IMG/VR virus record: IMGVR_UViG_3300027749_000171
Coordinates: 1 to 48,279 of that record
Length of the DNA stretch: 48,279 bases
From: a virus
Strand: one strand, 5' to 3'
The position numbers and the translations under genes were made by a program. The number at the start of each line of letters is the position of its first letter. The first letter of the stretch is position 1. Below are positions 1 through 48,279 of the stretch, piece by piece. Under the pieces are notes generated by a model, which was not told the origin of the DNA, ran no database searches, and saw only the letters and a list, made by a program, of their open reading frames with translations.

Positions 1-2
1 TG

Positions 3-476
3 GCATCTAAGTTCGGTGTTCGACTTTTCGTGTCGGAAGTCCCAATGAGTGACTTTCGCTGTGCGATCAGTAACGACATCGCTGATGACTTGTTCACCAC
101 ATACTCCAACCAAGCACAGGAAATAGTGTCCCATGTGATGGTGGAACAGCAAACAAGGTTCTTGGATGTCATGAAGTCTATTAGCCATTGTTGCGGTGTT
201 GACGAGACAGGCGTTGACGCTAACACTGGCGAGACCAAGACCAAGAAGAGAAAGATCTATGACACGACCATCTTGAAAGCAAAAGAGATGTGCGAGTCAT
301 TCAAAGAGTTCAATCTGACGGACAGCCCTGAGTTGGAGGAAGCAAGGGCGTCGTTGGAGAGAGCATTGGAAGGCGTAGACGCAGAACTCATCCGTGAGTC
401 CGATGCGGTGCGCACTTCAGTGAAGGAGGATATTGACAGTATCCTCGGTAAATTCAGTTCATTCAGTTGCGTTTAA
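3..476 (+). CDS. DUF3150-like protein, 5'-truncated
   Basis: The frame is open from base 3 to the TAA at 474-476, so the N-terminus lies outside the window. A GTG at 30 is only an internal candidate, because the residues before it (ASKFGVRLF) read as ordinary protein. The visible part is mostly charged helix. A Lys-rich strip lies in the middle, and the C-terminal half pairs a FNLTDSPELEEAR-type segment with a long acidic helix. This layout and the position just upstream of a MoxR-type ATPase fit DUF3150, a family of unknown function often found beside AAA/VWA genes in phages. The family call rests on pattern memory, not alignment. The gene ends 20 bases before the ATPase start. Confidence 0.6.
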   Translation, partial: ASKFGVRLFVSEVPMSDFRCAISNDIADDLFTTYSNQAQEIVSHVMVEQQTRFLDVMKSISHCCGVDETGVDANTGETKTKKRKIYDTTILKAKEMCESFKEFNLTDSPELEEARASLERALEGVDAELIRESDAVRTSVKEDIDSILGKFSSFSCV

Positions 477-496
477 TTTAAAGGAAATTTTCAGTT

Positions 497-1624
497 ATGG
501 CACAAGTCCAATTCATCAATACAGTATCTATCAACGAACTCCGCACTATCATCCCATTGATAGGTGGGGAACTAACTCCAATCATCCAGTCAGAACCCGG
601 TTGTGGTAAGACCTCGCTCTTATCTATGATTGCATCAGACAACGGTGACACATGGCGCTCACCTGTAGACGGCACGAGCATCGAGGGTGACAAGTATGAC
701 TACATCTATGTCGACTGTCCCGTGAAAGATATGTCGGACATAGGTATGACTATTCCCAACCATGCCAATCGTCAGTTGGAATACTATGTGTCGGAGTTGT
801 TCAACCTCTCAGACTCCAAGCCTAAGATCATCTTGCTTGACGAGTTCATGAAGTCACCGAAGTTATTGCAAGTGATCTTCACTAGGCTCATGCTAGAGCG
901 TATGGTCGGTGACAAGGCATTGCCTAAGAGAGATGGTGTCCAATCCATCGTGTTCGGCACATCTAATAATGCATCAGATGGTGTCGGTGACAACATGCTC
1001 GCTCATGCGGGTAATCGTGTGTGCTTGATGCGCATGGCGAAACCCAATGTGAATGAGTGGTTGCAATGGGCATCAGAGAATGGTATCTCTCGTGTCATTC
1101 GTGCGGGTGTTGCGATGTTCCCTCGTTGCTTGGCATCCTACATTGACGGTGATCAGAAGGACAACCCATACATCTTCAAACCATCTATGAGTGCGTTGTC
1201 GTTTGTGTCTCCTCGCTCATTGGCGAAGGCAGATGTGATCGTCAAGCATCGTGACAAGATGACTGAGAACTCGTTGAAGGTTGCATTGGCTGGCACAGTC
1301 GGTGCGTCATTCGCAGGTGATCTCTCGGCATTCTTGATGATGGAGAAATCATTGGCTGATGTGAAGGACATCTGCAAAGACCCAGAGGGTATCGAAGTCC
1401 CGAAGGATATCAGTGCGCAGTTGATGATCATGTTCCAAGCAGTCGATGTGCTTGAGACACAAGATCAGTTGACGAAGTTCATGGGGTTCGTTGACCGCAT
1501 TCCATCCAGTGAGGTGCAAGCAGTGTTCTTCACCATGATGATGCGCAATCAGAAGTCCATCCGCTTGGCTCGTAACAATCAGAAGATCTCTGAGTGGGCT
1601 AAGAACAACCATGACATGTTCTAA
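497..1624 (+). CDS. MoxR-type AAA+ ATPase
   Basis: This 375-residue AAA+ ATPase has Walker A at residues 33-40 (EPGCGKTS, Lys38) and Walker B at about 111-116 (ILLDEF, Asp115-Glu116). A sensor-1-like segment (VFGTSNN) follows near 152. The short, single-domain form followed by a VWA gene matches MoxR/RavA/CobS-like ATPases. Those proteins act as hexameric remodellers or chaperones together with a VWA partner. An AAGGAAA Shine-Dalgarno stands ahead of the ATG. The substrate is unknown. It is unlikely to be a replication helicase loader, because it sits far from the replication genes and next to the VWA/metallopeptidase gene. Confidence 0.88.
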   Translation: MAQVQFINTVSINELRTIIPLIGGELTPIIQSEPGCGKTSLLSMIASDNGDTWRSPVDGTSIEGDKYDYIYVDCPVKDMSDIGMTIPNHANRQLEYYVSELFNLSDSKPKIILLDEFMKSPKLLQVIFTRLMLERMVGDKALPKRDGVQSIVFGTSNNASDGVGDNMLAHAGNRVCLMRMAKPNVNEWLQWASENGISRVIRAGVAMFPRCLASYIDGDQKDNPYIFKPSMSALSFVSPRSLAKADVIVKHRDKMTENSLKVALAGTVGASFAGDLSAFLMMEKSLADVKDICKDPEGIEVPKDISAQLMIMFQAVDVLETQDQLTKFMGFVDRIPSSEVQAVFFTMMMRNQKSIRLARNNQKISEWAKNNHDMF

Positions 1625-1642
1625 CGACAGTCGTATCTAAAG

Positions 1643-1659
1643 CCCCCCGCAAGGGTGGG
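1643..1659 (+). terminator. C/G-run hairpin after the ATPase gene (weak terminator or attenuator)
   Basis: CCCCCC, a GCAA loop and GGGTGGG form a six-pair stem with one bulged T. The tail (TATCTATTTAAA) is AT-rich but has no clean T run. It sits in the 70-base gap between the ATPase and the next gene. It may be an attenuator or a 3'-end stabiliser rather than a full terminator. Confidence 0.4.
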
Positions 1660-1694
1660 TATCTATTTAAACATTAACAGCAGAAAGGATTGTG

Positions 1695-1895
1695 ATGATC
1701 ACTATCACAGAGTTGGAGTTCGTCTTGTTCATAGGCTTGGTCGTGATGACTTACCTCTACTTCAAGCAGAGGGCTGAGATCGTTTCGTTCAAGACTCAGA
1801 CTATGAATATCTTTCACCAAGTTGCCAAAGGCAAATTAAAAATCACTGAGACCGAAGAAGGTTTCGAAATGGAGGTTACAAATGCAAACAAATAA
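1695..1895 (+). CDS. small single-pass membrane protein
   Basis: This protein has 66 residues. The N-terminus (residues about 6-24, LEFVLFIGLVVMTYLYF) is a hydrophobic span followed by KQR, which suggests an N-out/C-in anchor. The rest is a soluble tail of about 40 residues rich in K and E. ATG 1695 is preferred to GTG 1692 because the AGAAAGG Shine-Dalgarno (1682-1688) is better spaced for it. The gene lies between the ATPase and the VWA/metallopeptidase gene and overlaps the latter by 14 bases. It could tether that complex to the inner membrane; this is inference from position only. Confidence 0.7.
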   Translation: MITITELEFVLFIGLVVMTYLYFKQRAEIVSFKTQTMNIFHQVAKGKLKITETEEGFEMEVTNANK

Positions 1896-3183
1896 GCAAG
1901 AGACACGCATCAAGCGTGGACATGTGGCGTTGATGAAACACCCTGAGACTGCGCTCTATTCGGGCGTGATGCTGATGGGCACTACCAAGGTCGTGGATGA
2001 AGGATGTCCTACGGCATACACCGATGGTGTCAACAAGGTCTATGGTCGTGCGCACCTCGAGACTATCCCTAACGAAGCCAAGTTGCGTGGCTTGATCTTG
2101 CACGAGAACTTGCATGTGGCATTGAAGCATGTAGCGTTCGGTAAGGGTATGTTTCAAGAGAACCGCAACATGGCTAATCTGGCGGCTGACTTTGTGGTCA
2201 ACGACATCACAGAGAATATTAAGGGATGCGTGGCGGGCACACAAGAGCGTATCGTTGAACTGTATGAGAACGATGTGTATGACCCAATGTTTCACAACTG
2301 GTCGATGCGTGAGGTATACAACTATCTGAAGAAGCATGCCAAGCCAAAGCCTAAGCCACAACACGGCAAACCATGCGACAACCCTAGCGGTGGTAAGGGC
2401 GAAGATAGCGACCCATCCGAGGGTGGGAAGCAAGATAAGGAAGAGTGGGAGTCGGTTGAAGTCAACGGCAAGGTCTATGACCTTTCTAACTCAGACGAAC
2501 ACGACTTTGGCGGAGAGTTAACGCATGAGCAGATCAAGGAGATCAATGACAACATTGATCGTGCATTGCGTGAGGGTGGCATGCTTGCGGGTCGCATGGG
2601 TGCAAAGATTCCTAGATCAATCAGCGATCTACTCGAGCCCAAGATTGATTGGCGTGAAGCGTTGCGTGACTTCGTTACATCCTCCATCAAGGGTAAGGAT
2701 GAGTTCACTTGGCGCAAGTTGAACAAGCGTCACTTGGCTAACGACATTCTCACTCCAAGTGTAGAGAACGAAACGATAGGCGAGGTTATCGTTGGCTTTG
2801 ATACATCGGGTTCTATTGGTAGTGAGGAGATAACTGAGTTCGCTACGGAACTGGTCTCAGTTTGCGACCTTGCCCAACCCGAGCGGGTTCGTGTGTTGTG
2901 GTGGGACACCCAAGTTCATGGTGAGCAAATCTTTATGCCACACCAATACGCAAACATTGCATCACTGCTGAAACCATTGGGCGGTGGGGGAACTACCGTG
3001 TCATGCGTCAGTGAGTATATAAACAAAGAGAAACTCAATGCCGATTGTGTATTGGTGTTCACCGACGGATACCTAGAGCATGACATCCAGTGGAATATCT
3101 CTAGCCCAACTCTATGGATGATCACACGCAACAAAAACTTTGAGCCCCCTGTCGGCAAGATGGTGGTGTTCGGGGATGATTAG
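1882..3183 (+). CDS. metallopeptidase-like / VWA domain protein (DUF2201 type)
   Basis: This 433-residue protein has two halves. The N-terminal half carries a zincin motif HENLH (His74, Glu75, His78) in a helix. A low-complexity K/P/G/D-rich linker follows at about 150-190. The C-terminal half is a VWA fold with an intact MIDAS motif, DTSGSIG (Asp307, Ser309, Ser311). A Thr in the GGGGTT segment near 373 and the FTDG near 395 are further metal-site residues. This is the architecture of the putative metallopeptidase plus VWA-like family DUF2201. VWA proteins are the usual partners of MoxR ATPases, and that gene is two upstream. GGAGG precedes the ATG. The substrate and whether the zincin is active are unknown. 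Confidence 0.85.
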   Translation: MQTNKQETRIKRGHVALMKHPETALYSGVMLMGTTKVVDEGCPTAYTDGVNKVYGRAHLETIPNEAKLRGLILHENLHVALKHVAFGKGMFQENRNMANLAADFVVNDITENIKGCVAGTQERIVELYENDVYDPMFHNWSMREVYNYLKKHAKPKPKPQHGKPCDNPSGGKGEDSDPSEGGKQDKEEWESVEVNGKVYDLSNSDEHDFGGELTHEQIKEINDNIDRALREGGMLAGRMGAKIPRSISDLLEPKIDWREALRDFVTSSIKGKDEFTWRKLNKRHLANDILTPSVENETIGEVIVGFDTSGSIGSEEITEFATELVSVCDLAQPERVRVLWWDTQVHGEQIFMPHQYANIASLLKPLGGGGTTVSCVSEYINKEKLNADCVLVFTDGYLEHDIQWNISSPTLWMITRNKNFEPPVGKMVVFGDD

Positions 3184-3421
3184 TCCCACGATGTTGCAAC
3201 TCATGGAGAACGCATACAAGAAACCTATAACAGACGTATCGAGACATCGTATGTCTAAAGAGATAGCCGAAGATCTCATAAATGAGAAAGGCGATGGTGC
3301 GTATCTCCATTGTCTAGAGAAACTTACTAACGACACATCCAACCCCCGCCTATGGCGGGATGTATTAACTTATCTTGATGAAACGAAAGGTAAAGCAAAT
3401 GAAAGTAGCAGTCTACTTTGA
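3176..3421 (+). CDS. hypothetical protein
   Basis: This 81-residue protein starts at the ATG that overlaps the VWA gene stop by eight bases (ATGATTAG). A second in-frame ATG at 3191 is possible. I do not recognise the protein. It is helical, with an acidic first half and a WRDVL..LDETKGK stretch near the end. The overlap suggests translational coupling to the VWA gene. Confidence 0.6.
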   Translation: MISPTMLQLMENAYKKPITDVSRHRMSKEIAEDLINEKGDGAYLHCLEKLTNDTSNPRLWRDVLTYLDETKGKANESSSLL

Positions 3422-3617
3422 AGCAAAAGCGGGTGCGCATATAGTGGCGCAGTTTGACGAGGAAGCGACATACATGGCATGCCTACCCGCATTGGAAAAA
3501 CTAGCCAAGAGCAATGGCTACATCGTGACTGAGAGTTTGGACTATGAAGATGCCAAGCAACTTGAGATCGACAACTTGAAAGCGGAACTTAAATATTTTT
3601 ATGGAGGTGGTAAATGA
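3399..3617 (+). CDS. hypothetical small acidic protein
   Basis: This 72-residue protein starts at ATG 3399, which has GAAAGG eight bases upstream. The longer frame from 3375 lacks a good ribosome site. It begins with a beta-like strand (MKVAVYFEAKAGAHIVAQF) and then has two helices, the second (QLEIDNLKAELKYF) with coiled-coil spacing. No family is recognised. It overlaps the previous gene by 23 bases and the next by four (ATGA). Confidence 0.6.
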   Translation: MKVAVYFEAKAGAHIVAQFDEEATYMACLPALEKLAKSNGYIVTESLDYEDAKQLEIDNLKAELKYFYGGGK

Positions 3618-4690
3618 AAGCATTTAACTACAAGCGACTGCTTGACATCACAAATACAGTCCCATCCTACCGTGGGAACGTAAATAGGTTTCCTATCGGT
3701 AACCGCAAGCAGAACCACAAATACTTTCTTAGACGAGACGAAGATGGTTACACAGTATTCGACATCGTGTATGGAGAGACATGGAACTCAACTGAGATTG
3801 ATAGGCTCGAATACATACGACTGAAACTCGAACACAGAAAGTTCAGAAAAGCAACTGGCACAGAGAGAGCGCAGACCTATGTAATGAAGTGGAAAAAGCA
3901 TACAACTATCGGTGGGGTATGGACTCAAAGCAAAGAGTTTGAATACGTTAGACGAGACAGAGGTCACAACATCGTTGGCACTGTGCGCCCTGACAACTCG
4001 TTTGAGTTCACTAAGTCACGCTACTGGCAAGGCGATCGTTGCTTTCTATCTCAACATAGTGCGGGGTGGTTCTCTACGGACTCACGCAGAGGTGGGATGA
4101 TATTTAGCGAGGGGTATCAAGAGATTGACGCTGTGTTCCATCCGATATGGAAAGGCTTGCGGGTCAACTGCGACACGATGGAAGCAATCACACCATATGA
4201 GGTAGTCATACATCATGTCGATCGCAAGTCTGGAAAGGGCATCTTGTCAAAGTATGAGCATATGTTTAAAGTTTCTGAGGTGATGCTCAAGGCTATGGAT
4301 TTGCACTCTATCAACAACACATGTATTGATATCGTTGACGGTATTCTCGGTGAAGGCAAGCACAAGGAACATGTGGGTCGCACGAGAGAATACATAGAAC
4401 ATGCTGAGAAACTAATAAACGATGCGCCATTGGATGCACTTCTATTGTTCACTCTTGCGCATGAAGTCAGGCATGTAGGGTATCGCATGAGGTATGGCAT
4501 GAACAACCATACTGATGACACACCTGAGAACATCTTCATGGCTACTAAACGCAGAGTTGCTAAAGAAATCTATAAGAAGAACCCTGACATCCTCAAGGAA
4601 GTGCCGTGTGCGGGTGGCAAGCGTTATCCCGCATGCGATTGGGGTGTGAAAGTAATGGTCAACGGTCAACAAGTGGAGCAAGCAACATGA
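3614..4690 (+). CDS. unknown protein with HExxH zincin motif
   Basis: This 358-residue protein belongs to no family I recognise. The first 230 residues are basic and aromatic-rich (many R, K, Y, W). Near the C-terminus, residues 283-287 read HEVRH within a helix (LFTLAHEVRHVGYRMRYG), the classical zinc-metallopeptidase motif. A further His (about 299) and acidic residues (DDTPENIF) just downstream are possible third ligands. It is the second HExxH protein in a row after the VWA gene, so a peptidase role in the same system is possible. SprT-like or minor zincin folds are alternatives. It is coupled to both neighbours by ATGA overlaps, and GGAGG lies ahead of the start. Confidence 0.65.
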   Translation: MKAFNYKRLLDITNTVPSYRGNVNRFPIGNRKQNHKYFLRRDEDGYTVFDIVYGETWNSTEIDRLEYIRLKLEHRKFRKATGTERAQTYVMKWKKHTTIGGVWTQSKEFEYVRRDRGHNIVGTVRPDNSFEFTKSRYWQGDRCFLSQHSAGWFSTDSRRGGMIFSEGYQEIDAVFHPIWKGLRVNCDTMEAITPYEVVIHHVDRKSGKGILSKYEHMFKVSEVMLKAMDLHSINNTCIDIVDGILGEGKHKEHVGRTREYIEHAEKLINDAPLDALLLFTLAHEVRHVGYRMRYGMNNHTDDTPENIFMATKRRVAKEIYKKNPDILKEVPCAGGKRYPACDWGVKVMVNGQQVEQAT

Positions 4691-4881
4691 GTCTAAATGC
4701 CATAGAAGTAGAGATGAGAGATGTGTATGGGGTAACAAAGTTTTACCCTGTGTGCGAGAAGGCGTGTGTCTTTGCACGAATTGCAGGGACAGTAACGCTC
4801 ACAAAGGAGACGATCAAGCGTATCAAAGAACTTGACTATGCGGTCGTTATTAAAGTTAGAGAACCACAACTGGGAGATTGA
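4687..4881 (+). CDS. small conserved phage protein
   Basis: This 64-residue protein starts at the ATGA that ends the upstream gene. A longer upstream extension in the same frame runs inside the 358-residue gene and has no start signal. The sequence (MSLNAIEVEMRDVYGV..FYPVCEKA.VFARIAGTVTL) looks like a compact alpha/beta domain. I have the impression of similar short proteins in other environmental phages, but there is no functional name. It ends one base before the next start. Confidence 0.65.
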   Translation: MSLNAIEVEMRDVYGVTKFYPVCEKACVFARIAGTVTLTKETIKRIKELDYAVVIKVREPQLGD

Positions 4882-4882
4882 T

Positions 4883-5797
4883 ATGTCAGTAGAGAAATAC
4901 TTTGTAGAAGGACTCGGCAATGAGGAGATGTATGAGGAGTTGAAAGACTCAAAGATCTTCCCACTGGTGCGTGAGTTGCAATTTACCTATGGTCTAAAGA
5001 TCTATCAAAAGCCGCAAGGAGACGGCTACATGCTGTGTCATCCTAATGGCTTTGCTGTGAGTCATGTGTGGTATGACCATGACGAGACTCAATACAAATA
5101 CCGCTCACCTTGGTATAGAAAACAACGAGGTAGCAGTGCATCAGACAGAGAGACTGTTGGTAGTGTAAAAATCTCTTCACTCATGGCTACGCTCAAGCGC
5201 ATGGAAGCAGTGCCCGCTGTGGAGAAAACAACCCACCACTATGTGCGCAGACTCACCGATGCGGTGAGTAGATTGCGTAGAGAATTAGGTGATCACAACA
5301 AAGAGCATGGGTTGACTGGCGATGAAGTTCATTCTCTTTTATTGACGGCACTAGGTAAAAGTCCTAATAGCAAATGGGTGAAAGTAGACCAAAATAAATG
5401 TCAATTAATACTTGACAAATTCGAGGAAGCGGATAAGATCAAGAAAACAAAGATCGAAGAGAGTAATCGTTTCTTCACTAACCCTTTCTACATGATTGGT
5501 GTTGATGTGAACGATCACTACCTCATCGGTAAATTCAAGTTAACAACAGTAAGCACAGATCAGGCAAAGATAAGTTATGAAACAGTTGAACCGTTCAAAC
5601 GCTATGGTAGTTTCGAGCAAGTGGCAGAGTTCATTCCAGTGATGACTATGACCAAGTTAGCCTATGAGAACTCTAACCATAGCAGGCAAGGCTTCATACC
5701 TATTATGGATGGATACGACCCGAACCTCGATGCGGTGTTCTTCTACAACTCTCGCCCAACTATCTACGATCACGCATGGATGGTGACACCATGCTAG
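4883..5797 (+). CDS. hypothetical protein
   Basis: This 304-residue protein starts at ATG 4883, with GGGAG at 4872-4876. The extended frame from 4832 would overlap the previous gene deeply. The protein is soluble, with no membrane span or signal peptide. The central part (about 110-190) is strongly helical and charged, with a possible coiled coil. The C-terminal third is beta-rich (FYMIGVDVNDHYLIGKFKL). I see no catalytic motif. It is followed by an overlapping gene with a similar beta-rich character, so the two may act together. Confidence 0.7.
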   Translation: MSVEKYFVEGLGNEEMYEELKDSKIFPLVRELQFTYGLKIYQKPQGDGYMLCHPNGFAVSHVWYDHDETQYKYRSPWYRKQRGSSASDRETVGSVKISSLMATLKRMEAVPAVEKTTHHYVRRLTDAVSRLRRELGDHNKEHGLTGDEVHSLLLTALGKSPNSKWVKVDQNKCQLILDKFEEADKIKKTKIEESNRFFTNPFYMIGVDVNDHYLIGKFKLTTVSTDQAKISYETVEPFKRYGSFEQVAEFIPVMTMTKLAYENSNHSRQGFIPIMDGYDPNLDAVFFYNSRPTIYDHAWMVTPC

Positions 5798-6150
5798 GAC
5801 ACATGAGCCCTGTCGTGCATCCGAAGGACTGGAATCTCATTAGAGTTCCTTTGCACAAGTTTGAGAACAAATACAGCGTGTATGTATCTGATGACCTTGT
5901 GCGCCACTACGATGAAAAGACATTGCCTGATGTATTGAAATCAAAGATGGCAATGATTCTTGCGTCACCACAACCCAATCTCATACCCGAGCATAGGCTA
6001 CAGAAATTAGATGTGTATAGCGTCAGCATGCCCGAACTTGCGTTGGTGGGTTGGCGTGTATCTGATACATGGTTTTGCTTGGCGATAGATCGCTTAACTT
6101 TAAACTCACTGAAGGGTGGGACTCTAACTAAGGAGAAAGAAAATGCTTGA
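5791..6150 (+). CDS. hypothetical protein
   Basis: This is a 119-residue protein if it starts at ATG 5791, which overlaps the upstream TAG by seven bases. ATG 5776 would add five residues. No family is recognised. It contains a KYSVYVSDDLVRHYDE segment and a C-terminal GWRVSDTWFCLAIDR strand pair. The last codons contain the Shine-Dalgarno (AAGGAG, 6130-6135) of the next, very small gene. Confidence 0.6.
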   Translation: MLGHMSPVVHPKDWNLIRVPLHKFENKYSVYVSDDLVRHYDEKTLPDVLKSKMAMILASPQPNLIPEHRLQKLDVYSVSMPELALVGWRVSDTWFCLAIDRLTLNSLKGGTLTKEKENA

Positions 6151-6247
6151 AACAATCGCATGGGCAGTATTTTTGATGTGTCTTGGTGCAATCATTATTG
6201 TTGGTGTGGCAATAGCCATCGTAATGATTAACCGAGAAGATCTATGA
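6143..6247 (+). CDS. 34-residue membrane miniprotein
   Basis: This ORF runs from ATG 6143 to TGA 6245-6247 and encodes 34 residues. Almost all of it is one hydrophobic span (residues 5-29, IAWAVFLMCLGAIIIVGVAI...), followed by NREDL. It has a near-perfect Shine-Dalgarno, AAGGAG, seven bases upstream. It overlaps the previous gene by eight bases and the next by ATGA, exactly like the annotated genes around it. These signals make it a real gene despite its length. Its role is unknown. Small phage membrane proteins of this sort can be toxins, superinfection-exclusion factors or membrane anchors, but nothing here chooses between them. Confidence 0.7.
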   Translation: MLETIAWAVFLMCLGAIIIVGVAIAIVMINREDL

Positions 6248-6501
6248 CATTCGATAAGAACTTCTACCATCCTTGGGTTAATAGACGTTCTGAGAATCGA
6301 AAGCCTATCTACTTGTTAAGTGAGATAGCCGATATGGTTGGTATTGAACACCGAGAACTTCTATCGAAGATAACAAGTTCGGCAAATAGAGGTCTACCCA
6401 TACCAAAGTTTAGGCTTATGCACAAATCAGTATCAGGCACAAAAAGATATTACGACAAAACTGATGTGATTAATTTTTTGAAAGGATACACACCCAAATG
6501 A
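6244..6501 (+). CDS. small putative DNA-binding protein (HTH-like)
   Basis: This 85-residue protein is basic at both ends. Residues about 22-45 (PIYLLSEIADMVGIEHRELLSKI) look like a helix-turn-helix entry. The C-terminal RYYDKTDVINFLK resembles the wing/strand-helix end of excisionase or MerR-like domains. It starts inside the stop codon of the membrane miniprotein and overlaps the nuclease gene by four bases. A role in binding DNA is plausible but unproved. Confidence 0.55.
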   Translation: MTFDKNFYHPWVNRRSENRKPIYLLSEIADMVGIEHRELLSKITSSANRGLPIPKFRLMHKSVSGTKRYYDKTDVINFLKGYTPK

Positions 6502-6785
6502 CACCCGAAGGCAAAGTCAAGGTCAAGATTCAAAAGATTCTTAAGGCACACGATGTCTACTTCACCATGCCTATCGGCACAGGGTTTGGTAGTGCGGGCG
6601 TGCCTGATTTTGTTGTATGCCATAAGGGTAACTTTATTGGTATCGAAGCGAAGTCAGGCGACAACAAACCGACTGCCCTACAACTCGAACACATGAAAAG
6701 AATTCGTGAGCGAGGTGGGCACACACTCGTAGTGAATGAAGATAACTTTGATGAACTAGATTCATTACTGAAAGGATTGAAATGA
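6498..6785 (+). CDS. VRR-NUC domain nuclease
   Basis: This 95-residue protein is the usual length of a stand-alone VRR-NUC domain. It shows the PD-(D/E)xK pattern GVPD (Asp37), then IEAK (Glu50, Lys52), then a helix with Gln62 and LEHMKRI. The family comprises structure-specific or Holliday-junction-type endonucleases, and many phages carry it among replication genes. Overlaps of four bases on both sides place it in a tightly coupled operon. Confidence 0.87.
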   Translation: MTPEGKVKVKIQKILKAHDVYFTMPIGTGFGSAGVPDFVVCHKGNFIGIEAKSGDNKPTALQLEHMKRIRERGGHTLVVNEDNFDELDSLLKGLK

Positions 6786-6988
6786 CAGATGAAGAAGATC
6801 GTAGCAATTTGCGAGATCTACACGCAGGGTTTGCGATGGTGGGATTACTAATGAAAGGAGAACACCCGCCCACTATTCCCGCCCTAGCGTATGAACTCGC
6901 AGATGCTATGCAAGAAGCACGAAACCAACATGGGGTTGGAATCGTATCCGTTAAACGCCAAACCAAGAAGGAGAAGGCAAATGAATAG
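6782..6988 (+). CDS. hypothetical small protein
   Basis: This 68-residue protein is helical with an acidic start (MTDEEDRSNL) and a basic tail (KRQTKKEKANE). A central GFAMVGLLMKGEHPPTIPALAYELADAM segment is compact and hydrophobic. I do not recognise a family. It overlaps the nuclease gene by four bases and the DUF3310 gene by eight. Confidence 0.6.
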   Translation: MTDEEDRSNLRDLHAGFAMVGLLMKGEHPPTIPALAYELADAMQEARNQHGVGIVSVKRQTKKEKANE

Positions 6989-7466
6989 ATCGAAAAGCAA
7001 TATCGCAAGAGCAACAAAACTCGTTAGCGATAACCACGATACATCAGCAAAAGAAATCGCCACTGTAATCGGTGTGAAGATGGACTCCGCACATAATCTT
7101 TTATACAACGCACGCAAGAAGTTACGTCTATACAAAGTCGGTCGTGGCAAGTTCGCTGTGTGGAAACAGAAGGCACGCATGCAGGGGGACGTGTTGGTAG
7201 AAGCAATGCGAGCCTATCAAGTAGGCGTGGGTAAAGAAGAGCAACGCATCGTAGAGGCGCATCACACCGATATGGTCAATCATCCGCCCCACTACACAGT
7301 TGGTGGTGTTGAGACGATCGACTTTATCGAAGCGAAATCTTTGGGCTACAACTTAGGCAACGCTGTGAAATACATTACACGAGCCGATCACAAGGGCGAC
7401 AAGCACGAAGATCTATGCAAGGCACGTTGGTATCTCAATCGTGAGATCGCCAAGTTAGCCAAGTAA
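6981..7466 (+). CDS. DUF3310 protein with N-terminal HTH
   Basis: This 161-residue protein has two parts. Residues about 22-50 (SAKEIATVIGVKMDSAHNLLYNARKKL) look like a sigma-like or MarR-like helix-turn-helix. Residues 98-161 are a DUF3310 domain, with MVNHPPHYTVGGVETIDFIEA, GNAVKYITRADHKG and DLCKARWYLNREI. DUF3310 is common in phages, and its biochemical function is unsettled. The start is ATG 6981 behind GAGAAGG; the longer frame from 6891 lies within the upstream gene. It is the last gene before an 87-base gap with a long hairpin. Confidence 0.82.
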   Translation: MNRSKSNIARATKLVSDNHDTSAKEIATVIGVKMDSAHNLLYNARKKLRLYKVGRGKFAVWKQKARMQGDVLVEAMRAYQVGVGKEEQRIVEAHHTDMVNHPPHYTVGGVETIDFIEAKSLGYNLGNAVKYITRADHKGDKHEDLCKARWYLNREIAKLAK

Positions 7467-7483
7467 TCTTTTTTCTTTAACCT

Positions 7484-7523
7484 TCTATCTAGCCTTCCAT
7501 CCTTGGGTGGGACGCTAGATAGA
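7484..7523 (+). other. long intergenic stem-loop, not a terminator
   Basis: TCTATCTAGC (7484-7493) is perfectly complementary to GCTAGATAGA (7514-7523). Inside it, CCATCC (7497-7502) pairs with GGGTGG (7505-7510) around a two-base TT. The T-rich stretch lies upstream (TCTTTTTTCTTT, 7467-7478) and no T run follows, so it does not fit a terminator on either strand. It is more likely an mRNA leader or 3'-end structure, a processing site or a protein target ahead of the 7554 gene. Confidence 0.65.
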
Positions 7524-7553
7524 TACCAGTTCCCATAATTTAGGAGTTTAAAA

Positions 7554-7904
7554 ATGTCATTCGGCACACAAGAGATAGAAGCAAGTTGGGATACTCTTTC
7601 CATACAAGCCAAAGAGCAAGCGTCTGAGTTCTTCAATAGAGCGCACGTCATCTTAGAGAAATCAGGACTGAAGTTCGATGCGCAAGCCGTCATAGCACTA
7701 GCGCAAACAATGATGTATGACTGGCGCACATCAACCATGGGAGTATCTGCGCAGAAGATACGAGACGCAATAAATGAACATGCTCGACAACTGAGCGAGG
7801 GCATGGTAGATGCATCTCCAAGCGAACTAATGCTAGATGACCGCATCCAAGGTATAGCAGATGCAATCAAAGCCATAGCAGTGGCGATCGCCAATAAAGA
7901 CTGA
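7554..7904 (+). CDS. hypothetical helical protein
   Basis: This 116-residue protein is almost entirely helical and Ala-rich, with no Cys and no motif I recognise. Residues 55-75 (ALAQTMMYDWRTSTMGVSAQKIRD) and the end (IQGIADAIKAIAVAIANKD) look like amphipathic helices. TAGGAG stands nine bases ahead of the ATG. It is the first gene after the long hairpin. Confidence 0.65.
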   Translation: MSFGTQEIEASWDTLSIQAKEQASEFFNRAHVILEKSGLKFDAQAVIALAQTMMYDWRTSTMGVSAQKIRDAINEHARQLSEGMVDASPSELMLDDRIQGIADAIKAIAVAIANKD

Positions 7905-7906
7905 CC

Positions 7907-8152
7907 ATGAAATGCCCCGAGTGTGGCGCATGGACGCTAGTTAAACAAACAACCAAATCACCCACATTCGGGTATACAAGAAGGAGAGAGTGTGCAAACG
8001 AACACAGATTTACAACCCAAGAAGTTATCGTCCCGCAAGAAGCCATTGACGAAGAGCGCAGAACTCATCTTGCGAATAACCTTGAACGACTGGAATCCGT
8101 TCGAGCGAGCAGACCCACGCGTGCTAGAAAAAGTAATGCGCGCATCTACTAA
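7907..8152 (+). CDS. zinc-ribbon protein (NrdR-like N-terminus)
   Basis: This 81-residue protein opens with MKCPECGAW and then has GYTRRRECANEHRFTTQEV. The spacing CxxC...CxxxH and the RRREC..RFTT strand recall the zinc ribbon of NrdR and related phage proteins. There is no ATP-cone domain, so it is not NrdR itself. The remaining 45 residues are charged and basic (RASRPTRARKSNAR). That tail overlaps the next candidate gene in another frame. It probably binds nucleic acid, by analogy only. Confidence 0.7.
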   Translation: MKCPECGAWTLVKQTTKSPTFGYTRRRECANEHRFTTQEVIVPQEAIDEERRTHLANNLERLESVRASRPTRARKSNARIY

Positions 8153-8189
8153 GAAACAAATAGAGCAATACGAGGACGCACTACTGTGA
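7992..8189 (+). CDS. probable overlapping small gene upstream of Pol A
   Basis: This 65-residue ORF starts at GTG 7992 behind an excellent Shine-Dalgarno (AAGGAGAG, 7980-7987). It ends at TGA 8187-8189, inside the GTGA that starts the polymerase. It overlaps the zinc-ribbon gene by 161 bases in a different frame. The product ends in a protein-like helix region (ELILRITLNDWNPFERADPRVLEKVMRAS...). The ribosome site and the coupling to the polymerase support it. Heavy overlap and lack of a recognised family argue for caution. Confidence 0.5.
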   Translation: MQTNTDLQPKKLSSRKKPLTKSAELILRITLNDWNPFERADPRVLEKVMRASTKKQIEQYEDALL

Positions 8190-10057
8190 AACTAATTACT
8201 CTCGACTTCGAGACTTACTACGACTCCAAGATCAAACTTGGGTTCAAGCACCAAACCACAGAAGAGTATGTTCGGGACAAGCGTTTTGAAGTCATAGGCG
8301 TGGGCGTGCAAGTGGACGATAGCGCAGCGGAATGGTTCTCAGGCTCACGTAAGGAAATCTTAGGTTACCTCGAGCGCTTAGATATCCCGGGATCTGCGCT
8401 TCTATGTCACAACACGATCTTCGATGGATGTATTCTTAGTTGGATATTTGGTATCAAGCCAGCGCAAATGTTGGACACCCTATGTATGGCGAGGGCGCTT
8501 CATGGTGTGGAGGTTGGTGGCTCACTTGCTAAATTGGCAGAGCGATATAACCTTGGTAAAAAAGGCGATGAAGTTGTATCTGCGGAAGGCAAGCAACGGC
8601 TCGACTTCACTAGAGAAGAGTTGGCACGCTACGGTGAGTATTGCAAGAATGACGTAGACCTAACATTTAGGCTTTTCCAAGAATTGTCGAGCGCGCTTCC
8701 AGAGGATGAGTTTTCCCTGATAGACATGACATTGCGCATGTTCACTGAGCCCGTGTTCCATGTGGATGACGCCCTACTACAAGAGCGTGGCGAGGAACTA
8801 CGCGAGGAGAAGAACGCACTACTTGAAGGCTTGATGGAGAAACTCAAATGCGAGACAGCAGAGCAAGTTAGAAAGAAGTTAGCAAGCAACAAACAGTTTG
8901 CTGAACTATTGTTGGAGCATGGCATTACTGCACCAACGAAGGAAAGCAAAACAACAGGGAAACAAACATATGCGTTGGCTAAAAACGATGAGGGCTTTTT
9001 GGCGCTTACTGAACACGAAGACCCATTCATCCAACAGTTATGTTCAGTTCGACTGGGTACTAAGTCTACCATTGAAGAGTCAAGGATTGAAAGATTCATC
9101 GACGTTGGCAAGCGCAACAAAGGCAAGCTACCCATCCCACTCAAATACTACGGGGCTCACACAGGAAGGTGGGCAGGCTCAGACAAAGTCAACTTCCAAA
9201 ACCTTCCCTCAAGAGATAAAAAGAAGAAGGCTCTCAAGAACGCGGTGGTTGCGCCCGATGGTCACCTCGTTATCAACTGCGACTCGTCTCAAATCGAGGC
9301 GCGTGTCCTCGCATGGTTGGCAGGGCAGAATGATGTTGTCGAGCAGTTTGCAAAGGGAGAGGATGTTTATTCACTCTTTGCAACCAAAATATATGATCGC
9401 CCCATCACGAAAGCTGACCCAGTAGAACGCTTTGTTGGCAAGACATGCATCTTGGGTCTCGGTTATGGGACTGGTGCGTTAAAACTTCAGCATACGCTCA
9501 AGACAACGCCCCCCGGCGCGGTCGTTACCGAAGACAAGGCTAGAGAATATGTTAATACATACCGAGAAGCCAACAATCACATCACTGATCTGTGGGACGA
9601 AGGTGATGAGGCAATCAAAAACCTTGCTGATTGGGGCAAGATCAAAGCGTTCTACTATGGTCAGAACAGGTGCGTCATGGTTACAAAGGACGGCATCCGA
9701 TTACCGAATGGGCTAATGATTCGTTACCCCGACCTAGAACTTAACTCGGGCAAGTATGAGTATCAGTCACGCAAGGGAGCTGTGTCTTTGTGGGGTGGAT
9801 CGCTAGTTGAAAACGTAGTTCAAGCCTTGGCTAGGATAGTGGTCGGACAACAGATGCTTAAGATACAAGAAAGGTATCGGGTAGCTCTCACGGTGCATGA
9901 CGCGGCAGTTGTCGTGGTTAAAGAGGCAGAACTAGATAACGCTCTTGCTTACATCGTCGAGTGCATGAAATGGACACCTGACTGGGCTAGTGGTTTACCC
10001 GTAACTTGCGAAGCACACTATGGCGAAAGCTATGGTGATATGGTAGAGTATAAGTAA
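8186..10057 (+). CDS. family A DNA polymerase with 3'-5' exonuclease
   Basis: This 623-residue replicative polymerase starts at GTG. The N-terminal exonuclease has LDFETYYD (Asp7, Glu9), a DTLCMARAL segment and CKNDVDLT. The polymerase domain has motif A NCDSSQIEAR (Asp366), motif B RFVGKTCILGLGYG (Arg415, Lys419, Leu423, Tyr427) and motif C TVHDAAV (His571, Asp572). Both catalytic aspartates and the exonuclease acidic residues are present. The residue equivalent to E. coli Pol I Phe762 (T7 Tyr526) is Leu. Motif C has HDA where most relatives have HDE. There is no 5' nuclease domain. The gene is coupled to the small ORF before it. Confidence 0.97.
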   Translation: MKLITLDFETYYDSKIKLGFKHQTTEEYVRDKRFEVIGVGVQVDDSAAEWFSGSRKEILGYLERLDIPGSALLCHNTIFDGCILSWIFGIKPAQMLDTLCMARALHGVEVGGSLAKLAERYNLGKKGDEVVSAEGKQRLDFTREELARYGEYCKNDVDLTFRLFQELSSALPEDEFSLIDMTLRMFTEPVFHVDDALLQERGEELREEKNALLEGLMEKLKCETAEQVRKKLASNKQFAELLLEHGITAPTKESKTTGKQTYALAKNDEGFLALTEHEDPFIQQLCSVRLGTKSTIEESRIERFIDVGKRNKGKLPIPLKYYGAHTGRWAGSDKVNFQNLPSRDKKKKALKNAVVAPDGHLVINCDSSQIEARVLAWLAGQNDVVEQFAKGEDVYSLFATKIYDRPITKADPVERFVGKTCILGLGYGTGALKLQHTLKTTPPGAVVTEDKAREYVNTYREANNHITDLWDEGDEAIKNLADWGKIKAFYYGQNRCVMVTKDGIRLPNGLMIRYPDLELNSGKYEYQSRKGAVSLWGGSLVENVVQALARIVVGQQMLKIQERYRVALTVHDAAVVVVKEAELDNALAYIVECMKWTPDWASGLPVTCEAHYGESYGDMVEYK

Positions 10058-10072
10058 AGAAGGAATTGACAA

Positions 10073-10333
10073 ATGGAATCCACATATGAAGACAAAGAGT
10101 TCAACCGCGTAGAGCGTGAGTCACGCATCAAGCAAGAGTACGTGCGAGATATGAAGTTACCAACGAGAGAGCAACTAATTGCAGAGGTCACTGTGCTTAC
10201 TGAGTTAGTGCGCGTCTTGTCTGACAGGGTTGCTGAGTTGGAGGCGGAGCGCAACTTCTGCCAACGCTGTGGCAAGTACCTTTTCGATGGGCATATTCAC
10301 ACTTGTACGCCACCATTGAAAGAAATTACATGA
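10073..10333 (+). CDS. coiled-coil protein with C-terminal zinc motif
   Basis: This 86-residue protein has an acidic/basic N-terminus. A heptad helix follows at about 33-62 (LIAEVTVLTELVRVLSDRVAELEAE), and then FCQRCGKYLF..HIHTC. The Cys/His set (CxxC...HxHxC) could bind one zinc. GAAGGA precedes the ATG. It overlaps the nuclease gene by four bases. A DNA-binding or replisome adaptor role is only a guess. Confidence 0.65.
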   Translation: MESTYEDKEFNRVERESRIKQEYVRDMKLPTREQLIAEVTVLTELVRVLSDRVAELEAERNFCQRCGKYLFDGHIHTCTPPLKEIT

Positions 10334-10989
10334 GTTTTACTTGGTCGTTCTCCGCTCTTAAAGAGTACGTCAACTGCCCACGGCAGTATCACGAGGTCAA
10401 GGTATTGAAACGCTATGAGAAGAGTGTTACGTACGCGATGACGTACGGTACTGAGGTGCATAAGGCTTGTGAAGATTATGTTGGTGAAGGCAAGCCCCTT
10501 GCCAAGAACTATCAGCACTTCCAACCTATCTTGGACTCGCTCTTAGAGATTGATGGCACACGCTACCCTGAGCATGAGATGGGCTTGTACCGTGATGGTT
10601 CTGCTTGCGCGTTTGATGACCCCGAACGCTATGTGCGCGGTATCGTGGACTTACTTATTGTGGACGGAGAAACCGCCTACATAGTGGACTACAAGACAGG
10701 TAACAACAAATACGCTGACTCAAAACAATTAAAATTGATGGCGTTGATGACTTTTGCACACTTCCCCGAGGTCAAACGCATCAAGGCAGGGCTTCTATTC
10801 ATAGTGCATAACAGCTTCATGGATGAGGAGTACACACGAGACGATATTGATGTTCTCTGGGGCGCGTTTGTGCCCGCTCTGATACAGTTAGAAACCTCAC
10901 TTGAGACAGGTGTTTGGAATCCAAACAGAACCCCCCTATGCGGATGGTGTCCAGTCACCACCTGCGAATTTCACAAAGTCAGAAGGTAA
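10330..10989 (+). CDS. RecB/Cas4-like PD-(D/E)XK nuclease
   Basis: This 219-residue protein is of typical size for the PDDEXK_1 family. It begins with the diagnostic SFSALKEYVNCPRQY. It continues with GTEVHKACEDYV (His), the YVRGIVDLLIV strand with Asp, then AYIVDYKTGN (Asp and Lys of the nuclease core). It ends with LCGWCPVTTCEF. The first Cys (16) plus the C-terminal CxxCx4C could hold a 4Fe-4S cluster, as in Cas4 and AddB. The start is ATG 10330, inside the previous stop. It probably resects or trims DNA ends in phage recombination with the helicase downstream. Confidence 0.85.
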   Translation: MSFTWSFSALKEYVNCPRQYHEVKVLKRYEKSVTYAMTYGTEVHKACEDYVGEGKPLAKNYQHFQPILDSLLEIDGTRYPEHEMGLYRDGSACAFDDPERYVRGIVDLLIVDGETAYIVDYKTGNNKYADSKQLKLMALMTFAHFPEVKRIKAGLLFIVHNSFMDEEYTRDDIDVLWGAFVPALIQLETSLETGVWNPNRTPLCGWCPVTTCEFHKVRR

Positions 10990-10991
10990 AT

Positions 10992-11300
10992 ATGCCCTAC
11001 GTAAACAAGCCCCGACCCTATAAAAAAGAGTATGAGCAACAAGTCGCCCGTGGCGAACTTGAGCGTCGCATGGAACGCCAACGCGGGCGTCGCGCTATTG
11101 ATAAACGTGACACTGGTACGGTGACTAAAGAGTCTCCCGCTCGTAAAGGTAAGGATGTAGCGCATGTGGTTGCTCTCGACAAAGGAGGCTCAAACAAGGA
11201 TGGGTTGCGTATTGAGTCAGCATCTAGAAACCGATCATTCAAACGCGACTCCAAAGGTAATCTTGTATCGGAGACCAGCAAAAAAGAACGCAAGAAGTAA
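10992..11300 (+). CDS. HNH-like nuclease or DNA-binding protein
   Basis: This 102-residue, very basic protein starts at ATG 10992 behind AGAAGG. The middle reads KDVAHVVALDKGGSNKDGLRIESASRNRSF. His58, the GGSN turn and Asn80 followed by RSF recall HNH/His-Me nucleases, whose pattern is (D)H..PL..GG.N...LR......NRS. The first catalytic position is AH rather than DH, so activity is uncertain. Early phage basic HNH-like proteins may resolve or nick DNA. It is the last gene before a terminator. Confidence 0.55.
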   Translation: MPYVNKPRPYKKEYEQQVARGELERRMERQRGRRAIDKRDTGTVTKESPARKGKDVAHVVALDKGGSNKDGLRIESASRNRSFKRDSKGNLVSETSKKERKK

Positions 11301-11425
11301 TCGTTTGTTGTTAGGCATGTAGTGAACAACGAGGGGCTTCTTAGTTGCTTACCCCCACTTAACCATGTCAATCAGGCGACGCTTTATAGATGTCAATCTC
11401 CCTTGGCGTGACAGGCTTGATCGAC

Positions 11426-11450
11426 TAACCCCCGTAAGGGGTTACGTTTT
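11426..11450 (+). terminator. rho-independent terminator
   Basis: TAACCCC (11426-11432) pairs perfectly with GGGGTTA (11438-11444) around CGTAA, followed by CG and TTTT. It sits in the 169-base gap after the HNH-like gene and only 20 bases before the SNF2 helicase start, so it may attenuate rather than stop transcription. The rest of the gap (11301-11425) holds no convincing gene. Confidence 0.72.
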
Positions 11451-11469
11451 AATTCAGTAAAGGATAGTA

Positions 11470-13026
11470 ATGAAAGTTGTACAGGACACAGCAGTCCACA
11501 TGGTAGTTCCGTCGAAGGATTTGCAGCATATCCTCGGCTTCATAGACAGAGTTGAAGTTCTCAACGACAACGGCTTTGACGCAAACATACTAGTCTATTG
11601 GGGTTTACCCGAGATGCAACGGCTAGTCCGTATATATGGGGATGCTCCTAACCCAATGGAGAAAGAGTACGACTGGCCCGGACTGTTTACGCCATTTATC
11701 CACCAAAGAATTACTGCCTCATACCTAGTGCTACGCGACCGGTGCTTCTGTTTCAACGAAGCTGGCACGGGTAAAACTTCTTCTGTAATTTGGGGCGCTG
11801 ATTACATGATGAACAAGGGGCTCATCAAAAGAGTGCTGGTCATCTGCCCTCTATCGATCATGTATTCAGCGTGGCAGGCCGACATCTTCAAGACTGCCAT
11901 GCACAGAACCGTAGCTATAGCTCACGGAGACAGCGCCAAGCGTAAGAAGGTTATTAGCGGAGAGTATGAGTTTGTCATCATTAACTTTGATGGTGTAGCC
12001 ACAGTTGAAGACGAGATAAGTAAAGCAGGGTTTGACCTAATTGTAATTGATGAGGCAAATGCATATAAAACAGTATCTACTAAACGCTGGAAAACCTTGG
12101 CTAAATTGATCACCCCTTCAACCCGTCTTTGGATGATGACGGGCACACCCGCATCTCAATCTCCCCTTGACGCTTTCGGACTTGCCAAGTTGGTCAACCC
12201 CGCTGGTGTGCCTAGATTCTTTGGGGCGTGGCGAGATAAAGTTATGCACCAAGCAAGTCGATTTAAGTGGGTGCCCAAGACTACTAGCAAAAACGATGTA
12301 TACACCGCCCTACAACCCGCTATCCGTTTCGAGAAGGCTGACTGCCTAGACCTACCAGACTTGGTGTATCAGACTCGTGAAGTTCCTCTTACCTATCAAG
12401 TGGACAAGTATTACAGGGCACTCAAGAAAGAGATGCTGATCACTGCGGCTGGTGAGCAGATTAGCGCGGTAAACGCGGCAGCGATGCTGAGCAAGCTATT
12501 GCAGATCTCTGGCGGTGCAATGTATACCGATACAAAAGAGGTTGTGGAGTTTGATGTGTCTCCTCGCCTTAATGCGCTGATGGAAGTGCTAGACGAGACA
12601 CAGCACAAGGTCATAGTTTTCGTGCCTTACACGCACACCATTCATTTAGTAAGTAAATTTTTAAATCAACAAGGAGTAATCAATGAAGTAATAAATGGCG
12701 CTGTCCCAGCTAGGGAACGCTCTGAGATCATCAATCGGTTTCAGACGCAAACAAATCCACGAGTCTTAATTATTCAACCGCAAGCCGCATCGCACGGGGT
12801 GACGTTGACAGCCGCTGACACAGTAGTGTTTTGGTCGCCTGTCATGTCTGTGGAAACCTATCTGCAATGCATAGCGCGTATTGATCGTGTCGGGCAGAAG
12901 AACAGTATGACAGTCGTCCACCTGCAAGGGTCGGAGGCTGAAAGAAAAATCTATCACATGCTTCGAGGCAAGGTCAACATGCATGAAGCCTTGGTTGAGT
13001 TGTACAAACAGGAGTTAGGAATATGA
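11470..13026 (+). CDS. SNF2-type superfamily II helicase/translocase
   Basis: This 518-residue protein has motif I NEAGTGKTSS (Lys102, Thr103), motif II VIDEAN (Asp194-Glu195) and motif III MMTGTPASQSPLDAFGL. In the second RecA-like domain it has a motif V region (QAASHGVTLTAADTVVFWS) and motif VI QCIARIDRVGQKN. The TGTP/RxxRxGQ set is the SNF2 signature. The motif II fourth residue is Asn instead of the common His. Phage SNF2-like proteins are thought to remodel replication forks or strip proteins from DNA. AAAGGA precedes the ATG. It overlaps the next gene by ATGA. Confidence 0.93.
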   Translation: MKVVQDTAVHMVVPSKDLQHILGFIDRVEVLNDNGFDANILVYWGLPEMQRLVRIYGDAPNPMEKEYDWPGLFTPFIHQRITASYLVLRDRCFCFNEAGTGKTSSVIWGADYMMNKGLIKRVLVICPLSIMYSAWQADIFKTAMHRTVAIAHGDSAKRKKVISGEYEFVIINFDGVATVEDEISKAGFDLIVIDEANAYKTVSTKRWKTLAKLITPSTRLWMMTGTPASQSPLDAFGLAKLVNPAGVPRFFGAWRDKVMHQASRFKWVPKTTSKNDVYTALQPAIRFEKADCLDLPDLVYQTREVPLTYQVDKYYRALKKEMLITAAGEQISAVNAAAMLSKLLQISGGAMYTDTKEVVEFDVSPRLNALMEVLDETQHKVIVFVPYTHTIHLVSKFLNQQGVINEVINGAVPARERSEIINRFQTQTNPRVLIIQPQAASHGVTLTAADTVVFWSPVMSVETYLQCIARIDRVGQKNSMTVVHLQGSEAERKIYHMLRGKVNMHEALVELYKQELGI

Positions 13027-13439
13027 GTGAAGTAGAAGAAATAGTTGACGCAAAATTGGATGAATTAGTCAAGGTATACTTGACAATTAGAAACGAACGT
13101 GAAAGAATAGAAGCGGAGTGGGCGGTGAAGGACAAGGAACTCAAGGGTGAGTTAGATGTTCTAGCACAGACGTTTATGACGCACTGCAACGAGTCGAATG
13201 CCAAAAGCATTAGGACAGATTACGGCACCGTTATGCGCAAACTGAGTGAGCGTTACACCGTCAGCGACGGCACAGCGTTTAGAAAGTTTGTTATGGATAA
13301 CGAAATGCCAGAGTTGTTGGAGGCAAGAATTGCTCAAGCCAACTTCAAAGAATTCATTGCCGAACGCAAAGCTGATGGCTTGCCCCCCGGTGTGAATGTG
13401 ATGAGGGAATTCACGATAGTCGTGCGTAAACCCTCTTAA
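13023..13439 (+). CDS. helical phage protein (Gp157/Gam-like architecture)
   Basis: This 138-residue protein has an N-terminal coiled coil (about 1-50, EELVK..IRNERERIEAEWAVKDKEL). A beta strand pair follows (AKSIRTDYGTVMRKLSERYTV), then a helix, and it ends in PPGVNVMREFTIVVRKPS. The plan of coiled coil, strand and helix recalls Siphovirus Gp157 and Gam-type host-nuclease inhibitors, but I cannot align it. An exonuclease-modulating role next to helicase and nuclease genes is possible. AGGAG precedes the start, and the gene overlaps the helicase by four bases. Confidence 0.6.
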   Translation: MSEVEEIVDAKLDELVKVYLTIRNERERIEAEWAVKDKELKGELDVLAQTFMTHCNESNAKSIRTDYGTVMRKLSERYTVSDGTAFRKFVMDNEMPELLEARIAQANFKEFIAERKADGLPPGVNVMREFTIVVRKPS

Positions 13440-13469
13440 TTAGTTTATTTAGTAACAAAGGAAACTCAA

Positions 13470-14336
13470 ATGAGTAATGATCTCGCAACCATGTTCAGCG
13501 GTGCAATGGTGCCCGTTGAAGGCTTAGATGACGACACACTTGCCGTAGCAGGTGGTGCCCGTCAAGGTAACAAACGCATCTCTATCAAGGGTGGTGTATT
13601 TCGCAAGTACGCAGGTGGCAAGGAAATCGGTGCTATCGAAGACCGCCACATGGAAGTAATCTTCGTCAAGATGGCACACAAAGCTTCCCGTATGTACTAC
13701 GAAGGCGCGTACCAAGAAGGCCAAAAGATTAGTCCAGCATGCTGGTCTACTGACTCTGAGGCTCCAGACCCAGACGTAAAGACACCTATCGCGTCCACCT
13801 GCAACGACTGTTCTAAGTCAGTCAAAGGTTCTGGTCAGGGCGGTACAGGTTCAGCATGCCGTCTGTCTTGGCGCACTGCCGTGGTTCTTCCTAAAGACCC
13901 AGCGGGTGACGTAATGCAGTTGGTGTTGCCAGCAACATCTGCCTTCGGTAAAGAAGATACTGGGCGTTGGCCTTTCCGTCCTTACATTCAGCACTTGGCG
14001 TCACACAATGTGTCAGCAGGTAGGGTCATTACTAAGATGGCATTTGATACCAAAGCACCTACGCCCAAGGTATTGTTTAGCCCCTCTGGTAGGGTAGAAG
14101 ACGATGTCTTGCAGATCATTGCACGCCAGTCTAAGAGCCCAGCCGCAGAAGCTGCAGTGAAGATGAACGTCTTCCAAGTTGATAGCACAGGAGACATTGA
14201 AGTAGCTCCTGCTCGTGTCCGCGAAGAGGTAGCAGAGGCAGATATGTCCGAGCCAATCAAGCGTGAATCAACTAAAGCTTCACCATCAGATGAGAAACAA
14301 ATATCTGACGTAGTGAAGAAGTGGTCTAAGAAATAA
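13470..14336 (+). CDS. probable ssDNA-binding replication protein, Cys-rich
   Basis: This 288-residue protein has a low-complexity N-terminus and a beta-rich middle (KRISIKGGVFRKYAGGKEIG..HMEVIFVKMA). A cysteine-containing insertion, SPACWST...STCNDCSKS...SACRLSWR, could bind zinc. The C-terminal 70 residues are charged and disordered-looking. The order (helicase, this gene, primase-helicase) and the OB-like strand content suggest a T7 gp2.5-like ssDNA-binding protein. This is inference; the typical acidic tail is not terminal, as the protein ends in KKWSKK. AAAGGAAA lies ahead of the ATG. Confidence 0.6.
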   Translation: MSNDLATMFSGAMVPVEGLDDDTLAVAGGARQGNKRISIKGGVFRKYAGGKEIGAIEDRHMEVIFVKMAHKASRMYYEGAYQEGQKISPACWSTDSEAPDPDVKTPIASTCNDCSKSVKGSGQGGTGSACRLSWRTAVVLPKDPAGDVMQLVLPATSAFGKEDTGRWPFRPYIQHLASHNVSAGRVITKMAFDTKAPTPKVLFSPSGRVEDDVLQIIARQSKSPAAEAAVKMNVFQVDSTGDIEVAPARVREEVAEADMSEPIKRESTKASPSDEKQISDVVKKWSKK

Positions 14337-14345
14337 GGATAGACA

Positions 14346-14660
14346 ATGTCACGGACATACAGCGAAGCTTTTTTGATTGAGTTATATAAGGCAAACCCTA
14401 ATAGGGCAGGTACTGCCCTAGCCCTTGCTTGCGTTAAGGCAAACTTACCCGCTAAGTATGTGGCAGAAACGCTGGAGGTAACTCGCATGACTGTGTTTAG
14501 CTGGTTCCGTGGTCAGCCTATCCGCCATAAAAACTTACTAAAAGTGGAAACACTTACCGACTTGATTGAAAGCGATACAGCCAAAGGTATGTTGCCTGCC
14601 AAAAACGTGGCAACTGCCAAGGCTTATCTTGAAGATATGGTTGGGAGAAAGTTCGATTAA
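14346..14660 (+). CDS. helix-turn-helix DNA-binding protein
   Basis: This 104-residue protein has a helix-turn-helix at about residues 36-58 (AKYVAETLEVTRMTVFSWFRG), where TVFSWFRG is a typical recognition helix. The flanks are helical. It may be a regulator of the early-to-late switch or of its own operon. It is followed at once by two hairpins. AAGGAT precedes the ATG. Confidence 0.68.
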   Translation: MSRTYSEAFLIELYKANPNRAGTALALACVKANLPAKYVAETLEVTRMTVFSWFRGQPIRHKNLLKVETLTDLIESDTAKGMLPAKNVATAKAYLEDMVGRKFD

Positions 14661-14666
14661 ACAAAA

Positions 14667-14684
14667 AGGGGGCTAAACCCCCCT
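14667..14684 (+). terminator. G/C-run hairpin (first of a pair)
   Basis: AGGGGG (14667-14672) pairs with CCCCCT (14679-14684) around CTAAAC. The tail is only ACCTTTCTA. It lies seven bases after the HTH gene stop and just before a stronger terminator. Confidence 0.5.
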
Positions 14685-14698
14685 ACCTTTCTATCACC

Positions 14699-14722
14699 GA
14701 GCGGGCATCGTCCCGCTCTTTT
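14699..14722 (+). terminator. rho-independent terminator
   Basis: GAGCGGG (14699-14705) pairs perfectly with CCCGCTC (14712-14718) around CATCGT, followed immediately by TTTT. It stands 15 bases upstream of the primase-helicase start, so that gene probably depends on readthrough or its own promoter. Confidence 0.8.
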
Positions 14723-14737
14723 CAACTCTGACGAGAC

Positions 14738-17605
14738 ATGTTAAAACAATTCTACGAGAAAGCATTACCAAGTCAGGGTGTCTACTGCGTTGCTTCGGTT
14801 AAAAACAAAAAACTACGGCATCACTTTGCAGAGACGCTCGACGAGGCGATCGACACAATTGAAAACCTAAAAAACAACGGCTATGACTTGTTCATAGCGA
14901 TGGGTACATTTGAGGGACATAGCCGTAAGGCTGACGACTGTATCTACCAACGCTCATTCTTTGTTGACTTCGATGTAGGCGCATTAATTGATGAAGAAGG
15001 TAATCCTACAGGTAAGTATGAGGACAAGGACAAAGCGCTTGAAGCCTTGCAAAAACTTCTTGATGAGACAGGGTTCCCAGACCCTATAGTTACTGACTCA
15101 GGCGGTGGCGTACATGCCTACTGGCCTTTTGATAGAGACATTCCACGCGATGAGTGGAAGCCATACGCAGAAAAATTTAAAGCGTTGTGTCTCAGTATCG
15201 TGAGTATTGACCCCGCAGTATCAGCAGATGCCGCTCGCATTTTGCGTTGCCCCGAGACGTTCAATCATAAGTTTGATCCTAAGCGCGAGACATGTTTCAT
15301 GGTCGATGAGTTCCCTGTCTATGACTGGGACGAGATGAAAGAATTCTTTGGTGAGGTGCAAGCACCAAAGCCCAAACAAGTTGATGATGTATTGGCGTCA
15401 GTATCTAAAGGCTTGGATGAAGACACCAAGCAGATGCTCAAGTTGGACAACTTCGCTAAGACTTGGGAAGAACTGAAGAAGAAAAGCCTTGAAGGTGCAG
15501 GGTGTGAGCAGATTAAGTTTATGTGGGATAACCGCAAGACATTGGCAGAACCTTTGTGGTGGGCTGGGCTATCGATTGCTAAATTTTGTGATGATGGTGC
15601 AACCGCTATTCATGATATATCTAAGGACTACGACCATAACGGTAAAAAATATGACTACGATGAAACAGAAGAAAAAGCAAGTAAGTATCCTGCTCCGAGA
15701 ACCTGTGAATGGTTCACCAAAGACTACCCCTCACGATGCGAAGGATGTCAGCACAGAGGAAAGATCACAAGTCCAATCGTACTTGGAAAAACCTTTAAAG
15801 CCGCACCCGCGCCAGATAAAACGGAATCAATTTGGAAAGAGGAGGATACCAAAACAATTTCTGCTTTCCCAGACTTCCTATTCCCGTTCTTAAGAGGCGT
15901 TAATGGTGGTGTCTACTATCAGCCACCAAACAAATATAACAAGAAGGGAGAAGCCGTACCGCAAGACCCCATCCTGATCTTGCCACATGAATTCTTTCCT
16001 GTCCGTAGGATGTTTAGCAAACATGATGGCGAGTGTTTACTCATGCGCTTGGAGTTACCCAAAGACCCCATCCGTGAAATACTCGTGCCTATGAAACAAG
16101 TGTATGCCCTAGAAAACTTTAAAGCCATCATGTCATCAAATGGCGTGTTTGCCGCAACCGAGAAACTACCACACCTTATGAACTACGTAATCAAATGGGG
16201 ACAGTTCATGCAGATGAACGCCAAAGCAGAAATCATGCGCATGCAAATGGGTTGGACTGAAGAACCAGCAGACGAGATCGCTTGGCCTACTCGAAGCTTT
16301 GTTATTGGTAAGCGTGAAATTCTACATACTGGAGAGGTCATTGAAGCACCAGCATCGCCCTTTGTGCGTGGTCTTACTAAACACTTGACACCTCGTGGGA
16401 CATACGAGAAGTGGCGTGAGTCAGCAGATTATTTAAACAACCCCGGTTTTGAGATGCATGCTTTTACTATGCTGTGCGGATTGGCATCTCCATATATGAC
16501 CTATACAACTACTTCTGGAGTGACTGTTTGTCTGTTGGGTAAGTCTGGTAGTGCTAAGACAGGTGCTATGTATGCGGCATTAAGTATGTGGGGCAACCCA
16601 AAAGACTTGAGTGTGTTTGAGGCTACAGACAATGGCATGGTCGGGCGCTTTCTAGGCCTACATAACATCCCGCTTGGCGTTGATGAAATTTCAAACAAAG
16701 ACTCTAAGATACTGTCGCAACTTGTGCATAAGATCTCTCACGGTAAAGCTAAGATCAGGATGCAGGGGTCTATCAATGCAGAACGGGAGCATGAGATGTC
16801 GGCCTCTATGGTTGGCATTATGACCACTAACCAGTCTGCTTACAACAAGTTTGAATTGATCAAGGCTACCCCTGATGGCGAGGCTGCACGTCTAATTGAA
16901 TTCTTAATTCATAAGCCAGAACTGCTTAAAGCAGAGGGAGGCGCGGCACTAGGTAAAAGGATTTTTAACCCATTTAACTTTAACTATGGACACGTTGGCC
17001 CGATGATTATTCAAGAAGGTCTACGTCGAGGTGACAGTTATATAGAAGACAACCTGTTGATGTGGGATGATAAGTTCAATAAAGACTTTGGGGATGACGG
17101 CACATATCGTTTCTATCAGAACCTAATGTCTGCGGCATGCATGTCTGGCACTATGGCACACGAGGCTAACATCATCAACCTAGATATTTCCCGTGTCTAT
17201 CACGAGACTGTGCGTGAGATGATTACCATCCGCGATAAGGTAGTTAAGGTCAACCGCACCGACTACCCATCCGTGCTATCTGACTTTCTGCACAAGAACA
17301 CTAACAGCCTACTAGTCATCAAAGATAACAAGGTCACTAAAGAACCTACGAACCAGATCGTTGCGCGTATCGTCAGTGACGAGAATCTTTTGCAAGTATC
17401 TAAGACTGCGCTCAAGAAGTATCTAGCAGAGTGTCAGATTAGCAGCCGCGAGTTTGAGTTTGAGATGCGACAAAGCGGCTCGCTAATAGAAGACAAGAAG
17501 GGACGACTCACTACAGGTTGGAAGAGCGCAATTCAGATTGACCCAACTAATTTGTACTGGTTCAAGACTGCCTTGCCTGATGGTTTCTTTAATGATACCG
17601 AGTGA
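14738..17605 (+). CDS. primase-helicase (AEP-like primase + DUF927 ATPase)
   Basis: This 955-residue protein combines priming and unwinding. The N-terminal part has a primase-polymerase signature: FFVDFDVG (Asp77, Asp79), DSGGGVHAYW (120-128, His126) and ADAARILRCPETFNHK near 170. A Cys cluster follows at about 326-338 (CEWF...RCEGCQHRG). The C-terminal part is a DUF927-type RecA/AAA-like ATPase, with Walker A GKSGSAKTG (601-609, Lys607) and Walker B LGVDEIS (Asp649, Glu650). Walker A has Ala where the Gly before Lys is usual. Phage and plasmid proteins of this type replace separate DnaG and DnaB. It lies directly downstream of a terminator. Confidence 0.88.
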   Translation: MLKQFYEKALPSQGVYCVASVKNKKLRHHFAETLDEAIDTIENLKNNGYDLFIAMGTFEGHSRKADDCIYQRSFFVDFDVGALIDEEGNPTGKYEDKDKALEALQKLLDETGFPDPIVTDSGGGVHAYWPFDRDIPRDEWKPYAEKFKALCLSIVSIDPAVSADAARILRCPETFNHKFDPKRETCFMVDEFPVYDWDEMKEFFGEVQAPKPKQVDDVLASVSKGLDEDTKQMLKLDNFAKTWEELKKKSLEGAGCEQIKFMWDNRKTLAEPLWWAGLSIAKFCDDGATAIHDISKDYDHNGKKYDYDETEEKASKYPAPRTCEWFTKDYPSRCEGCQHRGKITSPIVLGKTFKAAPAPDKTESIWKEEDTKTISAFPDFLFPFLRGVNGGVYYQPPNKYNKKGEAVPQDPILILPHEFFPVRRMFSKHDGECLLMRLELPKDPIREILVPMKQVYALENFKAIMSSNGVFAATEKLPHLMNYVIKWGQFMQMNAKAEIMRMQMGWTEEPADEIAWPTRSFVIGKREILHTGEVIEAPASPFVRGLTKHLTPRGTYEKWRESADYLNNPGFEMHAFTMLCGLASPYMTYTTTSGVTVCLLGKSGSAKTGAMYAALSMWGNPKDLSVFEATDNGMVGRFLGLHNIPLGVDEISNKDSKILSQLVHKISHGKAKIRMQGSINAEREHEMSASMVGIMTTNQSAYNKFELIKATPDGEAARLIEFLIHKPELLKAEGGAALGKRIFNPFNFNYGHVGPMIIQEGLRRGDSYIEDNLLMWDDKFNKDFGDDGTYRFYQNLMSAACMSGTMAHEANIINLDISRVYHETVREMITIRDKVVKVNRTDYPSVLSDFLHKNTNSLLVIKDNKVTKEPTNQIVARIVSDENLLQVSKTALKKYLAECQISSREFEFEMRQSGSLIEDKKGRLTTGWKSAIQIDPTNLYWFKTALPDGFFNDTE

Positions 17606-17798
17606 ACTCAAAGAACCTGAATGGATTTTTCCGTTTCAAGGAATGGAGATAGGTGACAGCTTCTTCATTCCTACTTTGCGCTTTGCAGAGATGATTTATG
17701 CAGTTGATAGCGGGAGCAAACGCGCCAAAGTCCGTGTTAAGTCATACGTTACAGTCAAAGACTCACACGTAGGTGTACGGGTCTGGCGCGTTGGTTAA
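17592..17798 (+). CDS. hypothetical small protein, last gene of the rightward block
   Basis: This 68-residue protein starts at ATG 17592, overlapping the primase-helicase stop by 14 bases. It is beta-rich (MEIGDSFFIPTLRF..., AKVRVKSYVTVKDSHVGVRVWRVG), like a small barrel. No family is recognised. Its stop codon shares a TTAA with the stop of the convergent 2409-residue gene. Confidence 0.65.
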   Translation: MIPSELKEPEWIFPFQGMEIGDSFFIPTLRFAEMIYAVDSGSKRAKVRVKSYVTVKDSHVGVRVWRVG

Positions 17799-20700
17799 GG
17801 CTCTAAATCATAAGCTTTGAACTGTTCGACTAGTTCTCGCTTAAGAATATTTTGGAAGAGGATGTTGATTCTTAACAAAGCTTGTCTTTCACCCATAGTG
17901 ATAGGCATAGTACGTATCTCATTTGCCTGTTTGTGCAGTGCGTCCAACTCACCTTTCTTATCGTTGTATATATCAACGATAGTCCTATACATAGGGTGAT
18001 TTGCTTCGTATCTAGCCGCAATGTCAGGGGCAGCCCTAGTCATGTTGTCGTTCAACTTTTGCGATATCTCTTTTATCTTTTGTTCCATTCTGCCAAACTC
18101 ACGGGCATCCACGTTTGACTTAGCGCCAAAGAATGAACCAAATAAAGGTAGATCATCTTTAGGAGTGAACTCACGTTCATTACTGATCTGCATGTTGTAC
18201 TGCAAACTAGCAACACGAGATATACCATCTGCGTAGCTGTTAGCCAAGAAAAATAGAGTGTTAGGGCTCACGTCCCACTCTCCGTCAGTAGCATCAAGTA
18301 TGTACTGCGCTGCGGAACGATACATTTCTGGAATGCGGTCACCACCAGTAAATGCATCAGCCATGCGACGTGTAGATGCGCTGTTGATTTCTTGTCCAAT
18401 GCCGTTCACGTTCATGGAAAATTCAACTATAGGTCGAATAACGCTAGGCATTATTGAGTCTACGGCAAAGTTACGCATACTCTCTAAGCTCTCTGTAGGC
18501 GGTATCTTAGAGATAGGAATAGGTACGTAAGAATCCAACATGGAAGAAACCATGTTACCCATACCATCTTTAACTGATTGGATACCAGCAAACATAGCTG
18601 CTACTTGCGCTCCAGCGGCAGCAAATGCTCCAAGACCAAAGCCCCAAGGAATTTGGAACACAACATTGTCACCAAGACCTAAAGCGTTTGAAACACTAGA
18701 GGGTATATGAAAACGCGCATAGCGTGACCACTGTTGCATGTTGTCACTCATGGTTGCATTACGCCCCATGTCATCGTCATCTGCACTAAACGCAGACAAC
18801 AGGAACATCAGCATGCCAGAAGACATAAGAGCCGTAATCATCATCCGAGCATTTCGTTGACGCTCTTTATAGTTTTCTAAATAAGTCTTAACGGCTTCTG
18901 GGTTGTCACGGATACCTTCTGGCAAAGAGTTGACCAATCCTTGACGAGTGCCTGTGAACCTGCTCAATACTGGTATGTCACGGAACGCTGGGGCAGTGGC
19001 TTCAATAGCAACCGCTGCACCTGTAGCAGATGTGCGAATAAACATATAGATCGCGCCAAGCACACGACCGTATTCGCCAACAGATTCAAAGTTTGCAAGT
19101 TCTTTTACCTCTGTTTTGGCACGTGATATGGCTTCGTTCATAGCACGCTCTTCAGTCCAGTCTGGGTGTTTCTTAAGATTTTCTTTATAGAACTGATCGC
19201 GTAACAACCCGTAGGCCGCTGTGCGGCTGGCAAATTCAAACATGTTTGTCCACACATCCAGAATCTTGCCACCCTGCTCCATGGTAGTAGCGATACGCCC
19301 CTTACCCATGCCTTTATCAAGCTCTTCAATCTGAGACTTTAAAGAAAAGCCAGCTAAATATGTAGTCTTACCACCTTCAGATATATATTCAACCATGGTT
19401 TGAACATATGGATCGTTTTTAGCAAGTTTCATTAACTGTTGACGACTTACCGCATCTGGTTTGTCATGTAACGCTGCAACCATCATTGCTTTATACATAC
19501 CGTTTTGTGTAGCCACTTGCGTAGAGATTTCCTTAATCAACTTTAGAGACTTGACTGGGCCATACTTAGCGCCAATAGTCCACGCGTTAGTTAATAAGTC
19601 ACGCGCAAAGTTAACTAGTGGGAAGTCGTAGTTGTAACGCGTATGCATACGACCAAACATGCCTGTTATACGATTTGATATATCAAGCAGAATGTTTGAA
19701 TCTTGGAACGTATGACGGATGGAATTACGTATGTAATCGTTCTTTACAAACATAATATCTATAGAGCCATCTGAATTGTGGTTCCAAATGTATTTGTCTG
19801 TTTTGTATTTACTAAGGTCTGCAACTTCCCGTTCTTTAAACGGAATTGTTTTTACAACTTCGCCTTCAAGAATTCCAGTACCGTCAGGGTTTGGATACTT
19901 GCCGTCTTTATCTGGCTTACCTTTTGGTAAAGCGTTTCTTATTGCCAGAGTCAAATTACGCATACCGGCACGGCTTGCGGCACGGGTAGCGTCAGACATA
20001 ACCTGTAGTAGCGGGTTAGCAGAAGAACTAAAACGACCGCCCATAGACACAGGAGCTTCCTGCAGGTCACGCCCGTTACCGCGACTATCTAAGTCGATCA
20101 TTTCATCGATACTGTCTTGCTTAGTACCTTCTTTACCTTTGCCCTTACCTTTAAACGGTAGGTAATAATTGAACCCATAGATACCTACAAGGTTGCTTAC
20201 ATGATATGACCAGAAGTTACCAATCTTGTCTAATTCAGCAGATTCTCTAGTGAGCTCACTTACTGCACTTAGTATCCGCTCTACTGCGGCACGTTCTTCT
20301 GGTTTTAGTTGCGCAATCTCTTTACGACGTAAATTTATATCTTGTTCGTTGATACCCAATACGTTGTAGTCCACTGAATAGAAGTCGTCAGACTTAATTT
20401 TGGAATCAGTCTTAAGTGTCTCTCCACCTTTGAGGTCAACATAGCCACCATTTTTACTAAAGCTAAATGTTCCATCTGCTTCTTTATTTAAGCGACCACC
20501 AGTCAACATTTCAAGTTCTTGGCGCAATGCAATCTTTTGGGCGTCGGTAAGTTCCGTCATATTTATGATGCCGGGAATACCTTTACTCTTGTCACCTACG
20601 ATTTGCACTCGACGTTCAGCTGGACTAATAAGCTTGCCGTTATGCATCAACGTTTTAGCTTTACTAAGCGGCACTGATAACAACCACTTTACAAACCTAC

Positions 20701-23700
20701 GCTCTGGCTCATGATAAGTTTCTACGATTGCGTGCAGTCTTGCTACAGCATCCTCAGCACTTAATTTGGCTGCCCGCGCAAAGTCATGAATAGACACGCG
20801 CAGTTGTTCCATAGGAATCTGAAGACGTGATATGTAGAAGTTTTCTGCTTCAGCTGCGCTAACGATAGCTTGGCTATAGGAATTATTAAAGTTAAGACTT
20901 AAATCACGAATTAACTTCCCCGCCAACTCAGCTTGTTCTTGCGCATATTTAGCATGATATCTACGGTTCTGTACCATAGTAGCAATTTTGCGCCAGCCCA
21001 TGCTAGTAGTAAGAGTTTCCCATAACTTTTTAGCGTGCTTTGGTAGCTCTTTCGGACTGAGCTTGTATCTTGGATTCTTTTCAGCGTCAGTAATCCCAGA
21101 TGGTTTGTACTCAGGCCCTTCTCCCGGCTCTGCTTCTTTAGCAGACAACTTGCCTAGGTTAGTAATACCACCTGTTGGCACAGATAAGATATCTTCGAAT
21201 GCGGCGGACAACTGCAACACAAAGTTATGTGATTGCATCGCGCCTTTAGGCGTTCCAAACAATCCACCAATAGCTTTTTTAAACTCAGACCACATACTCT
21301 TAGCTTTGGGCAGGATAGATGAAATGTCTTCCGCACCAAAATTAATTCCTGTGGCGTCTTGGAACTTAACTATGTCTCCGTAATCAAAACCTAATCCAGC
21401 TAAGTCAGCTTGGAAATAGCTATCGTTCATAGCGTAGGCTACAAACTCATAGACGTTTTGATATGCGTTGGTGTATTCATCCGCTAACTCTACGCCAGAC
21501 TGACGCATGATTGTGTATATCTGTTCTGCGCCAGCTATCTGTTGCGGAGATAGTTGATTTCTTAGATTAGGTAATGGGTTACCGTTACGGTCTTTCTGCC
21601 CAACACTAGAGTACATATGCAGTACACGCACAGTCGCGGCATGGGACACCTCATGTAAAAGAGTTGGTATTGTTAGGCCACCCGCCTGAGACAGGTACAC
21701 AGTATCGCTGTCAGGGTCATACTGCCCCAAGTCAGCATCAGATAGGAATGGCTTTATTTCTATCTTTGTTTTTAAGTTTAAGTTGGCAAGAAGCTTGGCA
21801 ACATACGAGAACATCTTCTTGCGTGGGTCTGGATTATTATTAAGTGACTCAGCAATCTCATATATAGCTGCATTTAGCTTACCGTTTGTAATATGCTCTA
21901 TTACTTTATTAGATAAGGTTAGACCGCTCTTGTTAGTTTTGTTATCTAAGCTAGTGATGCGCTCATAGTCTTTTTGTATCTTTGCTAACTTCTTAGCTTC
22001 TGCTTCCGCATCCTTGCGCACCTTTGCTTGGCGTTCACGAATGTTCTGTAGTTCTTTTTCAGTTTGGCCTTGGGTAAGGTCTTGACGACTAGCAACTAAT
22101 TGTTCAGCGGCTGCAGCAAACGCACGGTCTTGTTGTTTACCCGCGTTGTTAACCATTTGCTGAAGATATGATCCTTTAGCTGCAGCAGATAGATCGCCCC
22201 ACCGTGGGAACTTCACACCATATAGTTTTGATGCTTCACGTCTGTTTTCTTCGTAGCCAAGGATAACTCTACGCCCAGATGGTGTAGCTGTTTTCTCAAC
22301 AGTTTGCGCTTCTTCTTGTGAAGTTTTGTATCCAACTTCACGCGAACCAACCTTAGCTCTGTAGTCTATAAGTGCTTGGGCCGCTGCGCGATGCTCCGGC
22401 AAATTGCCGTATCGCATATTGCCAAAGTAAACATCTTTTTCATCTGAGTCTAGTTTGTACCACTCTGGTAAATCAGGGAACTCTTCACGCATCTTTTCGT
22501 AGTTAGCGCGGTTTTCAGCAGAGATAGCACCACCAATTCTTGGTGGCATGCCGTAATAGGCTTCAGCTTCAGTTTGTTTTAGTTCTTGTTCAGCGTTGTA
22601 TTTAAGTTCTGACTTACCAAGTGATTCGTTATATGCTGTTTCGCCAGCCGTTTTTTCTTGTTGTTCGTATAACTTACCAAGCTCAATCGCGCCTTTAAGG
22701 TTTTCTTCTTCTGTAGCGTTAGGGTCAATCTTGAACGCAGGTGTAGTGTCTTGTTGTATGGCGACAAGGCGTGGGTCAGCTACGCCCTTCTCCATAAATT
22801 CTTTTAACCATTGCCTAACAGTTTTAGGCTTTTCTTCTTTTTTGGCGTACAGCACATCTTTTTCACCGGACAAACCATTCTTGTCAAACTGCGACAAACC
22901 AAAACCAGCTTGCCCTTCAAGTTTATTTAAATAAGCAATCCTGCTTTTTACTTTTGGGTGAGTAAGCGGCAAACCTTCTGTGACTAGATGTTCTTCAATC
23001 TCATCAATGCGTCTATAAATTTCAGCTCTAGCTTCAGATTTAGCGGTATCGGGCGCCATACCTTGCGCTTCAAAACCACTAACTAATTGTTGCCATTCAT
23101 TCTTCGGTTCAGCTGTAGTTGTAGCTTGTAAGCCGCCCAGCCCAGCCTCTGCTTTTTGGATTTCATTATCCAACTCCATAGCTTTTGCATTAAGTGCAGC
23201 AAGTGCTACACCTTTCTTAGAGTTGGGGCTAGGCTTTTTATCGCTACCACCAAACAATTTAAGGCGCTGGTCTGTTAACTCTGCTCTTTTAGCTTTTAGT
23301 TCCGCTAGTGCAGTGGACTGTGGAGTCTCTCCTCCAACAAGTTGTGCAGTAGCTGTGTCAGTAGGTACCACTCTACCTGACTCAGGTTTTGTAGTTCTTC
23401 TGGCGGGGGGTCTGACAGCGGGTTTTGTATCCACAGCAGGGCCTGCTCCAGCTGACTGTTGCTCAGTTCCTGTAGCATCTGATTCTCCTTCTGCGAGTTT
23501 GGCCTTGATAGCCGTAATAGCTCTCTCATTGAACCCCTTCCCTACTTCAACGTCTATCCCAAGATCACTAATTATTTTTTTAAGTTTTGACTGGTTCTTC
23601 TTTCCAGTAGCGTCAACTTCATCCATGTACTTCTGAGCGTTAGTCGTTTTGTCATCGACAGTAGCAGGCGCAGCATCAATCGTTGCTAAAGTAGTACCTG

Positions 23701-25024
23701 TACCTGCATCAACGGCAGGCGTAAGCATTGCTACTTGTTCTTCAGTTAAATTTTGTTGTTTTGGTTCTGAGCGAACCGCATCCTTTGGAGCCAAGAAGTT
23801 TTTTTCTTCTTCGTTAGGAATCATTCTGTCAGCGGTAAGGTATGGAGCCTTATATGCTTCGCGCCCACCAGCTATACCACCTACTAATGCGCCAGCTAAA
23901 CCTTCATACACACCTTGACTAACTACACCGCGCATTGTTGGGGTATCAAACCCAAGACGTTGCTCAGCCAAGTTTTTAGAAAGTTGTTCTTGCCCACCTT
24001 GAAGAGTTTCTGTAACGAACTCTTCACCAGCTTTCATTGCTGCATGTTTTTTTACTCCGGCTTTACCAGCTTCAACTGCAGCTTTTTTAATCTGCTCTTC
24101 CACCGCAGCTTTCGTGGCCTCAGTACCGACCCTTTTAGCAATGCTTCGCGCAATGATGGATTCCGCACCCGTACGCGCAGCGGCAGCGCCAAGGCCAGCG
24201 CCAATAAGAATACTGTCTAAGTTTTTACCATCATAAGCCTGCGCTTCTTGCGCAATCTTTTCAATCTGTTTATCAGATAAATTAGTCTTTTCTTTTAATA
24301 TCTCAACAGTACCGTCGTAGATTGAACCTTTGACAGTACCTGCGCCCATAATTGCGCCAACACCAAGAGTGGTTGCTAGTCCAGCAAGAGTACCGCCACC
24401 AGTAAGAACTGTTGCTGCAGCGGCGGCTAGGACAGGCGCCATAGAACCAACACCCATAGCAAGCGCATCAAGAGGCGCTATAGATATAGCTTTTACAGCG
24501 GCTAAAAGTTGGGGGCCAAGACCTTTATCTTCAGCTTCTTTGAAAATGCGCGCCATTTCTTGCGCGTCATTTTTTGCCTGTGCGCTAGTTAATCCTATTA
24601 AATAATCTTGGGTATTTGCAAGCGCTCTACCTGCGGAACTATTTGCGCCAAAAAAATCAACAATAGTTTTAAATCCACCAGCACCAGACGCTATTGCTTG
24701 AAGTGGCATATCAGCTACACCGCCAAGCACAGTATCTAATGGAGTGCCAACAGTTTCGCCAAAGACTCGTTTAAATAACGGATCGCCTTCACGCAAGTTT
24801 TCTTTTACCTCTCTAACTGGAGGCGTTTCAACTGCAGGTGGTGGCGTAGTTGCGGCTGGAGTAGAAGTGATGGGCGGCGCGCTTAAATGTTTAAGCAATT
24901 CCGAATCTGTATATCCAACTTTTCTTGCTTTAACTACATCTAGCGTAGAGTCTTTAGCAAGATAGTCAACAAGTTCCGAATCAGAATAACCAGCAGCCTT
25001 TGCTTTTTCTATGTCAAGTGCCAT
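17795..25024 (-). CDS. giant polyvalent virion protein with zincin motif
   Basis: This 2409-residue protein is the largest gene. The N-terminus has two copies of a short motif (AKAAGYSDSELVDYLA at about 8-23; ARKVGYTDSELLKHLS at about 32-47). A hydrophobic Ala/Gly-rich stretch lies at about 175-230. Residues 1124-1128 are HEVSH within TIPTLLHEVSHAATVRVL, a zinc-peptidase motif. The region about 1750-1990 resembles the LPD38-type domain of polyvalent proteins. A further hydrophobic helix lies near 2065 (MMITALMSSGMLMFLLSAF). Long linkers are charged and repetitive. Such proteins are thought to be packaged and injected with the DNA, with the peptidase part acting on host or virion proteins. AAGGAT lies upstream. 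Confidence 0.78.
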   Translation of the reverse strand: MALDIEKAKAAGYSDSELVDYLAKDSTLDVVKARKVGYTDSELLKHLSAPPITSTPAATTPPPAVETPPVREVKENLREGDPLFKRVFGETVGTPLDTVLGGVADMPLQAIASGAGGFKTIVDFFGANSSAGRALANTQDYLIGLTSAQAKNDAQEMARIFKEAEDKGLGPQLLAAVKAISIAPLDALAMGVGSMAPVLAAAAATVLTGGGTLAGLATTLGVGAIMGAGTVKGSIYDGTVEILKEKTNLSDKQIEKIAQEAQAYDGKNLDSILIGAGLGAAAARTGAESIIARSIAKRVGTEATKAAVEEQIKKAAVEAGKAGVKKHAAMKAGEEFVTETLQGGQEQLSKNLAEQRLGFDTPTMRGVVSQGVYEGLAGALVGGIAGGREAYKAPYLTADRMIPNEEEKNFLAPKDAVRSEPKQQNLTEEQVAMLTPAVDAGTGTTLATIDAAPATVDDKTTNAQKYMDEVDATGKKNQSKLKKIISDLGIDVEVGKGFNERAITAIKAKLAEGESDATGTEQQSAGAGPAVDTKPAVRPPARRTTKPESGRVVPTDTATAQLVGGETPQSTALAELKAKRAELTDQRLKLFGGSDKKPSPNSKKGVALAALNAKAMELDNEIQKAEAGLGGLQATTTAEPKNEWQQLVSGFEAQGMAPDTAKSEARAEIYRRIDEIEEHLVTEGLPLTHPKVKSRIAYLNKLEGQAGFGLSQFDKNGLSGEKDVLYAKKEEKPKTVRQWLKEFMEKGVADPRLVAIQQDTTPAFKIDPNATEEENLKGAIELGKLYEQQEKTAGETAYNESLGKSELKYNAEQELKQTEAEAYYGMPPRIGGAISAENRANYEKMREEFPDLPEWYKLDSDEKDVYFGNMRYGNLPEHRAAAQALIDYRAKVGSREVGYKTSQEEAQTVEKTATPSGRRVILGYEENRREASKLYGVKFPRWGDLSAAAKGSYLQQMVNNAGKQQDRAFAAAAEQLVASRQDLTQGQTEKELQNIRERQAKVRKDAEAEAKKLAKIQKDYERITSLDNKTNKSGLTLSNKVIEHITNGKLNAAIYEIAESLNNNPDPRKKMFSYVAKLLANLNLKTKIEIKPFLSDADLGQYDPDSDTVYLSQAGGLTIPTLLHEVSHAATVRVLHMYSSVGQKDRNGNPLPNLRNQLSPQQIAGAEQIYTIMRQSGVELADEYTNAYQNVYEFVAYAMNDSYFQADLAGLGFDYGDIVKFQDATGINFGAEDISSILPKAKSMWSEFKKAIGGLFGTPKGAMQSHNFVLQLSAAFEDILSVPTGGITNLGKLSAKEAEPGEGPEYKPSGITDAEKNPRYKLSPKELPKHAKKLWETLTTSMGWRKIATMVQNRRYHAKYAQEQAELAGKLIRDLSLNFNNSYSQAIVSAAEAENFYISRLQIPMEQLRVSIHDFARAAKLSAEDAVARLHAIVETYHEPERRFVKWLLSVPLSKAKTLMHNGKLISPAERRVQIVGDKSKGIPGIINMTELTDAQKIALRQELEMLTGGRLNKEADGTFSFSKNGGYVDLKGGETLKTDSKIKSDDFYSVDYNVLGINEQDINLRRKEIAQLKPEERAAVERILSAVSELTRESAELDKIGNFWSYHVSNLVGIYGFNYYLPFKGKGKGKEGTKQDSIDEMIDLDSRGNGRDLQEAPVSMGGRFSSSANPLLQVMSDATRAASRAGMRNLTLAIRNALPKGKPDKDGKYPNPDGTGILEGEVVKTIPFKEREVADLSKYKTDKYIWNHNSDGSIDIMFVKNDYIRNSIRHTFQDSNILLDISNRITGMFGRMHTRYNYDFPLVNFARDLLTNAWTIGAKYGPVKSLKLIKEISTQVATQNGMYKAMMVAALHDKPDAVSRQQLMKLAKNDPYVQTMVEYISEGGKTTYLAGFSLKSQIEELDKGMGKGRIATTMEQGGKILDVWTNMFEFASRTAAYGLLRDQFYKENLKKHPDWTEERAMNEAISRAKTEVKELANFESVGEYGRVLGAIYMFIRTSATGAAVAIEATAPAFRDIPVLSRFTGTRQGLVNSLPEGIRDNPEAVKTYLENYKERQRNARMMITALMSSGMLMFLLSAFSADDDDMGRNATMSDNMQQWSRYARFHIPSSVSNALGLGDNVVFQIPWGFGLGAFAAAGAQVAAMFAGIQSVKDGMGNMVSSMLDSYVPIPISKIPPTESLESMRNFAVDSIMPSVIRPIVEFSMNVNGIGQEINSASTRRMADAFTGGDRIPEMYRSAAQYILDATDGEWDVSPNTLFFLANSYADGISRVASLQYNMQISNEREFTPKDDLPLFGSFFGAKSNVDAREFGRMEQKIKEISQKLNDNMTRAAPDIAARYEANHPMYRTIVDIYNDKKGELDALHKQANEIRTMPITMGERQALLRINILFQNILKRELVEQFKAYDLEP

Positions 25025-25033
25025 GGCTAATCC

Positions 25034-28000
25034 TTACTGTTGTCTTTGTAAACTTGGATCGCTCAATGAAGGTCTATTTGAACTTGGCGCAACAGATGGT
25101 GGCGCGTTGCCAGTTTTAGTTGCAGCAGCTTCAGCCATTGCCCTAGCGCGTTTAGCTTCTTCTTCAGCTTTTTCAATTTTTGCTTTAATCCTAGTTTCAA
25201 GTCCGGGTTTATCAGGAGTGCCATACAAAGCTTGCCTAGATTTTTCCGCCTCTTCTTTAAGAAAGCTGCTAACCGACTCAGGTTTTTTACCTTTCTTTTC
25301 GGCTTCTTTGACAGCCGCATCATAGCGAGAAATATTATCAGCATGCTTTCTATAGTCTTGGTTCTGTCTAAGATTTTCAGCTTCTTTCTGTGCGTTAGCT
25401 ACGGCTTCTTGAGCATATCTATCAGCTACCAAAAGTTTATTGAATGCATCTTCTGTCATACGTTGATTGGTAGCAGCTGTTGTAGCTTCAGCTTGAATCC
25501 TAGCGCCCGCAATATGACCTTCTTTACTAAGCTCACTACCTCGTATATGTGACGCTGCAGTAAGTTGTTTCTCTCTAGCAGTTTCAACAACCTTTTGGAA
25601 CTCCATACCCATCTTAGTTGCTTCGAGTTTTTGAGCGGCAGCTTTATCTGTTAAACCAATTTTTTCATTACGCGCAGCTTGGTCTAATTCATAAATAACT
25701 TTATCTGCTTCGCGCTGTAATTTTTTGGCTTCTTTATCATCTTCAATAATACCGGGGATAGATTTCCTCAAAGCAGTCATACCAGCAACAAGAGTTGATC
25801 CGGGAGTTGAGCCCCAAGACGCAAAGAATTCAGCCATACGCAAACTTCTTTGGCGAGCTAATTCATCACCCAAGTTTGCTTTACGTTCTTGTTCTTGCGC
25901 CCTTAAATTTTGCAAAGATTCATTAGGCCCATACTGTTTTTCTAATTCTGCTCTACGTTCTTCAGCAGATTTACCTGCTTCCGTAATTGCTTTATTAGCC
26001 AAATCCGCTGCCGCAGGGCTTGGGCCATAAGCTGGGTTGGTCATGATTCCTTGAGAAGTCAATGGACCTGTTGGGAATGCTTTACTAGGACTAGTCTGTC
26101 CAACATTATTTAAGACAGGCGCAGCATTAAGCCCACGAATATCTGCCCGTCCACTTGGTTGATCTTCTTTAGGAATTTCAGCCTTTGCCATCATGATGCC
26201 TTCTTTTGGCAAAAATTCTTTTTCTGATTCAACCTCATCACCTTCTACAAAGTGCATGACGCCACCAGACGCAGCTTGTACAGGCGCACTCCTAGATAAA
26301 ATATCTTTAGCCATCTTCTGCATTTCTGGGCTTTCAGAATTTTTAGCGACCTGCTGTAGTTCTCTAGCGTCCATATTTTCTAGTTGCGCGCGGATTCTGC
26401 CGCCAACATCGTAACTAGGTATAGACGTAATACCACCTGACGCCATAGATTTAATAACGCCACCCTCAGCTTTCATAGCGTTATAAAGATTAGCGGCAGC
26501 GCCAGCAGCACCGATACCTTGCGTAACCATATTAGGAGCGGCGGCGTATTGATTAGTTGTTTGCGCCTGCATAGGCAATCCACGAATCATGTTGGACATA
26601 GTGCCAAGCTGCATAAGCGGATACTGCTGCGCATTAGCATAGTCTTGCATCGACTGGTTGATGATCTGCTGTTGCTGCGCTTGCTGCTGTGCGCCCATTG
26701 CATTTTGAGCGTTGAGCATACCAAGTTGCCCTTGTTGCTCTTGAGAAGTAATGTTTGACAGATTAGATGCCGCTTGGTTAGCAAGACCATAACCAGCTTG
26801 CGCACCCTGTACGCCTTGAAGACCAACTTGGGCTCCCTGCATACCTTGGGCTGTACCAGCCAATTGAGTATTGACACCTTGCAATCCAGTTTGAGCGCCT
26901 TGAATACCTGTTTGAGCGCCTTGAATACCTGTTTGAGCGCCTTGAATACCTGTTTGAGCGCCTTGAATACCAATACCAGCGCCTTGCATACCACCTTGTA
27001 AACCTTGCAGTGCAGTACCAATACCAGACAAACCAAGTTGACCGCCTTGCAATGCAGTACCCAAACCTTGTTGAGCGCCAGACAAACCTTGAAGACCAAG
27101 ACCCGCACCAAATTGTTGTGCTTGTTGCGCTTGCTGATACGCACTTTGCAAACCTTGCGCTTGGTTTTGGTTCATCATTGTGGAAAGATTACGCTCACGC
27201 TCAGCACGCATAATTGCATCACGTCCACCGCCAAATGCGCCAGCTTTAGTAGCTTCAGATTGCTGTTGTGTACCAGCAATACCAGCTTGGCGTTTAGCTT
27301 CAAGGTTTTGTGCATCCACCACGTTTTGCATGTACGGCGACATGTACGACTGCATGGAAGTTGGGCTAGTAGCCATCTTTGCGTATTGGTCACCCGCGCC
27401 CGCTGCTTGAGCCGCGTAGTTCTGCGCTTGATTACCAATTTGCTGCCCAGTTTTTTGAGCTTGCAAACCCATCGCGCCTACTGTAGAAGCTAAACTGCCA
27501 TAGTCAGCACCTTGAGCGCCATAGTCAGCACCTTGAGCACCGTAGCCAGCGCCTTGAGCACCGTAGCCAGCGCCTTGAGCACCGTAGCCAGCGCCTTGAG
27601 CACCGTAGTATTGCCCGCCAGCAATACCAAGTTTTTGCCCTTGAAGACCAGATTGTTGGCCTTGATCGCCATAGTTATAAGCCGCTGCTGCGCTATTCAT
27701 AGCGCCTTGACCAGCCCCTGTAGCCATGCTTTGAGCAGTGTTATATTCGCCGGGCATCGTAAGACCAGCAATACCTTTTTGTGCTTGTTGTTGAAGCGGA
27801 CTAAACCCTGCTATTGCTTTGCTTGGGTCATAAGAAGTTTGATTACCTTGTGCGTCGTACGTTCCGCCGTACGCTTTGTACGGTTGGAAACCAGTTATCT
27901 CAGTTCCGCCACCTTCCGTAGGCCGTGTTTGAAACAACTGTTTCTGGGTCGCGCCCAGCATTGTTTCGACATACGGTTTTGCATACTCAGGTATGTTTGT

Positions 28001-28150
28001 TTGGTACGAAGTACTTGTTGATTGACCGCCACCGCCACCGCCGCTTCCTCCACCGCCAAGGATTAAACCTCCACCAACTTTTCTAGTGGTAACGGACTCA
28101 CCTAAAGTCTCGCCTAGAGCATATAACTCTCTTCTAGAATACGTCTTCAT
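25034..28150 (-). CDS. large Gly/Gln/Ala-rich virion protein
   Basis: This 1038-residue protein begins with a Gly run (about 26-42). It then has low-complexity Q/G/A regions holding two seven-residue tandem arrays: YGAQGA(G/D) near 181-220 and GIQGAQT near 395-420. The motif KSMASGGITSIPSY and the related AASGGVMHFVEGD lie at about 560-640. The last 350 residues are a long charged helix with coiled-coil character. No enzyme motif is seen. It is probably an internal or tail structural protein, given its position between two other large virion genes. It starts by ATGA overlap with the upstream GNAT-like gene, and GAGGA precedes the start. Confidence 0.7.
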   Translation of the reverse strand: MKTYSRRELYALGETLGESVTTRKVGGGLILGGGGSGGGGGGQSTSTSYQTNIPEYAKPYVETMLGATQKQLFQTRPTEGGGTEITGFQPYKAYGGTYDAQGNQTSYDPSKAIAGFSPLQQQAQKGIAGLTMPGEYNTAQSMATGAGQGAMNSAAAAYNYGDQGQQSGLQGQKLGIAGGQYYGAQGAGYGAQGAGYGAQGAGYGAQGADYGAQGADYGSLASTVGAMGLQAQKTGQQIGNQAQNYAAQAAGAGDQYAKMATSPTSMQSYMSPYMQNVVDAQNLEAKRQAGIAGTQQQSEATKAGAFGGGRDAIMRAERERNLSTMMNQNQAQGLQSAYQQAQQAQQFGAGLGLQGLSGAQQGLGTALQGGQLGLSGIGTALQGLQGGMQGAGIGIQGAQTGIQGAQTGIQGAQTGIQGAQTGLQGVNTQLAGTAQGMQGAQVGLQGVQGAQAGYGLANQAASNLSNITSQEQQGQLGMLNAQNAMGAQQQAQQQQIINQSMQDYANAQQYPLMQLGTMSNMIRGLPMQAQTTNQYAAAPNMVTQGIGAAGAAANLYNAMKAEGGVIKSMASGGITSIPSYDVGGRIRAQLENMDARELQQVAKNSESPEMQKMAKDILSRSAPVQAASGGVMHFVEGDEVESEKEFLPKEGIMMAKAEIPKEDQPSGRADIRGLNAAPVLNNVGQTSPSKAFPTGPLTSQGIMTNPAYGPSPAAADLANKAITEAGKSAEERRAELEKQYGPNESLQNLRAQEQERKANLGDELARQRSLRMAEFFASWGSTPGSTLVAGMTALRKSIPGIIEDDKEAKKLQREADKVIYELDQAARNEKIGLTDKAAAQKLEATKMGMEFQKVVETAREKQLTAASHIRGSELSKEGHIAGARIQAEATTAATNQRMTEDAFNKLLVADRYAQEAVANAQKEAENLRQNQDYRKHADNISRYDAAVKEAEKKGKKPESVSSFLKEEAEKSRQALYGTPDKPGLETRIKAKIEKAEEEAKRARAMAEAAATKTGNAPPSVAPSSNRPSLSDPSLQRQQ
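26891..26974 (-). repeat. 21-base tandem array, four units
   Basis: The plus-strand unit TTGAGCGCCTTGAATACCTGT runs from 26891 for three exact copies, plus a fourth that diverges at its end. It encodes GIQGAQT on the minus strand, so it lies inside the 1038-residue gene and keeps the frame. Confidence 0.9.
27498..27608 (-). repeat. 21-base tandem array, five full units
   Basis: Units of 21 bases such as CCGTAGCCAGCGCCTTGAGC(A) repeat from 27498 to 27602 with a partial copy after. The first two carry ATAGTCAGCA variants. They encode YGAQGAG or YGAQGAD in the 1038-residue gene. Both this array and the one at 26891 have a 21-base period and share the core GCGCCTTGA. Confidence 0.9.
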
Positions 28151-28554
28151 AATTTAATCCTCATCACTTGGTGGGTAACTTTTAACCCAACCTTTTCATA
28201 CATATTTACCAAAGTACCTTTGGCCCAAAGCTGTGCAGTTGTTGCGCCGTTTAAGCGCATCCATTTATACAATTCTTCAATTACATGCGGGCGAACAATA
28301 GCTTTACCGCCCATTAAATTTCCGTGCGCTATACGCTCACATGGCATGTCAATAATATCAACAGCCGCAGCCCCTGTAATGCCTTCTTCTGGGTCTTCCC
28401 ATACTAACAAAAACGTACGCCCCGTACGTATCAAGTACTCAACCATCTGAATGTTGTTCAGATCAGGATCAAGGTCAATCGCCCTTTGCAAAAGTGGCGC
28501 AGCAATAGGCCACACCCGTGGCAATTCATTTGGATGTACTTGATATAGAGGCAT
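28147..28554 (-). CDS. GNAT-like protein
   Basis: This 135-residue protein contains RTFLLVWEDPEEGITGAAAVDII, an RPHVIEELYKWMRLNGATTAQLWA segment and a MYEKVGLKVTHQVMRI ending. That ending matches the C-terminal strand-helix-strand of GNAT acyltransferase folds. Related short GNAT-like proteins occur among podovirus structural genes with unknown substrates. The ATGA overlap couples it to the 1038-residue gene. The acetyl-CoA loop is not obvious, so it may be non-catalytic. Confidence 0.62.
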   Translation of the reverse strand: MPLYQVHPNELPRVWPIAAPLLQRAIDLDPDLNNIQMVEYLIRTGRTFLLVWEDPEEGITGAAAVDIIDMPCERIAHGNLMGGKAIVRPHVIEELYKWMRLNGATTAQLWAKGTLVNMYEKVGLKVTHQVMRIKL

Positions 28555-28556
28555 AC

Positions 28557-30428
28557 TTATTTAGGTAAGTACTTATTTGGGTTAATTTGTTTACCCTGCT
28601 TTGAATTACCAGTACGTGCCTTACGAACTGAATCCATCATGCTATGGAGTTTTTTTGCACCAGCTTCAGTTGAGCCATTACCCAAATGAGATACTACGTC
28701 AGCGGGTACTACAAATTCACCATCGGCTAAGCGGGCAGGCTGTTTGTTTGCAATCGTTGCAGGGATGTCATCACTCATGCCGTCCCCCGGTCCTTTGAGT
28801 AATCTAGGATTTCCACCAGCAGCGTAGCCACCTAAGTTAGCGCCCATAATGCCACCCGTTGCCGCGTTAACTTCTGGGTCTAGTGAAGAACCACTAGCTG
28901 CGGCTTGTTGAACTCCCTGTGGCTTAAGATTTATTCTGCCGATAGGTTTAGGTCTAGGTAGGGTTAACCCTTGCATATTAGCCCGCGCATTGACTTTACC
29001 CATACGTACCGCTGCGGCTTCTGGCGCGCTTAGATATGCTGTATCCGGGTCAGTATCGCGTATTACATCTTGTGAAAGCATACTTCTTCCACCTGCGGGT
29101 GTCTGGGCTTCAGCTATTTGTTTTTCACGAATCCCGCCCAGCATGTCAGTGTAGTAATTTAGCGAATCCGCAAGATTTCCTTTAGCAAAATGGGCAACGC
29201 CACCTTCAGCATATTGAGGAGTATATTGGGGTTGTTGTGGGATAGCATTGTTTTGGGCTAATGTATTAGCACTATATTTTTTAGCGACTTGATCGGCAGT
29301 TAGTGGGCCCATCATATTTGACGCCGCCTGCATACCCCCAGCATCAGCGCCTTTAAACATATGTCCAACACCAGAACCCATATCGGCTAAAGTATTGCCT
29401 ACCCCGCCAACCACATTATTTATTCCGTTACCAACAGTATTTATTCCGTTGCCAACAGTGTTAAGTGCGTTGCCAACCATTCCACCAAAATCGTAATTGG
29501 CAATCCCACCCTCTGCAAATTGAGTTGGTACTGGACCGCCCCCATAAGCATATTGAGGTTGACCGGTAGGGGTAGGGTCGCCACCAACCATAATCCCGCC
29601 TTCAGCATAACGAGGCGTATATTGATATTTAGCAGGGTCTGCAAAACTTCCTTTGAAATCAGGCGACATACTGTATTTACTTAATGGGCCAGTATATGAC
29701 CCGCCGGTATCACCAAATTTAGCTTGGCTTGGATTTAGTAATCCAAGTTTGTTAGCCCCCATATAGGCAAGACCTGCGGTAGTAAATTTGTTTTCGCCCA
29801 TCCAATCAGTAGCGCTCTGCCAACCTTTTTCCAATCCAGAAAGAGGCGGTCTTATTCCACCATTATCAAGTACGGGGCCGGGTTGAGGAAGATTTGGGTT
29901 TGTGATACTTGAAGGTACATTATTTGCGGCTTGCATAAAGTCTGGATTAGCAGGTAAATTTGTAGGTACATTTGCATTACCTAGAACACTCCTACTTAAA
30001 TCGACCGGACTGCGAGCGCCTGAATCCAACATTGTGGATTGAATACCTTGATAGTTATAAGGGTTGGTAAGCGGTACAGTGCCTTGTGTTATTCCGGGGC
30101 TTAAACCCGCGTTTGAAGCCTGCATATATGCTTGCTGTTGCGGAGTCATCACACTATTAATACCTGAGTTAGCCGCTTCAATCGCCTTGGCTTGTTGCGA
30201 GGCAAGTTGAGCCGCGCTACCTTCCGCTGCGCCAATACCCCCGGACGCCACCCCTTGCGCCATTTGTTGAGCAGCAATTTGTTGAGCAACCGCAGGGTTC
30301 GTAGCCGCCATGCTAGCAAGTTGGGACGCACTTAAGCCTTCAAAAGCCGCCGCATCAAAGATTGGGGCGCTAGCGCTAACAACTTCTGGCGCAGCTAATT
30401 CAAACGCTTCAAAGAAAATTTCTGGCAT
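28557..30428 (-). CDS. large virion protein with repeated EGG(I/V) motifs
   Basis: This 623-residue protein is Ala/Gln-rich at the start (QQIAAQQMAQ). Three copies of a motif follow: RYAEGGIMVGG, QFAEGGIANYDFGG and QYAEGGVAHFAKGN at about 280-420. The C-terminal part has GDGMSDDIPATIANKQPARLADGEFVVPADVVSHLGNGS, a segment I recall from tail tape-measure or internal proteins of other phages. No enzyme motif is seen. It is probably a tail or internal virion component. AAGGAAG precedes the ATG. Confidence 0.68.
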   Translation of the reverse strand: MPEIFFEAFELAAPEVVSASAPIFDAAAFEGLSASQLASMAATNPAVAQQIAAQQMAQGVASGGIGAAEGSAAQLASQQAKAIEAANSGINSVMTPQQQAYMQASNAGLSPGITQGTVPLTNPYNYQGIQSTMLDSGARSPVDLSRSVLGNANVPTNLPANPDFMQAANNVPSSITNPNLPQPGPVLDNGGIRPPLSGLEKGWQSATDWMGENKFTTAGLAYMGANKLGLLNPSQAKFGDTGGSYTGPLSKYSMSPDFKGSFADPAKYQYTPRYAEGGIMVGGDPTPTGQPQYAYGGGPVPTQFAEGGIANYDFGGMVGNALNTVGNGINTVGNGINNVVGGVGNTLADMGSGVGHMFKGADAGGMQAASNMMGPLTADQVAKKYSANTLAQNNAIPQQPQYTPQYAEGGVAHFAKGNLADSLNYYTDMLGGIREKQIAEAQTPAGGRSMLSQDVIRDTDPDTAYLSAPEAAAVRMGKVNARANMQGLTLPRPKPIGRINLKPQGVQQAAASGSSLDPEVNAATGGIMGANLGGYAAGGNPRLLKGPGDGMSDDIPATIANKQPARLADGEFVVPADVVSHLGNGSTEAGAKKLHSMMDSVRKARTGNSKQGKQINPNKYLPK

Positions 30429-30429
30429 A

Positions 30430-30783
30430 TCAGGCTTCCTTAATCAATTCTGGGAAATCTAGTCCCGTACCACGAAGATTGTGTAGACAACACAGATTTA
30501 CATCGTCTGTGACTGCCATAAACATATGTTTTTTTCCGGCAGGAATTGTGATGATCGACGGCGCAGAGAACTCACCCATGTCTTCCCCATCTTGCCAAGC
30601 TTGCACTGTTCCACGTGAAACCAACGTAACATGATCATGCGCATGGACGTGCTGAGCCAAAATTGATTTGGCTTTAGGAATGGAGTAAGCACGAATCCAA
30701 ATGTCATCTACTTCAGCAAACTCGACATAATCAGGTCTACGCCTTACATAGTTAGGGTTTCCACTAGTGTCTGGAAGGTTCAT
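30430..30783 (-). CDS. cupin-fold protein
   Basis: This 117-residue protein starts at the ATG at 30783, which has AAAGGA upstream; an in-frame ATG at 30834 lies inside the previous gene. The cupin signature is clear: AQHVHAHDHVTLVSRGTV (His45, 47, 49, 51), then SIITIPAGKKHMF (His86). A metal can be held by the His cluster. Cupins range from dioxygenases to sugar binders, and the function here is open. Its place among virion genes suggests a decoration, fibre or assembly role. Confidence 0.78.
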   Translation of the reverse strand: MNLPDTSGNPNYVRRRPDYVEFAEVDDIWIRAYSIPKAKSILAQHVHAHDHVTLVSRGTVQAWQDGEDMGEFSAPSIITIPAGKKHMFMAVTDDVNLCCLHNLRGTGLDFPELIKEA

Positions 30784-30811
30784 ACTAGTCCTTTGGGGTT
30801 GATCGAGTCTA

Positions 30812-31474
30812 TCATGTAGAGAGCGCAGACACAAATGAAAGTGTAGCTACTACTGATTGTGTAGACGGGCGTGTTGGCCCTGTCGATGCTGCGTATGCTT
30901 GGATGGTTACAGATGCCAGCGTAGTTGACCAATATATCTGTATGTATTGATTAGCCGCCAAACTTACGTAGTAGTTCCACCCAATAATCTCATGCGCCTC
31001 TTCCCCTGCTGATGCACTTTTACGTGCTGGGATGGACACAAGACCAGTTGATCCCGCGATGTCTGTGCCGTTTTGCTTTAGCCAAATACTAATGTCTTGG
31101 ATTTGATTGTCAGTGTTCTGAAACTGCGTGCTGAACTGTAGGTTGTATATACCTGCATTGGCTACAGTAATCTTAGAGCTTGCAATACTGACACCATTAG
31201 AAAAGTCTGTGGTGTTTAGTGTCATCAACGTAGCCGTATTAGCCGTCGTTGTTTGTGACGCGCTACTGGAAAACGCTCCGTAAGGTAGTTGTATCCCAGC
31301 GCCGCCAGAAGATGTTTGTAACCGTGCAATAAAGTCGTCAATACGATTGAAGTACAACCGCAAGACATTACTTAACTGATCCTGATACTGAGGATTCCAT
31401 TGCTGTGGAGCTAATGGCAAACTAGGCGCAGCAATCTTATTGATCGTGTAGTCAGTGGTAACGATGTAGGTCAT
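30812..31474 (-). CDS. tail or fibre protein with jelly-roll-like C-terminus
   Basis: This 220-residue protein opens with PQQWNPQYQDQLSNVLRLYFNRIDDFIARL, a helix I associate with virion attachment. Its remaining 140 residues are Ser/Thr-rich beta sandwich (ANAGIYNLQFSTQFQNTD..., YYVSLAANQYIQIYWSTT), like C1q/TNF-type jelly rolls of tail proteins. It overlaps the upstream gene by ATGA. Confidence 0.65.
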   Translation of the reverse strand: MTYIVTTDYTINKIAAPSLPLAPQQWNPQYQDQLSNVLRLYFNRIDDFIARLQTSSGGAGIQLPYGAFSSSASQTTTANTATLMTLNTTDFSNGVSIASSKITVANAGIYNLQFSTQFQNTDNQIQDISIWLKQNGTDIAGSTGLVSIPARKSASAGEEAHEIIGWNYYVSLAANQYIQIYWSTTLASVTIQAYAASTGPTRPSTQSVVATLSFVSALST

Positions 31475-33591
31475 CGGCGTCCATCCGGTCTAATGTCAAT
31501 ACGAGGTGCGCCTAACTGCCAGTTTGTACCAATTTGAGTGGAAGCAACTTTAAATATTAACTGCCGCCCACGCACTCGGGTGTAAACCTGCCCAGTAAAT
31601 TCTTCTGTGATTGTGTAAGAGGACGCTGGGATCTGAGACACTGAAGCAGAACCCACATCGCCTGTTCCAGAACCAGAGTTACGCATTGGGTACAAAGTCA
31701 ATGTAATTTTTGGGGTGGGGTACAACACACCGCCCGAACTACCAGCAGTAGTAGAACCATCAAAAGTCAAGTCAGGGAGCACGCGCCATACATAGCCAAA
31801 ACTATTACCATCTTGGATGTCAAACTCTGAGGAAGAAATGCTGGCCTCAATCGCTACAGGCGTTCCAGTCTCAACATCGTCTACACCGTACTCATGCTGA
31901 ACAATGTAGTTATTGTTAGTAGCGGCAATTGGGTATGGGAGTAAACCGGAATCTAACCAAGCTGTACGCCCCATATTGCCGTAGTACCATACGTTTTCAA
32001 GGTAGTTATAGACTACATAGCTATTAATTGAAGTGCTAGTACCAGAACAATAGAACCACCAAACTTCGTTAAAGCCTTCGTTAGTGCTAGCGTAAACTTG
32101 TTCTGCTTGTTGGGTATTAAAGTTTTGAAACACGTAACGGCGTAAGTCACAATTTAATGTTTGCACGCGACCATCGTACATATAAAACTTATCAACGCCC
32201 ATCCAGTACACAACACCAGAAGCAAGCGCCATACCGTTTGGTCCAACAACAGAAATGTTGTCACCTAATAATTGAGAACCCCATACATAGGGAGCCCCAA
32301 GATATTGCAAAGAATACAAAGACGTATCTGTAAACACTACGATCTCTTGGCGAGTTTGAAGAGCCGATACAATTTTTGATCCATGCGAAAGTTGTACGCT
32401 ACCTGCTTGGTTAGTTATTGCTGGAGCCCATGTGTATGGATCTTCTTGGTCAGACCAGCGAATTAACATAGGATTAAGTACTGTACTGCCGTAGTCGTTT
32501 GTACCAAACACAATAACAAAACGAGATGCATCCGAAACAAGTAAATAGTTATGGTAGATCGGGGTACTTGCATCACCTAAAGTAGTAAGGTTAACGCCAC
32601 GAGGGGATATGTATTGTAGCCCTGACTGACTGCCACTAGTTGTAATTGCTGCTCCGCCAACTGTTGCTGCCACGCTAAACGTATTAGTAGAAGAACTAAC
32701 AACGTAGTAAACAGTACCTACCGCAAGACCAGTAGGCAGCGCTCCGGTAGTTATAAAATAAATGGCAGTTCCGTTAGCCAATGAAAAACCAGATGGCATT
32801 GTTATTACTGCCGATGCGCCAATAGTGATAGTGCTTTGGATTGGAGCTACGCCAACTGAAGCGTACCAATAGTAAAGACCTTGTCCACGCGGACCGTAAA
32901 TTAAATCTTGGCCAAAGTTTTGTTGATTCCAGAGTTGAATAGACGTAGTCGTTGTCTGCCCATTACCCCATGTACCAAGCCCCCATCCGCCACCACCCCA
33001 TCCAGTAAGTGGAACTTGATAAGCAGGGCCAACATTTAATTGATACTGTGTAATTACTGTTCCGCCGTGCCCAGTGTCGGAACTATTAGCTGTTGCAGAA
33101 ACAGTAATTGTGTAGCTATTTGAATCAACTACGGTGACTTGAAAAGAACCTGTTAACACCGTTGCGGTAATATTTCCACCTAAACTAGTAATGCCAGCGC
33201 CACTATAAGTAACAGTATCTCCAGTAACACAACCATGCGATGTATCAGCAACTGTAATAGTTGAAAGCCTATTAGACGCTGTGAATGGACCAGATAACGT
33301 AACTGTTTTACGAATAGGGGTAATGTTGTAATAGACACCACCACTAAGAATATAAAAATACAAATTGGTGCCTACGCCTACTAAATTTTGGCCAACAAGA
33401 GTAACCCAATTCCACAAAGATCTACAAACGCCTAAAAATGTACTAGCCGAATACTGTACCCATCCGCCAATTTTTTCTGGCGTACCTTGGCGAAACCGAA
33501 CTTTATCGGACTCATACCAACCACCTTCGTTTGTATAACGAGTGTTTTCGCGGTTAACGCCGGGTTTAAAGATAATTTTTTGTAATGGCAT
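31471..33591 (-). CDS. large tail structural protein
   Basis: This 706-residue protein begins with a conserved-looking segment (FKPGVNRENTRYTNEGGWYESDKVRFRQG.PEKIGGW). It then has an insert of Ig-like Ser/Thr/Val-rich beta sequence (about 90-200 and 255-320). Further W- and Y-rich repeats follow (VWWFYCSG, NVWYYGNMGRTAW). The plan fits a beta-propeller or nozzle component such as P22 gp10-like stabilisation proteins. Assignment to that family is by resemblance. The start has no good Shine-Dalgarno (AATAAGTAAT only). Confidence 0.68.
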   Translation of the reverse strand: MPLQKIIFKPGVNRENTRYTNEGGWYESDKVRFRQGTPEKIGGWVQYSASTFLGVCRSLWNWVTLVGQNLVGVGTNLYFYILSGGVYYNITPIRKTVTLSGPFTASNRLSTITVADTSHGCVTGDTVTYSGAGITSLGGNITATVLTGSFQVTVVDSNSYTITVSATANSSDTGHGGTVITQYQLNVGPAYQVPLTGWGGGGWGLGTWGNGQTTTTSIQLWNQQNFGQDLIYGPRGQGLYYWYASVGVAPIQSTITIGASAVITMPSGFSLANGTAIYFITTGALPTGLAVGTVYYVVSSSTNTFSVAATVGGAAITTSGSQSGLQYISPRGVNLTTLGDASTPIYHNYLLVSDASRFVIVFGTNDYGSTVLNPMLIRWSDQEDPYTWAPAITNQAGSVQLSHGSKIVSALQTRQEIVVFTDTSLYSLQYLGAPYVWGSQLLGDNISVVGPNGMALASGVVYWMGVDKFYMYDGRVQTLNCDLRRYVFQNFNTQQAEQVYASTNEGFNEVWWFYCSGTSTSINSYVVYNYLENVWYYGNMGRTAWLDSGLLPYPIAATNNNYIVQHEYGVDDVETGTPVAIEASISSSEFDIQDGNSFGYVWRVLPDLTFDGSTTAGSSGGVLYPTPKITLTLYPMRNSGSGTGDVGSASVSQIPASSYTITEEFTGQVYTRVRGRQLIFKVASTQIGTNWQLGAPRIDIRPDGRR

Positions 33592-33592
33592 A

Positions 33593-34045
33593 TTACTTAT
33601 TATGGTACTCGGATTCGGTCAAAACTCCAACCTTGTACTTACCTTCTGGCTTGTAAATTGTTAACTCTTGTTGGCGCATCTCAGGCGCAAAACTTATGTG
33701 CATCCACCGTCCATACTCATGGATCATCTGATCAAACTTAATGCCCGATTTTAAAACAAGCTGACATAGTTCGTAAGGAGTGTGAGCAGTAGAAGAGCAA
33801 TCAATAGCCCACCCGTCCATGTGACTGGATACTTTAGAGCCACCAACAGCCACATTAACATCGGGCAGGCGTAGCCAAGAATTAACACGAAGAGCGCCTG
33901 TGACATTGCGTACCTCCTCCAAATGCCCAGCCGCTACTTTCATGTTCGCCAGTTGGCGTTCATCAGGCTGGTTGTCAATGTGCATCCGTATAGCAGTCTC
34001 GCTATAAGTTGCTTCATCAAGGGTAAAGTGTTCGCTGAGAGTCAT
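33593..34045 (-). CDS. endolysin, M15-type peptidase
   Basis: This 150-residue protein has the LAS/M15_3 zinc motif SSHMDGWAID (His75, Asp82) and WMHISF (His116), with the FDQMIHEYGRWMH strand before it. Family members cleave L-alanyl-D-glutamate or D-Ala bonds in peptidoglycan. It has no signal peptide, so it should depend on the holin encoded just upstream, with which it overlaps by ATGA. Confidence 0.9.
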   Translation of the reverse strand: MTLSEHFTLDEATYSETAIRMHIDNQPDERQLANMKVAAGHLEEVRNVTGALRVNSWLRLPDVNVAVGGSKVSSHMDGWAIDCSSTAHTPYELCQLVLKSGIKFDQMIHEYGRWMHISFAPEMRQQELTIYKPEGKYKVGVLTESEYHNK

Positions 34046-34497
34046 TTCTTACCCACTTTTTCTGTAATCTTTTCCATAGTTCTGCCGCCAAAATAGAACG
34101 ACATTACGACCATGCCCCAGTTTCCTAGCAACTCTACGTAGTTACCCCTAGTTTCATAATCAAACATCGAGGCAATAGCAAAGCCTGTATACGCAAGTAG
34201 GAGGAATATAAGCACCATTGGGCGTATGTTCTTAGACAACCAAGAGTCAGAACCCATGTCGGCCTTGAGCCGCTCGGTTAAATTGTTCTGTTCTATCTTG
34301 TAGTATTCAAGCTCCATCTCTGCTAGTTTTTGGGCAGCTTGTGGATCACCCGCAATAGCTTTAGCCACAGCATCAACGGAATCAGAAACACCAAACTTAC
34401 TAGCCAAAGCGGTAATAGCAGCGCCACCCAAAGGACCAGCGACAGCAGTTGCCAATGTGGGTGCGACACCCTTGAGAAGATTGAGTAGCTCATTCAT
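34042..34497 (-). CDS. holin (3TM superfamily)
   Basis: This 151-residue protein has an amphipathic Ala/Gly-rich N-terminus (LLKGVAPTLATAVAGPLGGAAITALASKFG). A charged middle follows (EMELEYYKIEQNNLTERLKAD), then SDSWLSKNIRPMVLIFLLLAYTGFAIASM and NWGMVVMSFYFGGRTMEKI. This is the PF11351-type layout. It forms the inner-membrane lesion that lets the endolysin out. It overlaps the small membrane gene upstream and the endolysin downstream by four bases each. Confidence 0.9.
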   Translation of the reverse strand: MNELLNLLKGVAPTLATAVAGPLGGAAITALASKFGVSDSVDAVAKAIAGDPQAAQKLAEMELEYYKIEQNNLTERLKADMGSDSWLSKNIRPMVLIFLLLAYTGFAIASMFDYETRGNYVELLGNWGMVVMSFYFGGRTMEKITEKVGKK

Positions 34498-34670
34498 TTA
34501 GACTCCTTTAGTTCCCGTTTCAATTTACGCAACTCTTTCATTTCCTGTCTAAGCTGCGCTTTCATGTATAGGGTTTCTACGTATGCCATCGAGGTTACTC
34601 CAACAATTACGCATATCGCCACTCCTATCAGTATCCACCAGACAAGTTTTGTAGTTCCCACATGATCCAC
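34494..34670 (-). CDS. small membrane coiled-coil protein of the lysis cassette
   Basis: This 58-residue ORF fills the gap before the holin. Its TGA (34496-34494) sits in the ATGA that starts the holin. GTG 34670 gives VGTTKLVWWILIGVAICVIV, a clear membrane span, followed by a K/E/R heptad tail (MKAQLRQEMKELRKLKRELKESK). GTG 34661 and ATG 34589 are alternative starts, and the ribosome site is weak. An N-terminal span plus a periplasm-length coiled coil is i-spanin-like in outline, though no lipoprotein partner is visible. Confidence 0.68.
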   Translation of the reverse strand: MDHVGTTKLVWWILIGVAICVIVGVTSMAYVETLYMKAQLRQEMKELRKLKRELKESK

Positions 34671-35335
34671 CCAAAGAATGAAGATATAAATACTACGGCA
34701 ACTACCCCACTTGTTAACTCAATGAATTTAATCTCATCTTGCTCCTTGCGCCATCTAGCCAGCCTAGCCCTGCGAATCTGCTCTGCCCTTGCCCATTCCT
34801 GCTCACGTTCAATCTGAGCGTGCATCTTCAAGAATCGGGTATACAAGTCTTTCAACTCTGCTGGCGCGTAGACCATAGCCTCTCGCACCTGCTCCATTAG
34901 CTTCTCCAGTTGCAACTCAATCAGAGCACGCTCTATAGCCTTCTTGCTGGTGTTCTGTTCTGGGTTGTAGTTGGTCTTAGATTCTTCTTCTAGTTCAAGG
35001 TAGTGGGTTGAGATTGACTGCTGCGTGTCAAAGAGCACTCCAAGATTTGCCCCGATCTCACTGACAAGTTTGAACTCAAGTTCTTCATAGGACTGCTTGG
35101 CTTTGGCAACTTTCTTTTGCGCCACAGGCTTGGGGGAGTCAACGGTAGGTTTGGCTGAGAACAAACCAATGAACCAATCCCAAACACCCTTGATGGCTTT
35201 GACGTCACCAATAGCCTGCTCAACAGTCTTCTTAGCCCCTTCGATCTCCATGCGCCCTTGATGGAGCATGTCGCACCCTGTCTTAATGGCAGAGACTGCG
35301 CTTTGCGCCAAGAGGAGGAGGCTGAACGGGTCCAC
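34628..35335 (-). CDS. helical membrane protein upstream of the holin
   Basis: This 235-residue protein starts at GTG. It has a hydrophobic start (SLLLLAQSAVSAI), a central IKGVWDWFIGLFSAKP, a long charged coiled-coil region (about 75-200, with YEELEFKLVSEIGANLGVLF) and a C-terminal membrane span (SGVVAVVFISSFFGWIMWELQ). Tail-anchored coiled-coil proteins beside holins are often lysis regulators or spanin-related. The family is not recognised. It overlaps the small membrane gene by 43 bases. Confidence 0.65.
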   Translation of the reverse strand: MDPFSLLLLAQSAVSAIKTGCDMLHQGRMEIEGAKKTVEQAIGDVKAIKGVWDWFIGLFSAKPTVDSPKPVAQKKVAKAKQSYEELEFKLVSEIGANLGVLFDTQQSISTHYLELEEESKTNYNPEQNTSKKAIERALIELQLEKLMEQVREAMVYAPAELKDLYTRFLKMHAQIEREQEWARAEQIRRARLARWRKEQDEIKFIELTSGVVAVVFISSFFGWIMWELQNLSGGY

Positions 35336-35336
35336 A

Positions 35337-35585
35337 TTAGACTTCTGCCATTACGTCCGCAGTGATGCGGGCAGTTGAAGTTTCACGGTCAATAGACAAA
35401 AAGCCTTGGCAGACAATGTTGTAGTCAATCCCGTTAGCATCTTTCTCGCTTTTGATAGGGGTAGTGATGTCCAAGTTTTTAAACAAGAACTCCTTGCCGT
35501 TCTCAAAGACGCGCCAGACGTGATCCATAGACCCACGACCTGCTTGGCCACGAGACTTGTTGAATCTAATCTGGTACGTGTTCAT
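35337..35585 (-). CDS. hypothetical small protein
   Basis: This 82-residue protein is beta-rich (MNTYQIRFNKSRGQAGRGSMDHVWRVFE; NIVCQGFLSIDRETSTARIT). No family name is available to me. It overlaps the oxygenase gene by ATGA and sits between it and the lysis genes. Confidence 0.62.
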   Translation of the reverse strand: MNTYQIRFNKSRGQAGRGSMDHVWRVFENGKEFLFKNLDITTPIKSEKDANGIDYNIVCQGFLSIDRETSTARITADVMAEV

Positions 35586-36301
35586 ACGATTTCAGCCGCT
35601 GGAGGAACCGCACAAGCCTGCTGTGGCTGGTGGATTACGGTCAAATTGAAATGTACAAACTTAATTGGCTTGTCTGCGGCATGACGTGTAAACGAGTGCA
35701 TCAACCATGAATTTGCAAAGATCATCATGCCGGGTTTTGGCGTAAAGTTAATCATCTTGCTGGCAGGAGTTGCCATGCCCATGTCTTGCTCTGGTAAATC
35801 AATCTGCACTTTGGCGGCACGGGGGTCATGGAACACCACGCGAGAACCTTCTTCTGGAGTCTCAAGGAAGTAAAAGCCCACAATCTGTGAACCAAAACCA
35901 TGTACGTGTGCGTCCATTGCAGAGTGCTTGTGGTGCTCTTGTGTCCACATCTCTGTGAACTGCACCGCCTTGTCCTGCATGGCATAGCCTTGCTCATTAA
36001 GGATGTTCCAAGCCGTAGCCCCAACAAACTCGGAAAACTTGGCCATGCGTGGATCGCCGTAATAGTTACCTGTCATGTAGACAGGATAGATTTCATTGAG
36101 CGATTGCGTCTTGCGAGATTCCGCCAATGCTTCTTCAGAGACAGTGTTAACCACCTCTAAAAAGTCAGGACGCTCAATCAAATAGATTGGGCATGAAAAG
36201 TGATGCGCAACTTGAAGTTGCGTTTGCAGTACAACTTCGGCTACTGACTCAGCGGCTTTGCATACTTTTTGTTTTGACTTCTTTGTTGCTGTCTTGGCCA
36301 T
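35582..36301 (-). CDS. 2OG-Fe(II) oxygenase
   Basis: This 239-residue protein shows the double-stranded beta-helix oxygenase pattern: SAMDAHVHGFGSQIVGFYFLETPEEGSRVVFHDPR (His132/His134, Asp159), then GMMIFANSWLMHSFTRH (His202) and PIKFVHFNL with a basic residue for 2-oxoglutarate. Related putative 2OG-Fe(II) oxygenases are frequent in aquatic phages. The substrate is unknown; prolyl or lysyl hydroxylation of virion proteins is an option because it lies between fibre and lysis genes. GGAGAG precedes the ATG. Confidence 0.8.
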   Translation of the reverse strand: MAKTATKKSKQKVCKAAESVAEVVLQTQLQVAHHFSCPIYLIERPDFLEVVNTVSEEALAESRKTQSLNEIYPVYMTGNYYGDPRMAKFSEFVGATAWNILNEQGYAMQDKAVQFTEMWTQEHHKHSAMDAHVHGFGSQIVGFYFLETPEEGSRVVFHDPRAAKVQIDLPEQDMGMATPASKMINFTPKPGMMIFANSWLMHSFTRHAADKPIKFVHFNLTVIHQPQQACAVPPAAEIV

Positions 36302-36325
36302 GTTCTCTCCTTGTTGGTTGGGCTA

Positions 36326-36832
36326 TCAGTTTACAACCGCAACCCATTCCCAAGCAAGGAAATCAAATTTATATTCGCCCTCTGGACGCACTGGAGTATC
36401 TTTCCATGCGTTGTCTGCACCGCACCAGAAAGTTTGGATACGTTGATCTAATTTGGTTTGGTCTGGTTCAGGCCGGGGGATTGGCGGTTCATATCTAGCC
36501 ATTTCTTCATTAAATACCCATGCTGACCAATTCTCAACTTGAGGTCTTGCCGCCCATATTTCTTTAGCCACTTTAATAGTGGTTTGTTTTACAACTTCTT
36601 TTTCTTCCGCAGTCATATCACGAACTGTCCATACGTCAGTCCATACACCATCTACTTTGGCGTATGTAGGTATATCAGATTCAAAAACTTGATGAATACC
36701 AATCGTAGGGCGTTCTACACGAATAAAAGTTTCCCAGTGTTCTGGGATTGCACCGAACGCTTGAATGAGGTTGTCCTCAAACGCTGGGTGATTGATTGGC
36801 TGCCCGTTTTCTGTTTTGATGTAAAGATTCAT
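36326..36832 (-). CDS. putative fibre-associated protein
   Basis: This 168-residue protein starts at the ATG at 36832 (TGGAGAAACAA before it). It begins MNLYIKTENGQPINHPAFEDN and ends with a W-rich, beta-like repeat (NWSAWVFNEEMARYEPPIPRP..., DFLAWEWVAVVN). The pattern WxxxE...Y.PPIPRP also occurs in the 137-residue protein at 39176-39589. Such proteins accompany tail fibres and may be chaperones or caps. The fibre gene lies directly upstream in transcription order. Confidence 0.62.
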   Translation of the reverse strand: MNLYIKTENGQPINHPAFEDNLIQAFGAIPEHWETFIRVERPTIGIHQVFESDIPTYAKVDGVWTDVWTVRDMTAEEKEVVKQTTIKVAKEIWAARPQVENWSAWVFNEEMARYEPPIPRPEPDQTKLDQRIQTFWCGADNAWKDTPVRPEGEYKFDFLAWEWVAVVN

Positions 36833-36852
36833 TTGTTTCTCCAGATTAAATA

Positions 36853-38040
36853 TTAAGGTGAACCAACACAAGTTGATGGGAATTGACGTGTGTTACCGGG
36901 CCAAACAATGCGGACAGCGCCATTTTTACCAGCACCATAATAGTAGGTAGTACTTGCCCAACTACAGCAAACATACGGCCCCGCTTGATAAATAGTAGTG
37001 CCACCCGCGCCGCCATACGCGCCGCCAGTTGGAGGAGCAAAGACATTAGTTGCGTTGCCACCATTACAACCGCTACTACCGCCTCCACCGCCTCCACCAG
37101 TAGTACCCGTAGTACCACCAGCACCATTAGAACCTTGACCACATAAACCTGTTCCACCGCCAGCGCCAAAATATACTCTACGGCAGGTATAACCGTTTTG
37201 TAAACTTCCACCACCGCCACCGCCACCGCCACCGCCTGCGCCAGCATTACCTACACCACTGCAACCGCCTTGACCACCATTACCTGAGTATCCTCCAGCG
37301 CCTCCGCCAGCGTTGTTGCCTTTAGCGCCACCATTACCACCGCCCGTACCAGCGTGAGTCCCTGCGGCAGTTCCTCCTCCGCCACCAGTAGCGGCATTGG
37401 ATGGGCCATAACTATCAGTACCCCTAGAATTTACACCTCCAACACCAACCCTAAGTTGATATGAATTGCCCGGAACAACCGTAACATTGTTTGTCCATCC
37501 TAGTCCACCCCCCGCCCAATAAGTACAACCGCATACACGGCCACCACCACCGCCACCAATAGCAACAATAGATACTGAAGTTACGCCAGCAGGGGCAACC
37601 CAACAATATAAACCCGGAGTTGTATAGGACTGAGAGCCAGCATTGAACGTAGTAATACTGTTAGACGCTGCGCTTGATGGGCCAGTGCCGCCGGGAGTAG
37701 CTCCTGCTACGCTAAAGGTGTACGAAGTATTGCCTGCCAGACCACTGACGGTTAATGGCGAGGTTGTACCCCCACCCGTATATCCACCGGGGTTAGATGT
37801 CGCCGTGTATGAGATCGACCCATTACCTAAGCAAGAAGGTGCGGTAAACGCAACCGTAGCCGTGCTTGTACCCGTAGCCGTAGCAGTCCCAATCGTAGGA
37901 GCGCCGGGGCTTCTAGGCCAGATGCCTTGCTTGGTGTAGTTCTGTGCTTGGTCAAGCGTCCAGATACCTTTAGCTGCCGAACTTGTTGGAGCCGTTGGGT
38001 TCTTGGTGATGATGCCACCGGGATATTGTTTGATACTCAT
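36853..38040 (-). CDS. tail fibre: FN3 domain + Gly-rich repeat region
   Basis: This 395-residue protein begins with a short attachment-like segment (GGIITKNPTAPTSSAAKGIWTLDQAQN). An FN3 domain follows at about 45-130 (PGAPTIGTATATGTSTATVAFTAPSC...). Then comes a 230-residue Gly-rich region (GGGGGG, GAGGGGGGGGGGS, GGTTG). It ends with NGAVRIVWPGNTRQFPSTCVGSP. It is a paralog of the next gene. Gly-rich phage adhesins can fold as polyglycine sheets, and the Cys residues in this half are unusual. Confidence 0.75.
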   Translation of the reverse strand: MSIKQYPGGIITKNPTAPTSSAAKGIWTLDQAQNYTKQGIWPRSPGAPTIGTATATGTSTATVAFTAPSCLGNGSISYTATSNPGGYTGGGTTSPLTVSGLAGNTSYTFSVAGATPGGTGPSSAASNSITTFNAGSQSYTTPGLYCWVAPAGVTSVSIVAIGGGGGGRVCGCTYWAGGGLGWTNNVTVVPGNSYQLRVGVGGVNSRGTDSYGPSNAATGGGGGTAAGTHAGTGGGNGGAKGNNAGGGAGGYSGNGGQGGCSGVGNAGAGGGGGGGGGGSLQNGYTCRRVYFGAGGGTGLCGQGSNGAGGTTGTTGGGGGGGSSGCNGGNATNVFAPPTGGAYGGAGGTTIYQAGPYVCCSWASTTYYYGAGKNGAVRIVWPGNTRQFPSTCVGSP

Positions 38041-39183
38041 TTATGGTGCTCCTGCACAAGTTGATGGGAAGCTGCGAGTATTGCCCGGCCACATGATACG
38101 GACAGCGCCTGTACCCGCCATACCAAGACCATAGCCTTTATTTGAGCCTCCACCGCCACCATAATTACCGCCTGCACCGCCGGGCACATTACCAGATGTA
38201 TAAGTACCGCCAGCAGTACCGCCAGAGCCGCCAGCGCCACCAGTAGCCGTACAACCCGAACCCACACCACGCGCACCACTAGAACCTTCACCAAATAAAC
38301 CTACACCGCCTCCACCGCCACCGCCTTTATTAGATTGGTTTGCAGGGCCACCGCCACCACCACCGCCACCACCAAGACCAGCTTCTCCATTCCTAAGTGT
38401 AGAATTTACAGCGCCAGCGCCCCCAGAACCTGAGTATCCACCAGCGCCACCGCCACCACCAGCAGTATTGCAACCCCCACCCGCGCCACCTGACCCGCCA
38501 CCTGTGTAACAACCTGCTGGATTGCCTCCAGTACCTTGTGGATAATAACCACAACATACGTTATAGGCTTTTGCCAATCCCGCGCCTCCAGTAATATTTA
38601 TTGGAGTACCTAATGCACTGCTGTTATTTACATCGCCAACAACAACTGTATAAGAATTACCGGGAATAACTGTAACGTTATTACGATAAGCTAAAGCACC
38701 GCCACCACCGCCCGAAATTCCAGTACCAGCACGATAACCGCCACCACCAATAACAACCGCAGAAACAGAGGTAACTCCGGCAGGAGCAACCCAAGAGAAT
38801 GAACCCACGCAGGTATACGATTGCGAACCCGCACTTGAAGCAGTAATTGAATTACTAGCCGCACTTAACGCGCCGTACCCTGTTGCATTTGTTGCTTGGG
38901 CTTTAAATGTGTAAGACGTTCCAACTGTTAGCCCAGACACTACAACCGGGGAGGACGCGCCTGTATTTGAGAAACAACCGGGAGTTGAAATAACTCTATA
39001 GCCAGTAATACCACCAGCAGGGTAACCTGTACAAGCAGGAGCAGTAAACGTTACAGATGCACAAGCCGCTGTACCAGCCGTAGCCGTACCAATCGTAGGC
39101 GCACCGGGCGTTGCTGGCCATGTGCTTGCACCCTTTGCTTGCATCTGCTGGGTGACTGTCCAGATTCCTGAGAAATTAGGCAT
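38041..39183 (-). CDS. tail fibre paralog: FN3 domain + Gly-rich repeat region
   Basis: This 380-residue protein is a clear paralog of 36853-38040. It shares GIWTVTQ at the start, an FN3 domain at about 28-112, QSYT..G.FSWVAPAGVTSVS.V.IGGGG, Gly-rich runs and the same end (MWPGNTRSFPSTCAGAP). The Gly-rich part differs in length and order, as expected from slippage or recombination between repeats. Its start overlaps the previous gene by eight bases. Confidence 0.76.
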   Translation of the reverse strand: MPNFSGIWTVTQQMQAKGASTWPATPGAPTIGTATAGTAACASVTFTAPACTGYPAGGITGYRVISTPGCFSNTGASSPVVVSGLTVGTSYTFKAQATNATGYGALSAASNSITASSAGSQSYTCVGSFSWVAPAGVTSVSAVVIGGGGYRAGTGISGGGGGALAYRNNVTVIPGNSYTVVVGDVNNSSALGTPINITGGAGLAKAYNVCCGYYPQGTGGNPAGCYTGGGSGGAGGGCNTAGGGGGAGGYSGSGGAGAVNSTLRNGEAGLGGGGGGGGGPANQSNKGGGGGGGVGLFGEGSSGARGVGSGCTATGGAGGSGGTAGGTYTSGNVPGGAGGNYGGGGGSNKGYGLGMAGTGAVRIMWPGNTRSFPSTCAGAP

Positions 39184-39589
39184 TGATTACCTCAATCCAA
39201 GATGTTGTCGGCTCGTCCCACTGATAGAACCCGTCTGTGGGTCTTGCAATAGGTGCATTCCAAGTCATTGTTTCCTCATTGCCAATCCAGCTTGAGTATG
39301 GTTTACGGGCCTGATGTTCAGTAGTCTTCAGGGAAGAATACTCTTCAGCCGTGTAGGTAGCCACAACACCCGAAACCGATATATCAGCATCATCGTCACA
39401 AGTACCAAAAAACAGTGGCGCTCTTGTATGTGCGCCTTCAGGTGTCGTAGCAATAGGCCAATTTGATTGGTCCGCCCAAACAAAAACAAAACCTTTAACT
39501 TGCGGGTACGATGGGCCTGTTCGCATAGGCTCCGCAGTGCAAAGAACGCCTGTAACTGCGTCTATTTGAGTTATAGATAAGTAAATCAT
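39176..39589 (-). CDS. putative fibre-associated protein
   Basis: This 137-residue protein is beta-rich (MIYLSITQIDAVTGVLC), with a middle KGFVFVWADQSNWPIA and an end PYSSWIGNEETMTWNAPIARPTDGFYQWDEPTTSW. The closing W/P repeat resembles that of 36326-36832. The position before an FN3/Gly fibre matches the same order, so the two may be a duplicated accessory. Confidence 0.6.
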   Translation of the reverse strand: MIYLSITQIDAVTGVLCTAEPMRTGPSYPQVKGFVFVWADQSNWPIATTPEGAHTRAPLFFGTCDDDADISVSGVVATYTAEEYSSLKTTEHQARKPYSSWIGNEETMTWNAPIARPTDGFYQWDEPTTSWIEVINA

Positions 39590-39597
39590 ATTTCCCT

Positions 39598-40533
39598 TTA
39601 AACCGGAACTCTACGAAAAGCTCTTGTATAACTAGCGGTATTGTTTTTGTTTTTGGCATCGTTTCTACCATCGCTCCCTACAACACCTCTAGATGTATTG
39701 GAATTATTTTCAAAACTTGCTTGGTAATGATCGCCAGAAGTTCCAAGAAACGCTTGCGCTCCTGCGGTTTGAAAATCGGTTGACGTAGTTTGTGTTGGAT
39801 CAGTTAGGCCGTAGTTTGTATTGTAAGGCTGTGGTGAAACCGAGTATAAATTTGCCCCATAAGAAGTACTATTGTTACTTGTATTAGGCTTTAGGAAATA
39901 ATATGCTACCCCAAGTTCATCAATGGCGGGCATATACCAATCAGTATATCCACCTGTATTTAAATTTTCGCAAAAAATAGCCGCTGCATAATCAACTCCT
40001 AAAGCAGCAAGAGTTGATGAGTTTGTTGGGCCATTTATGCGTGACGTTACGCCAGTGACAACTCCCATAGTCCCCCATGTTGTTCCATAGGATACGCCCA
40101 CAGTGGCATCAGCAACTATTAGATAGTGTGTAGCCACACCATTTGCTGTAGTTGAAATTTGCCCAGCATAGTAGCCCCCACCATACGCTTGCCCAATTAC
40201 TGTTGGGGGTATTGGTGGAGTTGCACTGTTTGATGCACCGCTGGGATAGCTAGGGCCAAATGCGTTAGTAGCGACTACTTTAAAAGTATACGCTGTTCCC
40301 GGAGTCAATCCTAAAACAACCAAAGGAGAAGATGCGCCTGTAGTAGTAAAATTACCGGGGGTTGAAACAACCGTATATGAAGAGATAGCTCCACCACCAA
40401 TATCAGCAGGAGCAGTAAACGCAACAGATACTTGACCACTACCAGCAGTAGCGGTTCCAATCGTAGGGGCGTTAGCAACTTTCAGGGCGTTGTACCCCGG
40501 TAAAACAATACCAGCTTGATAGCGCATCGACAT
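39598..40533 (-). CDS. FN3 + DUF1566-like receptor-binding protein
   Basis: This 311-residue protein has an FN3 domain (about 20-110, APTIGTATAGSGQVSVAFTAP) and then a DUF1566-like domain (about 120-311). The latter shows YTDWYMPAIDELGVAYYFL, SVSPQPYN and a final ASYTRAFRRVPV, which match the W..P...EL and VR..R pattern of that C-type-lectin-like family. It is probably the host-recognition tip. The last 40 residues are rich in Asn/Asp/Ser (SNTSRGVVGSDGRNDAK), which resembles diversified lectin ends. AAGGGG precedes the ATG. Confidence 0.74.
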   Translation of the reverse strand: MSMRYQAGIVLPGYNALKVANAPTIGTATAGSGQVSVAFTAPADIGGGAISSYTVVSTPGNFTTTGASSPLVVLGLTPGTAYTFKVVATNAFGPSYPSGASNSATPPIPPTVIGQAYGGGYYAGQISTTANGVATHYLIVADATVGVSYGTTWGTMGVVTGVTSRINGPTNSSTLAALGVDYAAAIFCENLNTGGYTDWYMPAIDELGVAYYFLKPNTSNNSTSYGANLYSVSPQPYNTNYGLTDPTQTTSTDFQTAGAQAFLGTSGDHYQASFENNSNTSRGVVGSDGRNDAKNKNNTASYTRAFRRVPV

Positions 40534-40543
40534 GGGTTACCCC

Positions 40544-40963
40544 TTACGCAGAAATAGCTTCAAACGATGCAACATAAGTTAGTGCACTAGAAGTTCCTGA
40601 AATTACGCCAACGGATTGGAACTGTGTCACATAAAACGCTGTGGTTTTGTCAGTCACAATCAATGATGCGTTAGCAGGGACAGAGACAGCCGAGACAATG
40701 TAGTACGCCGTACCGCTTGCAAATGTTGGATTGTTTGATATTGCTACCGAACAGTTTGCCGCAGATGCAGTCGTATTAGACACAACAATGTTGTTTATTT
40801 TATTGACTGTACCTGATGCAGGAGTTAATCCTGTCAAAGCTACAGAGCCGCTGGTACTTGGATCAGCGTAAGTCCATGCGACTGATACCGACGTAGATGC
40901 TGGAAGCACATAGGCTGTAGTACCGTTGATGGTCGTTACGTTAACAATATTTGGATTGGCCAT
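40544..40963 (-). CDS. small beta-rich virion protein
   Basis: This 139-residue protein is Ser/Thr/Val-rich (MANPNIVNVTTINGTTAYVLPASTSVSVAW..., SANCSVAISNNPTF). It looks like an Ig-like or tail accessory domain, and no named family is recognised. It sits among fibre genes, and TAAGGAG lies before the ATG. Confidence 0.62.
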   Translation of the reverse strand: MANPNIVNVTTINGTTAYVLPASTSVSVAWTYADPSTSGSVALTGLTPASGTVNKINNIVVSNTTASAANCSVAISNNPTFASGTAYYIVSAVSVPANASLIVTDKTTAFYVTQFQSVGVISGTSSALTYVASFEAISA

Positions 40964-40972
40964 GAGAACTCC

Positions 40973-41563
40973 TTAGAAACCGAATATTAAAGCAAAAGTG
41001 ATGGATTTACCAGTAGAAACAGAAGCAGTTGAAGAAGATACCCAACTACCTGAACCATTAGAAGCTAGTACGTTATTTAAAGCTCCGGGGGCGTTTATAC
41101 CCGTACCACCGTTTGCGGCTGGAAGAATACCAGTTACATCTGTAGTAAGTGTAATTGGGTTACTTAAAACTTTGATGAAATCTGTACCGTTCCAAGCAAC
41201 TAAAGCACGCCCGGACGTTGGAATTGTTACGCCAGTTGTGGGACCTGCGCCACGAAATACAATTGAACCTGTGCCGTCGTTAATAACGAAATAAGCTTTA
41301 CTTTGGGCAGGGGCTGTAATGTATCGGGTTGTAGCACCGTTACTAGCAGTCCAGCGAATAATTGCGCTACGGGCTTGATTAGATGAACCATTGGTTGTTG
41401 TAAGAGTTACATCCGCATCAGCGGATAAAGTAGTTGTACCCGCCACAGCCGAGTCAAGCAGGCTTGTAATGGAATCATTTACTGTAGTACCCCACGTACC
41501 AGAAAGATCACCAGTAGTCGGTAACGCTAGGCCAAGAAGAGAGGTAAAGTTGGTTACAGCCAT
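40973..41563 (-). CDS. tail fibre-type protein
   Basis: This 196-residue protein starts MAVTNFTSLLGLALPTTGDLSGTWGTTVNDSITSLLDSAV, a segment common in phage tail proteins (LP.tGd..GtWG..vN). A beta-sandwich region follows, then ILPAANGGTG, a motif frequent in tail-fibre junctions. It is probably part of the adsorption apparatus. Confidence 0.72.
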   Translation of the reverse strand: MAVTNFTSLLGLALPTTGDLSGTWGTTVNDSITSLLDSAVAGTTTLSADADVTLTTTNGSSNQARSAIIRWTASNGATTRYITAPAQSKAYFVINDGTGSIVFRGAGPTTGVTIPTSGRALVAWNGTDFIKVLSNPITLTTDVTGILPAANGGTGINAPGALNNVLASNGSGSWVSSSTASVSTGKSITFALIFGF

Positions 41564-41575
41564 GTTGTTTCCTTA

Positions 41576-42022
41576 TTATCCAAGTCCCAGAATACGCATT
41601 GCCTGCGCATAGGATTTTGATGCAGCGGTTGATGTTTGCCATGTTGGGGCAACGCCAGTACCATTTGATGTAAGAAGCTGCCCAGAAGTTCCAGCATTGT
41701 TTGTTGAATTTACTGAATATCCCGCTGGATATGTAACAAACACATCTTTTGTACCAGCCGAAAAAGATAATGCTGATGGCTGTGTGCCAGAGCTATTAGA
41801 TAAAACAGTAGTACGCGCTAATGTTGTACCAGAAGAAGTGTAAGTACCAACACCAACTTCCCATTCATTACCTGTTTGAGATGCAATTGTGTAATAGGTT
41901 GTATTGCCATCACCTACAACCGCAAAAGACTGATACCCTGTAGATGCGCCAAGCAGAGTCACTGTTCCCGTACCCGCCGTTGTGGTAGTTTCTTTTACAC
42001 GATCTGCTAAAACAAGCGCCAT
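41576..42022 (-). CDS. tail fibre-type protein
   Basis: This 148-residue protein opens [33 protein letters not shown], another frequent phage virion opening, with a [27 protein letters not shown] strand set. The end ([16 protein letters not shown]) matches ILPA..GTG-like fibre spacers. It is near-duplicate in style to its neighbours, and AAGGAT precedes the ATG. Confidence 0.72.
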
Positions 42023-42031
42023 ATTTAATCC

Positions 42032-42844
42032 TTACACCGTCATTTCGACATTTTGCCAGTTTGCGGTTTCGCTGTCATCTATTAAAGCCCAATTTGGTGT
42101 TTCGCCATCATTTATTGTTGTCCAATAAAAATACAGTGGTGTACCCACATAACCATTTGCTGACACCCCATTTGTAGCCACTGATACTACAGGACCAAAT
42201 GTTCCAACACTACCCGTTGCACTAACCCCTGACAAAAATGCCGACTTACCCGGTGCAACACTACCAACCCCGCCAAATGCGCTAACACCAGTTAACGCAA
42301 TGCTAACACTAGGACCAACATTACCTACCGAACCTTGCGCTACAGTTCCAGTTTCAGCGTCCGTTTCAGTTACTGATACTGTCCCTACCGCACCTGTAGC
42401 AGCTACCCCTGTCAATGCAACAGCTTTTGTAGCTATAACAGAACCAACCGCGCCGCTGGCTTGAATACCAGTCAGAGCAAAATTCTTTACTACAGCTACA
42501 GACCCTACTGCACCGGATGCTTGAACTCCGGTCAACGCAAGCGTTTTAGATTGCGTAACTGACCCAACAGCACCGGATGCCTGAACTCCCGTTAAAGCAA
42601 CTGTTCTAGACTGTGTAACTGACCCAACAGCCCCAGATGCTTGAACCCCAGTTAAAGCACTAGATATGGTAACCGTAGCCGTGCCCGCTGCCCCAGATGC
42701 CTGAACACCAGTTAAAGCTACAGATACATCAACCGTAGCCGTGCCTACCGCGCCAGATGCCTGAACGCCGGTAAGAGCAACAACTACTGTCTGCCCCGCA
42801 AGCGAGGCAAATGGTGCACCAGCAAACGGAGCTATACCAAACAT
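42032..42844 (-). CDS. 20-residue repeat virion protein
   Basis: This 270-residue protein carries eleven consecutive 20-residue repeats (residues 22-241). The best copies read VALTGVQASGAVGSVTQSKT. Later copies decay (SGVSATGSVGT). A short N-terminal segment (MFGIAPFAGAPFASLAGQ) and a C-terminal WALIDDSETANWQNVEM complete it. It lacks a Shine-Dalgarno and lies directly behind a hairpin. Repeats of this sort suggest a beta-solenoid or extended tail decoration. Confidence 0.75.
   Translation of the reverse strand: MFGIAPFAGAPFASLAGQTVVVALTGVQASGAVGTATVDVSVALTGVQASGAAGTATVTISSALTGVQASGAVGSVTQSRTVALTGVQASGAVGSVTQSKTLALTGVQASGAVGSVAVVKNFALTGIQASGAVGSVIATKAVALTGVAATGAVGTVSVTETDAETGTVAQGSVGNVGPSVSIALTGVSAFGGVGSVAPGKSAFLSGVSATGSVGTFGPVVSVATNGVSANGYVGTPLYFYWTTINDGETPNWALIDDSETANWQNVEMTV
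42122..42781 (-). repeat. 60-base repeats inside the 270-residue gene, 11 units
   Basis: Each 60-base unit encodes 20 residues of the form (V/I)ALTGVQASGAVGS.... The first six units are well preserved and the last four diverge. The array spans residues 22-241. Confidence 0.85.
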
Positions 42845-42852
42845 GGATTAAA

Positions 42853-42870
42853 CGACGAGTTACCTCGTCG
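42853..42870 (-). terminator. perfect hairpin between two virion genes
   Basis: CGACGAG (42853-42859) is perfectly complementary to CTCGTCG (42864-42870), with TTAC between. In minus-strand sense a TTTAATCC follows, so it is a weak terminator at best. It takes the place where a Shine-Dalgarno for the 270-residue gene would be expected, so attenuation or translational control is possible. Confidence 0.5.
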
Positions 42871-42876
42871 CCCCTA

Positions 42877-43404
42877 TTAGGTTGTAGCCAAACGAATTAA
42901 CGCTAGAGTCGTGCTGTTTGTTGGCATCGTCAATGTGAAGTTGCCAGCAGTAATGGTTTGTGATCCAAATGTGTGAATACTAATGACTTTGCCGCTTTGT
43001 GTTGAGTTGTACAACACCATCGTATCAAACGCTGTGGTCAAAGTTACAGATGAGTAAGTAATGCTTGCTGAAGGAGTCCAATAAGCCACACCCGCTGTAG
43101 AAGACGAGTTAGTTGCTGTAGGAGCAGTTGCATTAGTTACTGTTACGCCGCCTGCGGTATATCCAGTGCCTGACACTTCAGCCGTGCCAATGTTGGATGT
43201 AGAAGGTGTGCCTGTACCGGGAGTACCGACGTTAGTCTGGCTAGCGTTAACCGTACCAGAAGCCAATACCAACAAAGCTTTTAGTGTGTCAGTAGTAGGT
43301 GCGGTCAAGCTAGTACGAGAAACTAGAGTCACAGACCCTAGTTGATGTCCGCCAACCAAAAGTTCACCCATAAAAGAGGTGGCCATTGCCTGAGTATTTG
43401 CCAT
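42877..43404 (-). CDS. virion protein, Ser/Thr-rich
   Basis: This 175-residue protein opens MANTQAMATSFMGELLVGGHQLGSVTLVSRTSLTAPTTDTLKALL and is then Ser/Thr/Ala-rich beta (STAGVAYWTPSASITYSSVTL). The ending DTMVLYNSTQSGKVISIHTFGSQTI also suits a beta sandwich. It is probably a head or tail decoration protein. No specific family is recognised. Confidence 0.65.
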   Translation of the reverse strand: MANTQAMATSFMGELLVGGHQLGSVTLVSRTSLTAPTTDTLKALLVLASGTVNASQTNVGTPGTGTPSTSNIGTAEVSGTGYTAGGVTVTNATAPTATNSSSTAGVAYWTPSASITYSSVTLTTAFDTMVLYNSTQSGKVISIHTFGSQTITAGNFTLTMPTNSTTLALIRLATT

Positions 43405-43413
43405 GATAGTTCC

Positions 43414-43608
43414 TTATGTAAGAGATGCTGCTTCAGCAAACAGCGGTGGAGAAGTTTTTAAACGAACATGCGCGGAGCGGTGAACAAGTTCACCATCAAG
43501 CCAATATTCAGTCCAAGTGGTGTATTCAATATCATTATCGACTGAACCCTCTCTTTTCTCAAGAAGAGATTCGTCCATCTCGCCTTTAGTTGTAGTTACA
43601 AATGCCAT
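43414..43608 (-). CDS. hypothetical small protein
   Basis: This 64-residue protein (MAFVTTTKGEMDESLLEKREG..., TTWTEYWLDGELVHRSAHVRLK) looks like a compact beta domain. The stop sits just before the 175-residue gene. No family is recognised. Confidence 0.62.
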   Translation of the reverse strand: MAFVTTTKGEMDESLLEKREGSVDNDIEYTTWTEYWLDGELVHRSAHVRLKTSPPLFAEAASLT

Positions 43609-44033
43609 TATGAAATCCTTATGATTGCTGATGTGTTTGTTATTGCGGGGAACTGTACGGTAAATGTGTTGATACTTGTTTTGTCATTACCAAAATCCAG
43701 CACGCAAACGGCAGGATTACCGCTACCACTTAAATAGATTAACGCACCCCTAGCGGTAATTGCGCCTGTCCAAGCAGCGTTGTTAAATGAGATGTATGCG
43801 GTTGTTCCACTTGCTCCCACAGTAGGAGTCTGGGCAATTACCAAAGTTTGACCACCAGCAACATAATTTCCCCCCGACGTTTCCCCAACAGCAGTATAAG
43901 CCGCTGTAGTCGCATCTAAGGTAGCCGAGTTGGTATAAAGAGCAATCTTAAACGTACCACTTGTAAAGTTGTACGTCCCATTCATTAACCCCGTCTTAAA
44001 GACGTTGCAGGTAAAGTTGCCCGTAAAAGCCAT
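43608..44033 (-). CDS. virion protein, beta-rich
   Basis: This 141-residue protein starts MAFTGNFTCNVFKTGLMNGTYNF and continues with alternating Thr/Ser/Tyr strands (TFKIALYTNSATLDATTAAYTAVGETSG). It ends in SINTFTVQFPAIT. Proteins of this outline occur next to connector genes in podovirus-like phages. One-base overlaps join it to both neighbours. Confidence 0.65.
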   Translation of the reverse strand: MAFTGNFTCNVFKTGLMNGTYNFTSGTFKIALYTNSATLDATTAAYTAVGETSGGNYVAGGQTLVIAQTPTVGASGTTAYISFNNAAWTGAITARGALIYLSGSGNPAVCVLDFGNDKTSINTFTVQFPAITNTSAIIRIS

Positions 44034-44728
44034 TAAGTCACCGCCTGTCTATATTGACCAGAACGATATGCGTCTTGACGTTCCATACCATCGCCAAGGC
44101 GTTTAGCAAGAGCAAGAGCTTCTTTGTATTTGCCATCGTATAAGGCAAGCATGTCAGTCTCGCCCTTCATATATGTATAGGCTTCCACCAAAGAACCGTA
44201 CAACAGTACAGTATCAAAATTGTCCCCTAGCCAAGACGTGCCCGCAGTTGTAATTGACGTGGGGTAATAGTAAAAATGTAGTTCGGCTGTATATACAGTA
44301 TCAGGTGTTGGGCCAAGAATAAACGTCAGTTCATTTGTAATTGCGTTACCAACAATAGCAGGACCAAACAACGCGTAGTACTTAGGTTGCCCCGAAGATG
44401 TTGGATCTGGATACGCTTCCCTAATAAAGTTAACGTCTTTGTTTAGAAGGTATGTATAAACACCAGATGAATCAATAACTGCTAAAGAATATGTAGCAAG
44501 ATAATCATCTGGGGCTTTAAGGTACTTATTGTTTGCCTGAAGATTACCCGTCATGTTTTTACGCAATGAGGGAAACTGCACCGTGTTGTAGATGCGCTGC
44601 TCCGCTTGCTGAATAAAGCGGTTAATTTGTTCAGTAGTCGTGTCTGTTGACCCGCTTGCTAGGTCAAAAGCTGGAAAATTATTTTCCGTATACGACTGAA
44701 TAGCATCGTACAACTCTTGGTAAGTCAT
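44033..44728 (-). CDS. head-tail adaptor protein (P22 gp4/SU10-type)
   Basis: This 231-residue protein has a helical N-terminus (MTYQELYDAIQSYTENNFPAFD), then INRFIQQAEQRIYNTVQFPSLRKN and PDDYLATYSLAVID. It ends with a DNFDTVLLYGSLVEAYTYMKGETDMLALYDGKYKEALALAK helix pair. This matches the phage adaptor family that sits under the portal. It places the connector here, although the portal itself is outside the window. Confidence 0.78.
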   Translation of the reverse strand: MTYQELYDAIQSYTENNFPAFDLASGSTDTTTEQINRFIQQAEQRIYNTVQFPSLRKNMTGNLQANNKYLKAPDDYLATYSLAVIDSSGVYTYLLNKDVNFIREAYPDPTSSGQPKYYALFGPAIVGNAITNELTFILGPTPDTVYTAELHFYYYPTSITTAGTSWLGDNFDTVLLYGSLVEAYTYMKGETDMLALYDGKYKEALALAKRLGDGMERQDAYRSGQYRQAVT

Positions 44729-44731
44729 GTT

Positions 44732-44998
44732 TTAGCCCATTGGACCGCGAGCCATTACGCCTTTGGTAGCTGCGCCAGTACCGCGAATTTTGATTCCGTC
44801 AGTCTTTATTGGTTCATTACCAGCGGATTTGCTGATGTTACCAACGCTCACGTCGTAAGAATCTAACTTACTACGGTTAGGCTCTTTGCCGGGGTTTGCT
44901 TCGACAGTAACGCTTTTACCAGACATATTGTGTGGTTGGGCATAAGTGCTGGCAGAACCAACTTCTTTACCCATTACTTTTTTGCTAAATGTAGCCAT
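44732..44998 (-). CDS. hypothetical small Gly/Lys-rich protein
   Basis: This 88-residue protein (MATFSKKVMGKEVGSASTYAQPHNM..., KTDGIKIRGTGAATKGVMARGPMG) ends with a Gly-rich, basic tail. Phage particles often contain such short proteins. The start overlaps the stop of the upstream gene by one base. Confidence 0.62.
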   Translation of the reverse strand: MATFSKKVMGKEVGSASTYAQPHNMSGKSVTVEANPGKEPNRSKLDSYDVSVGNISKSAGNEPIKTDGIKIRGTGAATKGVMARGPMG

Positions 44999-45207
44999 TA
45001 CTTGCTCCCTTGATTTTTAGCACGGGAAAGGTTACGTCCAAATTTCATACGATCTTCAGATGTAGGGCCACCTTTTTTGAGTTTCAAAGTAGTACCTTTA
45101 CCACCTTTATGCTCTTGCATGTCGTGTTGCTTAAAGGCTTTTTTGATCATTGCCTTGTCTTGCTTCACGTCCATTTTCATATCTTCTTTGCTGTCACTTT
45201 TTGCCAT
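44998..45207 (-). CDS. hypothetical small Lys-rich protein
   Basis: This 69-residue protein starts at ATG 45207 behind AGGAG; the TTG two codons earlier lacks spacing. It is very Lys-rich (MAKSDSKEDMKMDVKQDKAMIKKAF, GKGTTLKLKKGG), with an end EDRMKFGRNLSRAKNQGSK. It is probably disordered or DNA-binding. Confidence 0.62.
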   Translation of the reverse strand: MAKSDSKEDMKMDVKQDKAMIKKAFKQHDMQEHKGGKGTTLKLKKGGPTSEDRMKFGRNLSRAKNQGSK

Positions 45208-45216
45208 GTTCAACTC

Positions 45217-45606
45217 CTAAGTTGTTGCTACCGTAACTGTACCCAATTGCACCGCTAAAGCCAAGTTATTTGGAGTTAGTTCGGCATCGAAAAATGATGA
45301 CCCACCTACTGGGTTCCATCCCCATTGAATTATCCTACTTCCGCCCCCGTTATAACCATCAGCAAGATTACCAGAAACTTGGTAACTTACGTCAGGACGA
45401 GGCTCGCGCACCGCCTGTGGGTCATTAACAGGATAGAGTCCAAGAGACAACTGCGGCTGATCTGGATCCCAGCAAGACTGACAAACCTTGATCTGAAACA
45501 GCTTAGTCTTGATGACTTCCTTCTTCAGTTGGCTAAGTTTGTACCTCTGCCCACATCGGTCACATTCCGCAATTGAATACTTACCAGAAGCAAACTTACT
45601 AGGCAT
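45217..45606 (-). CDS. zinc-ribbon virion-region protein
   Basis: This 129-residue protein has CDRCGQRYKLSQLKKEV and, 20 residues later, VCQSCWDP, a CxxC...CxxC zinc ribbon (about 15-45). A P/G-rich tail follows (QWGWNPVGGSSFFDAE). It lies between the neck-type gene and small basic proteins. Function unknown. Confidence 0.68.
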   Translation of the reverse strand: MPSKFASGKYSIAECDRCGQRYKLSQLKKEVIKTKLFQIKVCQSCWDPDQPQLSLGLYPVNDPQAVREPRPDVSYQVSGNLADGYNGGGSRIIQWGWNPVGGSSFFDAELTPNNLALAVQLGTVTVATT

Positions 45607-45614
45607 AGCTCACC

Positions 45615-46538
45615 TTAGTAGAACAACTGCCTAGGAACAAACCGATCCGACGCCTTCTCCCTATCCTCTTGAGACGCTAACAGCCACTGCTGTTCATACT
45701 CAGACTTAAGAAAAATAATACGTTCAGGATTTGCATCCGCACGTTTAGCCGCGATATAAAACGCTAGCCCTGCCACCAGACAAGGGATTAAACGGAATGG
45801 GATATCTTCTACGTTTACGCCATTACCAGCATCTTGTAGACGGCGCAGACGCCAATAAACAAACACATAGTTACCGCCCGAATTAGGCGTAGGCCATACG
45901 TTGATACAAGGCAAATTCTGTACATAGATAGCCGCGCCAGTAGTGTGGGCTGCGGCTGTAGTGTTACTTTGTCCACGGTTACAGTTCAGTAACTGATTCC
46001 CGCTGATATTGCAATAGCTAATAGTTTCTGAATCAATCTTAATAAATCCAGTTGTAGTCAAACCAGAAGCGTTGCTGACTGTGATTGTAGTGTCTGTACT
46101 AGTAATCGTGCCGTTTAAGGTCACAGATGTAGCGTTTGTTTGGGCAGTTTGGCGGTTTATCCAAACTTGGATGGGGCGACCATTAGCAAGTTTGTTTGGG
46201 ATAGTTGAGTAAGTTGACTCAGAGATACGTGTGATGTTGATATCACTTTGGGTACTAGCAGTACCATTGTTTTGGCGAATAACGTGGTCAAGAAGATCAA
46301 TCGTGTCATCTGGGATCGGATAGATGTTTTGACCAGTATTTAGAACGATCTGACCTTCTTGAATAGTCCAAAGGTTGATACCCCTGTTTGCCCATTCAAT
46401 CGTCAATAGATTAAGCGAACGACGTGCAGTACGAAACTCATAACCAGTACGAACCTCAATACCGGCCCGCTCATACGCCTCCTCAACGATGTCATTGAGG
46501 TCTAGATTAAAAGTAGCTGTACCGGCGGTATATGCCAT
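45615..46538 (-). CDS. connector or tail-tubular structural protein
   Basis: This 307-residue protein opens with MAYTAGTATFNLDLNDIVEEAYERAGIEVRTGYEFRTARRSLN and LLTIEWANRGINLWTI. I recall this segment from other environmental phages as a neck or tail-tube component. An Ig-like insertion of Thr/Ser-rich strands (about 135-200) and a C-terminal SEYEQQWLLASQEDREKASDRFVP helix follow. The fold and position beside the adaptor suggest a collar or tubular protein. Confidence 0.72.
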   Translation of the reverse strand: MAYTAGTATFNLDLNDIVEEAYERAGIEVRTGYEFRTARRSLNLLTIEWANRGINLWTIQEGQIVLNTGQNIYPIPDDTIDLLDHVIRQNNGTASTQSDINITRISESTYSTIPNKLANGRPIQVWINRQTAQTNATSVTLNGTITSTDTTITVSNASGLTTTGFIKIDSETISYCNISGNQLLNCNRGQSNTTAAAHTTGAAIYVQNLPCINVWPTPNSGGNYVFVYWRLRRLQDAGNGVNVEDIPFRLIPCLVAGLAFYIAAKRADANPERIIFLKSEYEQQWLLASQEDREKASDRFVPRQLFY

Positions 46539-46786
46539 TATCTAGCAGCCTTCATGTTATCTATTAAATTAGGATACGGACGACCAGCGACTTTAGCCGA
46601 AGCTTTAGCTGAAGCTTTTTTTGCTGGCGACAGCTTCTTATGCTTTTTAGCTGGGTTTGGTTTATCCCAAACTTCGCCGCCTTTCTTATATACCTCTACG
46701 TCATTCGGGTTGTCCTTGCGAACAACCGTCTTGGCTTTAGGCATTTTAGAGGCACGGACATCGCCCATACCACGACTCGCCATCAT
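46538..46786 (-). CDS. small basic, possibly DNA-binding protein
   Basis: This 82-residue protein has a Lys/Ala tail region (KKHKKLSPAKKASAKASAKVAGRP) like histone-type or minor nucleoid proteins. Two in-frame ATGs (46786, 46783) compete. The TAATG junction with the connector gene suggests coupling. Confidence 0.6.
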   Translation of the reverse strand: MMASRGMGDVRASKMPKAKTVVRKDNPNDVEVYKKGGEVWDKPNPAKKHKKLSPAKKASAKASAKVAGRPYPNLIDNMKAAR

Positions 46787-47025
46787 TTTTTAGCCTTTGC
46801 GTATCCACCACCGCACATGACCATAGTGCCACGGGTCTTGCCTTTTTGAGCAATACCATCTGCGCGAGATGAGGCAGAGCCACCAGAAGCCATTTTCTTA
46901 ACTGGCTTTGGCATAGGTTTAGGTTCTTTTTCAACCCTAATACCACTACCAGCGGCTGGAACTTTATAGTCTTTAACGACTGGTTCGTCCACTGGGGTGT
47001 AGTCTGGATATTTAACATCAGCCAT
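46783..47025 (-). CDS. small Gly-motif virion-region protein
   Basis: This 80-residue protein has a Pro-rich middle (EKEPKPMPKPVKKMASGG) and SSRADGIAQKGKTRGT. The motif KKMASGG..RADGIA.KGKT recurs in the next gene (47035-47445), and KSMASGG recurs in the 1038-residue protein. TAAGGAG precedes the ATG. Confidence 0.65.
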   Translation of the reverse strand: MADVKYPDYTPVDEPVVKDYKVPAAGSGIRVEKEPKPMPKPVKKMASGGSASSRADGIAQKGKTRGTMVMCGGGYAKAKK

Positions 47026-47034
47026 GATGACTCC

Positions 47035-47445
47035 TTAGCAAGCTCCGCCAGAGCCCATTTTGATTTGTTTAGCCTTGGTCTTGCCTTTAGATGCGATACC
47101 GTCAGCCGAACGAACAAAGCCGCCAGAAGCCATTTTCTTGACTTTACCGCCGCCCTTCATCATTCCCATACCACCACCCATGCCAGTAGTGCTACCAGCC
47201 ATAGCGGGTTTAGCCATAGGAGTAAGAGCTTTCATACCGTCTTTAGCGGTACTCATGCCGGGTTTCATCGTTGGTTTGCCCATTTTTGTAGCCATTTCAC
47301 CACCTCGTTTAAATGTTTTGCCTTTATCGGCAGTTGAAAAATCTTTACCCACAGACTGTGGGACTCCTGCTTTCTTGGCAAACGCGGCATTGTGAGCCAC
47401 GGCTTCCATGAAATTGTGTTGCTTTTTACTTGTGCTTGGCATCAT
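47035..47445 (-). CDS. DUF3008-like protein
   Basis: This 136-residue protein begins MMPSTSKKQHNFMEAVAHNAAFAKKAGVPQSVGKDF, which is the DUF3008 pattern. It continues into a Met/Gly/Lys-rich tail ending KKMASGGFVRSADGIASKGKTKAKQ. The tail is shared with its neighbour at 46783-47025. A second in-frame ATG (47442) is possible. It starts inside the previous stop (TAAATGATG). Confidence 0.72.
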   Translation of the reverse strand: MMPSTSKKQHNFMEAVAHNAAFAKKAGVPQSVGKDFSTADKGKTFKRGGEMATKMGKPTMKPGMSTAKDGMKALTPMAKPAMAGSTTGMGGGMGMMKGGGKVKKMASGGFVRSADGIASKGKTKAKQIKMGSGGAC

Positions 47446-47678
47446 TTACCCGCTTGAATAAGCTGATCAATTTTTGCTTCAAGTTTGTTAAAGCGTTGGT
47501 CAATGTGGTCAGTAATTCTTTGCACTTCTGAATTAGTTGCGTAGTCACGTGCTACCTCCTCGCGTGTCCGGTTGAGCAGGATTTCCACCCGCTTAAGCTC
47601 GTCTGACTTATCTTTCCATACCCATATGAGTACAGCAGAGAAAGCGGACAAGATTGAGTTCCATATAACCATTTCCAT
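47442..47678 (-). CDS. membrane-anchored coiled-coil protein
   Basis: This 78-residue protein has a short N-terminal hydrophobic span (IWNSILSAFSAVLIWVW) followed by a charged coiled coil (SDELKRVEILLNRTREEVARDY..., IDQRFNKLEAKIDQLIQ). It is like XhlA-type holin accessories. It lies in the virion region, far from the holin, so another membrane role is possible. Confidence 0.64.
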   Translation of the reverse strand: MEMVIWNSILSAFSAVLIWVWKDKSDELKRVEILLNRTREEVARDYATNSEVQRITDHIDQRFNKLEAKIDQLIQAGK

Positions 47679-47924
47679 TTAACACTTCCAAGCCCGCAGG
47701 CTTTTGTTAATTCTAGAGTTCGGGTCTTTCGCTGTTTTTGCGGATGTCAGCTTTTTCTTCATACCTTCCATTCTGGCGCAGAAAGAGTCTTTCCTTGATC
47801 CGCCTTCTGGTTGCGGAGGTTTCAAGTTGTGCCCTTCTTTCTTCGCAGAGGCTCGGCCCTTGGCATTTAAGCCCCCATTTGGATTCTTGCCTTCTTTGCG
47901 TTGCCATGCTGGTGATTTAGCCAT
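47679..47924 (-). CDS. DUF6321-like protein
   Basis: This 81-residue protein has SPAWQRKEGKNPNGGLNAKGRASAK and EGHNLKPPQPEGG, followed by RKDSFCARMEGM and LRAWKC. This is the pattern of a short conserved phage family I know as DUF6321. Function unknown. It overlaps the upstream gene by eight bases. Confidence 0.7.
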   Translation of the reverse strand: MAKSPAWQRKEGKNPNGGLNAKGRASAKKEGHNLKPPQPEGGSRKDSFCARMEGMKKKLTSAKTAKDPNSRINKSLRAWKC

Positions 47925-48279
47925 TTACAACTTTCAAACGTGACTCTCGAATATTCTCGAGCAATGGTATAACAACATTCTCTCGGAAGTTATTAGTGAA
48001 CGATTCGCTACCAATATGTGGGAGGCTGATGTCTACGTCAATGTGGACTGTAAAGCCCATGTCTGTTGCTCTGTCGCAGAACAAGTAGTCTTCGCCAACA
48101 TACTGGTCATCTCTAATATCAAAGTCAAACAGAGAATACATTCTCTCGCCTGTAGCCTTGTTCTTGTATGACCACTCAGGATGTGCTTCACCCATCTTCT
48201 CAATGACGTGACGCTGAATTAACATGAAGCCAGTTCCAATACGCTTGACACGCATCATTGAGCCATCAAACTCTAGATC
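47917..48279 (-). CDS. glycosyltransferase-like protein, 5'-truncated
   Basis: The frame stays open to the right edge (DLEFDGS before the first Met at 48258), so the N-terminus is missing. The visible residues read RIGTGFMLIQRHVIEKM, FDFDIRDDQYVGEDYLFCDRATDMGFTVHIDVDISLPHIGS. This is the C-terminal half of GT-A glycosyltransferases from phages and bacteria, with the EDY..CDR and H-I-G-S patterns. Substrate unknown; sugar modification of virions or DNA are options. Confidence 0.75.
   Translation of the reverse strand, partial: DLEFDGSMMRVKRIGTGFMLIQRHVIEKMGEAHPEWSYKNKATGERMYSLFDFDIRDDQYVGEDYLFCDRATDMGFTVHIDVDISLPHIGSESFTNNFRENVVIPLLENIRESRLKVVNG

Follow-up and report, generated by a model that had tools for sequence, protein, structure and literature searches.

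A set of three conserved genes, encoding a DUF3150-like protein (gene A), a MoxR/midasin-clade AAA+ ATPase (gene B) and a zincin–vWA protein (gene D), was identified at the start of the virus record IMGVR_UViG_3300027749_000171. It is tentatively read, with a probability of roughly 0.4, as encoding an ATP-driven machine of three parts, carried by mobile elements, that would remodel a substrate inside the cell in the replication or take-over phase and not in virion maturation. The core ATPase/zincin–vWA pair is already known; an obligate DUF3150-like partner and the occurrence of the complete trio on both phages and plasmids appear to be new.

The window analysed (the whole stretch of DNA, 48,279 bases) is a fragment, the edge of which cuts inside gene A. 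The first 3.2 kb contain four open reading frames (genes A, B, C and D), all on the + strand and with operon-like spacing; they were found in the order and at the positions given in the first-pass annotation. Genes A and B are separated by 20 nt and genes B and C by 67 nt, genes C and D overlap by 14 nt, and a purine-rich Shine–Dalgarno-like sequence precedes each of genes B, C and D. The A–B–D set sits within the block of replication genes and the structural block lies on the opposite strand. The conserved genes upstream gave no Pfam match.

Gene B (497–1624, + strand) encodes a 375-residue ATPase of the N4 gp24 family. Its product matched the PHROG 1297 ATPase (E = 2.3e-48), and the top PDB match of the family profile was midasin (E = 2.5e-24); the same profile also matched PDB entry 2r44 (E = 1.1e-7), which we take to be a MoxR-type ATPase. 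The Walker A motif (SEPGCGKT), the Walker B motif (ILLDE) and the sensor residues are invariant, with Lys38, Asp115, Glu116, Asn157, Arg174 and Arg240 identical in 67 of 67 ATPases in the family alignment. The earlier description of a MoxR-type AAA+ ATPase with Lys38 and Asp115–Glu116 was correct as to the residues and is supported as to the clade by the midasin match. No match to the Pfam AAA_3 (MoxR) model above its cut-off was obtained anywhere in the window, and the assignment of gene B, made from its sequence, is therefore to the midasin/MoxR clade outside the AAA_3 model.

Gene D (1882–3183, + strand) encodes a 433-residue protein of the N4 gp25 family. A Pfam scan identified DUF2201_N (E = 1.9e-22) and DUF2201 (E = 4.5e-16), so that PF13203 and PF09967 occur in one protein with 80.6 and 59.5 bits against cut-offs of 23.2 and 26.4, respectively. 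The HENLH zinc-binding/catalytic motif (codons 2101–2115, + strand; residues 74–78) is intact in 68 of 69 relatives (His74 in 68/69, Glu75 and His78 in 69/69). Asp103, which is absent from the first-pass account, is invariant (69/69) and is located on the helix that follows the HExxH helix; on the basis of this invariance and position it is probably the third zinc ligand. The MIDAS motif DTSGS (codons 2800–2814, + strand; residues 307–311) retains Asp307, Ser309 and Ser311 in all 68 aligned relatives, with Thr371 and Asp395 kept in 67 of 67 aligned, and Asp307, Ser309, Gly310 and Ser311 are invariant among the phage and plasmid relatives. The fusion of an HENLH zincin to a vWA domain with an intact MIDAS, as proposed in the first pass, was thus borne out both in its residues and by two Pfam domains above cut-off. 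N4 gp25 has the same key residues, as do the proteins of Bacillus phage G, Thermus phage phiFa and PA5oct and almost every plasmid copy; the HE of HExxH is missing from a copy on a Variovorax plasmid.

An AlphaFold2 model of the gene D product contained two confident domains (residues ∼3–150 and ∼300–430) joined by a linker that is unreliable in the model. Structure searches, in which the zincin half was not a separate query, returned vWA matches only, the vWA half matching vWA domains with Z of about 12; no significant sequence relatives of gene D were found in the PDB. RefSeq and PHROGs (PHROG 1314) label the zincin–vWA protein as an HNH endonuclease. The Pfam scan of gene D yielded zincin and vWA domains only and no HNH model, and the label is probably a misannotation. 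A candidate second zincin in the window (3614–4690, HEVRH) was dropped, as the HExxH pattern was present in one of 66 relatives and its columns were variable.

Gene A (3–476, + strand) starts beyond the window edge, and the part present encodes the C-terminal 157 residues of a mostly helical protein of ∼305 residues; full-length relatives mostly have ∼302–325 residues. PF11348 was not found in the gene A copies of three relatives (L001, L050 and L066) by hmmscan at the curated cut-off, and a genome search of the contig of L066, a divergent relative, gave a sub-threshold PF11348 match (E = 0.0078). The L066 protein matched the 'DUF3150' protein of Synechococcus phage MinM2 (tblastn, E = 2e-11) and plasmid proteins (tblastn, E down to 2e-17). 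Alignment of the phage family with the plasmid/MinM2 DUF3150-like set using hhalign gave a probability of 99.9 (E = 1.4e-33 over 280 columns), in support of the identity suggested by the first reading, and a Cupriavidus plasmid member from the same kind of operon matched PF11348 just below the cut-off (E = 1.1e-4). The best BFVD match for the predicted structure of the L001 protein was a 'DUF3150 domain-containing protein' (E = 5e-13); against solved structures the fold gave generic helical-bundle matches only (Z up to 9), which were uninformative. Gene A is accordingly labelled DUF3150-like and not DUF3150: judged through these intermediates it is homologous to DUF3150-annotated proteins, although it falls under the Pfam threshold. 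In cellular genomes, homologues of gene A were found on one contig of one actinobacterial MAG only, which is probably a binned viral contig; in 198 genomes of the phylum of this MAG no true DUF3150 members were detected, and the control was also undetected, which makes this negative uninformative.

Gene C (1692–1895, + strand) encodes 67 residues from a GTG start or 66 from the next ATG, and hydropathy analysis predicts one transmembrane stretch. It had been proposed as the membrane anchor of the machine. Homologues are present in close relatives, but of the 44 complete relatives only 17 have a recognisable gene C, and many relatives have no hydrophobic open reading frame between the ATPase and zincin–vWA genes. 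Gene C is therefore lineage-specific, and neither it nor a membrane link belongs to the core.

Linkage was assessed in related viral contigs, of which the gene D search provided 76 (49–92% identity). The gene A search returned at least 576 relatives, the best 80 of which were used; some of these were on contigs already in the gene D set. The new gene A-anchored loci numbered 78. The first-pass annotation had staked its proposal on co-occurrence in related phages, and gene B followed by gene D was found after gene A in all 64 of the loci with enough downstream sequence; the order DUF3150-like, ATPase, zincin–vWA is kept in every viral relative that is long enough to check. In 44 loci that include the DNA polymerase, the median identity to the window was 67% for A, 72% for B, 64% for D and 70% for the polymerase, so that conservation of A, B and D is close to that of the polymerase, and was about 35% for genes E and F, which come next after gene D. 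Values of dN/dS against the nearest relative (0.08 for A, 0.11 for B and 0.16 for D) indicate that the three genes are clearly under purifying selection.

The B–D pair corresponds to gp24/gp25 of phage N4. Homologues of gene D were detected by tblastn in 728 phage records ranging from Schitoviridae to jumbo phages and phage G, and genes B and D showed tblastn homology to members of the Schitoviridae over almost their full length. In N4 and other Schitoviridae, as in the window, the ATPase and DUF2201 zincin–vWA genes are neighbours, and in those phages they precede the replication genes; N4 differs from the window in that the two proteins have only about 20–28% identity and no DUF3150-like protein was detected. 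At profile sensitivity gene A was likewise undetected in PA5oct, phage G, phiFa and RHph_TM29, all of which have the pair, and this counts against the favoured model, as does the finding that gene A is present in Tunturi_3, in which B and D genes of these families were not detected. MinM2 carries MoxR, DUF3150 and vWA genes together.

The trio also occurs on large plasmids, mostly from Burkholderiales. The three genes are consecutive on plasmids of Burkholderia, Cupriavidus, Rhodovastum and Variovorax, some of them conjugative, and in the nine plasmid records present in both the gene A and the gene D result tables a gene A homologue lies directly before the zincin–vWA gene in every case (9/9). 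On a Simplicispira plasmid the DUF3150-like and zincin–vWA genes are adjacent and an ATP-binding protein is encoded a few kilobases upstream; a Synechocystis plasmid has gene D, with gene A undetected. Cassettes such as those of Cupriavidus pMTS2 and Burkholderia pBMC401 have the same three families adjoining on one strand, in the order ATPase–DUF3150–vWA as opposed to the phage order DUF3150–ATPase–vWA, and some plasmid copies are near PRTRC or type IV secretion genes. The trio may have come to serve different functions on phages and on plasmids.

NorQ/NorD, CbbQ/CbbO and RavA/ViaA, which are cellular enzyme activators, combine a MoxR-clade ATPase with a MIDAS-bearing vWA partner, as do genes B and D; to our knowledge their partners have neither an HExxH zincin domain nor a DUF3150-like subunit. 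In NorQ/NorD a single vWA protein is attached to a MoxR hexamer, the MIDAS touches the target and ATP hydrolysis drives remodelling (PMC9976466). Ternary MoxR–vWA–VMAP conflict systems have been described in bacteria (PMC7159879); these parallel A–B–D in having a dedicated third protein beside MoxR and vWA, but there the third protein is VMAP and effectors are fused to the vWA protein, whereas A–B–D has a DUF3150-like protein and a single conserved zincin. The N4 pair also appears in papers on a roseophage and a Sinorhizobium phage, where it is either left as unknown or annotated at the domain level (PMC2784036, PMC6992544). In the literature searched, coverage of which was incomplete, no mention of DUF3150 or of DUF2201 joined to MoxR was found, which serves as a lead only.

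In the favoured model, the gene B product would form a MoxR-type ring on which the gene D product would dock via its vWA domain. D would use its MIDAS metal to capture a target protein; B, by hydrolysing ATP, would pull on D and on the captured protein, and the zincin domain would cut the protein presented to it in this way. With a NorQ/NorD-like arrangement and a zincin carried on the vWA protein, remodelling would be coupled to cleavage. The gene A product may be a dedicated, largely helical third subunit, most likely for specificity or scaffolding, and the machine would probably act inside the cell in the replication or take-over phase.

The function of the set in phages had been called unexplained in the first-pass annotation. 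This was overstated, since a MoxR and metallopeptidase–vWA pair in group 2.2 jumbo phages was in 2021 proposed, without experiment and by analogy with Acidianus two-tailed virus, to serve in assembling virions and processing their structural proteins (PMC7824862). The two proteins are the same as here, with the metallopeptidase N-terminal to the vWA domain as in gene D, and the available text of that paper describes no third component, whereas the window has gene A. An ATPase and zincin–vWA protein acting on phage structural proteins as chaperone and processing protease would agree with the near-universal presence of the pair in the clade, as expected of a core function, and with an 'ESI-MS/MS' note on the PA5oct ATPase record, like those on PA5oct structural proteins, which also speaks against the favoured model. 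We nevertheless consider this explanation improbable, and less likely as a general function, because the trio is found on plasmids, which make no virions, and because the genes lie among the replication genes in the window and, in N4, upstream of such genes. In addition, DSL-LC04 and HTVC027P have several late-block homologues in common with the window (tail and stabilisation proteins), and neither the ATPase nor the zincin–vWA gene was detected in them; with so few late proteins in common, and those divergent, this evidence is moderate. Capture, remodelling and probable cleavage of an intracellular target are thus favoured over virion maturation, and the trio is unlikely to be solely a tool of virus-particle assembly.

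Proteolysis itself may be questioned. The machine could be a chaperone or metal-insertion activator of the NorQ/NorD or CbbQ/CbbO kind, in which the zincin fold serves for binding and a target complex is opened; gene B belongs to the appropriate midasin/MoxR clade, the known MoxR–vWA pairs are chaperones (PMC7159879, PMC9976466), and the Variovorax copy suggests that cleavage is perhaps not essential everywhere. A purely binding domain would have no need of an HExxH motif and Asp103 that are conserved almost without exception across a very broad range, and this activator function appears doubtful. A role in counter-defence or in conflict between elements, suggested by the ternary make-up shared with the bacterial MoxR–vWA–VMAP systems and by the presence of the trio on phages and plasmids that face the same host defences, is judged distinctly unlikely: PADLOC gave only a marginal match for the ATPase (mad8, E = 0.02) and no match of gene A to any defence model, conservation is strong and uniform with no variable effector domains, and the genes are present in essentially all clade members and not patchily. 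The bolder notion that lytic phages and large plasmids have in common an undescribed ternary AAA+ protease system, which degrades or remodels a host protein limiting both, is likewise considered improbable.

More than 700 records of sequenced phages, that of the textbook phage N4 among them, contain the zincin–vWA protein. The third protein that travels with the pair, together with the plasmid trio, shifts the question from virion assembly towards a shared intracellular target, and the trio provides a defined three-protein complex to reconstitute, by which a long-standing puzzle of the N4-type phages is made testable.

The proteins related to the zincin-vWA fusion (window 1882-3183, + strand) carry the label 'HNH endonuclease' in PHROG 1314 and in many RefSeq phage records; NC_008720 gp25 and NC_023719 gp576 are examples of its RefSeq relatives. 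According to Pfam, a metallopeptidase and a vWA domain are the only domains in the protein, and the label is probably a misannotation that has been propagated. A second zincin was considered at window 3614-4690, where a fast-evolving protein of 358 residues contains an HEVRH motif, and was ruled out because the motif is not kept in its relatives.

Elsewhere in the window, the late block contains an ORF of 2409 residues on the − strand (17795-25024) with no PHROG match. Two adjoining − strand ORFs (36853-38040 and 38041-39183) both match PHROG 4474, a family of unknown function, and are apparently tandem paralogues.

The DUF3150-like protein, which forms a trio with the ATPase and the zincin-vWA protein, is represented in Tunturiibacter phage Tunturi_3 by gp96 (5872-6831 of locus L085), which is annotated as an HNH endonuclease; no ATPase or zincin-vWA protein of the trio families was detected in this phage.

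On plasmids, PRTRC-system genes lie a few kilobases from the trio in Burkholderia (locus L169) and Cupriavidus (L171), and in the former type IV secretion genes follow the trio directly. In Rhodococcus plasmid pBD2 (L174) a hypothetical protein of 397 residues without a Pfam match is encoded between the zincin-vWA protein and an AAA ATPase and is perhaps an unrelated third partner.

Among cellular genomes, the DUF3150-like gene was found on a single contig (L166), assigned to an actinobacterial MAG. The zincin-vWA gene is also present on it, and L166 is probably a viral contig that was binned with the MAG.
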